A stretch of DNA of 64,000 nucleotides. It comes from an uncultured Oligoflexia bacterium. GTDB lineage: Bacteria > Bdellovibrionota > Bacteriovoracia > Bacteriovoracales > Bacteriovoracaceae. Under the pieces are notes generated by a model, which saw only the letters and a program-made list of their open reading frames with translations, did no database searches and had not been told where the DNA came from. Positions 1-64,000 of the stretch are shown here, one piece after another. The number at the start of each line of letters is the position of its first letter. The first letter of the stretch is position 1. The stretch spans positions 186,001 through 250,000 of the forward strand of contig CAJXPQ010000003.1 of NCBI GenBank assembly GCA_913058265.1, in the 5' to 3' direction. Made by a program: the position numbers and the translations under genes.

Positions 1-535
1 TTTGGTTGCTTAGACTGCCGTATTTCATATCATTAAGCTGGATTGCACCGAAGGGTGAAAACAAGTTCTCATCAATACCTGGCCCAAATAATATTTCCTT
101 TCCCATAAGAGCAAAGTCAGAGCCCCAGAAAGGAGTTGATGCTGATACATAAGAATTCAAGCGTTCAAGGTCAGTTTTCTCAAAACCATTTCTATTATCA
201 TATGAATTCATAATATAGGTTAATCCAACGATTCCACCTTGTGAGTGCATGATGAGATTAATTTCTTTTTGTTTTTGCTTTGGAATTTTCGCAATAAAAG
301 CTTTGAGACTTTTGGCAAAATCGAGAGTGCTCAAATTGCTATTAGCTGTATCATAACTAAATTCATAAACCCTGGCACAAGGAAGTTGTCTTTCAATAGC
401 TGTACCCATATGGCCAAAATCTTTTGGTGTTCCACCAATTCCATGAATTAAAATGTAATTATTGGGAAGGCACTCATTAGCAAAGCTAAACTGAGCCGCG
501 CCAAGGGTAATCATAATGATTAAGAGATATTTCAT
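1..535 (-). CDS. Exported alpha/beta hydrolase (lipase-like), 3' end outside window
   Basis: About 178 residues are visible; the gene runs off the left edge, so the C-terminus is missing. It begins with a short basic and hydrophobic signal peptide ending near AQFSFA, so the enzyme should be exported. After it comes the oxyanion-hole type motif HGIGG and, about 60 residues later, MHSQGG, the nucleophile elbow of alpha/beta hydrolases, with the serine as nucleophile. This HG...HSQGG arrangement is typical of triacylglycerol lipases and PGAP1-like esterases. The acid and the histidine of the triad lie beyond the edge. A purine-rich AAGGA directly abuts the ATG, which is unusually close for a ribosome binding site. 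The class is well supported; the substrate is unknown. Confidence 0.75.
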   Translation of the reverse strand, partial: MKYLLIIMITLGAAQFSFANECLPNNYILIHGIGGTPKDFGHMGTAIERQLPCARVYEFSYDTANSNLSTLDFAKSLKAFIAKIPKQKQKEINLIMHSQGGIVGLTYIMNSYDNRNGFEKTDLERLNSYVSASTPFWGSDFALMGKEILFGPGIDENLFSPFGAIQLNDMKYGSLSNQ

Positions 536-624
536 TCCTTGATGATATAGGAGAGTAGGAAAAACATCCTTCAATTTGAATTATTTATAGCGAGTGTTAA
601 AAAAGTATACGGCCTAGGTGGTTG

Positions 625-1020
625 TTATACTATAGGAGGAGCTTTACTCTCATCTTTAAAGAATTTCCCACGGTATTGCTTTTCATTATCATTCTCAAAG
701 ATAAATCCTTGTGAATCATTTTCAATATCCTGAACAAAGTCCACAACACCTTTTTTACTATAGAAGGCAGTAAAGGGGTCTATATAATAACTAAGCTTAT
801 CGTCGGTGTTAGGAATAATAACATTGATATCACCGTCAAACTTTTCAGTAAATCCAAGGGCATAGTCAAAACCGTTACATCCTTTACCATCAATCTTTAA
901 TCTGAAGATCATATTCTCAAATGTGTAGTCATTTTCTATGATGATACCTAATTGATCAATTGCATCTTGAGTAAACTTAATATCTATATCTGCTGGGTCT
1001 GTTGGACTTACTTTTTCCAT
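625..1020 (-). CDS. A-type Fe-S carrier (IscA/HesB) homologue lacking C-terminal cysteines
   Basis: A 131-residue protein of the HesB/IscA/ErpA fold. The conserved GCNGFDY matches the first cysteine region of A-type carriers. The C-terminus is odd: where the family has Cys-Gly-Cys after the GF-F-N segment, this protein has QYRGKF, so two of the three cluster-binding cysteines are missing. It therefore probably cannot carry a cluster alone; it may be a scaffold or partner protein, like the degenerate A-type domain of NfuA. The ATG at 1020 was chosen because AAGG lies at good spacing before it; a longer reading from TTG at 1053 is less likely. It is divergent from the M61 peptidase gene. Confidence 0.75.
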   Translation of the reverse strand: MEKVSPTDPADIDIKFTQDAIDQLGIIIENDYTFENMIFRLKIDGKGCNGFDYALGFTEKFDGDINVIIPNTDDKLSYYIDPFTAFYSKKGVVDFVQDIENDSQGFIFENDNEKQYRGKFFKDESKAPPIV

Positions 1021-1110
1021 AATTATCGCCTTAGTATTAGTCAAAATCTTCAAAGTTAGATAGCTTTATAGCGCGTATATATCGAATTTTAAATAGAAAT
1101 GGAGAATTTA

Positions 1111-2829
1111 ATGCAATGTAAGTATCTTGTAGAAGTCATGGAGCCTCAGACGCATATCGTTAAGGTGAAGATTGAGGCCAGTAGAGCGGATAATGACTCT
1201 TTAGTATTCTTCTTACCAAGTTGGTCTCCAGGATCATATTTAATGCGAGAGTATTCACGCAATATCAGAACCTTAAAGGCACTTAGCGCAAATGGTGAGT
1301 ATTTAAATTATGAGCAAACTTCGAAAAATGAGTGGCTAATTGATTTTAAAAACTCAGATCTCAAGTCGGATTGCACTAATTTCTCAGTAGAATATGAAGT
1401 TTTCTGCCATGAACTCACTGTTAGGACAAGTCATGTGGATGAGTCGCACGCATTTTTACACGGCCCAAGTTATTTAATGGGGGTTAAAGATAAAGATATA
1501 GCACCAGTAATTGAATTTAAGTTTTCTGGCCTATGGTCAAAGCTTCACACAGGCCTTACTGATATCTCTACCAAGCGTGAACAGTTTATTTATAGTGCTG
1601 AGAACTATGATGTTCTTATAGACGCCCCCGTAGAAATAGGTTGTCATGATTCTGATGGTTTTATGGTTGCAGGTAAAGAGCACCACCTTATTTGGTATGG
1701 CGAAGAGTATCCTCATAATAATAATTTAAAAGCAGATATAAAGAAAATTGTTGAGACAGTATCTGAACATTTCTCATCCATTCCCTATGAGCAATATACA
1801 TTCATGACTCATCTGAAAAAAGACTTGTATGGAGGATTAGAGCATTTAAATTCTACTGCACTACAGTTTGATGGCAGAAAATTTGCTGTTCGTGCTGACT
1901 ATGTCAATTGGCTTGCACTTGTGGCCCATGAGTATTTTCATACATGGAATGTTAAGCGCATAAGACCAATTGAATTGGGACCATTTGATTATCTAAGTGA
2001 AAATTACACTAAGATGCATTGGTTAACCGAGGGACTTACAAGTTTTATGGATGAACTATTTGTCGTGCGCTCGGGACTTTGTTCTATAGAAGAATATCTT
2101 GGAATGCAAGCTAAGAACCTTGCAGCTTATTTTAGTATTCCAGGAAAAAAGTTTCATTCCTTAGAAGCTTCATCATTCAATGCATGGATAAAGTTATATA
2201 GACCTGATGAGAACTCTAAGAACTCTTCTATCAGTTATTATCTTAAAGGAGGTCTGGTTTTCAGTACACTCCACTTTGAGTTTAAAAAAGTCGGTAAGAA
2301 CATAAACGACTTATTAACTGCTCTTTGGGATAGGTACCTCCTAAATCCATCAGTTGGAGTTACAACTAATGAGGTACTGGCCATGATTGAAACTATTGGA
2401 AGCAAGGGTATAAGGGATCAATTTGAGCTTCGTATTAATACGACAGAAGATATCGACTTTGAGTCCTATTATAAAGAAAATGGGATGGAGTTGGAGTGGT
2501 CAGATGAATCAACTCAAATTGATCTCGGTTGTGAGTTCTCTTATGAGGGAGACAGAGCAATAATAAGTAAAGTTACTCTCGATGGAAGCGCATACACCAG
2601 CGGCTTAAATGCTGGAGATGAAATTATTGCAATAAATAATGTAAGAGTCCTAAAAGTTGATATTGAGCAGTTACCTAATTTTTTACTTCCAGATAAAAAT
2701 TATAACCTTACAATTTCACGGCTAGGAAAACTTATTCGTTTTGAAATGATTTTTTCTCGGGGCAGTCGTAAGCTCAAAGGAATCAAAGTGATTGATTCAG
2801 CGAAAGTTAAAGAAACATTTTTAAGTTAA
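1111..2829 (+). CDS. M61 family glycyl aminopeptidase with PDZ domain
   Basis: About 572 residues. The N-terminal half is the beta-rich domain typical of peptidase family M61. The metallopeptidase core carries HEYFH (about residues 273-277), with a downstream glutamate in LTEGLT as third zinc ligand, and GGLEH just before it. A PDZ domain (about 480-560) closes the protein, as in many bacterial M61 enzymes. No signal peptide is evident, so it probably acts in the cytoplasm, trimming peptides with N-terminal glycine or alanine. The ATG at 1111 follows GGAG with six-base spacing and is preferred to the ATG at 1099. Its stop codon shares the four bases TTAA with the convergent gene. Confidence 0.9.
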   Translation: MQCKYLVEVMEPQTHIVKVKIEASRADNDSLVFFLPSWSPGSYLMREYSRNIRTLKALSANGEYLNYEQTSKNEWLIDFKNSDLKSDCTNFSVEYEVFCHELTVRTSHVDESHAFLHGPSYLMGVKDKDIAPVIEFKFSGLWSKLHTGLTDISTKREQFIYSAENYDVLIDAPVEIGCHDSDGFMVAGKEHHLIWYGEEYPHNNNLKADIKKIVETVSEHFSSIPYEQYTFMTHLKKDLYGGLEHLNSTALQFDGRKFAVRADYVNWLALVAHEYFHTWNVKRIRPIELGPFDYLSENYTKMHWLTEGLTSFMDELFVVRSGLCSIEEYLGMQAKNLAAYFSIPGKKFHSLEASSFNAWIKLYRPDENSKNSSISYYLKGGLVFSTLHFEFKKVGKNINDLLTALWDRYLLNPSVGVTTNEVLAMIETIGSKGIRDQFELRINTTEDIDFESYYKENGMELEWSDESTQIDLGCEFSYEGDRAIISKVTLDGSAYTSGLNAGDEIIAINNVRVLKVDIEQLPNFLLPDKNYNLTISRLGKLIRFEMIFSRGSRKLKGIKVIDSAKVKETFLS

Positions 2830-4265
2830 AACCTTAGTGTCTTCAGACTTTCGTCCTTTTTTGCGAGCTCATCACGAATTCCTTTGAGAAGGTAGAGTAA
2901 TTGCGCCTTAATTAAAATCCAATCTTCTTCGGTGACGGTATCGTTATTTTTTATCGCCGAGAATTGAGGGGTTAGTCGCTCTCTAATGATCTTTTGATCA
3001 CCTAAGAAGTCTACTTCATTGCCCTTTAGGTAATGGTTCAGAAGATAGTATTTATACATGAGGTTTAGGGATTTAATAAATTTTGACCCAATAAGGTCTG
3101 ATTTTTGTTCCAGAGACCTAAAGCGCATAAACTGAGTCACTAAGAAGTGAATTGAAGAATGATATATAGCTTCTCTTGATACAATAATCTCTTCATTTTT
3201 TCCAATAACACTAAACGCTTTCCTATTTCGGTATAATGTCTCTAAGGGAAAATAGAATAAAGCTTGAGCATTTTGTAAGAGGTGCAGTTGGGTTGAGGTG
3301 TAGCGAACACGATTTTTTAATCTTGTACTTGAGAGCTTGTAAAGATCATTGCGAATTTTTTTAAGCTTTTTATGCTTCTTCTGAGCCTTCTCATTGAGAA
3401 CAATATCAAAGTAGAGCTTTCCTTTAAGATCCTTTCTTTTGTTTTGAATCATTGATGGAATGATGACGATATTATCAATGAACGGCAGTGTATAGATACT
3501 CTTTAAATAGGAGGTTACTTCTTCAGGGATAGATAGATCACTATTGAATAGGCCTTGTTTTTTTTTATCACTAGTTGTTAGAAATTTCCAAGTATCATAA
3601 TAGAGCTTTCCTTCTAGTACATTTAGCAGAAATGGAAAACGATGGAGCTTAATATAGCGCATAGACCATTTTCTATTCGTTTTAAAATGTTTTTTATGTA
3701 ATCTTTCAATACCCTTTAAAGCTTTATAGATATTTTTAAATTGAATCCTTTTATTTTTCTTGTGACCTGATCTTAAAAGGTAATGATCCAGTGTTTGCAC
3801 ACAACTATAGGAAATAGCAAAGTAGTCTTGCTCAGTTAATTTAAAAAGGTAGGCTTTTGTTGTGAAAATCGACTTCCATTCAATCATATCCCCAGCGCTA
3901 TTACGAATGAGATAACTCTTGATGACATCTGTTTTAATTTCATCTTCTGTAAGAATAGGTAGATACTTATCATGGACAATAATTTTTAATAATAAATGCT
4001 GACTAATAAAGTCTCTAAATTCAGTAAGAACTTTTTTTGGATGGAATTCATTTTCAACAATGATGAGAAAATTTAAATCACTAAGCCCATAGATGAAGTC
4101 TGGAGAAGTGGTGTCTGATGTGAGAATGATGTCTTTAACTTCTTCATGCCCAGAGAACTCGTCTCTTAATTTATTGAGAACAAGACCATAAAAGATTTTA
4201 AATATAAACTGTGTAAATGGCAGATAAGATAAAATTCTTATAAATATATATAAATACTTATTCAT
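2826..4265 (-). CDS. Unknown protein with a nucleotidyltransferase-like motif
   Basis: A 479-residue protein that I do not recognise as a whole. Near residue 60 is YGLSDLNFLI, which resembles the G-S-D-x-D catalytic loop of DNA polymerase beta-type nucleotidyltransferases, but the second aspartate is Asn, so activity is uncertain. The N-terminal 30 residues are hydrophobic and the rest is rich in Lys, Leu and Tyr. It overlaps the upstream phosphopantetheinyl transferase gene by 8 bp and is almost certainly cotranslated with it, which suggests a link to a carrier-protein pathway, but this is inference. It is convergent with the M61 gene, with stop codons overlapping by four bases. Confidence 0.6.
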   Translation of the reverse strand: MNKYLYIFIRILSYLPFTQFIFKIFYGLVLNKLRDEFSGHEEVKDIILTSDTTSPDFIYGLSDLNFLIIVENEFHPKKVLTEFRDFISQHLLLKIIVHDKYLPILTEDEIKTDVIKSYLIRNSAGDMIEWKSIFTTKAYLFKLTEQDYFAISYSCVQTLDHYLLRSGHKKNKRIQFKNIYKALKGIERLHKKHFKTNRKWSMRYIKLHRFPFLLNVLEGKLYYDTWKFLTTSDKKKQGLFNSDLSIPEEVTSYLKSIYTLPFIDNIVIIPSMIQNKRKDLKGKLYFDIVLNEKAQKKHKKLKKIRNDLYKLSSTRLKNRVRYTSTQLHLLQNAQALFYFPLETLYRNRKAFSVIGKNEEIIVSREAIYHSSIHFLVTQFMRFRSLEQKSDLIGSKFIKSLNLMYKYYLLNHYLKGNEVDFLGDQKIIRERLTPQFSAIKNNDTVTEEDWILIKAQLLYLLKGIRDELAKKDESLKTLRF

Positions 4266-4845
4266 TTAATACTTCACTCATTTCAAATTTTTCATTTGTA
4301 CAAATAGCAATTGCTATAATCAAACCATTTTTTTTAAGTATTGAGTAGGGAAAGGTCTGTCCTTTTTCTTTTTCAAAATAAAAGGTTGAGTCACTTAAGA
4401 CAACTTCTTTCAAAAGTGTAATGGGAAATCCATAGTTTGATAGTGCTTTAAAGCAAGCTTCTTTAGCACACCATGTATCAAGCTGAGAATGACTTAGCTT
4501 ATCCTGATCATTTATAAAAAAGCGATCCGAGCCTTGTTTCATTGCTCTGCTCTCGAACTCTATATCAATTCCTAGAGCGCTTACTTCACTTTTCAATCCA
4601 AGAATGGCAACAGCAATATCTTTAGTGTGGGCGACGGATGCTGTGAACTGCGGCCGTTGTCTAATTTTTGAATAATCATGAAGCTCAAAGTTTGCTAGCT
4701 CAAAATTTATATCAAACTTCTTCTTTAATATATGCATCAAAGAGTACCTTGCTAGGAAGTAGGTTTTGTTCCTATTTTCATTCTCAAATTTAGTTGGGAA
4801 AATCTGATCGTTTTGTTTTGAAATACTGTAAAATATCTTATGCAT
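4258..4845 (-). CDS. 4'-phosphopantetheinyl transferase (Sfp/AcpT-like)
   Basis: 195 residues. The two signatures of the superfamily are present: LGIDIE with the magnesium-binding acidic residues, and WCAKEACFKA, the W-x-x-KEA-x-x-K motif. The enzyme moves the phosphopantetheine arm of CoA onto a serine of an acyl, peptidyl or aryl carrier protein in the cytoplasm. The length is between AcpS (about 125) and Sfp (about 225), closer to the Sfp/AcpT branch. There is no convincing Shine-Dalgarno sequence before the ATG. It heads a two-gene operon with the unknown gene that follows. Its carrier protein is not in this window. Confidence 0.85.
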   Translation of the reverse strand: MHKIFYSISKQNDQIFPTKFENENRNKTYFLARYSLMHILKKKFDINFELANFELHDYSKIRQRPQFTASVAHTKDIAVAILGLKSEVSALGIDIEFESRAMKQGSDRFFINDQDKLSHSQLDTWCAKEACFKALSNYGFPITLLKEVVLSDSTFYFEKEKGQTFPYSILKKNGLIIAIAICTNEKFEMSEVLNE

Positions 4846-4891
4846 TTTATAATAATGGCATGAATAAAAAATCTCTTCAAGTAATGCTTTG

Positions 4892-4957
4892 ATGCGTTTA
4901 TTGTTTAGCGTTGTGATTGTTGTCTATATAATATATGCATTTATTTTTAGTGAATAG
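4892..4957 (+). CDS. Possible 21-residue hydrophobic peptide upstream of topA
   Basis: A short reading frame encodes 21 residues, nearly all hydrophobic, enough for one membrane span, ending at TAG just before the topA promoter region. There is no good ribosome binding site. If one A were added to the A6 run at 4865-4870, the frame would join an ATG at 4860 and give a 32-residue protein with a polar, basic N-terminus (MNKKISSSN) followed by the span. It may therefore be a frameshifted small membrane protein, a slippage site or chance. Low confidence. Confidence 0.2.
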   Translation: MRLLFSVVIVVYIIYAFIFSE

Positions 4958-4986
4958 TTGACGAATATTGAAAATAGCTTTAATTC
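4958..4986 (+). promoter_or_regulatory. Candidate topA promoter
   Basis: TTGACG, a 17-base spacer and TAATTC resemble a housekeeping promoter and would start transcription about 25 bases before topA. A second AT-rich TATAAT lies at 4927-4932 without a good -35 box. Judged by eye only. Confidence 0.35.
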
Positions 4987-5016
4987 TTAATAAACCTCAT
5001 AAAATGGAATTTTATA

Positions 5017-7554
5017 ATGGATAAGTATTTAGTAATCGTCGAGTCTCCGACAAAAGCCAAAACAATCAGAAAATTTTTACCAAAAAACTATATTGTTGAA
5101 GCAAGTATGGGCCATGTAAGAGATTTACCCCAATCTGCTACGGATATTCCTGCAAAGCTTAAAAAAGAAGAATGGGCCAAGCTTGGTGTAAATGTAAAAA
5201 AAGGCTTCGAGCCGCTATATGTTATTCCTAAAGGAAAATCAAAAATAGTAACTGCTCTTAGAAAACATATGAAAACTTGCCAGGGCATCTATCTCGCAAC
5301 CGATGAGGATCGTGAGGGTGAGAGTATTTCATGGCATTTAATTCAATTATTAAAACCAAAAATTCCAGTTAAGCGAATGGTTTTTCATGAGATTACAAAA
5401 GTTGCAATCTTAAAAGCACTAGATGAAACTCGTGAGCTCGATGAAAAACTTGTTCGTGCCCAAGAGGCGAGAAGAGTTCTAGATAGACTTTATGGATATA
5501 CACTTTCACCACTTATTTGGAAAAAAATTGCTTATGGTCTGAGTGCTGGCCGTGTTCAATCTATCGGTCTGCGTATTATTGTTGAAAAAGAGCGTGAGAG
5601 AAGAAAGTTTGTTAAGTCTGAGTATTGGGATTTAAAAGCAAATCTTGCGACTGGCGGAAAAGATTTCGAAGCTAAGCTTACTTATGTCGCAGGTAAGAGA
5701 GTGGCTTCTGGTAAAGATTTTGACCCTGATACAGGAAAGTTAACTAAGAAAGACCTTGCACATCTTGATAGTAAGATGGCGACAACACTTAAGAAGAAAA
5801 TTCAAGAAGGTGACTGGAAAGTAACTTCAGTTGAAGAAAAAGAAAGTAAAACGAATCCGACTAAGCCATTTATTACATCATCTCTTCAAATGGAAGGTGT
5901 AAGAAAACTTGGGATGAGTGCTAAGCAGACAATGCGTACGGCGCAGAAACTCTACGAAGAAGGCTTAATTACTTATATGAGAACAGATTCTCCCAATCTA
6001 TCAAAAGAAGCGATTGCTGGGGCAAGAAGTTCTGTTGAAGAATTATATGGAAAAGAGTATCTCTCTGAGAAGCCGAGACAATATGCAGGAAAAGTAAAAG
6101 GTGCCCAAGAGGCCCATGAAGCAATTCGTCCCGCCGGGGCAAGTTTTGTTCACCCTGATAAAACAGGTCTAACAGGTAAAGAAAAACAATTATACGAACT
6201 GATTTGGAAAAGAACTCTGGCAAGCCAGATGCAAGAGGCCAGAAAATTAAATATGGCGATTAAGTTAGAGGTTGATGGTAATCAATTTAATGCCAACGGC
6301 TCCAGAATAGTCTTCCCAGGATTTTTGAGAGTTTATGTTGAGGGAAGTGATGATCCTGATAAGGCGCTTGATGATAAGGAAGTTATACTTCCTACTATGA
6401 AACTTGGTCAGAGTGTTGACTGTAAAGTTGTTGATGCCCTTCCTCATGAAACTAAGCCACCTGCAAGGTTTACAGAGGCAAGCTTAGTCCAAAGACTTGA
6501 AAAAGAAGGTGTAGGTCGTCCATCTACATACGCCACAATTATTGGAACAATTCAAGATCGTGGATACGTGAGAAAAGAGGGCGCAGCATTGATTCCTTCT
6601 TTTACAGGAATGGCGGTGATTCAATTACTTGAAAAGTACTTCATCCAATTTGTAGATTATGCTTTTACTTCTGGAATGGAAGAAAAACTGGATTTAATCG
6701 CTGAAGGTGAAGTTGATTATATAAAATACTTAAAGTCTTTTTATAGCGGTAAGAATGGTCTTAAAGAAGTCGTTGATGGTAAAGAAAAAGATATTAAGCC
6801 TGATGAATCGAGAACAATAAACCTTGAAGGTATGAATGGTGTTGTCGAGGTCAAAGTTGGTCGTTATGGCGCCTATATAATTTCTCATGATGAAGAAAAT
6901 GGAGAAGTACACGCTTCAATCCCAGAAGATATTGCTCCCGCCGATCTTAAAGCAGAAGATATTGCAGAATTGATCGAGATGAGTATAAAAGGACCCGAGC
7001 CCATTGGATCGGACCCAAAAACGGGTGAGCCAATTTTCTGCTTAGTCGGTAGGTATGGGCCATATGTCCAATTAGGTGAGGCCACTGAAGAGAATCCAAA
7101 GCCTCGTAGGGCTTCGCTTACTCCTGGAATAACTCCCAAGACTCTAGATATGGAGACAGCTTTAAAGCTGCTCTCACTTCCTAGAGACTTAGGTCTTCAC
7201 CCAGAAACTGGTAAAGTGGTACAGTCAAATAATGGAAAATTTGGTCCATATGTTATGCATGATGGTGAATTTAGATCATTAAAGAAAGAAGACGATGTCT
7301 ATACTGTCTCTTTAGAAAGAGGTCTGGAAATACTTGCTATGCCTAAATTTGGCCGTGGTGGTACTGTGCTCAAGGACTTTGGAAGAATTGAGAGTCTAAA
7401 GAAGTCGATAAAAGTACTAGATGGAAAGTACGGAATGTATATTAAGGCCGGGACAAAGAATCTCTCTCTACCAGATGATCTAAAAGACTTGGAAAAGATA
7501 AAGAAGCTAACTGAGGCTCAAGTTGTCAAAATTGTTAAGGAAGCTCTGAAGTAA
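5017..7554 (+). CDS. topA: DNA topoisomerase I
   Basis: 845 residues, close to the 865 of E. coli. It relaxes negative supercoils by transient single-strand breakage. The Toprim domain starts at residue 1 with VESPTKAKT (catalytic Glu9) and holds DEDREGE at 96-102. The active-site tyrosine is Tyr320 in GLITYMRTDS. The C-terminal part has no zinc-finger cysteines. Instead it carries four copies of the topoisomerase C-terminal repeat, recognisable as GRYGAYI, GRYGPYV, GKFGPYV and GKYGMYI, as in zinc-free topoisomerases of several phyla. GGA lies eight bases before the ATG. The L31 gene follows after 100 bp with its own candidate promoter. Confidence 0.98.
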   Translation: MDKYLVIVESPTKAKTIRKFLPKNYIVEASMGHVRDLPQSATDIPAKLKKEEWAKLGVNVKKGFEPLYVIPKGKSKIVTALRKHMKTCQGIYLATDEDREGESISWHLIQLLKPKIPVKRMVFHEITKVAILKALDETRELDEKLVRAQEARRVLDRLYGYTLSPLIWKKIAYGLSAGRVQSIGLRIIVEKERERRKFVKSEYWDLKANLATGGKDFEAKLTYVAGKRVASGKDFDPDTGKLTKKDLAHLDSKMATTLKKKIQEGDWKVTSVEEKESKTNPTKPFITSSLQMEGVRKLGMSAKQTMRTAQKLYEEGLITYMRTDSPNLSKEAIAGARSSVEELYGKEYLSEKPRQYAGKVKGAQEAHEAIRPAGASFVHPDKTGLTGKEKQLYELIWKRTLASQMQEARKLNMAIKLEVDGNQFNANGSRIVFPGFLRVYVEGSDDPDKALDDKEVILPTMKLGQSVDCKVVDALPHETKPPARFTEASLVQRLEKEGVGRPSTYATIIGTIQDRGYVRKEGAALIPSFTGMAVIQLLEKYFIQFVDYAFTSGMEEKLDLIAEGEVDYIKYLKSFYSGKNGLKEVVDGKEKDIKPDESRTINLEGMNGVVEVKVGRYGAYIISHDEENGEVHASIPEDIAPADLKAEDIAELIEMSIKGPEPIGSDPKTGEPIFCLVGRYGPYVQLGEATEENPKPRRASLTPGITPKTLDMETALKLLSLPRDLGLHPETGKVVQSNNGKFGPYVMHDGEFRSLKKEDDVYTVSLERGLEILAMPKFGRGGTVLKDFGRIESLKKSIKVLDGKYGMYIKAGTKNLSLPDDLKDLEKIKKLTEAQVVKIVKEALK

Positions 7555-7579
7555 GACTTCATGCTTTTTAAATAAAGCA

Positions 7580-7607
7580 TTGACTTCTGTCATCAATAAT
7601 ATTAGAT
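7580..7607 (+). promoter_or_regulatory. Candidate rpmE promoter next to a small hairpin
   Basis: TTGACT and TTAGAT are separated by 16 bases in the 100-bp gap between topA and the L31 gene. Just upstream, 7561-7580 forms a seven-base-pair stem (ATGCTTT and AAAGCAT) without a U-tract, so it is not a convincing terminator. Confidence 0.35.
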
Positions 7608-7654
7608 TTCTTCCTACTTTTATTATTAGTTAATTTTTAAACAGGACATAAATT

Positions 7655-7915
7655 ATGAAAAAAGACATTCACCCAGAATATAGAGCCGTTTTATTCCACG
7701 ACATTTCTGTGGACAAGAAGATTTTAACTAAATCTACGATTAAAACAAAAGATACAATTGAGCACGAAGGTGAAACTTACCCATATATTAAAGTTGATAT
7801 CTCAGCTGCATCTCATCCATTCTACACAGGAACTCAGAAGATTCTTGATACAGAAGGTAGAGTTGATAAATTCAAGAAAAAGTATGCGCGTAGAAGTACT
7901 ACGAAAGCAGAATAA
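7655..7915 (+). CDS. rpmE2: 50S ribosomal protein L31, type B (zinc-free)
   Basis: 86 residues beginning [16 protein letters not shown], the signature of type B L31. It has no cysteines, so it is the C-minus form that does not bind zinc. In many bacteria this form replaces the zinc-binding L31 when zinc is scarce; here it may be the only L31, which cannot be judged from the window. It sits at the subunit interface of the ribosome. AGGA precedes the ATG and a strong intrinsic terminator follows about 20 bases after the stop, so it is a single-gene unit or the end of a topA-L31 unit. Confidence 0.97.
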
Positions 7916-7935
7916 ACATTTTTACATAAAAAGCT

Positions 7936-7964
7936 TTAACCCCTCGATTGAGGGGTTTTTTTTT
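7936..7964 (+). terminator. Intrinsic terminator after L31
   Basis: CCCCTC and GAGGGG form a six-pair GC-rich stem with a GATT loop, followed by nine T residues. A textbook rho-independent terminator. Confidence 0.95.
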
Positions 7965-8059
7965 GCCTAAAATCTATACACCACAGTAATAGCTACAGAA
8001 CAGATTGATTCAACTCATTAAGTACCTCTAAGATGATAGTAATAAAAATAGGAGAACTA

Positions 8060-8128
8060 ATGAAGAAATACTACTTGCAGTAATCTGTACTTGTATATCT
8101 ATGAGTATATTCTCGGCGACAGAGATAG
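8060..8128 (+). pseudogene. 5' remnant of a small exported protein gene, cut by the insertion sequence
   Basis: GGAG at 8051 leads to an ATG and a signal-peptide-like start (MKKYYLQ) that hits a stop after seven codons. Reading one base on restores ...SIFSATEI, which matches LVFGATEY at the signal-peptide end of the intact gene at 9871. The left inverted repeat of the insertion sequence begins at 8129. This is therefore the first 70 bases of a frameshifted tandem paralogue of the 9871 gene. Its 3' flank survives on the other side of the element, and the middle has been lost. Confidence 0.6.
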
Positions 8129-8149
8129 GATATTGTCCCAAAACTGTAG
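8129..8149. repeat. Left terminal inverted repeat of the insertion sequence
   Basis: It begins GATATTGTCCCAAAACTG and is matched without mismatch by the reverse complement of 9755-9775. Confidence 0.9.
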
Positions 8150-8157
8150 TGCGCTTT

Positions 8158-9549
8158 TCAGCTAATTCCCTCAAAACTCAATTTTATATTTCCACTTAAT
8201 TTAAACTTTTGATCCCAAAAACTTTCCCATGACTTTGGATCTGTAATTATTTTAAGGATTATTCTTGTCATTTTTGCGCAACCTTTTTCACTCCAGTTAA
8301 ATGCAGATTTCTTTATCCTTCGTCCAATTTCTCTCATTAATCTTTCTAGTTTCGAAGTCACCTTGGGAGTTACAACTCCAGTCTTCATCCAATATCTTAA
8401 ATAGGTAAAAAGACTCGATCTTGCGTTTGATACGTACGTCGAGGCCTTGTCATAACCTTTGTGTTCTAAATATTCTGAGAGTAATTTCATCTGAAGTTCA
8501 CAAGCTTTTATCTTTTCATTCATTTCAAGTTTTTCTTCTATAGATACATCTCCAAAATCCTTGTCAGGAATATCAATCTGAAATATTGAATGAACTTGAT
8601 TTAAAGAATATTTAATATCTTCTTCCGCTGCTTTTTCTTGATACTTCATTAGAGGCTTTAATTCGTGAGGGATATGCCATAGACAGCGTTGACGGCGATG
8701 AGCGAGGATTCCAAGACCATTATTGAGAGCAATTTCACCATCTGCAACAAGTACATTTGCTAGCTTTTTAGGTGCGACTTTTTTATTGGGATTATTTAAT
8801 TTATGAATCATCTTCCCAACTGTTTTCCAGGACTCACTCGTCCAAGCACCAAGAGGGACTATCGTTTTATCTTCTTTAATACCCATTAATATTTTAACTT
8901 CCCCTCGCTTTGTTCGCTCAATGGGCTTTTGACCAGTCTTCTCTTTGATTTTATTTTCTCGTTCTAGCTTAGTCTGGGAGACAAATTTTTTATATCCAGT
9001 TCCATCTCCAAGAACAACTTCCAGGTCGCTATATTTAGCAGTAATAGCATCTGACTCTGTCCTCATAAACCACCTGTGAAGGCTTCTATGATTGAAATCG
9101 ACCTTTTCGTTGTGTTTTTTAATTGTCATTGTTGATCTTCTAAAGGATTCACTGGCGACAGCCTCCATACAGATCTTTTCAAATTCATTTGAGTGTTTTT
9201 GATTTTTCTCAAGTCCAAAGAACTCTTTAAGAGGATTATGAGTTTGATTACAATTTCTGCACTTTAATAGAGTCCATTCAAAATCAATATTACCAAGAGA
9301 GCAGACTATGGCCTTAGATCTCTTTCCTGAGCGGTTTAAGTGAGGACTAGGGCAACAGCTGGCCTCATCAGAAGCTTTCCAGTGCTCAATAACCATATTA
9401 TCTATAAAAAAGGAGATTATGACCTTTAAAAAACCTGGAATTCCTTCTGTTTCAAAGAGATTTTTAGTCTCTAGGATCAGTTCATCAAAAGAAAATGATA
9501 ATCCAGATAGACAAGTTTTGATATTTAGAGCTATATTTTTAGTAATCAT
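8158..9549 (-). CDS. Transposase with N-terminal zinc-ribbon motif (ISKra4/ISLre2-like)
   Basis: 463 residues. The N-terminal region has cysteines (CC at 65-66, then C83 and CRNC at 97-100) around a G-K-R stretch and a PLKEFFGL segment. This layout matches the N-terminal zinc region of ISKra4 and UPF0236/ISLre2 transposases. Candidate catalytic aspartates are Asp182 in LGDGTGY and Asp270 in VADGE, followed by RQRCLWHIPHE, common in Mutator-like (MULE) catalytic cores. I could not fix the final acidic residue. AGGAAAGG precedes the ATG. The frame is full and there are no stops, so the enzyme may be active. Class is confident, family assignment is tentative. Confidence 0.8.
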   Translation of the reverse strand: MITKNIALNIKTCLSGLSFSFDELILETKNLFETEGIPGFLKVIISFFIDNMVIEHWKASDEASCCPSPHLNRSGKRSKAIVCSLGNIDFEWTLLKCRNCNQTHNPLKEFFGLEKNQKHSNEFEKICMEAVASESFRRSTMTIKKHNEKVDFNHRSLHRWFMRTESDAITAKYSDLEVVLGDGTGYKKFVSQTKLERENKIKEKTGQKPIERTKRGEVKILMGIKEDKTIVPLGAWTSESWKTVGKMIHKLNNPNKKVAPKKLANVLVADGEIALNNGLGILAHRRQRCLWHIPHELKPLMKYQEKAAEEDIKYSLNQVHSIFQIDIPDKDFGDVSIEEKLEMNEKIKACELQMKLLSEYLEHKGYDKASTYVSNARSSLFTYLRYWMKTGVVTPKVTSKLERLMREIGRRIKKSAFNWSEKGCAKMTRIILKIITDPKSWESFWDQKFKLSGNIKLSFEGIS

Positions 9550-9754
9550 GGGCCTTTCCTGAGTTGAAGTTTATTGGCGTAGTAACCTAAATTAAACCAT
9601 TTGGGCCTGTGATTTTCAAAAAATCGTATTATTTTTCGACACTTTTAATTTTAGCGGGTCAAATTTACAACTGATCTATCAGAAAACTTAAGAATCACTT
9701 AGAATTTATTTAATTAATATAAACGACGTTTCGAGCTTAGGGTGATGATTTACG

Positions 9755-9775
9755 CTACAGTTTTGGGACAATATC
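9755..9775. repeat. Right terminal inverted repeat of the insertion sequence
   Basis: Reverse complement of the left end at 8129-8149, 21 of 21 bases. The 205 bases between the transposase start and this end hold no gene and presumably contain the transposase promoter. Confidence 0.9.
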
Positions 9776-9778
9776 AAA

Positions 9779-9819
9779 ACTAGCTTTAACGAACAAGAAA
9801 TTTAAAGACAGAGAATTAA
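9779..9819 (+). repeat. Copy A of a 3'-flank direct repeat
   Basis: This stretch, starting four bases outside the insertion sequence, resembles 10239-10282, the sequence just after the stop codon of the 9871 gene. Shared blocks are ACTAGCT, GAACAA, GAAA, TTTAAAG and AGAAT. It marks the 3' flank of the lost paralogue whose 5' end is at 8060. Confidence 0.55.
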
Positions 9820-9870
9820 TATAAATAGGTTGAAATAAAACCATTACTCAAATGAGCAAGGAGAACAAAA

Positions 9871-10236
9871 ATGAAGAGATTATTATTAGTACTGTCACTT
9901 CTAACTACTTCACTGGTATTCGGTGCTACTGAATATGAAAAACAAGTTAGTGATGCTTTAAAGCAAGACATAAAAATTGCAAAAAATGTTTTAAAAGGCT
10001 TCGGAAAAATAAGAAGTATTGACACCCATACATCTGATATTATTTCTAGTGAATACTTTTTCTGGACAAATGTTAAGGGTGAAGCTACATATCGTGATGG
10101 TAGTAAATGTAAAATAAGAGTCGTTTCAACGGCAAAAGATGCAGTTAATGGCGCGATGAAAGGCTTTAGTGTTCGTTGTTACGAAAAAAATGGAACTATC
10201 TACCTAGATACATTTGATCCAGGTGTTAAACCTTAA
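9871..10236 (+). CDS. Small exported protein of unknown function
   Basis: 121 residues with a classical Sec signal peptide ending LVFGA-TEYE. The mature part is about 100 residues, basic, with two cysteines (KCKIR and RCYEK) that could form one disulphide. I recognise no family. AGGAGA precedes the ATG with good spacing and an intrinsic terminator follows, so it is a single-gene unit. It is the intact member of a tandem pair whose first copy (8060) was destroyed by an insertion sequence, and it lies between two such elements. Confidence 0.75.
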   Translation: MKRLLLVLSLLTTSLVFGATEYEKQVSDALKQDIKIAKNVLKGFGKIRSIDTHTSDIISSEYFFWTNVKGEATYRDGSKCKIRVVSTAKDAVNGAMKGFSVRCYEKNGTIYLDTFDPGVKP

Positions 10237-10238
10237 GT

Positions 10239-10282
10239 ACTAGCTCAATGAACAAATAGAAAATTTTAAAGCAAAGAATAAG
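10239..10282 (+). repeat. Copy B of the 3'-flank direct repeat
   Basis: Counterpart of 9779-9819, directly after the stop codon of the 9871 gene. Together they show a tandem duplication that included the gene and its 3' flank. Confidence 0.55.
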
Positions 10283-10283
10283 C

Positions 10284-10313
10284 GAGCGTCCTGAAAATGG
10301 ATGCTCTTTTTTT
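10284..10313 (+). terminator. Intrinsic terminator after the small exported protein gene
   Basis: GAGCGTCC and GGATGCTC pair over eight positions (one G-U) around a seven-base loop, followed by seven T residues. Confidence 0.85.
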
Positions 10314-10375
10314 ATGAAAGTACACCGTCAAAGTGTTGTCCAGTTCTATATTGAAGATTTTGGCATCTTTTCAAC

Positions 10376-11539
10376 TTAAGAAGCAAAACTATATTTAAAA
10401 TCACTCTTGCCTTCAAATATTCTTTTAAATCTCTTCAGCTGAAAACTTAAATCCTTCCTAAGCTCAATTGGATTCAATGAGCTAAAAGTCGCAATTAGTT
10501 CTTCCTTTTCGTAAAGACTAAGCGTGCCTGACTCGAGTAAGCGCTGATATGGTGTTTTTGGTTTATCAAAAGTTCTTCTGTATTTCGCTCCAACTCTTTT
10601 AACCTTAATACACTTATGCTGGGGAATAAAGTAATTATATAGAACATTAAAATAATTTTTGTAAATATCGTTCATGACAAAAATTAATTCTTCTCTATCA
10701 TATCTTTCGTAACCAAATATTTCCCTTACGTGGGTAAAGTTCTTTTGTTCAACATGAGCATTATCATTACTCTTGTAAGGTCTTGAGCGAGTAAAATGTA
10801 AGCCTTTATCTTTGGTAATATAGTTTTGTAGCATTTCATTCAGAAACTCAGTTCCATTATCTGTATTTAATGTATGAACATTATAGGGGAGATCCGAAAA
10901 GATCGACATGAAGCCGCAAGTGACAGTGAGTCCTGACTTTCCAAAAAGAGCTCTGTTTTCTGTCCAACCTGTCACTTCATCAGTAACAGTTAGAGTCCAT
11001 ACAAATTTTCCTGAGAGTGAGTTTCCACAATGTGCGACAGTATCTGCTTGAAGCGCTCCTGGGATTTGTGACCTTTTAGTAAAATCCTTAATCGGAATTA
11101 TATTTAAGAAATTCTTTGCTCTAACAGTCCCAGTACGCTTTGTTCTAGCAAACTGTTTTCTATATTTTTCAAGATATCTATCAATTGTTGAATGTGACAT
11201 AGAAAGAATTTCTTCTTTAATTTGAGGATTAAAACCAATCCCATCATAAAAGCTGAGCCAAGTCGGGAAGGCAGCAACCATCTTTTTAGAATTTATTCGC
11301 CTCATGATATGCCATAATTTCTTTAGATGAGTAATTGACTCTTCAGAGTATTGCTTTGATCTCCCAGAGGCCTTCTTACCTGTTTTATGGCCCTTTGCGA
11401 GTATTCTAATGGCCCATTTGCGATCATAACCAGTAATTGAGCACAACTCATCTAAAATGACTGATTTTTCCTTTTTTGATGATTTGAAATAACGCTCACG
11501 AATTGTTCTAATATAAGTACTTTTAAAGTCCAAAGTCAT
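10376..11539 (-). CDS. DDE transposase with integrase core (IS481/IS1202-like)
   Basis: 387 residues. An N-terminal helix-turn-helix region (about 20-130) precedes an rve integrase core. The catalytic triad is visible as Asp166 in LQADTVAH, Asp227 in NTDNGTEF and Glu264 in AHVEQKN, so the D-to-E spacing of 36 fits the family. The NGTEF and RSRPYKSNDNAHVEQ segments are typical of the integrase-core transposases of IS481 and IS1202/ISNCY groups. AAGGAA precedes the ATG with suitable spacing. The frame is intact. It is not related to the transposase at 8158. Confidence 0.88.
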   Translation of the reverse strand: MTLDFKSTYIRTIRERYFKSSKKEKSVILDELCSITGYDRKWAIRILAKGHKTGKKASGRSKQYSEESITHLKKLWHIMRRINSKKMVAAFPTWLSFYDGIGFNPQIKEEILSMSHSTIDRYLEKYRKQFARTKRTGTVRAKNFLNIIPIKDFTKRSQIPGALQADTVAHCGNSLSGKFVWTLTVTDEVTGWTENRALFGKSGLTVTCGFMSIFSDLPYNVHTLNTDNGTEFLNEMLQNYITKDKGLHFTRSRPYKSNDNAHVEQKNFTHVREIFGYERYDREELIFVMNDIYKNYFNVLYNYFIPQHKCIKVKRVGAKYRRTFDKPKTPYQRLLESGTLSLYEKEELIATFSSLNPIELRKDLSFQLKRFKRIFEGKSDFKYSFAS

Positions 11540-11567
11540 GGCCGTTCCTTATTTGGGTGTCTTGTAT

Positions 11568-11582
11568 TTGAGGAAACACTTC
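11568..11582 (+). repeat. Direct repeat copy 1 at the right end of the second insertion sequence
   Basis: TTGAGGAAACACTTC, repeated with one change at 11721-11735 (TTGAGGAAACAGTTC). The two copies may be transposase-binding ends, with the outer one left from an older or longer element. The stretch between them, 11617-11717, holds no gene that I can see. Confidence 0.5.
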
Positions 11583-11717
11583 ACAGATATTGGTGGGTTT
11601 GACAAAGTTTCGGTGTCTTTTGGTGAGTGATAGGTTTTGTAGTCGCAATACCTGAAAGTACTGGCTAGATAACGACTTAAAGCGATTCATAAAATAGTCT
11701 CCTTAGTAATATTTATC

Positions 11718-12170
11718 TTGTTGAGGAAACAGTTCTTAAAAACTCAATTTGAGTGTCTTTTTCTATGTGGAAATACGGTTGTCCCTGTCGATATGGGTGG
11801 AAGTGTTGGTTATAGTGCATTCGACTCTCGTGTCGAAGTTGAGGCTTACGCAGCAGTGAGAGCTATTCGTTATGTCTCAGATGATCGATCAACTCATATT
11901 CCTTATGGCGCAAGAGTTAGGGTTGCATTAAACAATTCGAGAACTTTCTATGCTGAATATGAACATGAGGAAGTGGCAGACTTTGGTAATGATAAAGGTC
12001 TACTAGATAAGAGTCGTATCTTTAGTATTGTATGGCGACCAAATTGAAGAGATGGAAAATTCTCTCTTGGATGTGGTGCTGGTACAGATATTCATCACGC
12101 CTGGAGTAATGAAGTTCATGCTCCTGAAAAAGGTAAGACTATTAGATGTAGAGCTCAGAAAAGATTTTAA
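11718..12170 (+). pseudogene. 3' fragment of an exported or outer-membrane protein gene with an in-frame stop
   Basis: The open frame has no proper start (only TTG) and begins next to the insertion-sequence debris. From about 11780 the translation looks like alternating strands of an outer-membrane barrel (VPVDMGGSVGYSAFDSRVE and later FYAEYEHEEV), ending IVWRPN at a TGA at 12045-12047. The same frame then continues for 40 sense codons (RDGKFSLGCGAGTDIHHAW onwards) to TAA at 12168. This suggests one coding sequence that lost its 5' end and gained an internal stop. Alternatively, two fragments lie side by side. No function can be given. Confidence 0.5.
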
Positions 12171-12186
12171 TTCAAAGGAGAAATAT

Positions 12187-12585
12187 ATGAAAAAATTATT
12201 AATTGGTTTATTGCTTGTTAGTTCTTTCTCAGTTTTCGCGAGTAATACTGATAAGGATTGCTTAAGCACTTATCAAAATGGCTTAAGTAGCCTTGTAGAA
12301 GACAGTGAAGCTTACAATAACGGCAGACTGGATAGTGTCGAGTTCTCAACTAAAGTTGCTCTTAGCTCTACGGAAGTAACCTCCATGAGATCTCTCTGTC
12401 ACTTTATTGAAGATCCTAGTATTAAAGAATGTGTAAAAACTTTTAAGAAGGCCTATAAAACACAAAGAGATCAAATTAGTATTATTTCCATCCTTTCAGG
12501 AAATCAGGATACAGTTAAAATAAAAAGAATTACTAATACTTTTAATATGATTGGAAGTGCAGCAAGAGGCTGTTATTTAGAATAA
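12187..12585 (+). CDS. Small exported cysteine-containing protein, unknown
   Basis: 132 residues. The signal peptide ends FSVFA-SNTD, so it is exported to the periplasm or beyond. The mature protein is mostly predicted helical and has four cysteines (DKDC, SLCHF, IKEC, RGCYLE), enough for two disulphides. I do not recognise a family. AAAGGAG lies at ideal distance from the ATG, so the start is clear even though an open frame extends further upstream. It ends 7 bp from the convergent MerC-like gene. Confidence 0.75.
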   Translation: MKKLLIGLLLVSSFSVFASNTDKDCLSTYQNGLSSLVEDSEAYNNGRLDSVEFSTKVALSSTEVTSMRSLCHFIEDPSIKECVKTFKKAYKTQRDQISIISILSGNQDTVKIKRITNTFNMIGSAARGCYLE

Positions 12586-12592
12586 GAAAAGA

Positions 12593-12997
12593 TTAGTGAT
12601 TTGCAGAACATTGGGAATCAGACTCGCATTTACCGTGTCTGATTTTCATATTTTTAATATGTGCTGTAATTAAAATGATAGAACCAATGACTGTAGTTCC
12701 GTGTGAAACAGTTTTACTTACATAGTCATGAAAAAAGACAGCGCATAAGGTAAGCGTTATTCCAATTAAAGCAAGTCCAATAATATCGTAATGTCCGTGT
12801 TCCTTACAAGTTGGATAGACTGCTAATAAGATTGATGAAGTCACAAGAACGGCAAAAATCTGATGGGTAATTTCAAAGTGTATATTTGTGAACATAGAAG
12901 CTGGGAATAGAATTAAGAGAATGGGAGTTGCTAAGCAGTGAATAAGGCAAAAGCCTGATACACAGATACCGACTTTATCCCAAATTTTATTAACCAT
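12593..12997 (-). CDS. MerC-domain membrane protein
   Basis: About 134 residues with four hydrophobic segments. The first holds GICVSGFCLIHCLATP, the cysteine and proline pattern of MerC mercury-transport proteins. The C-terminus has further cysteines (KCESDSQC). MerC proteins sit in the inner membrane and pass Hg(II) inward, but many chromosomal MerC-domain proteins are without a mer operon, as here, and their metal is unknown. The start at 12997 is preferred because the first hydrophobic segment follows directly and AAAGAG lies upstream; ATGs at 13012 and 13039 are alternatives. It is divergent from the giant exported protein gene. Confidence 0.75.
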   Translation of the reverse strand: MVNKIWDKVGICVSGFCLIHCLATPILLILFPASMFTNIHFEITHQIFAVLVTSSILLAVYPTCKEHGHYDIIGLALIGITLTLCAVFFHDYVSKTVSHGTTVIGSIILITAHIKNMKIRHGKCESDSQCSANH

Positions 12998-13090
12998 TGT
13001 ACACTCTTTCATTGCAGGAATATAGCAGAAATGTTTCATATGGAAAGTTTTATCTCAGAGTAAGGCATAATTTTCATATATATTTCAAGT

Positions 13091-13105
13091 GTATAAGACT
13101 TATAC
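13091..13105. promoter_or_regulatory. Palindrome GTATAAGACTTATAC, candidate activator or operator site
   Basis: A perfect 7-1-7 inverted repeat in the 209-bp gap between the MerC-like gene and the giant gene. It lies about 60 bases upstream of the -24 element of the sigma-54 promoter, the usual side for an enhancer-binding protein. It could equally serve the divergent gene. Confidence 0.45.
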
Positions 13106-13164
13106 AAACAGACCGCAATCACTATTACTTACCAATCTAAGTAGCTAATAATACATAAATGTTG

Positions 13165-13180
13165 TGGCATTAATATTGCT
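13165..13180 (+). promoter_or_regulatory. Sigma-54 promoter (-24/-12)
   Basis: TGGCATTAATATTGCT matches the sigma-54 consensus TGGCAC-N5-TTGCW with GG and GC exactly ten bases apart. The expected start site is near 13191, giving a leader of about 15 bases with GAGAGG before the ATG at 13207. It predicts activation by an AAA+ enhancer-binding protein. Confidence 0.7.
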
Positions 13181-13206
13181 TCTATATAGGTACGTTGAGA
13201 GGTTAA

Positions 13207-16200
13207 ATGAACTTTATTTTGAGTATGCTATTCATCTTGTTTACTAATTCTGCAAATGCCGGAAACGTGGATTCATCTGTCGTTTGTATGCATAACTATG
13301 ATGGACTTGCTTATGGATGTGTAAAGGTTGCCGATGAATTATCAAGTAAATCATGTAGAGAGAAACATAAGAATAACGAATTAGAAGCTTTTTATTTAAG
13401 TGATACCTGTACCCATGAACTATCAGCAGAGTTACGTGGCGAGGAATTTGAGCAAGTTGAACGAGTTCAAATTGAAGTAAGTTGTTTCACTTATGAGACA
13501 GGAAGTAAGTATAGTTGTGAAATATATGATTATGAGCCGGCATATCAGTATTGTGCTCAAAAATATGGAGATAAGTATCTTCCTCACCATCCATCAGTTA
13601 GTTGTAATACAAAAAATGTCGAAATGGAGCTTGGCTATGTAGAGAAGGCGAAGTTAGTTGAGGGTCTTAAGGCAAAGATTGAAGAAGCTGAAGCGCTTCT
13701 GACCATGATTGATCGAAAGGGTATGAAGAGTTCATTACAGGAACTTATGACAAACAAACCAGTGATCGGGAATGAATTCTATACAGATGTCATGAAAGGG
13801 CTGCTATCAAAACTAAAGATAATTAATGCCGAAATTGAAAGAAGAAGTGCTTATAAAATTGATTTTGCGTGGGTAGAGGCAGAAGAATTTAGATCATACA
13901 TTGTGAGGTATTTATCACTTGTCGGTAGAACCTATCAAGTTTATGCCTTTGTAGCTCATAAAAATCATAGTGCAATTGAAACATATGACTTTAAAAACCT
14001 TGATTACCTCGATCTTCGTATAAAAAGAGATATGGCCTTAGAAGTTATGGCCAAAATAAATGTAAAGGCCACATCATCTACTTTTGATGATTATGTTTAC
14101 CTTACAGAGTCAGAACAAAATAAACAAATCTATGAATATATGGCGATATCAGAACCTGCAAATAAAGTCGACTATGCCAAATTAGTTGCCTTTATGGGGA
14201 TTAGAGAAAATATCACAAATCTCTGGGCCGTTGATAGAATGAGTTCAAGAAATCTCTTAAGAAGTAATGTGAGAAGTTGTGGGAATTTTTTAAGTATTAA
14301 GCGCTCAAGTAGCATTGGAAATATGGCGGTAGTTAAAGAGAATACAGAGTATGATATCTTCTATAACGACTACCTTGAGAGACAAAAAGACTTGTATGAG
14401 CTTGTAAAGGATCAATTATATTTAAATCAAAGTGACTTAAAGGATTTTCTTCTTAAACAGTATAAAGAAAATTCTGTATTCCAACAATATATTAATGATG
14501 GGATGCAATCTCCAACAGAGAGTAGAGTCGAAGAGATATTACTGCAGGATTCGGGCTTAATCGTTGAAGGTCTTTTAGAGGATATGAGATCCTTTTTAAA
14601 CTATAATTTAAGATCCTTTGTATTACCTGGCGATAATGTTTTAAGTAAAAAAAGTATTGCTGAAAGAATCTCTTCCGAGATTTATTTAAGGCAGTTTAAG
14701 ACGGTGAAGATGTTTGTCACTGGCCTTTATCCGTGGATGGGAAATGAGGCACAGGCTAAGATGGAGGCAGCGATTCAAGAATTTTCATTCTTTAACCTTG
14801 AACTGACTTTTAAAGGAAAACTAAATAATAAAATACAGAAATTCTTAGGCGATTATGCAGATAAAGATCTACTTTCATCTAGAAACTATGATAAGAAGGT
14901 TTCTGAGAATTTGGCCATTGTTAAAGAATTTGCAAAGCATGCTAGTCTAGCAGTAAAGCATGATCGCAAAGAGAATATTAAGGTAAGGCCTACTTCTGTT
15001 GAAGAACTATTTACTCTCTTCGAAACAAAAATTAGTAAAGATTTTCAAGACATAAAAATCACTCTAGAGAATGATAAAGAACTGGCAGAAGTTTTAAGTG
15101 GATTTTTTAATAAGCTAACAGGAAAATTCAATGCAGAATATCTTGTGGAAACTGAAAACCAACAATACGGACTTAAAGGAACTGACGAAGAAAGGTCTCA
15201 AGCTCTTTGGGAAGTTATGTTTGATGTTGCAAGAGAATACTATGAAGAAAACAAATTTGAAATTTCAGGATTAGCACAAGTTCCAAATGCTGTAATGCTT
15301 TCACGTGATAGAGAGCAAATGTCTAATTCCCCTTATACGATTCAGGTTTATCAAGATGGAACACCTGTTGCCCTTCATATCAATCAATTTTATGAAGCAT
15401 TTCAAGAACAAATTAATATTGAAATTCCTCGTCGTGATATTGTTATGCGCTCAGGAGCTTTACTTGGAATTAATGAGTTGGATGACTATGGTGATCGTAA
15501 TATAGAGGATCATATTACTGACGGTACTTTTGGGCGCCCTTATAGCTATATTTCTGCCAAGGGAGAGTTGCGCTATGAGAATGTTGATAGCGAAATTGGC
15601 TTTGAATCTTTAAAGCGGTTATATCTTCAATCAATGGATTTCACTAAAGATGAAATTAAGCACAATCTTGTCATTAAACGCGATGAAGAAAAAAACATGG
15701 AAGAGTATAAAAAAGAGATGTTAGAAGACATCGAAATTATAAAAAACTCTCAGCAGCTATTTGCACGAGTCTTTGAACTCTTCAAGTTGCCGATGGGATT
15801 TATTGCTAATAATACGATGATGGGTAGCTTTAACCTATCAACTGAAGATGAGAAGTATTTATTAACAAATAAGCTATCCCAAGCTTATGGTCAATCAGCT
15901 TTACTCAAAAATCATCTAGAGACTGTAGAGGAATTCGAAAAATGGGTTATGCCTAGAAGAGACTATTCTCAACCTTACAAGATGACTTATCATGAAAAGA
16001 AAGAACGAACTTTGTTATTAAAGATTGGTTATCACGCTTTTAAAGATAATGCTTTTGATGAAGTTGTAGCAACAGATCTAATAAAGAAAATGATTAAAAA
16101 AGCACAGGACAATACATACGGTAAATTACAAAAATTCTGTGCAGCTAATTATGAAGACTATAAAAATGATGATGACTTTAAAGATACATTCTCAGCTTCA

Positions 16201-17769
16201 GCATTTTTAAGAAGTACTTTAAAGAACGGACAGGGAATGGCAAAGACTTCTGTTGCCAAAATTAGAACATTAGATGAAAACATACGTAAGGAAACTCGTA
16301 CTAAGCTTCAAGGAATAAATGAAGATTACCTTGAACCCGGGATGATGTATCTTGGAGTTGGTTTAATTGCTGCTATGTTAGTGGCCGGAGCCTTAATGGC
16401 GACTGCTGCTACAATGGGAACGGCTGCACCTGCTGCAATTGGTGGAATGGCAGCATTATTAGGACAAGTTGTTGTCTACTCAAATTATGTTTTCCTCCCT
16501 ATCATCATTGCTTCAACTTATAGTCGTTTAAATACTCAGTTTTACGAAGTGCCGGAACAACTAAAATTTCAAAAATCAATTGCTTACTCTCAAATTGATA
16601 TGGCAAAAATTGCAGATCATGATATGGCGGAAGAGCAGAGAAAAGAAAATCATACTAATAAGCTTTGGACTATAGGGTTTCTACCTTTAGACATTTGGTT
16701 TGGTCATTCAGTGGCAGTACAGGTAAGAACAACACTCGGCTACACAGGAGTTAAGAATTATAGCAAATTAACTGGTATGAAGCTTAAGATGTATTCTTCG
16801 CCGCCCCAGTTACAAGGTAATACTTATAAAGTTAATCGTCGTAAATATGGTTTACTACGTGGAAGTATAAAAAGTGCAGCAGAATCTACGAGACGAACTA
16901 TTCATCGTCTTCCGAGATACCAAGTTATGCCAACTGAGTTAATTCAAACTGCTCCCCTTAGAATGGGAATTGCCAATAAGTTTAGAGAACTCAAACTTGG
17001 TGCCACTCCATGGAAAGTCAATGATGAGGTAAAGCAATACAGGTCTATGTATACTAATCGTGTATCTAACTATCATGATTACCTTAAAGAGAAGGCAAAG
17101 GGGATTGCGAATCTATCCCTTGTCAAAGGATTGAAGGTGACAGAAGTCTTCTCAAATGGATTCTGGAGATACAGCCGTAAAGGACTTACAATTGCATCTT
17201 TTATTCGCTCAATCAAGAAGGGTAACGTAAGAGATTTTGTCAGACGCCATGGTAGACTAATGCAAAAACTTGATTCATGGCAATTGAAGGTCGTTTTGAA
17301 GAAAACCGAGCGACTTGATTTACTTGTTAATAAGATTAGTGAATTTAAAAAAACATATAAGGGAACTCAGGCAAATGATAATTTGATTGATGATATGCTT
17401 GCCACACTATCTGATGAAGAACTTCACCTATTACTTGAGGTTGGTAAGAAGACTAAAGGCGAACTATTGGGGCTTAAAAAGGTCTTTAAGTTACATGTAA
17501 GTCTTGTGCAAAGCTTAAAGCCAACTGTCTATCAAACTGCTGGAGTTGGTGAAAATGTTGGGCGATATGACAATTTCCTCGCTGATGGAGTCGATACTAG
17601 GCAAATTTTTGATAGTGATACTGAAGATATTGTTAAATACTATGAGGGTGTCATGAGACAAACTTATAAAGTTGATATGAAAGACTCGAAAGAGTTCTTA
17701 GATACTTTGGAGCTAAAGGTACAAGACTTATATAAAGTTAATTCCGATGGAACGCGTAATTTTCTATAA
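13207..17769 (+). CDS. Giant exported protein (1520 residues), unknown
   Basis: I recognise no known family. A signal peptide of about 18 residues ends NSANA. The first 135 mature residues hold two copies of a four-cysteine module: C27-C38-C50-C68 and C93-C104-C116-C133, both with spacing C-x10-C-x11-C-x16/17-C. A long, charged, mostly helical region of about 900 residues follows. A hydrophobic hairpin rich in Ala, Gly and Met lies at about 1046-1110, and a basic C-terminal part of about 400 residues closes the protein. With a cleaved signal and two spans, the bulk on both sides of the hairpin should be periplasmic. It is transcribed from a sigma-54 promoter, so expression is probably conditional, for instance tied to a life-cycle stage (inference). 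It converges with a lipoprotein gene 8 bp away. Confidence 0.8.
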   Translation: MNFILSMLFILFTNSANAGNVDSSVVCMHNYDGLAYGCVKVADELSSKSCREKHKNNELEAFYLSDTCTHELSAELRGEEFEQVERVQIEVSCFTYETGSKYSCEIYDYEPAYQYCAQKYGDKYLPHHPSVSCNTKNVEMELGYVEKAKLVEGLKAKIEEAEALLTMIDRKGMKSSLQELMTNKPVIGNEFYTDVMKGLLSKLKIINAEIERRSAYKIDFAWVEAEEFRSYIVRYLSLVGRTYQVYAFVAHKNHSAIETYDFKNLDYLDLRIKRDMALEVMAKINVKATSSTFDDYVYLTESEQNKQIYEYMAISEPANKVDYAKLVAFMGIRENITNLWAVDRMSSRNLLRSNVRSCGNFLSIKRSSSIGNMAVVKENTEYDIFYNDYLERQKDLYELVKDQLYLNQSDLKDFLLKQYKENSVFQQYINDGMQSPTESRVEEILLQDSGLIVEGLLEDMRSFLNYNLRSFVLPGDNVLSKKSIAERISSEIYLRQFKTVKMFVTGLYPWMGNEAQAKMEAAIQEFSFFNLELTFKGKLNNKIQKFLGDYADKDLLSSRNYDKKVSENLAIVKEFAKHASLAVKHDRKENIKVRPTSVEELFTLFETKISKDFQDIKITLENDKELAEVLSGFFNKLTGKFNAEYLVETENQQYGLKGTDEERSQALWEVMFDVAREYYEENKFEISGLAQVPNAVMLSRDREQMSNSPYTIQVYQDGTPVALHINQFYEAFQEQINIEIPRRDIVMRSGALLGINELDDYGDRNIEDHITDGTFGRPYSYISAKGELRYENVDSEIGFESLKRLYLQSMDFTKDEIKHNLVIKRDEEKNMEEYKKEMLEDIEIIKNSQQLFARVFELFKLPMGFIANNTMMGSFNLSTEDEKYLLTNKLSQAYGQSALLKNHLETVEEFEKWVMPRRDYSQPYKMTYHEKKERTLLLKIGYHAFKDNAFDEVVATDLIKKMIKKAQDNTYGKLQKFCAANYEDYKNDDDFKDTFSASAFLRSTLKNGQGMAKTSVAKIRTLDENIRKETRTKLQGINEDYLEPGMMYLGVGLIAAMLVAGALMATAATMGTAAPAAIGGMAALLGQVVVYSNYVFLPIIIASTYSRLNTQFYEVPEQLKFQKSIAYSQIDMAKIADHDMAEEQRKENHTNKLWTIGFLPLDIWFGHSVAVQVRTTLGYTGVKNYSKLTGMKLKMYSSPPQLQGNTYKVNRRKYGLLRGSIKSAAESTRRTIHRLPRYQVMPTELIQTAPLRMGIANKFRELKLGATPWKVNDEVKQYRSMYTNRVSNYHDYLKEKAKGIANLSLVKGLKVTEVFSNGFWRYSRKGLTIASFIRSIKKGNVRDFVRRHGRLMQKLDSWQLKVVLKKTERLDLLVNKISEFKKTYKGTQANDNLIDDMLATLSDEELHLLLEVGKKTKGELLGLKKVFKLHVSLVQSLKPTVYQTAGVGENVGRYDNFLADGVDTRQIFDSDTEDIVKYYEGVMRQTYKVDMKDSKEFLDTLELKVQDLYKVNSDGTRNFL

Positions 17770-17777
17770 GGGTAAGT

Positions 17778-18695
17778 CTAGTATAAGTTACAAGGCTTGC
17801 CTTTAAGTCTTCTTAAAGCTGCCGTTGCTTCATCATCTGTATAACCTAATACATCTTGGAAAGATTTTTTTGTAGCATCATCAAGTTGAGCCGAAGTAAA
17901 TTTAACCCCTGCACCATTATTATCTACCATTTGCTCTACAAGGCGTGCTCTATATATATCGACATTAGCTTTAATTTCTAAAACTTCTAAAGATGCAGAT
18001 TTTGTAAAGGCTTCACATCCTTCTCCCATCGCTGGAAGACCAGTCCTTCTAGTAATAGTCGCTGCACTCTCAACAATCTCTTGACCATTTGCTAGCGCGG
18101 CCGGTGTCGTCATCCCTCTTTCTTGCATTGCAGCAAGATTTTTTCTTAAAACCTTTTCAACTTTTGAATTCTCTAATTGTTGTATCGATGCAAGAAGTCT
18201 CTCTTGTTTCTCTGAGATTGATGAAATCGGTGATACGACTTTTTGTCTATTTCTTCTTCTATTTGATGTCGGAGAAATCACTTCGTATGGATTTATTGAT
18301 TTTCTTTGTGCCACTACAATGGCTTCATAGACCTCGGCCGCAATTTTTTTATCAATACTTGAACTCACTTTATTAATATTTTCCATTGCCCATTTTCTTA
18401 CTTTAGGCATAAACGCGTGACCGTCACTTAGGTTTTTTATTTGTCCTGCTTGGTCCTCTGTAATTCCAAGTGCAACATAGTTTGGATGGTTGCTATTTGC
18501 AGAGCGGCCTTTAATATAAGCAATTATTTCTTGCTCTAGCGCCTCTTCTGACTTGTTTGTCTGAGTACTTAGTTGCCTAATAAATTTCGAAAATAACTGT
18601 CCACTGGCCAAGACTCTTTTACCTTTCTTTTGTGGCGATGTTTGACATCCAACCATTAGTGTTAACATTGATATTAAGATCAAAAATTTAGTCAT
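17778..18695 (-). CDS. Lipoprotein of unknown function
   Basis: 305 residues. A short signal ends LTLMVGC, a good lipobox, so the protein is lipidated on the cysteine. The mature part is polar and mostly helical, with a basic RRRNRQK patch and two C-terminal cysteines (EGCEAF and KPCNLY). No family is recognised. GGAG at good spacing sets the start at 18695, although the open frame extends 31 codons further upstream. It converges with the giant exported protein gene and is divergent from the aldehyde dehydrogenase gene. Confidence 0.75.
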   Translation of the reverse strand: MTKFLILISMLTLMVGCQTSPQKKGKRVLASGQLFSKFIRQLSTQTNKSEEALEQEIIAYIKGRSANSNHPNYVALGITEDQAGQIKNLSDGHAFMPKVRKWAMENINKVSSSIDKKIAAEVYEAIVVAQRKSINPYEVISPTSNRRRNRQKVVSPISSISEKQERLLASIQQLENSKVEKVLRKNLAAMQERGMTTPAALANGQEIVESAATITRRTGLPAMGEGCEAFTKSASLEVLEIKANVDIYRARLVEQMVDNNGAGVKFTSAQLDDATKKSFQDVLGYTDDEATAALRRLKGKPCNLY

Positions 18696-18713
18696 AGTAC
18701 TTCTCCGTTTATT

Positions 18714-18748
18714 TTCTACAATGATATTTTCGACATTTTGTTGTAGAA
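18714..18748. promoter_or_regulatory. Inverted repeat in a divergent intergenic region
   Basis: TTCTACAA (18714-18721) and TTGTAGAA (18741-18748) are perfect inverted arms 19 bases apart, in the 76-bp gap between the lipoprotein and aldehyde dehydrogenase genes. It may be a shared operator. Confidence 0.4.
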
Positions 18749-18771
18749 TCTTAAGCAAAGTAGGATTATTT

Positions 18772-20181
18772 ATGGATAAAAGTATCATTAGCGAGACATT
18801 TAATAGTCATTTAGAACATAAATATGCTCAAAAGAAGACTTCTCATGAGTATCGGATTAAAAAACTACGAGATTTGAAAGCTATTTTACTCTTAAATTCT
18901 CAAAATATAGAAGAGGCACTAAGGAAAGATTTCGGTAAGGCACCCATGGAGTCAGCAATGACTGAAGTTCTCCCTACTATCACTTCTCTTAATCTAACGA
19001 TTAAGAAGCTAAAGAAGTGGATGAAGCTGACAAAGGTTTCTAGCTCCATTTTATTTTTTGGATCTACAAATAAATATTATTATCAGGCCAAGGGTAATGT
19101 GCTTATAATCGGGCCTTGGAACTATCCTTTTCAGCTTGCACTTATTCCTATCATTACTTCTTTTAGTGCAGGAAATACAACCATCTTTAAACCCTCAGAG
19201 TTTACACCTCATATTAATAAAGTGATTAAAGCTATTTGTGAGCAAGTATTCACTGACCAAGAATTTTCGATAATAGAAGGGGATGCCCAAACTAGTCAGG
19301 AGTTACTGGACTTACCATTTGACCATATCTTCTTTACAGGAAGCGGTCATGTTGGAAAACTTGTTATGGAGAAGGCGAGTAAGCATCTTGCGTCAGTTAC
19401 CTTAGAGCTTGGCGGCAAGTCTCCTGTACTGATTGCTCCTGATTATGATCTAAGCACAGCAGCTAAAAATATTATTTGGGGAAAACTGGTGAATGGTGGC
19501 CAAACTTGTGTTGCTCCAGACTATGTTCTCATACACAAAAATCAATATAAAGAGTTAATACCTCTATTGGTTCAAGAAATTAAAAATAGATACGGCGATG
19601 ATATTTCAAGTAACGAGGATTATTGTCAAATCATTACCCCTAGGCATGCAGCTAGATTAAAAGCAATGGTGGACGATTCTAGAGATGCTGGCGCCACAAT
19701 TAACTGTGGTGGTGAAGTTCTTGTTGGAAATAAAATCGCTCCAACGATTATTGGTAATGCTAGCAACGATATGAAAGTGATGTCAGAGGAAATCTTCGGT
19801 CCCTTGCTTCCTGTTATGACCTATAAGGATATGGACCATGCTGTCTCGTTAATCAATGAGCATGATAACGCTCTTGCATTGTACTTATTTACTAACTCTC
19901 AAGGAAGTATTGATAAAATATTGGCCGAAACGAATAGTGGAAGTGTTGGTATCAATGAGACTCTACTTCATGTAGGAAATGCTAATCTTGCATTCGGTGG
20001 CGCCGGTAAAAGTGGACTTGGCCGTTATCACGGAAGACTTGGATTTGTAGAGTTTTCAAATTTACGAGCTGTGGCACATAGAAAGTTAGCAATGGGTCTA
20101 GATTATTTTTATCCGCCTTATACAGATCAAAAATATCGACTCTTAAAGAAATTAATCACATCTTTTAATCGGTTTCTTTAA
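18772..20181 (+). CDS. Aldehyde dehydrogenase (class 3-like)
   Basis: 469 residues. It oxidises aldehydes to acids with NAD(P). Visible motifs are GPWNYPFQL in the cofactor domain, FTGSGHVGK at the dinucleotide-binding turn, LELGGKSP with the general-base glutamate, and NGGQTCVAPD with the nucleophilic cysteine. The short N-terminus and the C-terminal extension with hydrophobic residues fit the class 3 / fatty aldehyde dehydrogenase group, so long-chain aldehydes are a plausible substrate. The start at 18772 has AGGA upstream; a reading from 18721 is possible but has no ribosome binding site. It overlaps convergent pyrD by 17 bp. Confidence 0.93.
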   Translation: MDKSIISETFNSHLEHKYAQKKTSHEYRIKKLRDLKAILLLNSQNIEEALRKDFGKAPMESAMTEVLPTITSLNLTIKKLKKWMKLTKVSSSILFFGSTNKYYYQAKGNVLIIGPWNYPFQLALIPIITSFSAGNTTIFKPSEFTPHINKVIKAICEQVFTDQEFSIIEGDAQTSQELLDLPFDHIFFTGSGHVGKLVMEKASKHLASVTLELGGKSPVLIAPDYDLSTAAKNIIWGKLVNGGQTCVAPDYVLIHKNQYKELIPLLVQEIKNRYGDDISSNEDYCQIITPRHAARLKAMVDDSRDAGATINCGGEVLVGNKIAPTIIGNASNDMKVMSEEIFGPLLPVMTYKDMDHAVSLINEHDNALALYLFTNSQGSIDKILAETNSGSVGINETLLHVGNANLAFGGAGKSGLGRYHGRLGFVEFSNLRAVAHRKLAMGLDYFYPPYTDQKYRLLKKLITSFNRFL

Positions 20182-21220
20182 TATTACGATAGAGTTCTTG
20201 TACATTTTGAAACTGATACTTTTTTAGATCCTTATCAATTTCTTTGGCGATATCTTTTAAAAGTTTAGGTCCGTGAAATATGAAGGCGGTATATATCTGA
20301 ACAAATCCTCCACCCATTTTCCAAAAGTCTTTAATATCTTGATAACAGTTTATTCCGCCTACACCAATAACACTCTGCCCTGGATCTTCTCGTAAATTCT
20401 CACAAATAATCTTACGAGATTTGGCAGATATATCCCTTATATAGTCACCAGATAGGCCACCTTTTCCAAAGTCATGATCAATCGTTGTATTAGTGGCAAT
20501 AATACCACTTAAAGAAAACTCCTTACTTAATTCACAAAGCATATTGAGATCTTCTTGGTTCATATCAGGAGAAACTTTTATAAAGAGTGGCTTAGGTGTA
20601 GTCGCTCTCTTTTCATTGACCGCCTGAAGAAGAGGAACAAGCAGTTCTTTTGACTGAAAAGATCTGAGGCCAGGTGTATTTGGAGATGAAATATTAATAA
20701 CCAAGTAATCAGCAAGCGGTGCAAACTTTTCATATAGAAATGCATACTCAGCAGGAGTTTTAGCTTCACTTGTATTTTTATTCTTACCAATATTAGCGCC
20801 TAAGCATACAGATGAAAGGTCAGTGGACTCAAGATTATTCAGAATCTCCTTGTACCCAGCATTCGGAAATCCCATGGCGTTTTGGACACTATTAATATCT
20901 GCATGTCTCCAGATTCTAGGCTTTGGATTTCCAATTTGGCGCCTTTTGGTTATAGTCCCAACTTCGATCGCCCCAAAACCAGACTTATCAAAAAATTGAA
21001 TTGCCTTAGCATTTTTATCAAACCCTGCGGCCAAACCAACTGGAAAATTCCAACTAAGGTCGCCGATTGTGAGGTTATGATTCTCATGCTTATTTAGTGG
21101 TTGAAATAGATCGGCCATTCTCGGGGCGAGGCTCCCGGCATAAATGGACATATCGTGCATGATTTCAGGATCAAATTTAAAGGCAAGTCTTTTAAAAACC
21201 GAGTAGTTATTCATACACAT
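20165..21220 (-). CDS. pyrD: Dihydroorotate dehydrogenase (quinone), class 2
   Basis: 351 residues, close to the 336 of E. coli PyrD. It oxidises dihydroorotate to orotate with FMN and passes electrons to quinone at the inner membrane, the fourth step of pyrimidine synthesis. Visible motifs are LAAGFDKNAK near the FMN site, NISSPNTPGLR with the catalytic serine of class 2 enzymes, and GVGGINCYQD with the phosphate-binding glycines. The N-terminal amphipathic segment fits membrane association. No clear ribosome binding site precedes the ATG. The dihydroorotase gene pyrC lies elsewhere in this window, at 36245. Confidence 0.96.
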   Translation of the reverse strand: MCMNNYSVFKRLAFKFDPEIMHDMSIYAGSLAPRMADLFQPLNKHENHNLTIGDLSWNFPVGLAAGFDKNAKAIQFFDKSGFGAIEVGTITKRRQIGNPKPRIWRHADINSVQNAMGFPNAGYKEILNNLESTDLSSVCLGANIGKNKNTSEAKTPAEYAFLYEKFAPLADYLVINISSPNTPGLRSFQSKELLVPLLQAVNEKRATTPKPLFIKVSPDMNQEDLNMLCELSKEFSLSGIIATNTTIDHDFGKGGLSGDYIRDISAKSRKIICENLREDPGQSVIGVGGINCYQDIKDFWKMGGGFVQIYTAFIFHGPKLLKDIAKEIDKDLKKYQFQNVQELYRNIKETD

Positions 21221-21283
21221 TTTATATATTAGCTAGTAAAATCAATCAATTATAAAATGCAGCAAATTAGGATTAATTTAGTT

Positions 21284-21715
21284 ATGCGAAGTATTATTTT
21301 TATCATTTTTATTTTTTCTACCTCTTTAGTATCGCTTGCTCAGGTGAAGACATCTAATAATGATCTACGAGTTATGCGAGAAATATTCTCACTAACTGAT
21401 TTGTCAGAGAAAAAACCGAAAGTTTACACTCTTATGACATCAAGTAGCGGTGGATTTAATATGATCATACAAGTAGGAAATAAACAATCCGAGAAGTGGA
21501 AGGTTGATTCAGATCACGCTCAAGCGTTAGATGATCGATTTGCAGATGATTTTATCAACATGAAGTATATTATGACTCCGAATGATAAAATTAAGTGTGG
21601 AGAAAAATACTCATTAAACTTAAGAGGTGAAGATCAAAATATTTGCCCTCATGAGAATAATAAAGTTAAAAAAATTAGAGAGTTAATCGCATATCTAAAT
21701 ATGAAAATTAAGTAA
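21284..21715 (+). CDS. Small exported protein upstream of the Prc protease
   Basis: About 143 residues with a signal peptide ending SLVSLA. The mature part is polar with two cysteines (KCGEKYS and NICPHE). Family unknown. The start at 21284 has AGGA eleven bases upstream; the ATG at 21257 is an alternative that would lengthen the signal region. It ends 14 bp before the protease gene in the same direction, so the two are probably one transcript. A substrate, inhibitor or adaptor of the protease is possible, but that is a guess. Confidence 0.65.
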   Translation: MRSIIFIIFIFSTSLVSLAQVKTSNNDLRVMREIFSLTDLSEKKPKVYTLMTSSSGGFNMIIQVGNKQSEKWKVDSDHAQALDDRFADDFINMKYIMTPNDKIKCGEKYSLNLRGEDQNICPHENNKVKKIRELIAYLNMKIK

Positions 21716-21729
21716 GAAAAGGTTTTTGA

Positions 21730-23883
21730 ATGAAATTAAAGTTTTTAGTCATCAGTTTAATCTTGGCCACTGCGGTATTCGCCAAAGACATTGGTAGTAA
21801 AGAGAGTAAAACAAAGGACAAGTCCCTATTAGGCGCCCTTTATACTCCAAATAAGGACCAGATCTTAGGAGAATTACTGAAGGGAACATTAGAGAACTAT
21901 CATTTATCTCAGAAAAAAATTAATAATAATTTATCAAGAGATGCATTTAAAATGTACCTAGAGAAAATTGATTATGGAAAGCAATTTCTAACCAAAAAAG
22001 ATATCTCTAAACTTGAAAAATTTGAAGATGAATTTGATGATCAGTTAAAAACAGGGGACCTGTCAATTGTTAGAATGTCTTCGCAGATAATGCATGAAAG
22101 AATTCCTTATATTCAAAAGCATGTTGAGGCCCTACTTAAGAAAGATATCGATTTTAGTAAAGATGATAAATATGAAACTGACTCAAAGAAGAGAGAGTAC
22201 GTAAGCTCTAAAGATGCATTAAAGGAAAGATGGAGAAAGCTAGTTAAATTAGAAGTTCTTCTTCAATACTTTGAGCTAAAAGATGAGCAAGACGGGATCA
22301 ATGACGACGATAAGAAAAAGAAGAAAACTAAGAAAAAAGTAGCGAAAAAGAACCAAACAAAAGAACAAATGATCAAATCCGCTAAGGAGAAGGTTGGCAA
22401 ACGTTATAAGAAAATATTTGCAAGGCTTATGGATGAAAAACATACAGATGAGATGGACAAATTCTACAACTCCATCACAAGAATATATGATCCACATACT
22501 CTTTACTTGGTTCCAGAAGAAAAAGAAGACTTTGATATTGATATGAGTGGAAAACTTCAAGGTATTGGTGCTCTTCTTCGTGAGGAAGGTTCATATATAA
22601 AGGTTGAACGTATTATTCCTGGGTCCGCTTCTTGGCGTGGAAAAAAATTAAAAGCTGAAGATATTATACTTGCTGTTGGGCAAGCTAAAGGTGACTTTGT
22701 TGATATTGTCGATATGAGTATCAGAGATGCTGTTAAAATGATTCGTGGAAAGAAAGGATCAGTTGTAAAGCTTAAGGTGAAGAAACCAGATGGATCTCAA
22801 GAGATCATTCCCATTGTTAGGGACGAGGTAGTTTTAGAGGCAGCTTATGTTAAAAGTACTATTATCGAGCACAAGAAACTAAAGCAAAAGATTGGCTATA
22901 TTCACGTGCCAAAATTTTATAGAGATTTTCAGGACTCTAACGGAAGAAATAGTTCTGAGGATGTAAAACAAGAAATCATCAAACTTAAAAAGAAGAATGT
23001 AGACGGAATCGTTCTTAATTTAAGAAATAATGGTGGGGGAGCTCTACAGGATGCGACTCTAATGGGAGGACTTTTTATTGATGAAGGTCCAATCGTACAA
23101 GTAAAGAGTAGCGGTAAGGCTCAGGTTAAGTCTGATGTAGACGGTATAACATATTGGGATAAACCTCTAATTGTTTTGATTAATAGATTTTCTGCCTCGG
23201 CATCTGAAATTGTTGCAGGAGCATTAAAAGATTATAATAGAGCTGTTATTGTTGGAACGAGTGAGCAAACTCATGGTAAGGGAACTGTTCAGGCCATTTT
23301 AGACCTTAAAAACTTTGTTAATCCGTTTGTAGGGCAAATGCTAGGACCTATTGGAGCAATGAAGATCACGACAGATATGTTTTATAGAATAAATGGTATG
23401 TCGACTCAATTTAGAGGTATTAAGCCTGATATCGAGCTTCCAGATCCATATGGGTTTCTAGATTCTGGGGAAAAATCTCTTGAGTTTGCAATCCCTTATG
23501 CTGAAGTTGGAAAGTTAAAGTATAAGAAATGGACTAAACAAAAATACGATATCGAAAAACTTGGTGTTAATAGTGAGAAAAGAGTCAAAAAATCACTTGG
23601 CTTTCAACATATTGTTGATAGCGTTAAGTGGTCTAAAAGCCGCAAGGACGAAAGCGAGAGATCTCTTAATCTTGATGATATGGCCGAGTTCAGAAAAGTG
23701 AGTCGTGCCGCTAATGATAAGTTTAAAAATGATGTCATCAATAAGGATATTGTTATCACAAAAGTTCAAAAACTTAAAAATGAAGTAGAGAAAGAGACTT
23801 TCGTAGAGTTTCAAGAAGAGCTTCAAAAGGACCCTGCAATTGAAGAGGTTCTTTATATTTTTAATGATATGTTAAAATCTTAA
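21730..23883 (+). CDS. prc: Carboxy-terminal processing protease (Prc/Tsp)
   Basis: 717 residues with a signal peptide ending AVFA-KD, so it works in the periplasm. Order of parts: helical N-terminal domain, PDZ domain (about 265-350), S41 protease core and C-terminal DUF3340-like region. The catalytic dyad is visible as Ser492 in FSASASE and Lys517 in HGKGTVQ, with the same 25-residue spacing as E. coli Prc Ser430 and Lys455. Such enzymes trim the C-termini of periplasmic proteins and control peptidoglycan hydrolases. A lysine-rich stretch (KKKKKTKKKVAKK) near residues 195-212 is unusual for a periplasmic enzyme. It is cotranscribed with the small exported protein gene upstream. Confidence 0.93.
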   Translation: MKLKFLVISLILATAVFAKDIGSKESKTKDKSLLGALYTPNKDQILGELLKGTLENYHLSQKKINNNLSRDAFKMYLEKIDYGKQFLTKKDISKLEKFEDEFDDQLKTGDLSIVRMSSQIMHERIPYIQKHVEALLKKDIDFSKDDKYETDSKKREYVSSKDALKERWRKLVKLEVLLQYFELKDEQDGINDDDKKKKKTKKKVAKKNQTKEQMIKSAKEKVGKRYKKIFARLMDEKHTDEMDKFYNSITRIYDPHTLYLVPEEKEDFDIDMSGKLQGIGALLREEGSYIKVERIIPGSASWRGKKLKAEDIILAVGQAKGDFVDIVDMSIRDAVKMIRGKKGSVVKLKVKKPDGSQEIIPIVRDEVVLEAAYVKSTIIEHKKLKQKIGYIHVPKFYRDFQDSNGRNSSEDVKQEIIKLKKKNVDGIVLNLRNNGGGALQDATLMGGLFIDEGPIVQVKSSGKAQVKSDVDGITYWDKPLIVLINRFSASASEIVAGALKDYNRAVIVGTSEQTHGKGTVQAILDLKNFVNPFVGQMLGPIGAMKITTDMFYRINGMSTQFRGIKPDIELPDPYGFLDSGEKSLEFAIPYAEVGKLKYKKWTKQKYDIEKLGVNSEKRVKKSLGFQHIVDSVKWSKSRKDESERSLNLDDMAEFRKVSRAANDKFKNDVINKDIVITKVQKLKNEVEKETFVEFQEELQKDPAIEEVLYIFNDMLKS

Positions 23884-23894
23884 ATATTTACCTT

Positions 23895-23915
23895 GGGCCG
23901 TAGGTTTTACGGCCC
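23895..23915. terminator. Hairpin without U-tract after prc
   Basis: GGGCCGTA and TACGGCCC form a perfect eight-pair stem with a five-base loop, 12 bases after the prc stop codon. No T run follows, so it may be a 3'-end stabiliser or a weak terminator. Confidence 0.5.
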
Positions 23916-23973
23916 CATTCGTTGACTTAGCTACTTAGATTTATTATATTTTTCCTCTCACAAAGGAAAATTC

Positions 23974-24768
23974 ATGTCAAAAAAATCAACTCCATTTGAT
24001 AAGTATGTTTACTATCAAAAGTCAGTTCAGAATCCAAGTAACGAAATTGAGTTCTTCAATGAAAAGTATGAGCAAATTCGTGGTAAAAAACCTTTTACTT
24101 TAAGAGAGGATTTCTGTGGTACGGGGATGATTACATGTTACTGGGCCAAGCAAGGACCTGAGTATAAGTCATGGGGAATCGATCTCGATCCTGAACCTGT
24201 GGACTATGGAAAAGCGAATCACTACGCTCCATTAACCGATGATGAGAAAAGTCGTGTGACATTTATGTTAGATAATGTCTTAACTGCAAAAACTCCGAAA
24301 GTAGATGTGTGCTTTGCTTTTAATTTCTCATATTTTATTTTTAAAGACAGAAAACTTTTAGTTGATTACTTTAAGGAAGCAAAAGATGCGCTAACTGACG
24401 ACGGTGTATTTTTTATTGATCTATTTGGCGGACCTGACAGTCAAACTGTTATGACGGATGTTGCTGACCATAAGGGCTTTAAGTACTATTGGGAATGCCA
24501 AGAATTTAATCCTATTAATAACCATTGTCGCTTTGCTATCCACTTTAAACGAAAAGGTGAAAAGAAACGTGAAGACTGCTTTGTTTATGACTGGAGAATG
24601 TGGACTATGGCGGAACTCCGAGACATTATGGAAGAGGCAGGTTTTTCTAAGACTCTTGCTTACTGGGAAGGTGAAGACGGGGAAGGTAGTGGAGACGGTG
24701 AATTCTATGCAACTGAAGACGCTGAAAACTGTGATGCCTGGGTTACTTATATCGCCGGTGTAAAATAG
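23974..24768 (+). CDS. SAM-dependent methyltransferase, class I
   Basis: 264 residues. REDFCGTGMITCYWA is motif I of the Rossmann-fold methyltransferases, followed by WGIDLDPEPVDYG with the acidic residue that binds the SAM ribose. Later strands (DVCFAFNFSYFIF, DGVFFIDLFGG) complete the fold. The glycine-rich loop has Cys-Gly-Thr-Gly in place of the more usual Gly-x-Gly-x-Gly. The substrate cannot be told. It lies 90 bp after prc and converges with the HD-domain gene without any gap (stop codons abut). Confidence 0.85.
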   Translation: MSKKSTPFDKYVYYQKSVQNPSNEIEFFNEKYEQIRGKKPFTLREDFCGTGMITCYWAKQGPEYKSWGIDLDPEPVDYGKANHYAPLTDDEKSRVTFMLDNVLTAKTPKVDVCFAFNFSYFIFKDRKLLVDYFKEAKDALTDDGVFFIDLFGGPDSQTVMTDVADHKGFKYYWECQEFNPINNHCRFAIHFKRKGEKKREDCFVYDWRMWTMAELRDIMEEAGFSKTLAYWEGEDGEGSGDGEFYATEDAENCDAWVTYIAGVK

Positions 24769-26088
24769 CTATAGCGCAATAGACTCTAGTACATTAATTA
24801 TTTTTTGAAACCTTTGAGTTGAGTACTTCTCTCTCATCTGAGCTATTTTTCTTTTGATATCGAAGTCTTTACCCACTGTAATAAGCTCATCTACAAAATC
24901 TTCCGATAGGATAAATACTATCGCCATTGGAGAGATGTTTTGTGAGAAATGATCAGAGAATCCTAGTCCATTTACTGTTCCATGATGCTGTTTGAGAATA
25001 GTTTCAGCACCAATAGGCGCATTCGGATATTTTGAGATTAGAACTGCTGCTAGTTGTGCATGGGCCTTAACTAACTCTTTTTTCTCAGCAGGGAGTTGAG
25101 CATTCTTCAAGTCCTCTTCACTATGTATTTGTGCCTGAATATCATCTTCAAGTGCTATGTCATGAAAGAAAGCAATAAACCTTAATTTGTCGGACTGTTC
25201 TGGTGTTCCCCAGTCAAGTTGTTCCATAAGATGAGTAGCTACAAACATTAATATCTGAGAATGTTTAAAAAGGTAACCCGTCTTATTACTCATTAGCCTT
25301 TTTAATAGATTCATAAGTGAAGGAGTCTTTTTCGCCGTTTTGCCCATATCTATTAAATTCTTTTGAGCGAGCTTTATAGTTTCACTATTTATCCCAAGAG
25401 TAGCTATCCTCTGTTGAAGTAGTTCGTTAGTAAGCTCAGATGCCTTAATTTGCTCATCTTCGTTAAGTGTATTGTGCTCAAGACTTGCCGCGACTTCTCT
25501 GTTGTATGTATTCACAAATTTAAGTCGCTCATCTCGCTGAAGGTAGAGTGTATCAAAATGACCTTCTTTTAAATCTTTTACACCGGTGGAGGAGAAGACT
25601 TTATCTTTCTCAAAAAAGAGATCATAGTTTTCTGAATCTTCTTTTTGCTTATAGATATTACTAATTGATTTGTTGATAACGAGTAGTAATTTGGAAGGAA
25701 TTGGAAAGTACTCTGGGACGACTTTATTTGCCATATCTTGAGCTGTAACTCCGAGGTTTTTAGCAGTTGCCTGGACTAAGAGTTTTGCATCAAGGCCTGT
25801 GGGGAGATGAGTAACTTGCTTTTTATCTAGGGATGATTGTCCAAGAACAATTAACTTTGGAGGTGTTGCCATAGAGCTAATATAATCAGCAAGGGCTTCT
25901 GCTGTTTTCTCTGAGTTTATTTTTGCGCGAGAAATGATTAACTTTATACCTGGGTTTTGTTGTAAGTACTCTATTGCAAACTTTGCTTCTGGGAATGATT
26001 TAACATCACAACCAACCCAGGTGTGTAGGTTTAAGGAATAAAAATCACCTAATTGGGTATTCTTTTCGACTAGTAGCGTTGTATTCAT
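24769..26088 (-). CDS. HD-domain signalling protein with degenerate receiver-like N-terminus
   Basis: 439 residues. The N-terminal 110 residues look like a receiver domain (LLVEKNTQLGDFYSL, then KLIISRAKI and KLIVLGQSS), but the usual phospho-acceptor aspartate is not apparent. The C-terminal half has FFHDIALEDD, then a second histidine block KAHAQLAAVL and KQHHGTVNGLGF, which follows the order of an HD-GYP domain (HD, then HH and G-x-G-x-P). Here GYP is degenerate. Active HD-GYP proteins break down cyclic di-GMP; this one may be a sensor or pseudo-enzyme. AAGGAG sits four bases before the ATG at 26088. It is divergent from mutA. Confidence 0.7.
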   Translation of the reverse strand: MNTTLLVEKNTQLGDFYSLNLHTWVGCDVKSFPEAKFAIEYLQQNPGIKLIISRAKINSEKTAEALADYISSMATPPKLIVLGQSSLDKKQVTHLPTGLDAKLLVQATAKNLGVTAQDMANKVVPEYFPIPSKLLLVINKSISNIYKQKEDSENYDLFFEKDKVFSSTGVKDLKEGHFDTLYLQRDERLKFVNTYNREVAASLEHNTLNEDEQIKASELTNELLQQRIATLGINSETIKLAQKNLIDMGKTAKKTPSLMNLLKRLMSNKTGYLFKHSQILMFVATHLMEQLDWGTPEQSDKLRFIAFFHDIALEDDIQAQIHSEEDLKNAQLPAEKKELVKAHAQLAAVLISKYPNAPIGAETILKQHHGTVNGLGFSDHFSQNISPMAIVFILSEDFVDELITVGKDFDIKRKIAQMREKYSTQRFQKIINVLESIAL

Positions 26089-26149
26089 GAAACTCCTTAT
26101 TGCTATTATAAAAAAAACTATGGAAATAGATAGTGAATTCCTGAAAAAC

Positions 26150-26179
26150 TTTAACAATAAAGGCTCACTTTGGTATGAT
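26150..26179 (+). promoter_or_regulatory. Candidate promoter of the mut operon
   Basis: TTTAAC, 18 bases, TATGAT with a TG one base upstream (TGGTATGAT, extended -10). A start near 26186 gives a leader of about 15 bases with AGAGG before the mutA ATG. Confidence 0.5.
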
Positions 26180-26200
26180 TGACTAAATTAAGAGGATTAA

Positions 26201-27781
26201 ATGAAAATTAATATAGCTAAATATTTTAATGGTGTAGATCAGTCGTCATGGCAATCAGCTGCCATGAAATCACTTAAATTGAATTCTACTGAAGAATTAG
26301 AACGTTACTTAGAAACGACTTCACTTGAGGGTGTTAGCTTCTCGGCCGATCAAGTAAACACTGAGAAGTCCCATGAGCTGTCAACCTTTCCAGAATCAAG
26401 ACTTCTCGCTAGATACTCAAGCTCTCTAAATTCTTCGGACAGTGAATCTGGAGTAAATTTTTGTATTTCTGAAAATCAGACAACTGAGGCCGGGATATTT
26501 CTATTAACTGATATTAAGGTGGCAGAATTACCGGGTGAGATAAATTTAGACTTAGTAGCAACCCTTGATCAGTTCGATTATGACTTAAAAAAATATAAAC
26601 TTTGGGCGACTCAGCTAAGCAAGAAGACCAAGGTTTTTCCATACTTAAGAATTAGTAATATTCACAATGCTGGATCGTCGTCGGTTCAAGAAATTGCATT
26701 GATGATATCGCTTCTAGAGTTTGCTAAGAGAGACTGTGGTCTTGAAAACACTTTCTTTGTGGAGTTTGCAACGGACTCCCTTTACTTTAGTAATATTGCA
26801 AAGCTTCGAGCTTCGAGATTTATACTCGAATCACTATGTGAGCAATGGGAGAGTTTTGATTTTGAGATTCTCGCAAGTACTTCCTTAAGAGAGCAGACTC
26901 TCTATGACCCTTGGGTGAATATGCTTAGAGCAACTTCAGCTTCAAGCAGCGCCTTTCTCGGAGGGGCAAACACGTTAATTTTAAGAGGTTATGACTCTGC
27001 AATGAAGCAGATTTCTAACAAATTTAAAGAATCAGAGTTATCTTTAAGGCAGTCTCGAAATATATTTCACATCTTAAAAGAAGAGTCACACCTTACACAA
27101 GTTAAGGATCCCTCATTTGGCAGCTATGCTATTGAAAATCTAACTTACGAATATATTACGACTAGTTTTGAATTATTTAAAAACTATGAAAAAAGAGGTG
27201 GTCTTCTAAACTGTATCACTCAGTTCTGTCTTGAGGTTGAAAAAACAGCACTTGAAAGATGTAAAGCAGTTAATAATGGAAATTTAAGTTTAGTGGGAAT
27301 TAATGATTTTAGTAATACTTCTGAGTCATTCAAAGAGAACTTTAAACTAGAATTGGAACCTGACGAACTTTATGCGAGTCAACAGAGTATTTATTTTCCA
27401 TTAAGAAGAACCTCTGAAGACTTCGAGAAGCTTCGTTTAAAAGCATCAAAACTTGATCTATCAATTCAACTTTGTGTTTATGGAGATGAAGCAAAGCTCA
27501 CAGGTCGAATGATGTTTTGTTCTAATTATTTCGAAGTACTGGGTAAGAAAGTTGAAGTACAGATTCTTAGTGATTTATCAGGTTTAAAGAATGTCGACGG
27601 TGATATAGTTATACTATGTGCACTCGATTCTGACTACGATGCTGTCGCTGCTTCTGAGATTTCTGCAAAGAAAAAATATCTTGCTGGAGCAAAAGTTAAG
27701 GCAGAAGGTTTTGAGAATATTTTTCAAGGGCAGGATAAGTTTAATGTTTTAAATGACCTTGTTCAGGAGTTTTCATTATGA
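26201..27781 (+). CDS. mutA: Methylmalonyl-CoA mutase, small (beta) subunit
   Basis: 526 residues, a little shorter than the roughly 600 usual for MutA. It is the non-catalytic partner of MutB in the heterodimeric, B12-dependent enzyme that interconverts methylmalonyl-CoA and succinyl-CoA. The TIM-barrel part is recognisable (for example [20 protein letters not shown] and [13 protein letters not shown], the counterpart of the large-subunit [13 protein letters not shown]). The C-terminal B12-like domain lacks the D-x-H-x-x-G cobalt motif, as expected for this subunit. It overlaps mutB by four bases (ATGA), indicating translational coupling. The pathway feeds propionyl-CoA from Val, Ile, Met and odd-chain fats into the TCA cycle. 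Confidence 0.93.
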
Positions 27782-29901
27782 ATATCTCAGACTTAAATAT
27801 TTTAAATAAAAAATCAAGTGAGCTAAAAAAAACAGACACGTTTGAATCTCCTGAAGGTATTTCAATCTCTTCAAGCTATACACAAAGTGATATCAAAGAT
27901 CTTACGCATCTTGATTTTAAGTCTGGAGTTCCACCGTTTTTAGGTGGCCCGTATCCAAGTATGTATAAGAGTAGACCTTGGACCGTAAGACAATATGCAG
28001 GCTTTTCTACCGCGGAAGAGTCAAATGCTTTCTATAGAAGAAATCTTTCAAAGGGACAAAAGGGTTTAAGTATTGCTTTTGACCTGGCCACTCATAGAGG
28101 CTATGACTCTGATCATCCAAGAGTTGAAGGGGACGTTGGGATGGCAGGAGTTGCGATTGACTCCATCTATGATATGCGAATTCTTTTTAAGGAAATTCCA
28201 CTTGATCAAATGTCTGTATCAATGACTATGAATGGAGCGGTACTTCCGATCCTTGCTTTGTATATTGTGGCAGCTGAAGAGCAAGGAGTTTCACAAGAAA
28301 AATTATCAGGAACCATTCAAAATGATATTTTAAAAGAGTTTATGGTGAGAAATACCTATATCTATCCACCAACACCAAGCATGAAGATTATTGCTGATAT
28401 TTTTGAATATACATCTACGTTTATGCCAAAGTTTAATTCTATTTCTATCTCTGGCTATCATATGCAAGAAGCTGGTGCTACAGCTGACTTAGAGCTGGCC
28501 TATACTTTGGCAGACGGCTTAGAGTATCTTCGCTCTGGTGTAAATGCCGGAATAGATATCGATAAGTTTGCTCCACGACTTTCATTCTTCTGGGCGATCG
28601 GAATGAACTATTTTATGGAAGTTGCTAAGATGCGAGCAGGTCGATTAATCTGGGCAAAAATGGTAAAAGACTTTGGCCCAAAACTAGACAAGTCAATGAG
28701 TTTACGCGCCCACTCACAAACTTCAGGATGGTCTCTTACAGCTCAAGATGTTTATAATAACGTCACTAGAACTTGTATTGAAGCATTGGCTTCAACTCAT
28801 GGACACACCCAATCACTACATACAAATTCACTCGATGAAGCACTTGCACTCCCAACAGACTTTTCCGCTAGGATTGCAAGGAATACACAACTTTTTATTC
28901 AAAACGAAACAGATACATGTCAGCATATTGATCCTTGGGCCGGAAGTTTTTATGTGGAAAAACTCACCAATGATCTTTTGCAAAAAGCATGGGGACATAT
29001 TGAAGAAGTTGAAGAATACGGCGGTATGGCGAAAGCGATAGAAGCTGGTATTCCAAAAATGAGAATTGAAGAAGCTTCTGCTAGAACACAAGCTAGAATT
29101 GACTCATTAGTTCAACCCGTAATAGGTATTAACAAATACATTTTAAATGAAAAGGAAGATATTCCAGTCCTTTCAGTTGATAATACAACCGTTAGACTTG
29201 CACAAATTGAGAGACTTAAACAACTTAAAGATGATAGATGTGATGATGACGTTAAAGTTGCGCTCGATGCTCTTAGAGATGCTGCCTCTTCTAGTTCTGG
29301 TAACTTACTAGACTTGAGTGTAAAAGCGGCCAGAGTAAAAGCAACTGTCGGCGAAATAAGTTTAGCGCTTGAAGATGCCTTTGGAAGACACCAAGCAGAA
29401 ATTAGAGCGATTAGTGGTGTATATAAAAGTTCTTTTGGAGATCAAGCTGTCATGACTGAAATAGATTCAATTAGAGAGAAATTTGAAATTGGTGAGGGGA
29501 GACGACCTCGTATTATGCTCGCTAAAATGGGACAAGATGGTCATGATCGAGGGCAAAAAGTTATTGCTACCGCCTTTGCTGATATGGGCTTTGATGTGGA
29601 CATTGGTCCATTATTTCAGACTCCCGAGGAATCTGCTAAGCAAGCAGTTGAAAATGATGTTCATATTATTGGAGTGAGCTCACTTGCAGCTGGTCACTTA
29701 ACACTTGTTCCTAAGTTAAAAGCGGCGCTTAAGAAATATAATAGAGAAGATATGCTGATTGTTGTTGGGGGTGTTATTCCTCCAGATGATTATCAAAAAC
29801 TTTTTGATATGGGTGTTGCAGATGTTTTTGGCCCTGGGACTGTTGTCCATAAAGCCGCCACGAAACTGATTACAAAGCTTAATGAAGTAAAGGGCTACTG
29901 A
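27778..29901 (+). CDS. mutB: Methylmalonyl-CoA mutase, large (alpha) subunit
   Basis: 707 residues, the normal size. The N-terminal TIM barrel binds substrate ([47 protein letters not shown]), and the C-terminal domain binds cobalamin through Asp587-Gly-His589-Asp-Arg-Gly592, the D-x-H-x-x-G motif, with His589 as lower axial ligand. Together with MutA it forms the active enzyme. Its stop codon overlaps the meaB start (TGATG). All catalytic regions appear intact. Confidence 0.98.
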
Positions 29902-30857
29902 TGAGTAAGTCTTTGGTAACTGATATATTTGAAGGTATCAAAAAACAAGACCGTACTTGTTTGGCGCAAGGTATTTCTTTAGTTGAAAGTAAAAATCCTG
30001 AACATAAGAAGGTGGCGTCAGAACTTATATCATTAATTATTCCCCTTACAGGTAAATCTAAAAGAATAGGTATCTCTGGAACTCCTGGGGTTGGAAAGAG
30101 TACCTTTCTTGAAAATTATGGAATGTATCTTATACGCAAAGGACACAAGATTGCAGTACTTGCTATTGATCCTACGAGCCAAAAAACAGGTGGCTCAATT
30201 CTTGGTGATAAAACTCGAATGAGCGAGTTATCCGCCTCTGACAATGCTTTTATTAGGCCTAGTCCAAATGGTCCTACACTTGGAGGTATTGCTGCTAAAA
30301 CCCGAGAGGCCATGCTCTTATGTGAAGCTTATGGTTTTGATTATGTCTTTATCGAAACAGTAGGTGTAGGACAAAGTGAAATAAGTGTTTCTCATTTAGT
30401 TGATATGTTTATTCTTTTGATGCAACCAGGTTCTGGTGATGAATTACAGGGAATCAAGAGAGGTATTCTGGAAGTTAGTCATCTTGTGATTGTAAATAAG
30501 TCAGATGGAGATTTTGAAAAGATTTCTGAGATGGCGAGACATGACTATCAGAGATCAATTGAAATCTTACAAGCTCAGAGCGAATGGAAAACCCAAGTAT
30601 TACGAGCATCAAGTCTTAACAAGACTGGCTTTGATGAAATCTATAAATGTACTGAAGATTATTTTTTAACGTTTGACTCGGCGATACGAGACGAGCAGTT
30701 ATCTTTTTGGGTAAGAGAACTTCTAATTGAAAAATTTCAAACAGATCTGACCTCTCTTAATATTGAGCAGTCTTTAACTGATATTTCTAAAGGTAAAATA
30801 AACTTAATTTCTTTTATTGAAGAAACATATAAAAAGATTACTCATGACAAAAATTGA
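29901..30857 (+). CDS. meaB: Methylmalonyl-CoA mutase-associated GTPase MeaB
   Basis: 318 residues. A G3E-family P-loop GTPase that loads and protects the adenosylcobalamin cofactor of methylmalonyl-CoA mutase. The Walker A motif is GTPGVGKST near residue 60, followed by LAIDPTSQKTGGSILGDKTRM, ETVGVGQSE (switch II) and VNKSDGD (base specificity). It is adjacent to and translationally coupled with mutB, the standard arrangement. It overlaps the nth start by 14 bases. Confidence 0.97.
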   Translation: MSKSLVTDIFEGIKKQDRTCLAQGISLVESKNPEHKKVASELISLIIPLTGKSKRIGISGTPGVGKSTFLENYGMYLIRKGHKIAVLAIDPTSQKTGGSILGDKTRMSELSASDNAFIRPSPNGPTLGGIAAKTREAMLLCEAYGFDYVFIETVGVGQSEISVSHLVDMFILLMQPGSGDELQGIKRGILEVSHLVIVNKSDGDFEKISEMARHDYQRSIEILQAQSEWKTQVLRASSLNKTGFDEIYKCTEDYFLTFDSAIRDEQLSFWVRELLIEKFQTDLTSLNIEQSLTDISKGKINLISFIEETYKKITHDKN

Positions 30858-31515
30858 TTATACTAAATCTAAAAAATTACGTGCTGAATATGTTCTTAAT
30901 AAACTTGAAGAGCATTATCCTATAACACCGATACCACTAGATCATACGGATCCTTACACACTTTTAATTGCAGTTTTATTATCTGCTCAATGTACTGATG
31001 AAAGAGTTAATAAGATTACACCAGCTCTTTTTAAAATGGCCAATACACCAGAAGACATGGTCACTCATTCCGTTGAAGAAATTAAGGAAATCATTAGACC
31101 CTGTGGCTTAAGTCCCCGCAAATCAAAAGCTATCTGGGATCTCTCACAAATTTTAATTGATAAACATGAGGGCCTAGTACCTCAGAGCTTTGAATACTTG
31201 GAAGAGCTGCCAGGGGTTGGTCATAAGACTGCCTCTGTTGTTATGGCACAATCATTTGGTGTTCCGGCATTCCCTGTTGATACTCATATCCATAGACTTG
31301 CTCAAAACTGGAAGCTAACAACTGGTAAGTCTATTGATCAAACTGAGAAAGACTTAAAGAGGCTATTTCCTGAAGAGAAGTGGAATAAACTTCATCTGCA
31401 AATTATTTTTTATGGAAGAGAGTATTGCACTGCCAGAGGTTGCAAAGGTTTAGTTTGCCCTATATGCACAACTCTTTATCCGAATAGAAAAAAAGCGATT
31501 ATAAAGAAGGGATAA
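30844..31515 (+). CDS. nth: Endonuclease III
   Basis: 223 residues. A base-excision-repair glycosylase/AP lyase for oxidised pyrimidines. The helix-hairpin-helix is LPGVGHKTASVV, with Lys in HKT the catalytic nucleophile, and VDTHIHRLA holds the catalytic aspartate. The C-terminal Fe-S region reads YCTARGCKGLVCPICTTLYP, so the cysteine spacing differs from the usual C-x6-C-x2-C-x5-C. There are four cysteines, but arranged C-x4-C-x4-C-x2-C. The cluster may still form or be altered. ATG at 30844 lies within the end of meaB; a longer frame from 30817 is less likely. The placement in a mut operon is unusual. Confidence 0.93.
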   Translation: MTKIDYTKSKKLRAEYVLNKLEEHYPITPIPLDHTDPYTLLIAVLLSAQCTDERVNKITPALFKMANTPEDMVTHSVEEIKEIIRPCGLSPRKSKAIWDLSQILIDKHEGLVPQSFEYLEELPGVGHKTASVVMAQSFGVPAFPVDTHIHRLAQNWKLTTGKSIDQTEKDLKRLFPEEKWNKLHLQIIFYGREYCTARGCKGLVCPICTTLYPNRKKAIIKKG

Positions 31516-31920
31516 ATGGATAAAAATAAAAATGTAAATATTATTTTTTTTGATGGTGTCTGTGTTCTTTGTAGTGGATTTGCTGATTTTATTTTGAGAT
31601 ATGATCAAAAGAAAACAGTTTTCTTGGCCGCACTTCAAGGCCAGAAGGCGAAGGAACTATTGAGCGAAAGTGATAAAGAAAATATGAACTCTCTTGTTCT
31701 TTATAAAAATGGACACCTTTCTTATTCATCAACTGCTGCTCTTGAAGTATTCTCTCTGATGGGAGGAGTTTGGAAGATACTCAGCTGGTTAAAAATTATT
31801 CCGAGCTTTATTCGAGAACCAATTTATTTCTTTATCGCCAAGAACCGGTACAAACTTTTTGGTCAGACTGAAAGTTGTAGACTTCCGACCCCTGATGAGA
31901 AAGAACGATTTTTAGATTGA
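31516..31920 (+). CDS. DCC-family thiol-disulphide oxidoreductase (DUF393)
   Basis: 134 residues. The N-terminal FFDGVCVLCSGF carries the D-x-x-C-x-x-C motif that defines the DCC (DUF393) family, related to thioredoxin-like folds. The rest of the domain (LYKNGHLSYSSTAALEV and a C-terminal amphipathic part) fits. Its substrate is unknown. It begins right after the nth stop codon, so it is the last gene of the mut-nth transcript, and it overlaps the convergent peptidase gene by nine bases. Confidence 0.85.
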   Translation: MDKNKNVNIIFFDGVCVLCSGFADFILRYDQKKTVFLAALQGQKAKELLSESDKENMNSLVLYKNGHLSYSSTAALEVFSLMGGVWKILSWLKIIPSFIREPIYFFIAKNRYKLFGQTESCRLPTPDEKERFLD

Positions 31921-33267
31921 ATCGAATGCCTGTTTAAGGTTAACTACTCCGCCTGCAACAACTAGGTCCTGAAGATTAGACTCTTGTACGCTTGAATTGA
32001 TGAGCGCGTTTCTTATCTTACTGTATGAATTACTCATTTGTTTACTCTTTAATACTGCTGCCATGCCTGCCACGACTGGAGTTGCCATAGATGTTCCCAT
32101 CATCTGAACGTAAGGGACATTATTTGATGAGCATGTACCATTACAATCTGGAAGTGCTGTGGAGAGTAGTCCTCCTGTGAAGTAATCTCCACCTGGTGCT
32201 GCAACATGTACTGTAGACCCACCAAAGTTTGAGTAGTCAGTTAAGTTGTTCCACCTATCAACGCTTGCAACACTTAACATATTTGCTTCTTCTATGTTTG
32301 CTGGATAGACAGGAGTGATATCATTACAATCACCAATCCCATCGGATCCACCGTTTCCAGCTGCTGATACAACAAGTACATTTCTATCTTTTGCTACTTG
32401 AATATTTCTGATGATCTGTTGAACCTCTGAGCTTGTACGACTTGCTCCACTGCCACCAAGTGACATATTTATAATATGGGCTCCATTATCTATGGCATAC
32501 ATGATACCAGCTGCAATTGTCCCAAGGTCTCCACGGCCACTTGCACTTAAAACTTTTACCGGTAAAATTTTTGCTCTTGGTGCAACTCCCATATATGTAC
32601 TAGCTGCTAGACCCGCAACATGTGTACCATGTCCGTTATCATCTATTGGATAAGCGTCTCCGTTATAGAAGTCCCATCCTGCATAATCATCTGCATATCC
32701 GTTTCCGTCGTTATCACGACCGTCAGATGAAGTACCATGTCTATCAGCGTTGTTAACTTTTATATTCGGTGAGAGGTGAGGATGATTATAATATACACCT
32801 GTATCTATTACAGCAATGACTACGCCTTCACCTTGTTCATTCACACTAAGAGCTTCAATTTGCTCTAGGTGGGGATAGTATCTTTCTGCATTACTGGATC
32901 TTTCTTGTCTTTGGTGAGCTCCATAGAATGGATAGTTAGTTGATGAAGCCTGAGCTTTGAAATCACCACTAATTAAAACATCATCAAAAATTTCATTGGC
33001 CTTAAGTTTTGCTTTTGGCAGATACTCTTTTAAGGCTTTTTCGCTAATTCCAATGAACTCAATGATTTTTCTTTTTTCATTAATTACCCGGTATTGAACA
33101 CCTAGATCATCAGCAAGTAATTGTGCATCAGCTTTTGATGTACAGCTAGCAATGATACCTACTTGACTCTTTGTCTTTGGTGCACCAAAGATTTCTGAGA
33201 CAGGCTTACCACATGAAACTAATGTTAATAGTGCGAGCAGTGTGCTCAAGTATGAATTCCCTTTCAT
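31912..33267 (-). CDS. Subtilisin-like serine protease lipoprotein (S8)
   Basis: 451 residues. The signal ends LLTLVSC with the lipidated cysteine at position 19, so it is a membrane-anchored periplasmic or surface enzyme. After an inhibitor-like propeptide (about 35-130) comes the S8 catalytic domain, with Asp155 in VIAVIDTGV, His213 in NGHGTHVAG and Ser in GTSMATPVVAG near residue 400. The Asp-Asn-Gly-rich DGRDNDGNGYADD may bind calcium. GAGG five bases before the ATG at 33267 sets the start. Such proteases are common in predators that degrade prey protein, but no target is shown here. Confidence 0.92.
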   Translation of the reverse strand: MKGNSYLSTLLALLTLVSCGKPVSEIFGAPKTKSQVGIIASCTSKADAQLLADDLGVQYRVINEKRKIIEFIGISEKALKEYLPKAKLKANEIFDDVLISGDFKAQASSTNYPFYGAHQRQERSSNAERYYPHLEQIEALSVNEQGEGVVIAVIDTGVYYNHPHLSPNIKVNNADRHGTSSDGRDNDGNGYADDYAGWDFYNGDAYPIDDNGHGTHVAGLAASTYMGVAPRAKILPVKVLSASGRGDLGTIAAGIMYAIDNGAHIINMSLGGSGASRTSSEVQQIIRNIQVAKDRNVLVVSAAGNGGSDGIGDCNDITPVYPANIEEANMLSVASVDRWNNLTDYSNFGGSTVHVAAPGGDYFTGGLLSTALPDCNGTCSSNNVPYVQMMGTSMATPVVAGMAAVLKSKQMSNSYSKIRNALINSSVQESNLQDLVVAGGVVNLKQAFDSI

Positions 33268-33410
33268 ATTTACCTCACAGTAAAAGACCATCGTGGTCGA
33301 TGCCACTAGAGTTGCAAGCAATAGTCCAAATATGGCATTAGGATTTCAGTGAATTAGCTAGATTTAAGTGATACTGGTGTCATTGTGGGGTGTCAATTTA
33401 TTGAATCACT

Positions 33411-33438
33411 TTGCTAAGTGTTTGGATATTTGTATACT
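33411..33438 (+). promoter_or_regulatory. uvrA promoter giving a probably leaderless transcript
   Basis: TTGCTA and TATACT are 16 bases apart, and only five bases separate TATACT from the uvrA ATG. The expected start site falls on or next to the A of the ATG, and there is no ribosome binding site before it. Confidence 0.5.
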
Positions 33439-33443
33439 AAGTC

Positions 33444-36248
33444 ATGGAAAAAATTAAGATTTTCGGCGCTAAAGTTCATAATTTAAAAAATATTAATGTA
33501 GAGATACCACGTAATACCTTGACCGTTATAACGGGACCTTCAGGTAGTGGTAAGTCATCATTGGCCTTTGATACATTGTATGCTGAAGGTCAGCGACGCT
33601 ATATTGAATCTCTTTCAAGTTATGCCAGACAGTTTTTAGGGCAGATGGAGCCACCTGAAGTTGAGAGTATCACTGGTTTAAGTCCTGCTATTGCTATTGA
33701 CCAGAAGTCCACCTCTAGGAATCCAAGGTCAACAGTTGGTACCATTACTGAAGTTTACGATTATCTAAGAGTTCTCTATGCCAGAGTTGGGGATGCTTTT
33801 TGTCCCGAGTCTGGAGAGAAGCTTGAGGCACAATCTCCTGAAAAAATTGTTAAAACATTATTAGCAAAACCAGCTAAAACTAAATTGCAAATTCTCGCCC
33901 CTGTATTAAAGTCACAAAAGGGCGAGCATCGTGATCTTATTCAGAAATTTCTATCACTGGGTTATTCTCGCGCTCGTTATAATAATAAAGTCGTAACTCT
34001 AGACGATGAGCTTAAGCTTGGTAAGAATACGAAAAATAACCTTGATATTATGGTCGATCGTATTGTTATTAAAGAGGGTGTTAAGGGAAGACTTACTGAC
34101 TCCATTGAGCAGGCATTAAAATTGGGAGAAGGGTCAATCTTTGTTTTGGTTGATGATAAAGAAGAATTTTATAGTGAGCACCTCTATTCTCATAAGTCTG
34201 GAATGTCTTATCCTGAACTAGAGCCGAGGCTGTTCTCATTTAATTCACCACTTGGTGCATGCTCCGAATGTAATGGTCTTGGTGAAAGTAAGGTCTTTGA
34301 TAAAAACAAGTATATACTTGATGATAGAATGAGTCTTGCAGACGGAACAATACTGCCTTTAGGTAAACGTGGTTCTTTCTACTATCAAATGGTTAAGTGT
34401 ATTTTGGAGGAAGAGGGTATCGACATTAGTACACCTCTTAAAAAATGGCCTAAGAAAATAACTAAAATAGTTTTTGAGGGTTCTGATAAAGAATACACCT
34501 ATAATTTTAAGTCTGATAATTCATCCTATACTTTCACGAAGTCTTTTGTTGGCCTTGATTCTTGGCTTGATAAAAAGTACATTGAAAGTGGTTCTGAAAA
34601 AGTTCGGAATGATCTTGAGAAATACATGGATATTAAAACATGTCCCACTTGCGAAGGACAAAGGCTAAATGCTTATGCTAGAAACGTCCTGGTTGGTAAG
34701 AAAGGTATTATGGATGTCTCTAAACTATCCATTGAGGATGCTTATTCTTTTTTCTCAAAGGTTAAGTTTACCGGACAGAAAAAAATCATTGCTGATAAAT
34801 TGTTGAAAGAAGTGAATGCACGTCTTAAGTTCTTAGTAGACGTAGGCCTTACTTATTTAAGTATTAATAGGGCCGCCAATACTTTGTCAGGTGGAGAGTC
34901 TCAACGAATTAGGTTAGCGACACAAATAGGTTCTGCTTTATCAGGTGTTCTCTATGTACTTGATGAGCCTAGTATTGGTCTTCATCAAAGAGATAACGAC
35001 AAACTTATTCAAACTTTGATTCACTTAAGAGATCTTGGTAATACTGTTATAGTCGTTGAGCACGATGAAGATACCATGCTTGCCTCAGACCATCTTATTG
35101 ATATGGGACCAGGCGCAGGAGTTCATGGGGGAGAGATTGTTGCCTTTGGAACACCGACAGCTATTAAAAAGAAAAACTGTATCACTGGGAAGTACCTTGC
35201 TGGTAAAGAGAAAATTCCAGTGCCTACTGAGCGTAAAAAATTAGATAAAATTATTACTCTTAAAGGTGTGACAAAAAATAATCTAAAAAACCTAACTGTA
35301 GATATCCCTCTCGAGGGACTTGTTTCCATAAGCGGAGTCTCTGGTTCCGGCAAGTCGACACTTGTACATAAGGGGCTAGTACCTGCAGTTAAAAACTACC
35401 TAAATAAAAAGTCTGATTACCCTGTTTGTTACCAATCCATTACTGGCGTGAACCAAATTGACCAGGTTATTGAAATAGACCAAAGTGCAATTGGTAGAAC
35501 TCCTAAATCCAATCCAGCAACATATACAAAACTTTTTGATCAGATGAGAACACTTTTTGCCAATACCAATGAATCAAAAATGAGAGGTTACAAGGCTGGA
35601 CGTTTTAGTTTTAATGTTAAAGGCGGAAGATGTGAAGCCTGTGAAGGTAATGGGACTATAAAGGTTGAGATGAATTTCCTACCAGATGTTTTTATTACTT
35701 GTTCTGACTGTGGCGGTAAAAGATATAATCAAGAAACTCTAAACATTACTTATCGGGGTAAGAATATCGCTGATGTTCTAGGAATGTCCATTGAAGAGGC
35801 GAGAGACTTTTTTCAACATCATACTAAGATTCATCGTGCACTTGATACATTATTCTCAGTTGGTCTTGGCTATATAAAACTGGGGCAAAGCTCTACCACA
35901 TTATCCGGTGGAGAGGCCCAGAGACTTAAACTTTCAAGAGAGCTTAGTAAGGCAACTCGTGGTCAATGTCTTTATGTCTTAGATGAGCCCACAACAGGAC
36001 TTCATTTTAAAGACATCCAGGTCTTACTAGATGCTATGAGACGTTTGATTGAACTGGGTCATAGTGTACTTGTAATTGAACATAATATGGATGTTTTAAA
36101 AGTCAGTGATCATATTATTGATCTGGGACCTGAGGGCGGAATCCACGGCGGACAACTAGTCGGTTCTGGAACACCAGAAGAGCTTATAAAAATTAAAAAA
36201 AGTATTACAGGCAAATATTTAAAAAAGATTTTAAAGGTAAAGTCATGA
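33444..36248 (+). CDS. uvrA: Excinuclease ABC subunit A
   Basis: 934 residues, the usual length. UvrA finds bulky DNA lesions and loads UvrB. Two ABC ATPase modules are seen: Walker A GPSGSGKSSLAF near residue 31 and GVSGSGKST near 633, signature LSGGESQRIRLATQI and LSGGEAQRLKLSREL, and Walker B VLDEPSIGL and VLDEPTTGL. Zinc-finger cysteines are present at CSECNGLG...CPTCEGQ and in CEACEGNG...CSDCGG. The start is the same as in most UvrA proteins. There is no Shine-Dalgarno sequence, and the promoter suggests a leaderless mRNA. It overlaps pyrC by four bases. Confidence 0.98.
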   Translation: MEKIKIFGAKVHNLKNINVEIPRNTLTVITGPSGSGKSSLAFDTLYAEGQRRYIESLSSYARQFLGQMEPPEVESITGLSPAIAIDQKSTSRNPRSTVGTITEVYDYLRVLYARVGDAFCPESGEKLEAQSPEKIVKTLLAKPAKTKLQILAPVLKSQKGEHRDLIQKFLSLGYSRARYNNKVVTLDDELKLGKNTKNNLDIMVDRIVIKEGVKGRLTDSIEQALKLGEGSIFVLVDDKEEFYSEHLYSHKSGMSYPELEPRLFSFNSPLGACSECNGLGESKVFDKNKYILDDRMSLADGTILPLGKRGSFYYQMVKCILEEEGIDISTPLKKWPKKITKIVFEGSDKEYTYNFKSDNSSYTFTKSFVGLDSWLDKKYIESGSEKVRNDLEKYMDIKTCPTCEGQRLNAYARNVLVGKKGIMDVSKLSIEDAYSFFSKVKFTGQKKIIADKLLKEVNARLKFLVDVGLTYLSINRAANTLSGGESQRIRLATQIGSALSGVLYVLDEPSIGLHQRDNDKLIQTLIHLRDLGNTVIVVEHDEDTMLASDHLIDMGPGAGVHGGEIVAFGTPTAIKKKNCITGKYLAGKEKIPVPTERKKLDKIITLKGVTKNNLKNLTVDIPLEGLVSISGVSGSGKSTLVHKGLVPAVKNYLNKKSDYPVCYQSITGVNQIDQVIEIDQSAIGRTPKSNPATYTKLFDQMRTLFANTNESKMRGYKAGRFSFNVKGGRCEACEGNGTIKVEMNFLPDVFITCSDCGGKRYNQETLNITYRGKNIADVLGMSIEEARDFFQHHTKIHRALDTLFSVGLGYIKLGQSSTTLSGGEAQRLKLSRELSKATRGQCLYVLDEPTTGLHFKDIQVLLDAMRRLIELGHSVLVIEHNMDVLKVSDHIIDLGPEGGIHGGQLVGSGTPEELIKIKKSITGKYLKKILKVKS

Positions 36249-37552
36249 GCTTATTAATTAAGAATGTAAAAACAACAAAGTACTTACTAGGTAATAGTGG
36301 AGAGGACTTTGTTTCAGTTAATATTTCTTTGAAAGATGGAATCATCGATCAGGTTTCTGAAAACGAAATTCAAGGAGATTTTAAGCAAACTATTGATGGG
36401 CTTGGATATTTTCTTTCTCCAGGACTTTGTGACCCTCAAGTTCACTTTAGAGAACCAGGTCTCGAATATAAGGAAGATATTGAATCTGGAAGTAGGGCCG
36501 CTGCTAAGGGTGGTTTTACGACTGTGATCTCAATGCCAAACACAAGCCCTACGGCCGATAATCCAGAAACCGTGGCGTTTATGTGGAATAAATCTAGAGA
36601 GGTTGGTATCTGTAGAGTTTTTCCAACTGGAGCTGTAACACATGGTCTTAAGGGAGAAACACTTCCTGACTATAAAGCGATGAAAGATGCTGGTGCCATT
36701 GCCCTAACTGATGACGGGAAGGGTGTGCAGAAAGATCATGTTTTTTTAGAAGCTATGAAACAAGCATCTGCATTAAAAATGGCAATACTGGATCACTCTG
36801 AAGATGAAGCATTATCTTTAGGCGGTGCTATACATAAGGGTGCAATTTCTGAAAAATTTGATCTGAAAGGGATTGATTCTGACTCTGAATCTTCACATGT
36901 TGAAAGAGGTTGCCTTCTAAGTGCTGAGACTGGATGTCACTATCATGTCCTCCATATTTCGACGATTAAATCTATAAACTTTGTACGTGAAGCTAAAGCA
37001 AAAGGACTCAGAGTAACTGCTGAGGTATCACCACATCATCTCCTTTTATGTGATGAGGATATACCTCTGCGATCAGAAAATGACTTGAATCCAAATTGGA
37101 AAATGAACCCTCCACTTCGTTCGAAAGAAGACCGGGCCGAGTGTGTAAAAGCATTACTTGATGGAACCATTGATGCAGTTGCTACAGATCATGCACCCCA
37201 TGCTCCTCATGAAAAAGATAAGCATATTAGTGATGCTCCTTTTGGTATTATTGGTTTGGAGACAGCATTTCCACTAGTTTATTCAAACTTTGTTAAAACT
37301 GATAAAATATCCTTAAATAGATGTATCGATCTTATGAGTAAGCAAGCTGCTGAACTCTTTGGTCTTGAAATGGGAAGGCTTGTGCCAGGAACAAGGGCAG
37401 ACTTAGCGCTTTTTGATCTTGATAGAAGCTTTGAAATAACACCTGAGTTTTTTGCATCGAAATCTAAAAATTCACCGTTTATTGGACAAAAGCTCTATGG
37501 AGAGACTAAACTTACTGTATTCGAAGGGAATATCGTATTTGATAATTTATAG
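36245..37552 (+). CDS. pyrC: Dihydroorotase
   Basis: 435 residues, the long class I type (E. coli PyrC is about 350). It closes carbamoyl aspartate to dihydroorotate in pyrimidine synthesis. Metal-binding motifs are DPQVHFREPG (His-x-Arg) near residue 60, then LDHSEDE and VLHISTIKS, and DHAPHAPHEK near the end of the barrel with the catalytic aspartate. AAGG sits seven bases before an ATG that overlaps the uvrA stop, and cdd follows after 9 bp. The next pyrimidine enzyme, PyrD, is encoded at 20165 on the other strand. Confidence 0.95.
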   Translation: MSLLIKNVKTTKYLLGNSGEDFVSVNISLKDGIIDQVSENEIQGDFKQTIDGLGYFLSPGLCDPQVHFREPGLEYKEDIESGSRAAAKGGFTTVISMPNTSPTADNPETVAFMWNKSREVGICRVFPTGAVTHGLKGETLPDYKAMKDAGAIALTDDGKGVQKDHVFLEAMKQASALKMAILDHSEDEALSLGGAIHKGAISEKFDLKGIDSDSESSHVERGCLLSAETGCHYHVLHISTIKSINFVREAKAKGLRVTAEVSPHHLLLCDEDIPLRSENDLNPNWKMNPPLRSKEDRAECVKALLDGTIDAVATDHAPHAPHEKDKHISDAPFGIIGLETAFPLVYSNFVKTDKISLNRCIDLMSKQAAELFGLEMGRLVPGTRADLALFDLDRSFEITPEFFASKSKNSPFIGQKLYGETKLTVFEGNIVFDNL

Positions 37553-37561
37553 GGATAATGC

Positions 37562-37984
37562 ATGAAAGTTGATGAAAAAGTTCTAGAGGCATTTAATATT
37601 GCATCTGTTGCACGTAAAAATGCTTATGCAAATCATTCTAAAGTAAAAGTTGGCGCCGCCATGAAAATTAAAGGCTCTGACAAAATATATGCTGGCTGTA
37701 ATGTAGAATTAATTGTCAACGGCATTTCAACTTGCGCCGAAAGAAATACTATCGGCCAAGTTATTACTGATCAAGGTGTTTTTGAATTAGAATTTGTTCT
37801 TGTCTGTTCCAACACTGAACCAGCGCTTTACCCTTGTGGCGTATGCTTGCAGTCAATGTCAGAGTTTTGTGATCGCGAACTACCTATTTATATCGCAAAT
37901 AAAGAGGGCGTTATTGCTCAAACAAAATTTGGCGATCTTTTAACTCATCAATATTCTAGTCTTCCACAAGTTCTACCTGAGTAA
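37562..37984 (+). CDS. cdd: Cytidine deaminase
   Basis: 140 residues. It deaminates cytidine and deoxycytidine in pyrimidine salvage. The zinc site is visible as Cys58-Ala-Glu60 in STCAERNT, with Glu60 the proton shuttle, and Cys92 and Cys95 in PCGVC. NVE upstream is the substrate-binding motif. It shares one base with the priA start (TAATG) and lies within the uvrA-pyrC-cdd-priA run. A Bdellovibrio-like predator would recycle prey nucleosides this way, which is inference. Confidence 0.95.
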   Translation: MKVDEKVLEAFNIASVARKNAYANHSKVKVGAAMKIKGSDKIYAGCNVELIVNGISTCAERNTIGQVITDQGVFELEFVLVCSNTEPALYPCGVCLQSMSEFCDRELPIYIANKEGVIAQTKFGDLLTHQYSSLPQVLPE

Positions 37985-39987
37985 TGAGTAATTACTACCA
38001 AGTTGCTGTTAACTTTCCAAGTCTACAAAGTATACTTACTTATAGTTATGAAGTGGAGCTGGCCATTGGTGACCTCGTAGAAGTTCCTCTTGGAAGACGA
38101 AAATCACAGGGCGTAATCTTGGGCCCTGCTACTAAGGAACAATTATCTGGCTTTGATATTAAAAAAGTGAAGCCTATCACTAGTTCTGTTGAAAACGCTT
38201 TTAGCTTAAATGAAAAAGAGCTGGCCCTTTATAAATGGATGTCTAAATACTATCATTATCCTATTGGTAAACTAGTCTTTGATTGCTTACCTAAAATCCT
38301 AAAAAGACCCCGCAAGCCAGACTTTATAATGGGAAAAAATAATGACCTTCCTTTTGAACTGAATGATGTTCAAGCTCAGATTGTTAATGATATTGAACCC
38401 ACAATTCATAAAGGATTCTCTCAACACTATGTTCACGGTGTAACTGGCTCTGGTAAGTCTGCTGTTTATCTAAGTCTTATGAAGAAGGTCATCGATGAGG
38501 GGAAGTCCGTTCAATTTCTTTTACCTGAAATCAACTTAACACCACAATTTACTGAAATGTTTGCTGAGTTTTTAAAGTGTAATGTTTATACTTATCACTC
38601 TGGAGTGACTCCCTCAGAGAAATATAATATTTGGAAGACCCTTAATGAATCAAGTGAGCCTGTACTTGTTATGGGTGTTAGAAGTTCTATCTTTTTACCG
38701 ATTGAGAATTTAGGCCTGGTTATTGTTGATGAAGAGCATGATCAGAGTTTTAAGCAAACTGACCGCTGTCCTTATAATGGTCGTGATGTTGCTATCAAGA
38801 AATCACAATTGCATAATTGTCCGATCCTGCTTGGAAGTGCAACGCCTACTGTTGAAAATTTTTATCAGTTTAAAAATAGTGATGGTCGAACCTATCATGC
38901 TATTCATGATCGTGCTGGTGGTGGACAATTTCCGAAGCTGACTCTATCGGACACTAAAGATAAATTTAAAGAAAAAGATCCAGCTTATCCATTTTTAGAT
39001 TCAACTCTTGAACAAATTGAGAAGAGATTAGAGGCCGGAGAACAAGTTCTTATTTTTATTAATAAACTTGGTTACTCAAATTTTATTCAATGTCGAAACT
39101 GTGCTCATCAATTTTATAACGATGCCTGTGGCTGCCAAAATAATTTACGTTATTTTAAAGCGAAAAATTGCTTGAGCTGTTCTCACTGTGACTTCGTCAT
39201 GCCCGTTCCAGACCAATGCCCTGAATGTGCAGGGATTAGTCTCATGAACAAAGGCTTTGGAACTGAAAAAGTAGAGCAAGTTCTAAGAGAAATTTATCCT
39301 CAATATCGAACGGAGAGATTTGACCGAGATGAGATTAAAACGACAAAAGATTTAACAACAAAACTAAACCGTTTCCACAATAAAGAAATTGATATTCTTG
39401 TTGGAACTCAAATGCTTGCTAAGGGACATAACTTTAGAAGAGTAAACCTTGTTGTTATCCTAGGTATAGACTCTATGCTAAATTATGCAGACTTTAGATC
39501 TACTGAGAAAACATACCAGCTGGTGGAGCAAGTTGCTGGAAGAGCGGGAAGATACGCTGATGACTCTGAAGTTATTATTCAAACTATGAATACTGACCAT
39601 CAAGTATTTGAACTGATTCAAAAGCATTCATTTGATGAATTTTACGAGTCAGAGTTACCGCTGCGAGAGCTATGTGCATGCCCTCCTTTTTCTAAAATCG
39701 TGATGATGTATTTCTCCTCTCGCTTTAGAGATCGATTGATTAGCACCGTTAACCAAGTGGGTACGCAACTTCATAAAGTCATTGAGAATAACTATTCTTC
39801 AGTAAGGCTTCTAGGTCCTACACCAATGACAATAGAGAAAAAAGCAAATCAGTTCACCTGGGGGATTATGCTGAAGTCCGATAATCTTAATGAACTTCAC
39901 GGGGTTGTGAGTACATTTGAAGCCAACTATAAAACAATTTCAAATATTTCATATAAAATTGATGTTGATCCTATGCACCTACTTTAG
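37984..39987 (+). CDS. priA: Primosomal helicase PriA
   Basis: 667 residues (E. coli 732). It restarts stalled replication forks and loads the replicative helicase. Visible parts are the N-terminal DNA-binding domain, Walker A GVTGSGKSAVYL near residue 155, Walker B VIVDEEHDQSF, and a cysteine-rich zinc region between the helicase motifs (CRNC, CGC, CLSCSHC, CPEC). The later motifs VGTQMLAKGHNF and EQVAGRAGR are present. Translationally coupled to cdd. The end overlaps yidD on the other strand by four bases. Confidence 0.97.
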   Translation: MSNYYQVAVNFPSLQSILTYSYEVELAIGDLVEVPLGRRKSQGVILGPATKEQLSGFDIKKVKPITSSVENAFSLNEKELALYKWMSKYYHYPIGKLVFDCLPKILKRPRKPDFIMGKNNDLPFELNDVQAQIVNDIEPTIHKGFSQHYVHGVTGSGKSAVYLSLMKKVIDEGKSVQFLLPEINLTPQFTEMFAEFLKCNVYTYHSGVTPSEKYNIWKTLNESSEPVLVMGVRSSIFLPIENLGLVIVDEEHDQSFKQTDRCPYNGRDVAIKKSQLHNCPILLGSATPTVENFYQFKNSDGRTYHAIHDRAGGGQFPKLTLSDTKDKFKEKDPAYPFLDSTLEQIEKRLEAGEQVLIFINKLGYSNFIQCRNCAHQFYNDACGCQNNLRYFKAKNCLSCSHCDFVMPVPDQCPECAGISLMNKGFGTEKVEQVLREIYPQYRTERFDRDEIKTTKDLTTKLNRFHNKEIDILVGTQMLAKGHNFRRVNLVVILGIDSMLNYADFRSTEKTYQLVEQVAGRAGRYADDSEVIIQTMNTDHQVFELIQKHSFDEFYESELPLRELCACPPFSKIVMMYFSSRFRDRLISTVNQVGTQLHKVIENNYSSVRLLGPTPMTIEKKANQFTWGIMLKSDNLNELHGVVSTFEANYKTISNISYKIDVDPMHLL

Positions 39988-40202
39988 GGAACCTGATCCT
40001 CTCCACCTTTCGAGAATGGATGACATCTAAGAATTCTCCAAATAATTAAAGGAATAGATTTATAAAGTGGCTTTTTCTGTATTGCCTCTACGGCATAGTG
40101 TGAGCAAGTTGGATAAAAGCGACAAGTTGGTCCGGTTAAAATGGAGATATATCTTTGGTAGAACTTCACAGTTGATATCAGTAATTTCTTTAGTAGTTCC
40201 AT
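39984..40202 (-). CDS. yidD: Membrane protein insertion efficiency factor YidD
   Basis: 72 residues. The family motif is nearly complete: FYQRYIS, TCRFYPTCSHYAVEAI with the paired cysteines, and CHPFSKGG. YidD is an inner-membrane-associated protein that helps YidC. In most bacteria it lies next to rnpA and yidC; here it stands alone, convergent with priA, and those genes are not in the window. The ribosome binding site is weak. Confidence 0.95.
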   Translation of the reverse strand: MELLKKLLISTVKFYQRYISILTGPTCRFYPTCSHYAVEAIQKKPLYKSIPLIIWRILRCHPFSKGGEDQVP

Positions 40203-40344
40203 AACATTTCTTATTCACTTTGCTGCGAAATGTCAACCTGCGACGATATCACTGGACAAAACCTAGGCGAAGCTCTTAACCACACATAAATACTGTATTA
40301 TAGCGCAGGCTCAAGCGCTAAGGCTTTGCATGAGCTGTTAAATA

Positions 40345-40356
40345 TGATAATTATCA
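40345..40356. promoter_or_regulatory. Fur/Zur-like palindrome before folE2
   Basis: TGATAATTATCA is a perfect 12-base palindrome in the folE2 leader, 22 bases before the ATG. It resembles the GATAAT core of Fur-family boxes. Zur control of folE2 is known in many bacteria; here it is a prediction. The rest of the 176-bp gap has small hairpins but no known riboswitch that I recognise. Confidence 0.4.
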
Positions 40357-40378
40357 CTCGGAACTTACGGAGATTACC

Positions 40379-41356
40379 ATGATAGACCAATCCTTTTTAA
40401 AGAAAAGTTCGTTGAAGAACAAAGTTGTAGAAGATATATTGTCTTGTGACCTACAGGATGCCAACGGCCTAAACGATTTTCAAAAACTACCTACAGAAGA
40501 CTTAATTGCAATACCAAGAGTTGGGATTAATAGATACCGCCTACCTATTGAGGTTACTAATAAGTTTGGTGTAACAAGATCACATGACTGTGAAGCCAGT
40601 ATGTTTGTTAATCTTGATGCTAATAAGAATGGTGTTTCAATGTCTCGTCTTTGTACGATTCTACAATCAACTTCGGCCTCAGACGGTTTAAGTGCTAACT
40701 TTTTTAAAAATGTTCTTAGACGCTACCGTATTGAGCTTGCAGATGAAGAAGATAATAAACTCATAGAATCAGCTTATTTAAATATTAAATTCAACTATCC
40801 AGTTAAACAAAAGTCACTGAAGTCAGATAACTGGGGATGGCAATACTATCCAGTAAATCTTAAAGCTACAGAAACTAAAGATGGTGGCTTTGAGTACTTC
40901 ATGACTCTTACTTACGAGTACTCTTCTACCTGTCCTTGTTCTTTATCAATGGCGAAGCAATACGAGAGAGAATTTGCTGAAGGCAAGACTACTGAAGGTA
41001 CTGGAATCGGTGTACCACACTCACAGAGATCAGTACTTACTTGTACGATCAAGGTAAATCCTGATATTGAGTTTCATTTAGAAGATCTTATTTTACTCTT
41101 AAAGGAAGCTATTCCTACGGAAACCCAAAGTTTAGTTAAGAGAGTTGATGAACAAGCCTTTGCTATACTAAATGGATCACACCCGATGTTTGTTGAGCAT
41201 GCATCTAAGAGTGTTTCAAAAATTTTAAATGCTGAGGAAGATATTCTAGATTGGTTAGTAGAACTTGAGCATATTGAATCACTTCATAGTCATAACGCTG
41301 CGGCCGTTATTTATAAAGGGGTTGAAAATGGGTTACGAGCTGATACAATCTTTTAA
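40379..41356 (+). CDS. folE2: GTP cyclohydrolase FolE2 (type IB)
   Basis: 325 residues. It converts GTP to 7,8-dihydroneopterin triphosphate, the first step to folate and queuosine. Typical parts are IPRVGINRYRLPI near the N-terminus, YEYSSTCPCSLSMA with the metal-binding or catalytic cysteine, and GIGVPHSQRS. Unlike FolE (type IA) it is not strictly dependent on zinc and can use other metals, so organisms use it when zinc is low. A Fur/Zur-like palindrome lies in its leader. It shares one base with the next gene (TAATG) and starts the 40-44.7 kb operon. Confidence 0.96.
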   Translation: MIDQSFLKKSSLKNKVVEDILSCDLQDANGLNDFQKLPTEDLIAIPRVGINRYRLPIEVTNKFGVTRSHDCEASMFVNLDANKNGVSMSRLCTILQSTSASDGLSANFFKNVLRRYRIELADEEDNKLIESAYLNIKFNYPVKQKSLKSDNWGWQYYPVNLKATETKDGGFEYFMTLTYEYSSTCPCSLSMAKQYEREFAEGKTTEGTGIGVPHSQRSVLTCTIKVNPDIEFHLEDLILLLKEAIPTETQSLVKRVDEQAFAILNGSHPMFVEHASKSVSKILNAEEDILDWLVELEHIESLHSHNAAAVIYKGVENGLRADTIF

Positions 41357-42150
41357 TGACTATTGGAAGCTTATCTAAACTAAAATCAACATATGATAAT
41401 ATTGTGCAGTACCAACTACCTGTTGGTGATACTCTCATTGATTTAAATCCCTACATTGGTAAGCATATTAAACTTGAGTACACAGGAAATATATTTTGTG
41501 TCGATACAGGTAAAAAAATAAAAAAAGCATACGGACAAGGTTATAGCTGGGAATCCTTTATAACTTTACCCGAGTGTGACACATGCATTATAAAGCCAGA
41601 GCTCTGTCACTATAAGGCCGGAACTTGTAGAGATCCTAGATGGGGTGAGTCCCATTGTTTGAAGCCTCATGTTATTTACCTATCCCTTACATCAAATTTG
41701 AAAGTCGGTATCACTCGTAAGACCCAAGTTCCTACTCGTTGGGTTGATCAGGGAGCTGTTAAGGCGATTAAATTACTAGAAGTTAAGGATCGACTTACAA
41801 GTGGTAAAATTGAAATTGAGATTGCAAAAACTATGGGTGATAAAACAAACTGGCGAAATATGCTGAAAAATGTTTATGACGATATGGATTTGCTTGCCAA
41901 GAAAAAAGAAGTTATCAAGCAGTTTGCTGATATTATTAAAAAGCATGAAGCTACTGTTCTGGATGATGAACTTTATGAGTTTAATTACCCTGTAGAGAAA
42001 TACCCGGAGAAGGTTTCATCATTTAACTTTGATAAAAACCCTATCGTAGAGGGAGATCTTATGGGAATTAAGGGACAATATTTAATTTTTGATACAGGTG
42101 TTATTAATATAAGAAAATTTCAAGGATATGAAATAAACTTCGAGTCATAG
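41356..42150 (+). CDS. DUF2797 protein
   Basis: 264 residues of family DUF2797. The signatures are IFCVDTGKKIKKAYGQGY, followed by a cysteine cluster CDTCIIKPELCHYKAGTC and the H-CLKPH segment, likely a metal site. SNLKVGITRKTQVPTRWVDQGA resembles a degenerate GIY-YIG nuclease core. The function of the family is not known. It is translationally coupled to folE2, which suggests, but does not show, a role near pterin, queuosine or zinc metabolism. The next gene starts one base after its stop codon. Confidence 0.8.
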   Translation: MTIGSLSKLKSTYDNIVQYQLPVGDTLIDLNPYIGKHIKLEYTGNIFCVDTGKKIKKAYGQGYSWESFITLPECDTCIIKPELCHYKAGTCRDPRWGESHCLKPHVIYLSLTSNLKVGITRKTQVPTRWVDQGAVKAIKLLEVKDRLTSGKIEIEIAKTMGDKTNWRNMLKNVYDDMDLLAKKKEVIKQFADIIKKHEATVLDDELYEFNYPVEKYPEKVSSFNFDKNPIVEGDLMGIKGQYLIFDTGVINIRKFQGYEINFES

Positions 42151-42151
42151 T

Positions 42152-42757
42152 ATGGATACAACTTTAGTTATCACCATTTCAGTTATATTTGCATCAGTCT
42201 TAATTCTTCTTCTGTTTGTGGTCTTTTACTTTCTTTATAAATATTTTAGATTAAGAGAGAGAGAAATATCTAATTTAGAGGCCCAGAAATTAAATAATGA
42301 TTCATCAACAGCACTTGGAAATATTCCTGAAGAGCTAGTACAAGAATACAGAGATGCAAGTAACAGAGCAAAGGATAACCTGATCGGATATAATTGTATT
42401 GATCATCCCGAGCTTCAGGCCGTAGGAAGATGTGCTATTTCCGATGAACTCTATTGTGAGCTTTGTCTTACAAAAGAGAGTGATGTTAAGCTTGCGCGAA
42501 AATTAATGGACTTATGGCTTGATAACGAATGGGAAACCGTTTTTATTGTTAATAATGAAGAAGCTGGTGCAGATCAGTTAAACTTGATGATGAAGTCTAA
42601 GAAAGAGATCTGGCTAGAGTACGAAATACCTGTTGTTACCCAAAAGCAATTTAAAATAAATATTGAAGAAGATCGGTCTGAGTCCTATACCATTGTAATG
42701 GCCAAGAAAGATGACAGCGATATAGTTAAAGAAAAATTTCATTTTATTAATAAATAG
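42152..42757 (+). CDS. Membrane-anchored zinc-ligand protein, unknown
   Basis: 201 residues. One hydrophobic span (about 6-30) anchors it with the rest probably in the cytoplasm. Cys82, His85, Cys94, Cys102 and Cys105 give a C-x2-H-x8-C-x7-C-x2-C pattern, similar to the first half of a B-box zinc finger. A linker and an alpha/beta C-terminal part follow. No family recognised. It sits between DUF2797 and cysS in the folE2 operon, spaced by one and eight bases. Confidence 0.65.
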   Translation: MDTTLVITISVIFASVLILLLFVVFYFLYKYFRLREREISNLEAQKLNNDSSTALGNIPEELVQEYRDASNRAKDNLIGYNCIDHPELQAVGRCAISDELYCELCLTKESDVKLARKLMDLWLDNEWETVFIVNNEEAGADQLNLMMKSKKEIWLEYEIPVVTQKQFKINIEEDRSESYTIVMAKKDDSDIVKEKFHFINK

Positions 42758-42765
42758 GAAGTCTT

Positions 42766-44229
42766 ATGTCCCAAGTTCTATACAATACTCTTTCTGGTAA
42801 AAAAGAAAAATTTATTCCTCTTAAAGAAGGCGAGGTCAAACTCTATTTATGTGGCCCTACAGTTTACGACCTTTTACATATTGGAAACTTTAGAGGACCT
42901 ATTGTATTTAATGTTATCAGGAACTGGTTAGAATTTACTGGGAATAAGGTCAATATGGTTTATAACTATACTGATGTTGATGATAAAATAATTCAAAAAG
43001 CGAATACTGAAGGTGTCGAAACCAAAGTCATCTCCGAGCGTTATATAAAAGAATTTGAGAAAGACTTTAATGCTCTAGGGTTAAAGAAGCATACCCATAA
43101 CCCAAGAGTTTCGGAACATATGGATGATATTATTAGTATGATCGAGAAGATCATTATTAATGGTAAAGGTTATGTTGTTGACGGTGAAGTCTTTTTTGCT
43201 ATTGATGAGTTCAAAGCTTATGGTGCGTTATCTAAGAAAAAACTTGATGAGCTAGAAATAGGTCAGAGAGTAGAGGTGGATACTCGTAAAAAGAATCCTC
43301 AGGATTTTGTTTTATGGAAGCCGGCCAAGGAAGGAGAACCTTACTGGGATTCTCCCTGGGGGAAAGGGAGACCAGGTTGGCATATAGAATGTTCTGCCAT
43401 GGTTAAGTCTATCTTAGGTGACTCAATAGATATTCATGGTGGTGGTGTTGATCTTCAGTTCCCTCATCACGAAAATGAGATTGCTCAAAGTGAGGCTTGT
43501 AATTGTGCTAAGTATTGCAACTATTGGGTTCATAATGAGTTTATAAATTTCGGTGCAGAAAAAATGAGTAAGTCTCTTGGTAATATTATTACCGCTAGAA
43601 ACTTTATGGAGAAATATAACCCTGAAATACTGAAGTACTTATTCCTCTCTGCCCATTATAGAACTCAAATGGGGATAACCGATGATAAACTATCTCAGAC
43701 CATCTCAGCGTTGAATCGTATTTATTCTGCTATCGAGCTTGCACAAATCACAGTTGATCAAGTTGATGCTCCGGCGATCGCAGATGCTGGCTTTGATAAG
43801 AAACTAGTTGAGTTTGATAATAAAATAAAAAAATCACTTAATGATGACTTTAATACTGCTGAGATGATCTCATTTATCTTTGAAGGTGTGAGAACTTTTA
43901 ATGCTATAGGCTTTGCTAATAAGGCGAAGAGAACTCCTTCACATAAAGGACAATCTGAGAGCTTCCTGGCCTGGATGGCGAAGTATGGTGATATGAGTGC
44001 GCTATTTAACTCCAACCCGAAAGACATGCTAAATAGATTAGATGAAATATTAATTGAGATGAAAGAAATTGATAAGTCGGAAGTAGAAAAGCTTGTGAAG
44101 ATGAGAAATGATGCCCGTGATGCAAAAGACTGGGGAATGGCCGATGAAATCAGAGATAAACTTCAGGATATCGGTGTTGAATTGTTTGACGGACATGCTA
44201 GAGGTTGGAGAGTTAAAGTAAATGATTAA
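42766..44229 (+). CDS. cysS: Cysteinyl-tRNA synthetase
   Basis: 487 residues (E. coli 461). It charges tRNA-Cys in the cytoplasm. The active site zinc ligand Cys29 lies in LYLCGPTVYD, the HIGN motif at residues 38-41 is the ATP-binding HIGH, HIECSAM and FPHHENE complete the zinc site, and KMSKSLGN is the KMSKS loop. The C-terminal DALR anticodon domain is present. It overlaps the phosphatase gene by eight bases. Confidence 0.98.
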   Translation: MSQVLYNTLSGKKEKFIPLKEGEVKLYLCGPTVYDLLHIGNFRGPIVFNVIRNWLEFTGNKVNMVYNYTDVDDKIIQKANTEGVETKVISERYIKEFEKDFNALGLKKHTHNPRVSEHMDDIISMIEKIIINGKGYVVDGEVFFAIDEFKAYGALSKKKLDELEIGQRVEVDTRKKNPQDFVLWKPAKEGEPYWDSPWGKGRPGWHIECSAMVKSILGDSIDIHGGGVDLQFPHHENEIAQSEACNCAKYCNYWVHNEFINFGAEKMSKSLGNIITARNFMEKYNPEILKYLFLSAHYRTQMGITDDKLSQTISALNRIYSAIELAQITVDQVDAPAIADAGFDKKLVEFDNKIKKSLNDDFNTAEMISFIFEGVRTFNAIGFANKAKRTPSHKGQSESFLAWMAKYGDMSALFNSNPKDMLNRLDEILIEMKEIDKSEVEKLVKMRNDARDAKDWGMADEIRDKLQDIGVELFDGHARGWRVKVND

Positions 44230-44692
44230 ATCAAAAGTACTATTTGTTTGCCTTGGTAATATTTGTAGGTCTCCTGCTGCAGAAGCAGTTTTTCAAGCGC
44301 TAGTTAACAATAAAGGCTTTAGTGATCAGTTCGATCTAGACTCAGCTGGCACCAATGGTCTTCACGACGGTGAAAATGCAGATGCGCGTATGATTAAAGC
44401 TGCTAGTCTGCGTGATATTGACGTCCCGAGTATCTCAAGAAAATTTGTCAAAAAAGATTTAGAAATTTTTGACCATATTATTGTTATGGATGATTCTAAT
44501 TACGAAAATGTTGTAAAGCTTGATGATGGATCTCATGTGCATAAAGTTTCAAAAATGACAGATTATTGCTCTGGAGAGTTTTCAAAGTATGATCATGTAC
44601 TTGATCCCTACTTTGGAGGAGAGGATGGTTTTAACCATGTCCTGGATCTTCTTGATAATGCCTGCCTTGGATTACTTCAAAAGATTTCTTAA
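44222..44692 (+). CDS. Low-molecular-weight protein-tyrosine phosphatase
   Basis: 156 residues. VCLGNICRSP holds the C-x5-R-S phosphate loop, with Cys10 the nucleophile and Arg16. DPYFGGEDGF near residue 130 holds the general acid Asp. It may be a protein tyrosine phosphatase or an arsenate reductase-like or polysaccharide-regulating member; the sequence alone does not decide. It is the last gene of the folE2-cysS operon, followed by a strong hairpin. Confidence 0.93.
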   Translation: MIKSKVLFVCLGNICRSPAAEAVFQALVNNKGFSDQFDLDSAGTNGLHDGENADARMIKAASLRDIDVPSISRKFVKKDLEIFDHIIVMDDSNYENVVKLDDGSHVHKVSKMTDYCSGEFSKYDHVLDPYFGGEDGFNHVLDLLDNACLGLLQKIS

Positions 44693-44700
44693 ATATATAG

Positions 44701-44721
44701 GGGAGAGCCTCATGCTCTCCC
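44701..44721. terminator. Perfect hairpin between convergent genes
   Basis: GGGAGAGC and GCTCTCCC pair over eight bases around a five-base loop, eight bases after the phosphatase stop and 20 bases past the end of the DksA-like gene. No long T run follows on either strand, but the position fits a shared terminator. Confidence 0.6.
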
Positions 44722-44741
44722 GTTAACTTGTTTACTCTAGA

Positions 44742-45176
44742 TTATGAAACGCTAATACTTTTTCCAAGTGACTTAGAAACACGTCCGTGAACGCTTTGCA
44801 TTTCGCTTCTCTCTGCATCTTCTTTACAGCCTATACACATTGTACTTGTTGGTCTTGCAAGTAACCTTGTGAAGCTTATATGCTCACCACAGTCTTCACA
44901 GTCCCCGTACTCTGACGATTCCATAAGGTCTAATGTCTTTAAAAGTTTTTTTAGATACAAACTCTCTCTTGTTGCAAACCTTAACTCCGAATGTCTCAAT
45001 ATATCGTCGTTGGCCGCATCAACTTCATCTCTACCTGAGTTTGTCGCAGTCATTTTTTTGTGAGGAGCATCAAAATTTAATTTATTTTGAATTCTCTCTC
45101 TCTCAGCTAGAACCTTCTCGTTAAGTTCTTTAAGCTGTTTTTTTGTTAGATGATTCTTCCTTCTTGAATTACTCAT
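44742..45176 (-). CDS. DksA/TraR-type zinc finger protein
   Basis: 144 residues. The C-terminal zinc finger is CEDCGEHISFTRLLARPTSTMCIGC, a C-x2-C-x18-C-x2-C layout typical of DksA and TraR. An N-terminal coiled-coil region precedes it. DksA itself binds the RNA polymerase secondary channel and acts with ppGpp; here the N-terminal coiled coil is rather short and the usual DxxDxA tip reads DEVDAANDD, which keeps the acidic residues. AAGGAG lies eight bases before the ATG at 45176. Its promoter region holds several direct repeats. Confidence 0.85.
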   Translation of the reverse strand: MSNSRRKNHLTKKQLKELNEKVLAERERIQNKLNFDAPHKKMTATNSGRDEVDAANDDILRHSELRFATRESLYLKKLLKTLDLMESSEYGDCEDCGEHISFTRLLARPTSTMCIGCKEDAERSEMQSVHGRVSKSLGKSISVS

Positions 45177-45539
45177 CGCCATTACTCCTTGTAAGGTCTC
45201 TCTCAAAATTGTGTGTAGCAAGATTAAACCAACGTAAATTGAGTATTACAAACGGTGTAAGAAAGTATTAGATATGATGTAAGAAAGTGACCAAAATAGC
45301 GATTTTTGTTAAACATTTGTTAAAAATTAAACGAAATATATGTATGTTAGAAAAAGTTCTTTTGCTTGAAATCCTTTCGCACAAAAGCCCAATGTGTGTA
45401 TGTAAGAAAATTTATTTCTTAAGATTATTTTAGAAGAAGATGGGGCAAAAGTGAAAGGGATATTTTTCAATATAAAATGTTTTTTGCTGATTCTTTATAA
45501 AATTAGTGAGTTGAAAAAGTAGATAGAATTAGTTTTATT
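45177..45539. other. 363-bp AT-rich intergenic region with direct repeats
   Basis: No gene. TGTAAGAAAGT occurs at 45256-45266 and 45278-45288, exactly 22 bases apart. Variants follow at 45345 (TGTTAGAAAAAG) and 45401 (TGTAAGAAAAT). TTGTTAAA occurs at 45306-45313 and 45317-45324, 11 bases apart. The helical spacing suggests protein-binding sites, and the region lies upstream of the DksA-like gene. Confidence 0.5.
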
Positions 45540-46340
45540 TTAATAAAAAATCATCTTAACTGATAGGACCAAAAGTAAGCTAGAGAGTATATACTTTTTC
45601 TTCTTTTCGCTAATTGAGGAGTTGAACTTAATACCAAGTTTAGATGATACAAACGCGCCAACCACTAGAATTAAAATGATTCCAAAGTTCACATTTCCAA
45701 CAAAGAGGCCGTTTAGGATTTCACTCTCAAAGACAATACTTTGTGAATGATGCTTAAACAAGTGTGGAATGACACCAATAAATGTTGCGACCATCATTGC
45801 GAGATTTGAATATGGTGTAACCATCTTAAGAGGTAGTTTTACTATATTTATAAGCATCGGTGTAAAGACGATACCACCTCCAAGCCCTGTCAGTGAAGAG
45901 ATCAGAGATCCTAGGAAGCCAGTAGTCGCCATAAGTTTACCTGAGGGGTTACTTGGCTCGGTGGTTTTCCTATTAATCGACTTAGGAATAACAATTTTTA
46001 ACATTGAAATAAAAATCACAATACCCATGATTTTTTTTGTTGTGGCAGTATCAGTAATGTACAAAAGATTTGCCCCAAGTAATCCACCTATACTACAAGT
46101 GATAAAGAAATTTTTTATAATATTTTTTGGGGGGAGTAGGCCTAACTTATAAAAGCGAGTCGTATTAATAGTAGTAATGATAAATATAGTACCTAGGCTA
46201 ACGGGAATAATAATACTTGCTGGAAGTCTTGGGTATAAAAGGTAAAGAACAGGTACCATAAGGCTGCCCCCACCGATGCCAAAGAACGATGATAAAAACC
46301 CAATCGCAAAACCAAGAAAAATGATAATCATATAATCCAT
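45540..46340 (-). CDS. TauE/SafE family permease
   Basis: 266 residues with about eight hydrophobic segments and the two internal repeats of the family. The glycine-rich GFAIGFLSSFFGIGGGSLMVPVL at the start and GSLISSLTGLGGGIVFTPML halfway are the paired G-x-G-G-G signatures. Members export sulphite, sulphoacetate or related anions, or import sulphur compounds; the substrate is unknown. ATG at 46340 is used; an ATG three codons later has GGA upstream. Confidence 0.88.
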   Translation of the reverse strand: MDYMIIIFLGFAIGFLSSFFGIGGGSLMVPVLYLLYPRLPASIIIPVSLGTIFIITTINTTRFYKLGLLPPKNIIKNFFITCSIGGLLGANLLYITDTATTKKIMGIVIFISMLKIVIPKSINRKTTEPSNPSGKLMATTGFLGSLISSLTGLGGGIVFTPMLINIVKLPLKMVTPYSNLAMMVATFIGVIPHLFKHHSQSIVFESEILNGLFVGNVNFGIILILVVGAFVSSKLGIKFNSSISEKKKKYILSSLLLVLSVKMIFY

Positions 46341-46518
46341 CTAATGAAGATATTTAGTATTAGTTAATTTGTCCATTGCTCTTGTTTCTAATATTGAAAC
46401 CTCTTTGGTCGGGTATTGTTGTCGGTAGATGCAAATTCTGCACTGTGTACAAACTCTTTATAGATATGCGGTAAAATATTGATGGAATTTGTAATTAACT
46501 AAAATTAAAGGAGGACCT

Positions 46519-47043
46519 ATGAGAATTATTCTACTAGGTATTATGTCTGTAATGTTATTCACTCAATCATCTTTTGCTGGGCTTTTAATTGATCCATATA
46601 TTGGTGCAGGGACTTATGCAACTACTGCGGATTTAGCTGCAGCTGACGATGATGGGAACTCAATGTCTATGGTTGGGGCGAGAGTTGGTTATAGTTTTAT
46701 TTTAGTTTCAGCCGGTATTGATTATCAAATGGCGAATGTTGTTGATGGAAAAAGAACGAATATGTCAGCATTTGTTGGTGTTGATCTTCCCATCCTATTT
46801 AGATTTTGGGCCGAGTATACATTTAACTCAACTTGGGAAAATGATGATCTTGATGACAGGAATTACGAAGCAGCATTTCAAAGTGGTACGTCAATAGGTG
46901 TTGGATTTACAGGACTACCACTTCTTAGCTTAAATCTTGAAGTAGAAAGTATGAAATATAAATTAGAGCATGACTCTAGTCCTGATTTTGATTTAGACTG
47001 GGCCGGATATGTATTTTCTGTTTCATTTCCAATAGATTTATAA
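46519..47043 (+). CDS. Outer-membrane beta-barrel protein, first of a tandem pair
   Basis: 174 residues with a signal peptide ending SSFAGLLIDPYIGAG. The mature protein alternates in hydrophobicity every second residue and ends in FPIDL, as expected for an outer-membrane barrel of about eight strands. It is homologous to the following gene: both begin mature GLL/GFL-PY-G and share GARVG, FVGVDLPILFRFWAEY and LNLEVE blocks. AAAGGAGG is a near-perfect ribosome binding site. No function can be inferred beyond the location. Confidence 0.8.
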   Translation: MRIILLGIMSVMLFTQSSFAGLLIDPYIGAGTYATTADLAAADDDGNSMSMVGARVGYSFILVSAGIDYQMANVVDGKRTNMSAFVGVDLPILFRFWAEYTFNSTWENDDLDDRNYEAAFQSGTSIGVGFTGLPLLSLNLEVESMKYKLEHDSSPDFDLDWAGYVFSVSFPIDL

Positions 47044-47080
47044 AAAATATAGTTAAGGGATATGTCCAAGGAGGGACTCA

Positions 47081-47635
47081 ATGAAAAAAAGTTTATTATT
47101 ATTAACAGCATTAGTATCAATGTTTTATTATTCAGAAAATGCACGAGCAGGATTTTTACTTGAGCCTTACTTTGGAATGAATATGAATTCAACTGGAGAA
47201 CTTGGAACTACTGATGTCGATATCACAGGTAATTCTATCGGAGCAAGAGTTGGCTTTCAAAATCTAGGCTTCATGTTTGGAGTTGATGGAAGAAGGTCAT
47301 CATGGAATCTTGAACCTGATTCTAATGCCGATGATATTGATGCAACATTTACTACTTTAGGAGCCTTTGTAGGATACGATTTTCCGATCATGCTTAGAGT
47401 CTGGGGAGAGTATGTTCTTTCGCATAATGGAGTTAATGAGAATGATACAGAATATACAGAAGGATCTGGGACAATTATTGGTCTTGGTTATAAAGTTATG
47501 CCTTTTGTAAGTTTAAACTTAGAGATCGGGAACTTTGAAACTGCAAAGGCAAAAACAGACGGCGGTTCTGAGACCGATCTAGACGCAAAATACAATACTT
47601 TTTTATTAGGTGTCTCTATCCCAATTTCACTTTAA
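47081..47635 (+). CDS. Outer-membrane beta-barrel protein, second of a tandem pair
   Basis: 184 residues, paralogue of the gene 37 bp upstream. Signal peptide ends ARA-GFLLEPYFG. Shared segments are GARVG, GYDFPIMLRVWGEY in place of GVDLPILFRFWAEY, and the C-terminal FxLGVSIPISL-like strand. AAGGAGGG precedes the ATG, so translation should be strong. The pair shares a terminator after the second copy. Barrel topology is inferred from the strand pattern, not shown. Confidence 0.8.
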   Translation: MKKSLLLLTALVSMFYYSENARAGFLLEPYFGMNMNSTGELGTTDVDITGNSIGARVGFQNLGFMFGVDGRRSSWNLEPDSNADDIDATFTTLGAFVGYDFPIMLRVWGEYVLSHNGVNENDTEYTEGSGTIIGLGYKVMPFVSLNLEIGNFETAKAKTDGGSETDLDAKYNTFLLGVSIPISL

Positions 47636-47657
47636 AAAAAATACAAACATGCACAAA

Positions 47658-47690
47658 TAAAAAACCCCGCAATTTGCGGGGTCTTTTTTT
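47658..47690. terminator. Intrinsic terminator, bidirectional
   Basis: CCCCGC and GCGGGG form a stem with an AATTT loop, with a T run on the right and an A run on the left. It can serve the outer-membrane pair on the plus strand and rpsD on the minus strand. Confidence 0.92.
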
Positions 47691-47715
47691 ATAAAATATT
47701 AATTCATATATTTTA

Positions 47716-48351
47716 TTATTTAAGTTTCCAGTAAAATTCAATCACTAGTCGTTTTTCGAATGCGAATGGAATATCTTCAGGAAGAGCTTCTGAAAGAACA
47801 ATAGCTTTTTCTCTTTCACCATCTTTCTCAACACTTAAGTAAGCAGGAATAGCTGAAAGTCTAGGTCTAGCTTTTGCTTGTAAGTAGTTTCCAGACTTAG
47901 CACCCTTATCAGTAAGAGTAATAACATCATCAGTAGAAACAAGTGCAGAACCGATAGTTACTTTTTTACCGTTAATTCTAATATGACCGTGAGATACCAT
48001 TTGTCTTGCAGCTGCAATTGATGGTGCCCAGTTCAATCTAAAAATAACATTATCAATTCTTGATTCAAGAGAAATAACTAGTGAATCAACCCATGAACGT
48101 GAAGTGTTTTTCTTACAGTTAATAACAAGATTTCTAAGTTGTCCTTCTCTGACACCATAGTGAAATCTTAGTTTTTGTTTTTCCATTAGACGAATAGTAT
48201 AGTCAGAAAGCTTTTTTCTTTTAGCTCCGTGCATACCAGGTCCGTAAGGTCTTCTCTCAAGAGCACCGGCTTTTCCAAGTCCAGGTAACTCAACTCCAAG
48301 TCTTCTTTGGATCTTAAAAGCGGACTTTTTACCCATTGTAATTTTAGACAT
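47716..48351 (-). CDS. rpsD: 30S ribosomal protein S4
   Basis: 211 residues, full length. S4 nucleates 30S assembly. The S4 RNA-binding domain is clear (SRIDNVIFRLNWAPSIAAARQMV, HGHIRINGKKV). The N-terminus starts MSKITMGKKSAFKIQRRLG and lacks the zinc-binding cysteines, so it is the C-minus form. AAGGAG lies before the ATG. It stands alone rather than in the alpha operon with rpsM, rpsK and rpoA, an arrangement seen in some other phyla. Confidence 0.97.
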   Translation of the reverse strand: MSKITMGKKSAFKIQRRLGVELPGLGKAGALERRPYGPGMHGAKRKKLSDYTIRLMEKQKLRFHYGVREGQLRNLVINCKKNTSRSWVDSLVISLESRIDNVIFRLNWAPSIAAARQMVSHGHIRINGKKVTIGSALVSTDDVITLTDKGAKSGNYLQAKARPRLSAIPAYLSVEKDGEREKAIVLSEALPEDIPFAFEKRLVIEFYWKLK

Positions 48352-48512
48352 TATGTCTCCTTATAGTGTTGAATCTAGAAATGAATGTCACGAGAATGCT
48401 AGAGACTAGCAAAAAGGATCCGTTGATTTCTAGTGATGAGAAACGTTTATATTAATTCACTTCAGGATTGCTCATCTCCAATTTCAAAAGTGCATATGTT
48501 TTATATAATTTC

Positions 48513-48535
48513 TAATACTTGTGCAAGAAGTATTA
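48513..48535. terminator. Hairpin near the end of the riboflavin operon
   Basis: TAATACTT and AAGTATTA form a perfect eight-pair stem with a seven-base loop, about 40 bases downstream of the ribH stop on the minus strand. It is AT-rich and lacks a clear U-tract, so it is a weak candidate. The rest of the gap to rpsD (48352-48576) is rpsD leader and promoter, not resolved. Confidence 0.35.
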
Positions 48536-48576
48536 ACAATATTACTTATTAAGTTTATTTTTCTTTGTGAGGTGCG

Positions 48577-49050
48577 TTATTCGGCTCTGTCAATTGCACC
48601 CATTAAGTTGACCATCTCTACAGCTCCAAGTGCAACTTCCCAGCCTTTATTTCCGGCCTTAGTTCCTGCTCGCTCTAGTGCTTGTTCAATTGTCTCTGTT
48701 GTAAGGACACCAAACATAACCGGCATATTCTCATCTAACATGACTTTAGAAATTCCCTTAGCAGCTTCATTACATACGTAATCATAATGAGTTGTGGCGC
48801 CTCTAATAACACAACCAAGACAGATTATGGCATCATATTTCCCAGTTCTTGCTAGCTTTTGAGCTGCTAGTGATAGTTCAAATGCTCCCGGAACCCAACT
48901 TAGGGTGATATTATCTGAATCAACTCCATGCCTAGTCAGGCAATCTTGAGCACCACCTATGAGTTTACTTACGATTAACTCATTAAAGCGAGCCGCTACA
49001 ACTGCAACTCTTTGATTATCTAAAATCAGGTTTCCTTCTAGTGTTTTCAT
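48577..49050 (-). CDS. ribH: 6,7-dimethyl-8-ribityllumazine synthase
   Basis: 157 residues. It condenses the ribB product with 5-amino-6-ribitylaminouracil in the penultimate step of riboflavin synthesis, as a capsid-like multimer. [46 protein letters not shown] and [17 protein letters not shown] are all conserved, including the histidine of the TTHYDYV loop as proton acceptor. GAGG is five bases from the ATG. It overlaps ribB by 35 bases, a rather long overlap for this pair. Confidence 0.97.
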
Positions 49051-49687
49051 TCTCTACCTCGATATCATTATTGTTTGCTAAGTGATTATCTTTTCTATAT
49101 TTGATTAAATCTTCAATGCTAATAATTTTAAGTTTGTGATCTTTGGCGAATACTTTTAACTCCGGAAGTCTGGAGCAACTACCGTCTTCATTTAGAATCT
49201 CACAAATGACTCCTACAGGGCTAAGCCCAGCAATGCGAGCTAGGTCAACTCCAGCTTCAGTATGCCCAGGTCTTTCAATTACACCACCGTCTTTGGCGAT
49301 GAGAGGAAAAATATGTCCAGGTCGTCTAAAGTCGATATCACAAGCAAAAGGGTCCGAGAGGACTTTTAAAGTCATCGCTCTCTCTTTTACAGATATTCCT
49401 GTTGTGGTGTAGTTGGTAGCATCTACAGACACCGTAAATGCAGTAGTAAAGCTATCTTCATTCTTCTCAACCATTGGTGCTAGTTTTAGTCTCGTTGCAT
49501 AGTTAGCAGTGAGTGGCGCACATATTAGACCACGTCCATAACGGGCCATAAAATTTACTGCTTCGGGTGTGACAAGTTCTGCTGCCATAACAAGGTCTCC
49601 CTCATTCTCTCGGTTTTCATCATCAACAACTATGATCATTTTCCCATTCTTTATTTCTTCAATAGCGCTTTCAATTGTATCGAGCAT
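49016..49687 (-). CDS. ribB: 3,4-dihydroxy-2-butanone 4-phosphate synthase
   Basis: 223 residues. It makes the four-carbon unit of riboflavin from ribulose 5-phosphate. [16 protein letters not shown] with the metal-binding glutamates, and [33 protein letters not shown] are conserved. It is the single-domain form; there is no fused GTP cyclohydrolase II, so ribA must lie elsewhere. Start codon overlaps the ribE stop (TAATG). Confidence 0.97.
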
Positions 49688-50304
49688 TAAATCATATCCA
49701 TTAGTTTCTTATCATTATTTTGAAACTTCATAAAATTTTCTAAGTATTTTGCCATCATATCGACTTCTATATTTAATGTATCACCGACTTTCTTCGTATG
49801 GAGTATTGTATGGTCCCATGTATGAGGAATTATTGAGACAACAAAACTAGTATCTAAAACTTTTGCAATGGTAAGGCTGATACCATCAAGAGCAACAGAG
49901 CCTTCGTTTATAAAATATTTGAATAGTGCCTTCGGTGGTGTAATTTCGACTTCATAATTATTGCCAAGTTTTTTTACTGACTTCATTTTTCCTGTACCGT
50001 TAACATGCCCTTGCACAAAGTGACCACCTAGGCGATCAATGGGCCTTAGTGCAAGTTCTAAGTTCACTTTAGAGCCGGGTTTTAGATGACCTATACTTGT
50101 CTTCTCTAGAGTGACATGAACGGCCTGCATATGAAACTGGCTTCCTTCGATTTTAGTTGCTGTTAAGCAAACACCATTCGTAGCGACCGAATCATCAGGC
50201 TTTATTTCTGAAATGAGTTTTGTTTCAATAATAAACTCTTTACCAGTTGCATTCGGTATAACTTTTTTAATTGTTCCAATATCTTTAATTAAGCCTGTAA
50301 ACAT
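49687..50304 (-). CDS. ribE: Riboflavin synthase, alpha subunit
   Basis: 205 residues. Two lumazine-binding repeats are seen, beginning MFTGLIKDIG and GHFVQGHVNG. It disproportionates two lumazines to riboflavin plus the uracil precursor. Conserved features are SVATNGVCLTA in the first half and GSVALDGISLTIA in the second. AGAGGA precedes the ATG. It overlaps ribD by 16 bases and ribB by one. Confidence 0.96.
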   Translation of the reverse strand: MFTGLIKDIGTIKKVIPNATGKEFIIETKLISEIKPDDSVATNGVCLTATKIEGSQFHMQAVHVTLEKTSIGHLKPGSKVNLELALRPIDRLGGHFVQGHVNGTGKMKSVKKLGNNYEVEITPPKALFKYFINEGSVALDGISLTIAKVLDTSFVVSIIPHTWDHTILHTKKVGDTLNIEVDMMAKYLENFMKFQNNDKKLMDMI

Positions 50305-51371
50305 AAATTCCTCTTGTTTTGAAAAAGCATATCTTTATCAAAGTGTGTCCATATACCCTCATCAAAGCTCAATGAATCTTTCATCAGGCTTAACTCTGGG
50401 CCATAGTATGGTGAGAGTCCTTGTCCAAGTAATTTAGGGGCAATATAAACACTAATTCTGTCATACACCTTGTGAGTTAAAAAAGAGTTTAGAAGTTTCG
50501 TTCCACCTTCAATATAGATTGAACAAATGCCATTGTTATAGAGGTCCTTAAGTAGTCTCTCTAAGTCGAGCTCATTACCCTTGAGTGGACAATTCATAGT
50601 ATCAACAGGGAAGCTCTCAAGGCTATTTGTTACTAGGAGAGTGTTGTCTTTGAACTCATCTTGAAAAATCTTTAAGTCATTTGTAACTTTCCCAGAGGGG
50701 GCAAGCACAATTCTTTTTTTACAAGAGGTCTGTTCATTGAGTCTAATGGTTAAACTCGGGTTATCTTGATTGGCCGTATTTGCACCAATCATTATGGCAT
50801 CATATAGATTTCGTTCTTTGTGAACATTCTCTCTTGCAGATTCCCCTGTTATCCATTTGGAGTTATGAGTATTAGTCGCAATTTTTCCATCTAGGGTCTG
50901 TGCCCACTTCAGATGAATAAAAGGGCGCAGCTTAGTAATATGAGTGAAGAAAATCTCATTTAAGACTTCACCTTCTGCAGTAAGGATTCCAGTAGTTACT
51001 TTGATGCCAGCATCCTGTAGAAGCTTTACTCCGTGGCCAGAAACTTCAGGGTTTGGATCTAGATTTGAGATCACCACTTCAGTGATACCACTGGTAATAA
51101 TAGTATTTGTACAAGGAGGTGTTTTTTTATTCGTATGACAGCAAGGCTCGAGATTACAATAAAGAGTTGCCCCTGTGATATCTTGAGTGGCATTCTTTAT
51201 AGCATCAATTTCAGCGTGATCAGTACCTGATTTCTTATGAAAGCCTTCACCAATGACAATATTATCTTTTACAATAACAGATCCTACAAGCGGATTGGGA
51301 CTTGTTTGTCCTAATGCTTTTCTTGCAAGTTCAAAGCAGCGTTGAATATAGATTTCATGCTTTTGTGTCAT
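50289..51371 (-). CDS. ribD: Bifunctional deaminase/reductase RibD
   Basis: About 360 residues. The N-terminal deaminase has HAEIDAI and PCCHTNKKTPPC, the zinc and catalytic residues, and the C-terminal reductase has KWAQTLDGKIA and IEGGTKLLNSFL. It carries out the second and third steps of riboflavin synthesis. The ATG at 51371 has GAGG upstream and shares one base with the stop of the Xer-like gene, so the whole block is one operon. No FMN riboswitch is visible upstream. Confidence 0.96.
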   Translation of the reverse strand: MTQKHEIYIQRCFELARKALGQTSPNPLVGSVIVKDNIVIGEGFHKKSGTDHAEIDAIKNATQDITGATLYCNLEPCCHTNKKTPPCTNTIITSGITEVVISNLDPNPEVSGHGVKLLQDAGIKVTTGILTAEGEVLNEIFFTHITKLRPFIHLKWAQTLDGKIATNTHNSKWITGESARENVHKERNLYDAIMIGANTANQDNPSLTIRLNEQTSCKKRIVLAPSGKVTNDLKIFQDEFKDNTLLVTNSLESFPVDTMNCPLKGNELDLERLLKDLYNNGICSIYIEGGTKLLNSFLTHKVYDRISVYIAPKLLGQGLSPYYGPELSLMKDSLSFDEGIWTHFDKDMLFQNKRNLCLQA

Positions 51372-52306
51372 TAAACCTCTAGGTAACAAAACTCATCTGG
51401 TTTTTCTTCTAACAGTGCTTGGTAAGGTCCTAAGCTATATTGTGGTTGGACTCCCATCCATTCTTTAATTCTGGCAATCTGAATTTTTTGGCAAAGCCAT
51501 TTAAAGATACAGGCCTGTCTCAAGTACTTGGCCGTTATTCTTTCTCCAATTTTATTAGAGAATTCTTTAAAGATAACCTCTATTCCTCGGGCAGATAAGC
51601 CGCCCTTGATTATTCTAAATGGGTTTCCATTAAAAAGGAGTTGATGAAATACGACCTCGTCACGTGCTTTGCCTGCAGTCAGTGCTTTTACATACTCTTC
51701 AAAGACAGGTTCAAATTCTTTCGGGAGAGTAACTGTAAAGGGGTCCCTTTTCTCAGGGGCCACAATGATACGGTACATATTACGTGACTTCCTAATATGT
51801 TCAATAGAGAGCCTTTCTATATCAGAAACCTTTAAACCAGCTCCGTAGATAAGGTAGAATAAAATCAAATTACGCTGGTGAAGAAGTTGTTCATGTCCAG
51901 TTGTTCTCTCAATATTTGCTTCAATATAGGCCTTTAGCTTTTGTACCAGTTGAAATTTTGTGGGTCTTGGAAGGTCAACAACCTTTGGCTGCACTGCAAT
52001 TTTCTTCATTGGATTGACGTCAAAATATTTTTGTCCAATAAGGTAATCAAAAAAGATTCTTAAGGCCTGAACTCGTCGTCTTATAGAATTAGGAGAGTCG
52101 TATTTTTTGTTTAAGTAATGAGTATATTCATTTACTTCACTTAGAGTGACTTCATTAATAATGAGAGGCCTTCCATTTTCAGTAAGAAAGTTCTTATATA
52201 TATTAAGATCAGTACGATAATTCTTAATTGTATTAAAGCTCTTCCCACTTTCTGTGAGTTTACCGATAAATAATGATTGATGTTCTAGTAGATCGAGTTT
52301 TTCCAT
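51371..52306 (-). CDS. Xer-like tyrosine recombinase with degenerate active site
   Basis: 311 residues, the length of XerC/XerD. The N-terminal SAM-like domain (SFNTIKNYRTDLNIYKNFL; SIRRRVQALRIFFDYLI) is normal. In the catalytic domain, the first Arg is Lys159 (YGAGLKVSD), the H-x-x-R box reads K260-Y-L-R263, and the L-G-H position has Val286, while the nucleophile Tyr295 and Arg263 remain. Several essential residues are thus replaced, so strand cleavage is doubtful; it may be a structural or accessory recombinase. It is the first gene of the riboflavin operon. The start context is weak. Confidence 0.85.
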   Translation of the reverse strand: MEKLDLLEHQSLFIGKLTESGKSFNTIKNYRTDLNIYKNFLTENGRPLIINEVTLSEVNEYTHYLNKKYDSPNSIRRRVQALRIFFDYLIGQKYFDVNPMKKIAVQPKVVDLPRPTKFQLVQKLKAYIEANIERTTGHEQLLHQRNLILFYLIYGAGLKVSDIERLSIEHIRKSRNMYRIIVAPEKRDPFTVTLPKEFEPVFEEYVKALTAGKARDEVVFHQLLFNGNPFRIIKGGLSARGIEVIFKEFSNKIGERITAKYLRQACIFKWLCQKIQIARIKEWMGVQPQYSLGPYQALLEEKPDEFCYLEV

Positions 52307-52419
52307 GGCCGTTTTTTATCATCATTGATCAGTAACTTCAAGGACTTACGCGATGCTTCGTATATTTATATGTAAGATTTATCTAATACATAAGATTCCA
52401 AGCTTTTAGTGGGTTCTAG

Positions 52420-52428
52420 TGCTATAAA
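52420..52428 (+). promoter_or_regulatory. Candidate extended -10 promoter of rnc
   Basis: TGCTATAAA fits the extended -10 form (TGnTATAAT-like). The start would be near 52435, which puts the long hairpin at 52442-52510 at the very 5' end of the transcript. No good -35 box is seen. Confidence 0.4.
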
Positions 52429-52441
52429 TCGACATACTTTT

Positions 52442-52510
52442 GGGGAATATTCAAAATGGCCGCCTAAAGGCGAATGTCGATAGGCGGTCATTTTACTTTT
52501 AAATTGCCCC
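52442..52510 (+). promoter_or_regulatory. Long leader hairpin before rnc
   Basis: 52453-52466 and 52481-52494 pair over 14 positions (one G-U) and enclose a 14-base loop. An outer stem pairs GGGGAAT (52442-52448) with ATTGCCCC (52503-52510) across an internal loop. A smaller alternative hairpin is CGCC with GGCG at 52461-52472. The TTTTACTTTT after the inner stem also makes it look like a terminator. E. coli rnc has an RNase III cleaved leader, so autoregulation is a reasonable hypothesis. Confidence 0.6.
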
Positions 52511-52547
52511 GTGTTACTTAACAGACTTATTAGATGGCACAGTGGCC

Positions 52548-53369
52548 ATGACGACCTTGGGGACAACAGTGAAGCAGATTACAAACTTTCTTTTCGAAGA
52601 AGTTTTATGTATTCAAAAGACTCTTACTACAGATGAACTCTGTGGAATTGTTCAAGAAAAATTCAATATAGAATCAATTAAATTCAACCGTACAATATTC
52701 GATGCACTCATTCATACCTCATTTCAGCATGAGTTCGCTCATAAGTTTCATCTCGTGAACAATGAAAAACTAGAGTTCTTAGGTGATACCGTTCTAAGTC
52801 TTGTGGTTACAGAAAAGATCTATCAGGATCTTATTGACCTCAATGAGGGAGAGATGTCTAAACTCAGAAGCTCGATTGTAAATGAAGAAACACTAAGCTT
52901 ACTAGCGAAGCATATAGGCTTAGGAAAGCTTATTTTACTAGGTAAGGGTGAACTCAAGGAAAAAGGTTTTGAAAAGGACTCAATCCTCGCAGATACTTTT
53001 GAAGCAGTCTTAGGAGCTATGTACATTGAACAGGGCCTTGAAGAGGCAAAAGCATTCTTACTTCAAACGATCAATAGATTTGAAGTGAAAAATAAACGCT
53101 CTCTGTTCTCTAAAGATATCATTTCGCAATTTGATGCCAAGTCAAAGTTACAAGAATTGATCATGAAAAAATATAAGGTTACTCCACACTATGCTAGTGA
53201 AGAATTACTAGTTAAGGGACAGAAAATTTTTAAGGTCACTTTAAAAATTAAAAATACAGAAATTTATACAACAGAACTTAGTTCAAAAAAGAAGGCAATG
53301 CAGCTGATTGCCCATAAAGTTTTAACAGAAAATATATTGGATAAATATGAGGAGAAATTATGTTATTAG
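52548..53369 (+). CDS. rnc: Ribonuclease III
   Basis: About 273 residues, longer than the 226 of E. coli because of an N-terminal extension. It cuts double-stranded RNA in rRNA and mRNA processing. NEKLEFLGDTVLSL holds the family signature with the acidic residues, DSILADTFEAVLGAMYIE holds the second set of metal ligands, and the C-terminal dsRNA-binding domain begins near residue 200. The start is uncertain: GTG 52542, ATG 52548 and GTG 52569 (with GGGGA upstream) are all possible. It overlaps era by 10 bases. Confidence 0.95.
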   Translation: MTTLGTTVKQITNFLFEEVLCIQKTLTTDELCGIVQEKFNIESIKFNRTIFDALIHTSFQHEFAHKFHLVNNEKLEFLGDTVLSLVVTEKIYQDLIDLNEGEMSKLRSSIVNEETLSLLAKHIGLGKLILLGKGELKEKGFEKDSILADTFEAVLGAMYIEQGLEEAKAFLLQTINRFEVKNKRSLFSKDIISQFDAKSKLQELIMKKYKVTPHYASEELLVKGQKIFKVTLKIKNTEIYTTELSSKKKAMQLIAHKVLTENILDKYEEKLCY

Positions 53370-54328
53370 AGGATCAGCATCCACACAACAAAAGTATTAT
53401 GGTATCGGTATTGGGAAAGCCAAATGCAGGTAAATCAACTTTAGTTAACTACTTGTTAGGATTTGATTTAGCGATCGTAAGTTCTAAACCTCAAACGACT
53501 CGAAATCAATTTCATTGTAACTTTGTCGTTGATAGAACTGAAGTTGTTTTAGTTGACACTCCAGGTGTTCACTCTTCTTCACAAGAACTAAATATTAGAA
53601 TGAATGGCCAGGCACAATTTGGTAGTGAAGGAGTTGATTTAAACCTTTTGCTATTAGACCTTACAAAAGATGTTGTCAGTGAATGTCAAAACTTTATGAA
53701 AGACTTTGATTCCAATCTTTCAAAAACTTGGATTGTATTTACTAAGTCTGACAGAGTGGAAAATCTTGAAAATAAAAACTTTGAAAAGATGCTAACTTCT
53801 ATTCAAGAGTTTATTCCAAGTGCTGAAAAATATTTTGTGATCTCTGGAAAAGAGGGGGATAATGTTCACCTTTTAACAGGTGAATTATGTGACGCTGCTA
53901 TTCCAGGTCCTCATATGTATCCAGATGGCTCTGTTTCAAATAAAAATCAAAGGTTTTTTGCTTCTGAATACATTAGAGAGCAAGCTTTTCATATATTAAA
54001 AGATGAGCTTCCCTATGAGTTAGCAGTTATTGTTGACGAGTATCAAGATGCAATCAATAAAGAGAACTTTTCTCAAGATACAAAAATTTCAGCGACAATT
54101 TTAGTTAATAGACCATCCCAGAGAGCTATTGTTGTTGGAGCAAAAGGAAGTGTGATTAAAGAGATCGGTACTGCGGCAAGAATGAAAATTGAAGCGATGG
54201 CCGGAGAAAGAGTTCACCTGAATCTTCACGTTAAAGTTAGTCCTAAGTGGTTTAGAAATAATTTTGTTCTAGACGAAATTGGCCTACCCAGAACTCACAA
54301 GTCAAACAGAGTTTGGAGGAAGAAGTAA
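53360..54328 (+). CDS. era: GTPase Era
   Basis: 322 residues. Era assists 16S rRNA maturation and 30S assembly. Walker A is GKPNAGKS at 19-26; the other G motifs are DTPGVH and TKSD. The C-terminal KH domain ([23 protein letters not shown]) binds the 3' end of 16S rRNA. GGAG precedes the ATG. The order rnc-era matches many bacteria, and der follows directly with a one-base overlap (TAATG). Confidence 0.97.
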
Positions 54329-56160
54329 TGAAACGTAGATCTACCGTTGTCTCTATTATAGGACGACCAAACGTAGGAAAGAGTACTATCTTTAACCGTT
54401 TGATGAGGAAATCTTTTAAGGCAATGACTTTTGATCAGCCAGGAGTTACGAGAGACCGTCACTATGGTATTGCTACGATGGAAAGTCCAACCGGAGAAGA
54501 AAAGCAAGATATAATTCTCGTTGATACTGGAGGATTTTATCCAGATAAAGTTGAAGAAGTTAAAACTTTAGGTAAGAAGAAGACTGCAGAACCATTTTTT
54601 AATATTATGGCCGAACATGCAAAGCTTGCTATTGATGAGTCTGACCTTGTTTTATTTGTGGTTGATGTTAGAGAAGGGCTTATCCCTTTTGATAAATCTA
54701 TTTGTGATTATATAAGAACAACCAATAAGCCTGTTTGGTTACTTGTTAATAAGTTTGATACAGATAAGCAATGGGGCGATGAAGCTGAATTTTATGAGCT
54801 TGGTCTGGCGGATGACGAGTTTATTATCGTTTCCGCGGAACACGGCCGTGGTCTTACTACCATTTGTGAGAACCTATTCACTTTTGCTAACAACTTTCAC
54901 ACAGATGATGAACTTGATATTCAAAGAGGTGTAAAGCCTAAGCACGATGTTGCTGCTAATGTATCAATTATTGGTGCTCCTAATGCCGGGAAATCAACGC
55001 TTCTTAATCAATTTGTTGGTGCGAATCGTGCCCTTGTGTCTGATATCGCGGGAACCACCGTTGATCCTATTGAGGGATACTTCGATTTAGACTTTGGTAG
55101 AGATGCTGGTCATCTTTCAGCAATGGAAGACCAATTCAGAAAATCTAATAAAGATCTTATGGAAGAACTTGAAGATTTTGAAGATCAATACTCTGAAGTT
55201 GAAATGCTTGCTTATAATCAAATGCCTGATCAGTATAAACTCGGAGAAGGTGACTTTGATGATGTTGATGCTGAAGAAGCAGGTGAAGAGTTTGAGTTCT
55301 CTGAAGAAAATATCCCTGAAGATATGTTCACTCTTGAAGATAATGAAGCAGCACTTGATATGGCGCTGGAAGATGATGATTTAGATGCCTTAGATGTGGA
55401 AGCTTCAGACGCTGAAACTGTTGAGGCGGCAACGGCCGCGACAGAAGAGCCTAAAAGTACTTTTATGTCGGTTAAACTTGTTGATACTGCAGGTATTAGA
55501 AAACAAAAATCTGTTACAGGTTTTATAGAAGAGCAGTCTGTCTATCGTTCACTTAAGGCGATTTCAGAGTCTGATGTAATCATTTATATGATTGATGCTA
55601 CCAAAGGGATCTCTCACCAAGACAGACGCCTTTGTGATATTGCCTTGGATAAAGGTAAATCTATTATTATCTGTTTAAATAAAGTTGACCTGATTCCTGA
55701 AGTTATGGGTGATGCTAAGAGAAAACGTGAGTGGCTATTGGATCTTCGCGCAACAGTTCCTTGGTTAAGTTTCTGTGAGCTTATTACGATTTCGGCCAAG
55801 AAAGGTAAGCATTTAGGTAAACTTAAAAGATCTTTGAAGAGTACAATTATTATTAGAAATAAAAAGATTACCACTGGTAAGTTAAATAAAGTTGTATCCT
55901 TTTTGGTTGATAAGCACCCGGTTATTGTACAGTCTAAGAGTGGTGCAAGACTTAAAATTAAATATGCTTCTATGATTAAATCTTCACCCCCAACGATTTT
56001 ACTTTTTGCAAATAAATCTCAAGGTGTCCCAGCTAATTATAGACGATATTTATCGAATGCCATTAGGACTGAGTTCAATATGGTGAATACACCAATACAT
56101 TTAATCTTTAGAACGACGACAGATATTGAAAAAAGAATAAGAAAGCCTGAAAAAGAATAG
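54328..56160 (+). CDS. der: GTPase Der (EngA) with acidic insertion in the second G domain
   Basis: 610 residues; the family norm is 440-490. The first G domain has GRPNVGKST at 12-20, DTGGF and NKFD. The second has GAPNAGKST at 216-224 and TTVDPIEG at 243-250, with [10 protein letters not shown] only at 386-395. Between about residues 258 and 378 lies an insertion of about 120 residues, very rich in Glu and Asp (for instance [18 protein letters not shown]). It sits between switch I and G3, inside the second GTPase domain. The G4 motif NKVD and the KH-like C-terminus are normal. Der is essential for 50S assembly. The start at 54328 overlaps the era stop. Confidence 0.95.
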
Positions 56161-56161
56161 T

Positions 56162-57001
56162 TTACCAGGAGATGTGATAATTTATCATAAGAGTTAGCAC
56201 ATCTCCTCTTAGATCATTAAAACCAAATGTACTATCACACTTAGAATCACTATTACCGTCACCATTACTATCACATTGATTATCTGCTTCTAGGTCATCT
56301 GGTACTTGTTTGTAGTCATCAGTAAATTTATCAAAAAAGTTAACTCTGTGATACAGAAACTCAACATTCATATATGTTTTTTTGATCTCAATGGGAAATT
56401 CAAGGCCGAAGCCAATGGCAGTACCAATTCCTCCACCTGATTCATCTGATAAATTTTTTAATTCTTTAAATACATTTGTTTGATACCAATACTCAAAACG
56501 TCCCACAAAGTAGGGATTAGAGTAAGTGATAGCTGTTCCAAGATCACTAGTGTCTACATAATAGCGGTAACCAAAAAACGGTCTTAACATATTGGTCTCA
56601 ACAACACCGATGGCCTCTGTTGGAGAGCCAAGTGTGAATGTATCAAGAATCATAGTGTGTTTTGAATACTCAACACCTAGGACAAAAGCGGACTGAAAAT
56701 TTAAAAAATACATTAAAGAGAAGTGCAATGATGGATGATCATCTTTGTAGGCAACACCTCTATTGTCTGTAAAAGTTGTAAAGCCAATTCCAAGGTTGAC
56801 TCCAAAGAACCTTGCGTACCTATAGAATCTTTCGTCTTCCATAACTTGAGCAGCTTCAAGATCTTCATTAAAGTCTTGGAAAATGTCCCCACCGATATTT
56901 AAGTCTTCATCATCTGGAAAAGAACCCTCAGTAAATTGGCCAAAAGCATTTAAGGCCAGGGTCAGTGATATGATAATAAAGGGGAGAAATAGCTTATTCA
57001 T
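56162..57001 (-). CDS. Outer-membrane protein, barrel type, unknown
   Basis: 279 residues with a signal peptide ending NAFG-QF. The mature part has amphipathic strands (FFGVNLGIGFTTF, SAFVLGVEYSKH, NPYFVGRFEYWYQ, AIGFGLEFPIEI) and ends DVLTLMINYHISW, with an aromatic last residue, as outer-membrane barrels do. A segment DNQCDSNGDGNSDSKCD near residue 245 resembles a calcium-binding Asp/Asn-rich repeat with two cysteines. It lies 5 bp from the next gene (57007) and both are read leftward, so they are probably one transcript. Confidence 0.7.
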   Translation of the reverse strand: MNKLFLPFIIISLTLALNAFGQFTEGSFPDDEDLNIGGDIFQDFNEDLEAAQVMEDERFYRYARFFGVNLGIGFTTFTDNRGVAYKDDHPSLHFSLMYFLNFQSAFVLGVEYSKHTMILDTFTLGSPTEAIGVVETNMLRPFFGYRYYVDTSDLGTAITYSNPYFVGRFEYWYQTNVFKELKNLSDESGGGIGTAIGFGLEFPIEIKKTYMNVEFLYHRVNFFDKFTDDYKQVPDDLEADNQCDSNGDGNSDSKCDSTFGFNDLRGDVLTLMINYHISW

Positions 57002-57006
57002 TAATC

Positions 57007-57498
57007 CTATAAATAAAAATGAATGGCCGAGGCAATGACGCTTTGACCTATTGTTTGTACTCGATTTTCACCTTCGTACTTGTTTATACTCATACCAAAT
57101 TCAAAGCTGAATCCAATACTCTCGAGACCTTGGAAACTAAACTCCGTTCCAAAAGTACCGTCGATTTGATGACCTTGCTCCACTTCATCTTCTTCATCAT
57201 TAAAATAAGTAAACATATTCAAACCAAGAGCTGAGTAGAAGTTTAACTGTGGTTCTTCATAGATATATCTGTAGATTTTCCCACCAAGAGCGTAAAAGGT
57301 ACCTTCTGAGCTTGAATTTATACCAAAACTTCCACCGAGTGCGGTCGAGCGGGTTTTTTGCAGTTTCAAGGAAAGTGTCTGTTGATTACTGACTAAATGG
57401 TTGGAAAAGCCCATTCCGAGTCGGCCAACTAGACTGGCCGCGTTAACAGAAGTGTTGATATTAAAAATAACGAAGAGTGCTAATAATATATTTTTCAT
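57007..57498 (-). CDS. Small outer-membrane protein, unknown
   Basis: 163 residues with a signal peptide ending VNA-ASLVGRLGMGFS. Strands such as GGSFGINSSSEGTFYALGG and IGFSFEFGMSIN alternate as in a small barrel of about eight strands, and the protein ends AIHFYL, aromatic at the penultimate position. It is the first gene of a pair with 56162 and divergent from the YfgM-like gene. Confidence 0.68.
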   Translation of the reverse strand: MKNILLALFVIFNINTSVNAASLVGRLGMGFSNHLVSNQQTLSLKLQKTRSTALGGSFGINSSSEGTFYALGGKIYRYIYEEPQLNFYSALGLNMFTYFNDEEDEVEQGHQIDGTFGTEFSFQGLESIGFSFEFGMSINKYEGENRVQTIGQSVIASAIHFYL

Positions 57499-57526
57499 AA
57501 TAAAATCGTAACTAAACGCTATGGTT

Positions 57527-57556
57527 TTGACAACTTATTGATTCCTCGACTAAAAT
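57527..57556 (+). promoter_or_regulatory. Promoter of the YfgM-like gene
   Basis: TTGACA, 18 bases, TAAAAT: close to the housekeeping consensus. The start would be near 57563, 25 bases before the ATG, in the 89-bp gap to the divergent outer-membrane gene. Confidence 0.6.
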
Positions 57557-57587
57557 TTAGAAAAAAAAGCATTAAAAGGGATAAAAA

Positions 57588-58256
57588 ATGTCAACTAATC
57601 AAGAAGTACCTACTTTAGAACAAACATTAGAGAAAACTGGATTTGGTCATATGATCAATGAAAACAAAAAACTTATTTTGGTCCTTGGAGCAATTGTTAT
57701 TGCAATGATTTTAGCTTACTCCGTTTTTGTTCAAGTATCAGCTACTAAAGCACAAGAGAAGTTAGATGAAATATATGTTGTAGAGTCTTCAGTTTTTAGC
57801 ACTTACCTTGAAGGTAAATCAGATATGACAGCTTTTAAAGCTGGGCTTGCTGGAATTACTGATGATTATATTGCTTCACCGGTTTTAGTTCCACCTTTTT
57901 TAGCGGCAATAAATAAGCTTGAAGATGAAAACGGTATTGATGAAGCGGTTATGATGTCCGTTGAAAAGTGGTTAGGTAAATTACATAAAACAGATTACCT
58001 TTATTTATTTATGGCCTTAAGAGTTTCAGCTCTTTATGAAGATCAAGGCGATAGTAAGAAAGCAATCTCATTATTAGAAGGGTTGTCTGCACAAAAATCA
58101 GACCTTCTAAAAGACAAGGTGAGCTATGAGCTTGGACGTCTTTACCTTTCAGAAGGTAATAAAGCAGATGCACAGTCAAAGTTTGATGCTGTATTAAAGG
58201 ATTACCCAGATTCTGAATATGCTAAATTAGCAAAAATGTATATGGGTGGATTATAG
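57588..58256 (+). CDS. YfgM-like tetratricopeptide membrane protein
   Basis: 222 residues. A single membrane span lies at about 28-48 and the rest should be periplasmic. C-terminal TPR-like helices are seen (DSKKAISLLEGLSAQKS; KADAQSKFDAVLKDYP). The layout matches E. coli YfgM (DUF2133), which binds the SecYEG/PpiD machinery. In E. coli the order is yfgM-bamB-der; here der lies nearby and bamB follows directly, which supports the assignment. Name withheld because identity is low by eye. Confidence 0.8.
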   Translation: MSTNQEVPTLEQTLEKTGFGHMINENKKLILVLGAIVIAMILAYSVFVQVSATKAQEKLDEIYVVESSVFSTYLEGKSDMTAFKAGLAGITDDYIASPVLVPPFLAAINKLEDENGIDEAVMMSVEKWLGKLHKTDYLYLFMALRVSALYEDQGDSKKAISLLEGLSAQKSDLLKDKVSYELGRLYLSEGNKADAQSKFDAVLKDYPDSEYAKLAKMYMGGL

Positions 58257-58260
58257 AACT

Positions 58261-59376
58261 ATGAAATTAACCTTATCGATACTCATTGCTCTTGTTGCTG
58301 TTTCTTGTGGGACATTAAAGCCACACCTGGAGAAGATTAAAGCACCTGAAAGGTCAAAGTCTGCATTGAATCCGGCATGGATTAAAAACTTGGATCCTGT
58401 TCATAACACTGGGAACCTTCCAATCGGTACTGCATCACCTTTTATTTTTCAAGATATTCTTTATATGGGAAGTCTTGGTGGCTTTATGCGTGCTTATGAT
58501 ATTGAGTCTGGTCGCTTAATTTGGGAAATAAATGATAAACAGCCCATCCAATCACAGGTAAATAAGGTTGGAGATTATATTTATTACGGCTCTAAGAATG
58601 GACGTTTATTTGTTCGTCACTATTTGACTGGTAAGTTGAAATACTCAACCGATCTTGGATCTCCAATTGAGTCACAGCCTGTACACGTTAAGGGGAGACT
58701 TGTTGTTCATTTAAGAAATCATACAATTATTACTCTTGATGCTAAAACAGGAAAAGTTTTTTGGAGATATAAGAGGTCTATTCCTTATACAACAACACTT
58801 CAAAGAGTTTCTCATGTTGCTACTATTGACCGCGCACTTGTGGTTGGCTTTGCTGATGGATATCTCGTATCACTATCCCTTGAAGAGGGTGTGATTAATT
58901 GGGAGCAAAGACTTCATACGGGTGTTAAATTTGTTGATGTAGATGTTCAGGCAGTAAAATTTGGACGTTATGTTGTTGCAGGTTCTGCATCAGGGCCACT
59001 AAGAATGATTAACCCTATAAACGGTTTAATAGAAAAAACAGTTGAGATGACTCAGTCTCACACACCATTACTTTTGGGTGATGAGATGATCGTGGGAAGT
59101 TTAAGCGGTGTTTTATACCGTATAAATAAATTTGGTAAGGTTGTTCTAAATAAAAAAATCTCTGAAGATGCTATTAGTTCAGTAGTTCCTTGGAAGAGAG
59201 GATATGTGGTAACTGTTATGGGTGGTGAAGTCTTATATGTTGAGAAGGATACACTAGAGGTGACTAGCACGTTTAATTTAGGATCCGATCAATCTGCAGT
59301 CTTTGGGACAGCAGTGCTTGGTGAAGATGCACTTGGCATATATTCTTCTCGTAACCGTCTGTATTTATTTAAGTAG
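58261..59376 (+). CDS. bamB: Outer-membrane assembly lipoprotein BamB
   Basis: About 371 residues. The signal ends VAVSCGTLKP, so Cys17 is lipidated. Repeats with the PQQ-propeller blade pattern follow (MRAYDIESGRLIWEIND; TLDAKTGKVFWRYKRS; VSLSLEEGVINWEQRL), giving an eight-blade propeller. BamB works with BamA in inserting barrel proteins, which this organism makes in large numbers. GGTGG precedes the ATG at 58261, which overlaps nothing; the longer reading from 58246 lacks a lipobox at the right distance. Confidence 0.9.
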   Translation: MKLTLSILIALVAVSCGTLKPHLEKIKAPERSKSALNPAWIKNLDPVHNTGNLPIGTASPFIFQDILYMGSLGGFMRAYDIESGRLIWEINDKQPIQSQVNKVGDYIYYGSKNGRLFVRHYLTGKLKYSTDLGSPIESQPVHVKGRLVVHLRNHTIITLDAKTGKVFWRYKRSIPYTTTLQRVSHVATIDRALVVGFADGYLVSLSLEEGVINWEQRLHTGVKFVDVDVQAVKFGRYVVAGSASGPLRMINPINGLIEKTVEMTQSHTPLLLGDEMIVGSLSGVLYRINKFGKVVLNKKISEDAISSVVPWKRGYVVTVMGGEVLYVEKDTLEVTSTFNLGSDQSAVFGTAVLGEDALGIYSSRNRLYLFK

Positions 59377-59403
59377 TCTGAAATATTTACTCAGTAATAA
59401 TGT

Positions 59404-59420
59404 ATTTATCTGAGATAAAT
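59404..59420. promoter_or_regulatory. Perfect palindrome ATTTATCTGAGATAAAT
   Basis: An 8-1-8 inverted repeat in the 101-bp gap between bamB and the carboxypeptidase gene. It could be an operator for the latter or a weak terminator; no U-tract follows. Confidence 0.35.
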
Positions 59421-59477
59421 TATGTTTATAAATCTGTCTATATGCTATAGATAAAGCTCACTGCATAGGAGATCATT

Positions 59478-60809
59478 GTGAAAAATATTTTAATAGGTGC
59501 TTTAGCATTTTTATCTTTTCAAGGAATGGCCAATACTGGTCTTATTCAAGAAGAAGTATTTGTTAATGGACTTCAAGACTTAAAAATAATTAAACAACAT
59601 CCGGCACTTACTATTGATCATATGACTAATAGTGGCTTTGAGCTTTATGGACCGAAAGGTATGAAGCAATGGTTGCAAGAATCTGGAATTTCTTTCTCAG
59701 AAAATACTCACTCCCATTCTCATTCAACTAAGAGTAATAAATTTGAAGTTTCATATCCTACATATGAGCAGATTGAAGCAAACCTTTTAAAGCTAGTTGC
59801 TTTAAGACCGGATATCGCAAAACTTTTCTCTATAGGTAAATCTACAGAAGGAAGAGAGCTATATGTTGTGAAGATTTCTGACAATGTTGAGATTGATGAA
59901 TTAGAGCCAGAATTTAAATACATATCTAGTATGCATGGTAACGAAATAACCGGTAGAGAGCTAACACAGTTTTTGATCAAAGATATTATTGAAGGTTACG
60001 GTAGTAATCAACAAATTACTGAACTTGTTAATAATACTGAACTTTATATTATGCCTTCTATGAACCCAGATGGATCTAAACGTAAGCAAAGAGCAAATGC
60101 CAAGGGTTATGATTTAAATAGAAACTTCCCTGACTGGACTATAGGGGAGATAAATTCTGAGGCGACAAGACAAGCTGAAACAAAAGCGGTGATGAAATTT
60201 CAAGCTTCAAGAAATTTTTCTTTATCTGCAAACTTTCATGGTGGTGCAGTTGTTGCTAACTATCCATGGGATAGCACATATGAAAGACACCCATTTGATA
60301 AATTACTGCAAGACATATCTTTAAAATACGCTAATGAAAACCCAGAGATGAGAACCTCTACAGAGTTTGCTGGTGGTATCACTAATGGTGCTGACTGGTA
60401 TGTTTTAAAAGGTGGAATGCAGGACTGGTCTTACTTTTGGTACAACGACCTACAGATCACTGTTGAGTTATCTAATAAGAAATGGCCACGTTATTCTAAA
60501 ATCCCTGGATTTTACCAAGATAATAAGGCTTCAATGCTTGCCTACGCTGAAGCGATTCATCAAGGTGCTGGCTTTGTGACAAGCTCAAAGATTGCCACTG
60601 GATCAGTTGAAGTTATGCTTAAACTGAATGATGGAAGCTATAGGACCCTTGGATCTTTTGGTTTTTCAAGAGGTGAGTTCTATAAAGTTTTAACTAACGG
60701 TGAATATAAATTCAGAGTAAATATTAAGGGTGAAAATACAGTCAGAGAGTTTACAACAACTGTTGATCCGTCAGTGCAAGCCAATGGAAACTACACCGCC
60801 TTAAACTAA
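59478..60809 (+). CDS. M14 family zinc carboxypeptidase, exported
   Basis: 443 residues with a signal peptide ending QGMA. The metal site is visible as His153 and Glu156 (MHGNEITG) and His254 (ANFHGGAV); the catalytic glutamate is Glu330 (ITVELSNK) and the substrate Arg is Arg215 in LNRNFPD. The N-terminal 90 residues include a His-rich linker HSHSHS. The C-terminal 75 residues look like a carboxypeptidase regulatory (transthyretin-like) domain. It removes C-terminal residues, probably outside the cell. Start is GTG with AGGAG six bases upstream. Its stop overlaps the convergent EVE gene by nine bases. Confidence 0.92.
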   Translation: MKNILIGALAFLSFQGMANTGLIQEEVFVNGLQDLKIIKQHPALTIDHMTNSGFELYGPKGMKQWLQESGISFSENTHSHSHSTKSNKFEVSYPTYEQIEANLLKLVALRPDIAKLFSIGKSTEGRELYVVKISDNVEIDELEPEFKYISSMHGNEITGRELTQFLIKDIIEGYGSNQQITELVNNTELYIMPSMNPDGSKRKQRANAKGYDLNRNFPDWTIGEINSEATRQAETKAVMKFQASRNFSLSANFHGGAVVANYPWDSTYERHPFDKLLQDISLKYANENPEMRTSTEFAGGITNGADWYVLKGGMQDWSYFWYNDLQITVELSNKKWPRYSKIPGFYQDNKASMLAYAEAIHQGAGFVTSSKIATGSVEVMLKLNDGSYRTLGSFGFSRGEFYKVLTNGEYKFRVNIKGENTVREFTTTVDPSVQANGNYTALN

Positions 60810-61253
60810 TTTCAATATAAGATCATATTCAGATTTTTTCACTGGGGTAATCGATAATCGGTTCCCCTTTTTTATGAGTAACATTCCTTGGAGCTGTTTA
60901 TTTGTTTTTATTTCAGTCAGAGGAATTATGCGGTCAAATGTTTCTATCCACTTAACGGTGACCATAAACCATCTGGGATCTTCCTTGGTTGACTTAGGGT
61001 CATAGTAGTCTGAGCTTTCATCCCAGCAGGTATAGTCGGGATGTGACTCTTTGATAACTTCAGCAATACCAGCGACTCCTACATTCTTGCAGCTGGAATG
61101 ATAAATCAAAACTCTATCTCCATTTCTCATATCATCGCGTATAAAGTTTCTCGCTTGATAGTTTCTTACACCATCCCAGTCCGAGATTTTTTTATTTTTT
61201 AGATCTTCAATAGAGAAGGTATCTGGTTCTGTTTTCATTAGCCAATAATTCAT
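60801..61253 (-). CDS. EVE domain protein
   Basis: 150 residues. The start MNYWLMKTEPDTFS is the classical EVE opening, followed by DGVRNYQARNFIRD, GDRVLIYHSSCKN and GIAEVIKESHPD, all family signatures. EVE domains bind modified bases in DNA or RNA; here no partner enzyme is next to it. It is nearly identical in layout to the thymocyte nuclear protein 1 group. The longer reading from 61343 starts at TTG and adds an N-terminus not seen in the family, so ATG 61253 is used. Confidence 0.92.
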   Translation of the reverse strand: MNYWLMKTEPDTFSIEDLKNKKISDWDGVRNYQARNFIRDDMRNGDRVLIYHSSCKNVGVAGIAEVIKESHPDYTCWDESSDYYDPKSTKEDPRWFMVTVKWIETFDRIIPLTEIKTNKQLQGMLLIKKGNRLSITPVKKSEYDLILKLV

Positions 61254-61341
61254 AGTACTAGAGTAATTTGTTTTAAAGAGTTTTTCTACTGCAAATTTTT
61301 CCCTTTTTGCCCCTATGGCACTGATCTTTACAATTTTATCC

Positions 61342-61359
61342 AAATTGACCGATCAATTT
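61342..61359. promoter_or_regulatory. Inverted repeat AAATTGACCGATCAATTT
   Basis: A 7-4-7 perfect inverted repeat in the gap between the EVE gene and the lipoprotein gene. It contains a -35-like TTGACC and may be an operator for the lipoprotein operon. Confidence 0.35.
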
Positions 61360-61376
61360 TAAGACAAGGAGTCGAG

Positions 61377-62228
61377 ATGAAAAAAATTATGACCTGCACA
61401 TTAGTTTTTATGGCCTTAGGTTGTTCCTCTACTAGAGAGATGATAGATGTCACTGGCGTGGAGAGAGTACAAATTGATCAACAAAACTATACTCGTCCTG
61501 CATTCTATATTGGTGAATTTAAAGCAAAGAAAGCTGCTAGATCAATTGCGTCTGTAGTTGATACAAGTGTTGATGAGTCATTATCTAATCGTCAGTTGTA
61601 TTTTCTTAGTCTTTATGGCCAGTATCAAAAACTTGCATCCCTAGTTGGAAGTGATGATGAAATAAATGCCTGTCCAAGTTTCCATAATTTATTAATTGAA
61701 CATCCGATGACGAAGCCAAATACTAAGAAACTAAATTATTCAAAGTTAGATTTCTCTGTTGCAAGAAATGAATCAAAGGATATAAGTTTGTATCCTGTTC
61801 TAGCACTTCCTTACTCAGGTAAGGTTGATCTTTATACCAAGCTTGTTTCAGAAAATTGGCAAAACCCAGAGGTTTATGTTGAACAAACATTACAAAACCT
61901 TTTAGCCAAAAATAAGCAAGAGGTTGCTGAACTTTGTGATAAAGGTGTGAGTCCTGGTTATTATGTTTTTGAAAATATTGTGACATATTTTAAAACGGAT
62001 AAGAAATTTTATGGGACAAATGATGGACTAGCAGCTTTATTAAAAGTTCACACTCTTGGAAATATGATCGTTCTAGATAATTTAAGTCATACACCATACT
62101 CTTTTAATAAAGGAATTAATTATGACTCTTGGTTATTATCAAGATCTAATGCGAATTGGTTTTCACAGTTTAGAGATCATTTAAATACAAATAGAGAATC
62201 AAGAATAAGTACTAATTACAAGAGGTAG
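61377..62228 (+). CDS. Lipoprotein, unknown
   Basis: 283 residues. The signal ends FMALGC, a good lipobox, so Cys16 is lipidated. No known family is recognised; the mature part is a mixed helix/strand region with two further cysteines (NACPSF, ELCDKG). AAGGAG precedes the ATG. The next lipoprotein gene starts one base after its stop, so they share a transcript. Confidence 0.72.
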   Translation: MKKIMTCTLVFMALGCSSTREMIDVTGVERVQIDQQNYTRPAFYIGEFKAKKAARSIASVVDTSVDESLSNRQLYFLSLYGQYQKLASLVGSDDEINACPSFHNLLIEHPMTKPNTKKLNYSKLDFSVARNESKDISLYPVLALPYSGKVDLYTKLVSENWQNPEVYVEQTLQNLLAKNKQEVAELCDKGVSPGYYVFENIVTYFKTDKKFYGTNDGLAALLKVHTLGNMIVLDNLSHTPYSFNKGINYDSWLLSRSNANWFSQFRDHLNTNRESRISTNYKR

Positions 62229-62229
62229 T

Positions 62230-62931
62230 ATGAAAATTATATGTTTAGCTTTATTTATGAGTTTAATACTTTCCTGTGGAGAGCTTGCACCTGTTGAGTC
62301 TGAAGATGGAACAAGCCAAATAGGTCAACTTAGAGCGTTCACTTCTGATGATAAGTATTCAGATGAAGAAGTGGTCTATGCCACAAAAATTTGTGATGCC
62401 TTAAGAAATAAAGAAACATACTTTGACCGTGTCATGGTTAATAGTGGAGGTGAGCTTGCTTTTGATCTAAGCGTTGCCGACTGTGGAGTTGAAGAGTCTT
62501 CAGCTCAAACAGAATCTTTTACTTCAGCTGTTATAACGAGTGGTTCAAGCCTTAGACTTTCTACTGATAACACAAATGCTATGAAAGATATTGTGACCTC
62601 TAGTTCTAAAATTATGAGCGATATTTGTAGTGGAATTACTGGTAAGAATAGATACTTTGGTGGCAAATCAATTATGTCTTGGTCCTACCTTGTGGACGAT
62701 AGTAACTCTAAATGTAGTGGTTCTGATAATTATTGTTTACTGGTTGAAACTGGTTATAGTACAGATGGAGAAGACTACAAAATTCTCGATAAAGAGATTT
62801 ATAATATTGCTGATAGCGGTGAGCAGGTTAGAGGTATCGTTTCTTATCGATCTTACCAGACTGCTCAGAGATGTACTGGTAAGGATACTTACCTTAAAGA
62901 GCAAACCTTCAAAGGCTCAGTTTCAAACTAA
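62230..62931 (+). CDS. Cysteine-rich lipoprotein, first of a tandem pair
   Basis: 233 residues. Lipobox ILSC. Clearly paralogous to the gene at 63031: both share IGQ-RAF--DDKY-DEEVV, KIC-AL-NKE-YF, then six cysteines in the same order (KIC, DCG, DIC, KCS, NYC, RCTG) and G-DTYLKEQ-FKG near the end. The six cysteines could form three disulphides. Function unknown; surface or periplasmic location is inferred from the lipobox. Confidence 0.75.
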   Translation: MKIICLALFMSLILSCGELAPVESEDGTSQIGQLRAFTSDDKYSDEEVVYATKICDALRNKETYFDRVMVNSGGELAFDLSVADCGVEESSAQTESFTSAVITSGSSLRLSTDNTNAMKDIVTSSSKIMSDICSGITGKNRYFGGKSIMSWSYLVDDSNSKCSGSDNYCLLVETGYSTDGEDYKILDKEIYNIADSGEQVRGIVSYRSYQTAQRCTGKDTYLKEQTFKGSVSN

Positions 62932-63030
62932 GCCTATGTCAATTTATTGGCGTATTATTCAATGTGTGAATTGGACAATCTGAGTCAAAATCTCTATCCT
63001 TTTAATAAGTAATCATTATTAAGAGGTATT

Positions 63031-63720
63031 ATGAAATATTTAATCCTAGTTTTATTTATAAGTTTGTTATCTGGATGTGGACCTGTTGAAGAAGATGAGC
63101 AGGAAGAAGGGGCAATTCAAATAGGCCAAGTTAGAGCTTTTAAAGCTGATGATAAATATACTGATGAAGAAGTCGTTATTGCTTCTAAAATTTGTGAGGC
63201 CTTAGAAAATAAAGAAATGTACTTCAATAGTGTCATCGTTAATCGAGGTATTGAATTATCATATGATTTAGACGTAACAAAGTGCGGAGCTACTTCAGCT
63301 CAAAAAAGTTCTTTCTCTTCGGTAGTGGCGAGTAGTGGATCCAGTTTAAGTCTTTCAACAAATACTTTGGGCGCCTTTAAAAACATTGTCACCCCAAGTT
63401 CAAAGGTTGTTAGTGATATCTGTAAGGGAATTAAGAGTAAGAATAGGTACTATGGAAATAAGTCTATAATGTCTTGGTATTTTCTTGTTGATAAAAGTAG
63501 CTCTCAGTGTAAAGGGGAGAATAATTACTGTCTATTTGTAGAAACAGGTTTTAGCTCCGATGGAAAGGATTATAAGACTCAGGCCATAGAGGCGTATAAT
63601 ATTACAAACAGTAGTAGTGAGATAATAGGCCTAGTAACAGCAAGAGCGTTTCAAACTGCTCAGGGGTGTACTGGTAGTGATACATACCTCAAGGAACAAG
63701 TCTTTAAAGGTACTCTTTAA
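63031..63720 (+). CDS. Cysteine-rich lipoprotein, second of a tandem pair
   Basis: 229 residues, paralogue of the gene 99 bp upstream. Lipobox LLSGC. After an acidic linker (EEDEQEEG) it has the same six-cysteine pattern and NYCLFVETG, QGCTGSDTYLKEQ motifs as the first copy. The two have diverged by roughly half by eye, so the duplication is not recent. RBS AAGAGG. The 99-bp gap may carry its own promoter (TTGGAC, 18 bases, TATCCT, weak). Confidence 0.75.
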   Translation: MKYLILVLFISLLSGCGPVEEDEQEEGAIQIGQVRAFKADDKYTDEEVVIASKICEALENKEMYFNSVIVNRGIELSYDLDVTKCGATSAQKSSFSSVVASSGSSLSLSTNTLGAFKNIVTPSSKVVSDICKGIKSKNRYYGNKSIMSWYFLVDKSSSQCKGENNYCLFVETGFSSDGKDYKTQAIEAYNITNSSSEIIGLVTARAFQTAQGCTGSDTYLKEQVFKGTL

Positions 63721-63861
63721 GAATGTATCGTTCAATTGTGCTTTGTGTCTTTTTTTTAGCTGTCTTAATATTTCCTTAATTCCCTAGTAACTTCTTTTCA
63801 TTCTCCGACCAAAGAGGTCTACTTTGTACCTAAATAAATTTATAAACATAGGGAGATTTAA

Positions 63862-64000
63862 ATGAAGTTAGTCGTTTTATTATCATTAGTATTGAGTTTT
63901 CAAGCATTTGCTAGCAATGTTGTAGTAACACCTTCAAAACCAGTAAATTGTTCACAACAAAACGCTCATCACGTTAATTGGATTAATAATGTTCAAACAA
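63862..64000 (+). CDS. Exported protein, 3' end outside window
   Basis: Only the first 46 residues are visible. A signal peptide ends SFQAFA-SNVV, and the mature start has NCSQQNAHH. GGGAG lies six bases before the ATG. The 141-bp gap upstream has a T-rich run but no clear terminator. Nothing can be said of the function. Confidence 0.65.
   Translation, partial: MKLVVLLSLVLSFQAFASNVVVTPSKPVNCSQQNAHHVNWINNVQT

Follow-up and report, generated by a model that had tools for sequence, protein, structure and literature searches.

The window analysed here, a stretch of 64,000 nucleotides, is part of a 3.23-Mb genome in 25 contigs. The locus under study consists of a giant gene (protein P0001), a divergent MerC-family gene and a convergent gene for a lipoprotein (Table 1). 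The next gene (17778-18788) being convergent, the giant gene is monocistronic, in agreement with the single downstream gene of 1520 residues described in the initial annotation. Transcription is predicted to start at about 13191, as inferred from the -24/-12 element. An integrase-core (rve) transposase-like gene is also present near the giant locus, at window positions 10376-11539 on the minus strand.

Table 1. Features of the giant-gene locus (window coordinates).
Feature	Position	Strand	Basis and remarks
Predicted -24/-12 sigma-54 promoter TGGCATTAATATTGCT	13165..13180	+	GG 13166-67, GC 13178-79; conserved at close homologues
17-bp dyad TGTATAAGACTTATACA, presumed enhancer (UAS)	13090..13106	.	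Perfect 6/6 arms; centre about -93 from the predicted start
Shine-Dalgarno GAGAGG	13197..13202	+	4 nt 5′ of ATG 13207; from sequence
Giant exported protein P0001, 1520 aa	13207..17769	+	ORF; homologue family
Signal peptide MNFILSMLFILFTNSANA	13207..13260	+	Sequence; charged n-regions clearer in homologues
Two tandem 4-Cys repeats	13285..13605	+	Sequence; model; cysteines of second repeat invariant in close family
Hydrophobic helical hairpin, residues ~1033-1113	16303..16545	+	Hydropathy; model; turn at near-invariant G1071
Partner lipoprotein, 305 aa from MTKFLILISMLTLMVGC	17778..18695	-	Lipobox; ORF opens at 18788
Divergent MerC-family gene	12593..13039	-	PF03203, E 2.4e-22; upstream region common with giant gene

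A sigma-54 promoter had initially been proposed upstream of the giant gene from a GG and a GC ten bases apart, and this spacing was found in the sequence, in a site close to the consensus. The window contained exactly one zero-mismatch match to TGGCAY-N5-TTGCW. In the genome the pattern gave 22 matches, compared to 2 with the reversed pattern used as control, so a chance origin of the promoter match is unlikely. The genome encodes RpoN (PF04552, E 5.7e-61) together with several PF00158 activators (enhancer-binding proteins, EBPs), up to nine of them strong matches. Conservation pointed in the same direction: a -24/-12 element was located just 5′ of the start in all six full-length close homologues (the giant gene itself counted), whose proteins are 27-32% identical, and also at the remote giant genes L066, L154, L167, L171 and L172 and at some members in the phylum's other families, many remote giants lacking a strict site. 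Within 416 kb of giant loci, 11 of the 15 strict sigma-54 sites were at giant starts, and the reversed control gave one. Every computational test made, namely the -24/-12 element, the presence of rpoN and EBP genes and conservation at orthologues, thus indicates a sigma-54 promoter, as first proposed. That the giant gene is driven by another promoter and the -24/-12 match is fortuitous might be argued on the grounds that the promoter was read from sequence, not expression; the retention of the element in six of six close and several remote homologues, together with the strong enrichment over the reversed control, makes this explanation highly improbable. Most of the genomic TGGCAY-N5-TTGCW sites directly precede a gene. 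For about 14 of 17 such genes the product is exported, compared to 18 of the 52 window genes (Fisher p 7e-4), exported status having been assigned by a simple rule and in part by inspection by eye.

The palindrome GTATAAGACTTATAC at 13091-13105, put forward in the initial annotation as an activator site, is at its stated place, although the functional unit extends it by a base at either end (TGT...ACA). The resulting dyad is a degenerate form of a conserved one, TGTCTAA-N3-TTAGACA, which five other giant genes carry 65-87 bp ahead of their promoter. Dyads of the form TGT-N11-ACA were located at -73 to -75 from the TGG at the giant gene itself and at L058, L059 and L061, while that of L171, TGTCTAAAGTTTAGACA, is at -65 and that of L172, TGTCTAAACATTAGACA, at -87; no clear dyad was found at the close homologues L060 and L062. 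Of 11 promoters, 5 had a strong dyad, whereas 400 null trials gave 0.36 on average and 3 at most. Scanning with a dyad matrix, trained partly on sites that it then scores, revealed more copies 5′ of giant genes or cassettes in L156, L157, L158, L164, L167 and L169. Conversely, the genome search that had been suggested for the palindrome gave a negative answer: as a bare pattern with up to two mismatches it was not enriched in the whole genome (18 matches vs 26 in the control), and we rejected the idea of a frequent regulon box. The dyad is supported because of its conserved position upstream of homologues, not because of its frequency. Elsewhere in the window, a good dyad, TGCCTAAAATCTATACA, is found at 7964-7980, where no sigma-54 site could be detected, followed by an apparently broken short exported gene near 8060.

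The MerC-family gene and the giant gene have a common upstream region, and the dyad was also weighed as an operator of the former, unrelated to the giant gene. A distance of 51 bp to the MerC start codon, on its upstream side, and the low frequency of the dyad in the genome would suit such an operator; nevertheless, the distance between dyad and promoter is kept in homologues, among them L059, L171 and L172, loci without a divergent merC, and the dyad recurs beside sigma-54 sites across the phylum. We consider this explanation very unlikely, and the MerC-family gene is probably not the target of the dyad.

When dyad and promoter were combined in one compound pattern, TGTCNAANNNTTNGACA-N35-65-TGGCAYN5TTGC, matches were found in 54 of the 369 genomes of the phylum and none in the reversed control. 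Among 30 compound-site loci examined (L174-L203), about 25 carried exported-protein genes downstream, against 18 of 52 window genes, and the products behind the sites included PLD-like proteins, a PAD-type deiminase, an Lnb-type protein, many lipoproteins and one giant. An exception to this rule is seen at L195 and L197, where the compound site precedes a related gene pair that looks cytoplasmic, with no signal peptide seen. On the basis of these counts, the compound sites appear to define a conserved sigma-54 regulon of exported proteins, which is the main new result of this analysis. The predicted switch, made of a sigma-54 promoter and the dyad and sometimes present in a weaker form, is also placed before many further genes for exported proteins in the phylum.

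In the host genome no exact compound site was found, and a relaxed version of the pattern matched only L040 and the giant gene. Graded dyads are present 65-97 bp upstream at the PLD-like gene L035, at L040 and at L041. Orthologues of the L041 product, with E-values as low as 4e-25, are encoded behind the compound sites of L192, L193, L196, L198 and L203, and L035 is similar to the PLD-like genes at compound sites. At L041 (1543-2547, plus strand), which encodes an N-terminally anchored conserved protein, two tandem dyads are found ahead of the sigma-54 site. These similarities indicate that the regulon in the host genome probably extends to one PLD-like and one conserved anchored protein. The 'dedicated' part of the conditional system initially envisaged has to be modified, as the giant appears to belong to a broader regulon of exported proteins.

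The giant protein itself had been described as belonging to no known family, and indeed it had no match in Pfam, NCBIfam or PHROG. Searches for relatives identified family members in 15 of 129 genomes at the level of the order and in 34 of 369 at that of the phylum, spread over five families. Since three genomes of the same genus do not encode a giant, its distribution is patchy. Named records encoding close relatives are Bacteriovoracaceae, Halobacteriovoraceae or uncultured Oligoflexia MAGs, which places the host organism in this group, and in the host genome only the giant itself was matched, with no close paralogue. Family members are mostly about 1400-2300 aa long, and the 34 long ones have conserved positions such as E310, N338, R1002 and G1071. 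A phage origin was considered and rejected, as no relative was found in viral contigs and no PHROG matched P0001. Judging from these comparisons, the giant belongs to an unrecognised family.

Inspection of the protein agreed with the features first noticed in it. A signal peptide is plausible, with cleavage between ANA and G, and the eight N-terminal cysteines (C27, 38, 50, 68, 93, 104, 116 and 133) form two tandem repeats with nearly the same spacing (C27-x10-C-x11-C-x17-C, then C93-x10-C-x11-C-x16-C). In the structural model these repeats have like secondary structure and a pLDDT mostly around 90, and they are present in the close group. Models were obtained for an N half (residues 22-762, pLDDT 83) and a C half (770-1520, pLDDT 72). 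A fold search of both halves against solved structures (PDB) gave nothing at E<=0.001, and the N half had no significant fold match among viral models (BFVD). The hydrophobic hairpin is present as two long helices (1033-1069 and 1074-1113) in the C-half model. G1071, at its turn, is found in 31 of 32 members, and almost every family member has a hydropathy peak at the corresponding place; in the giant itself hydrophobicity is moderate, with a peak of 1.9. The predicted layout is hence a pair of 4-Cys repeats, a helical body and a hydrophobic helical hairpin. One relative, L167 (2559-8381, minus strand), carries near its C-terminus (residues 1707-1769) a canonical DnaJ domain (E 1.1e-23) that includes HPD. 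Such a domain is surprising in a protein destined for export, and it suggests that the C-terminal region can meet a cytoplasm.

We then considered the gene next to the giant. In sequence searches, the seven genomes with a close giant were also those with the partner lipoprotein, apart from a single weak additional match. Similar-sized exported proteins adjoin most remote giants, and weak alignment outside the close group suggests that the partner is homologous beyond it. Two other lipoproteins of the window, tandem paralogues at 62230-63720, have a common motif, IGQ(L/V)RAF.

Taken together, we consider it quite probable that the region 13090-17769 is a sigma-54 unit in which an EBP acts at the dyad, that the exported giant takes part in an envelope machine with the lipoprotein in one phase or condition, and that the same switch is set before other exported proteins. 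According to this model, an EBP would bind the dyad and contact RpoN polymerase waiting at the -24/-12 element, and on arrival of a signal its ATP hydrolysis would open the promoter. The giant would then be exported by Sec and fold, with its 4-Cys repeats oxidised and with a large helical body, and the helical hairpin would hold it in a membrane. Giant and neighbouring lipoprotein would work as an envelope machine produced only in one phase or condition, and the same switch would govern PLD-like and small anchored exported proteins, both in the host genome and phylum-wide. A membrane-anchored envelope machine is the most likely biochemical function of the giant.

The main rival to this model is that the giant is a secreted or delivered effector whose hairpin inserts in the membrane of another cell, as an alpha-pore or a translocation hairpin. 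In its favour, the profile search of the PDB gave four matches only (E 0.58-0.87), each of them to an alpha-pore-forming toxin and each located at the hairpin (1022-1083); the J domain of L167 would need a cytoplasmic Hsp70, and the giant is probably co-regulated with exported PLD-like proteins. However, the toxin matches are interrelated and not significant, and the fold search did not add to them; the hairpin fits a permanent anchor too, and a third membrane crossing, if there is one, would let the J domain point into the cytoplasm of the producing cell. Delivery into another cell is, on balance, rather unlikely, and the envelope machine remains our preferred reading. Regarding the ClyA-superfamily alpha-pore-forming toxins (Hbl L1, NheA, MakA), the giant may resemble them in the long helices and hydrophobic hairpin of its pLDDT 72 model, and shows the weak profile alignment there, whereas they have about 370 aa compared to 1520; membership of this superfamily was rejected, with profile matches at E>=0.58 and no fold match at E<=0.001.

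The best-known bacteria of the Bacteriovorax group are predators of other bacteria, and group membership makes predation likely for the host organism too. One could imagine that a single activator reading TGTCTAA-N3-TTAGACA runs a phylum-wide, invasion-stage sigma-54 regulon of exported proteins in predators, the giants inserting their hairpin in the prey membrane and bringing the C-terminal region, which in one relative has a J domain, into the cytoplasm of the prey; we regard this as a long shot. Many genes of these bacteria are of unknown function; in Halobacteriovorax marinus, hypothetical proteins amount to 39-40% (PMC5760749). An easily searched, conserved DNA signature marking putatively co-regulated exported proteins offers a handle on which of them act together, and when. 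The giants, for their part, form a large class of proteins that has neither a known fold nor a name; being tied to a specific switch and a lipoprotein partner, the family is open to genetic tests.

As to which activator reads the dyad, no EBP gene was seen beside the compound sites examined, and locating the activator by dyads near EBP genes was rejected as not informative. NCBIfam gave no equivalog above cut-off for the host EBPs; the GlrR equivalog in particular is absent from the host genome, where the best EBP, L078, scored 379 bits against a cut-off of 763. At L082 and L030 (G000:C5:97018-98500), an EBP gene has a sigma-54 site and a small helix-turn-helix-like gene behind it, a possible autoregulated pair.

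The locus shares with known sigma-54/EBP promoters the GG-N10-GC -24/-12 element, an RpoN and EBPs in the genome and an upstream dyad at enhancer distance. It differs from them in the content of the regulon (exported proteins, the giant family) and in the dyad TGTCTAA-N3-TTAGACA, neither of which was found described in the literature searched. The same was true of sigma-54 function in the Bacteriovorax group, the RpoN-like gene bd0843 of B. bacteriovorus HD100 (PMC3464611) being the only result of the sigma-54 literature search on Bdellovibrio/Bacteriovorax. The closest likeness is to the GlrR/QseF system, whose site TGTC-N10-GACA is found at E. coli glmY and rpoE (PMC8745638, PMC4987338, PMC6075780): in both cases TGTC...GACA half sites are located upstream of sigma-54 promoters, with envelope-related targets. 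In contrast, the spacer is N10 there and N9 here (a 17-bp dyad, one base shorter), inner AA/TT are conserved here, and small RNA targets there are replaced by exported proteins here. Because of the shorter spacer and of host EBPs that score below the GlrR model cut-off, we did not file the locus under GlrR/QseF; to judge from these sequence comparisons, the switch would work like that system without belonging to it.
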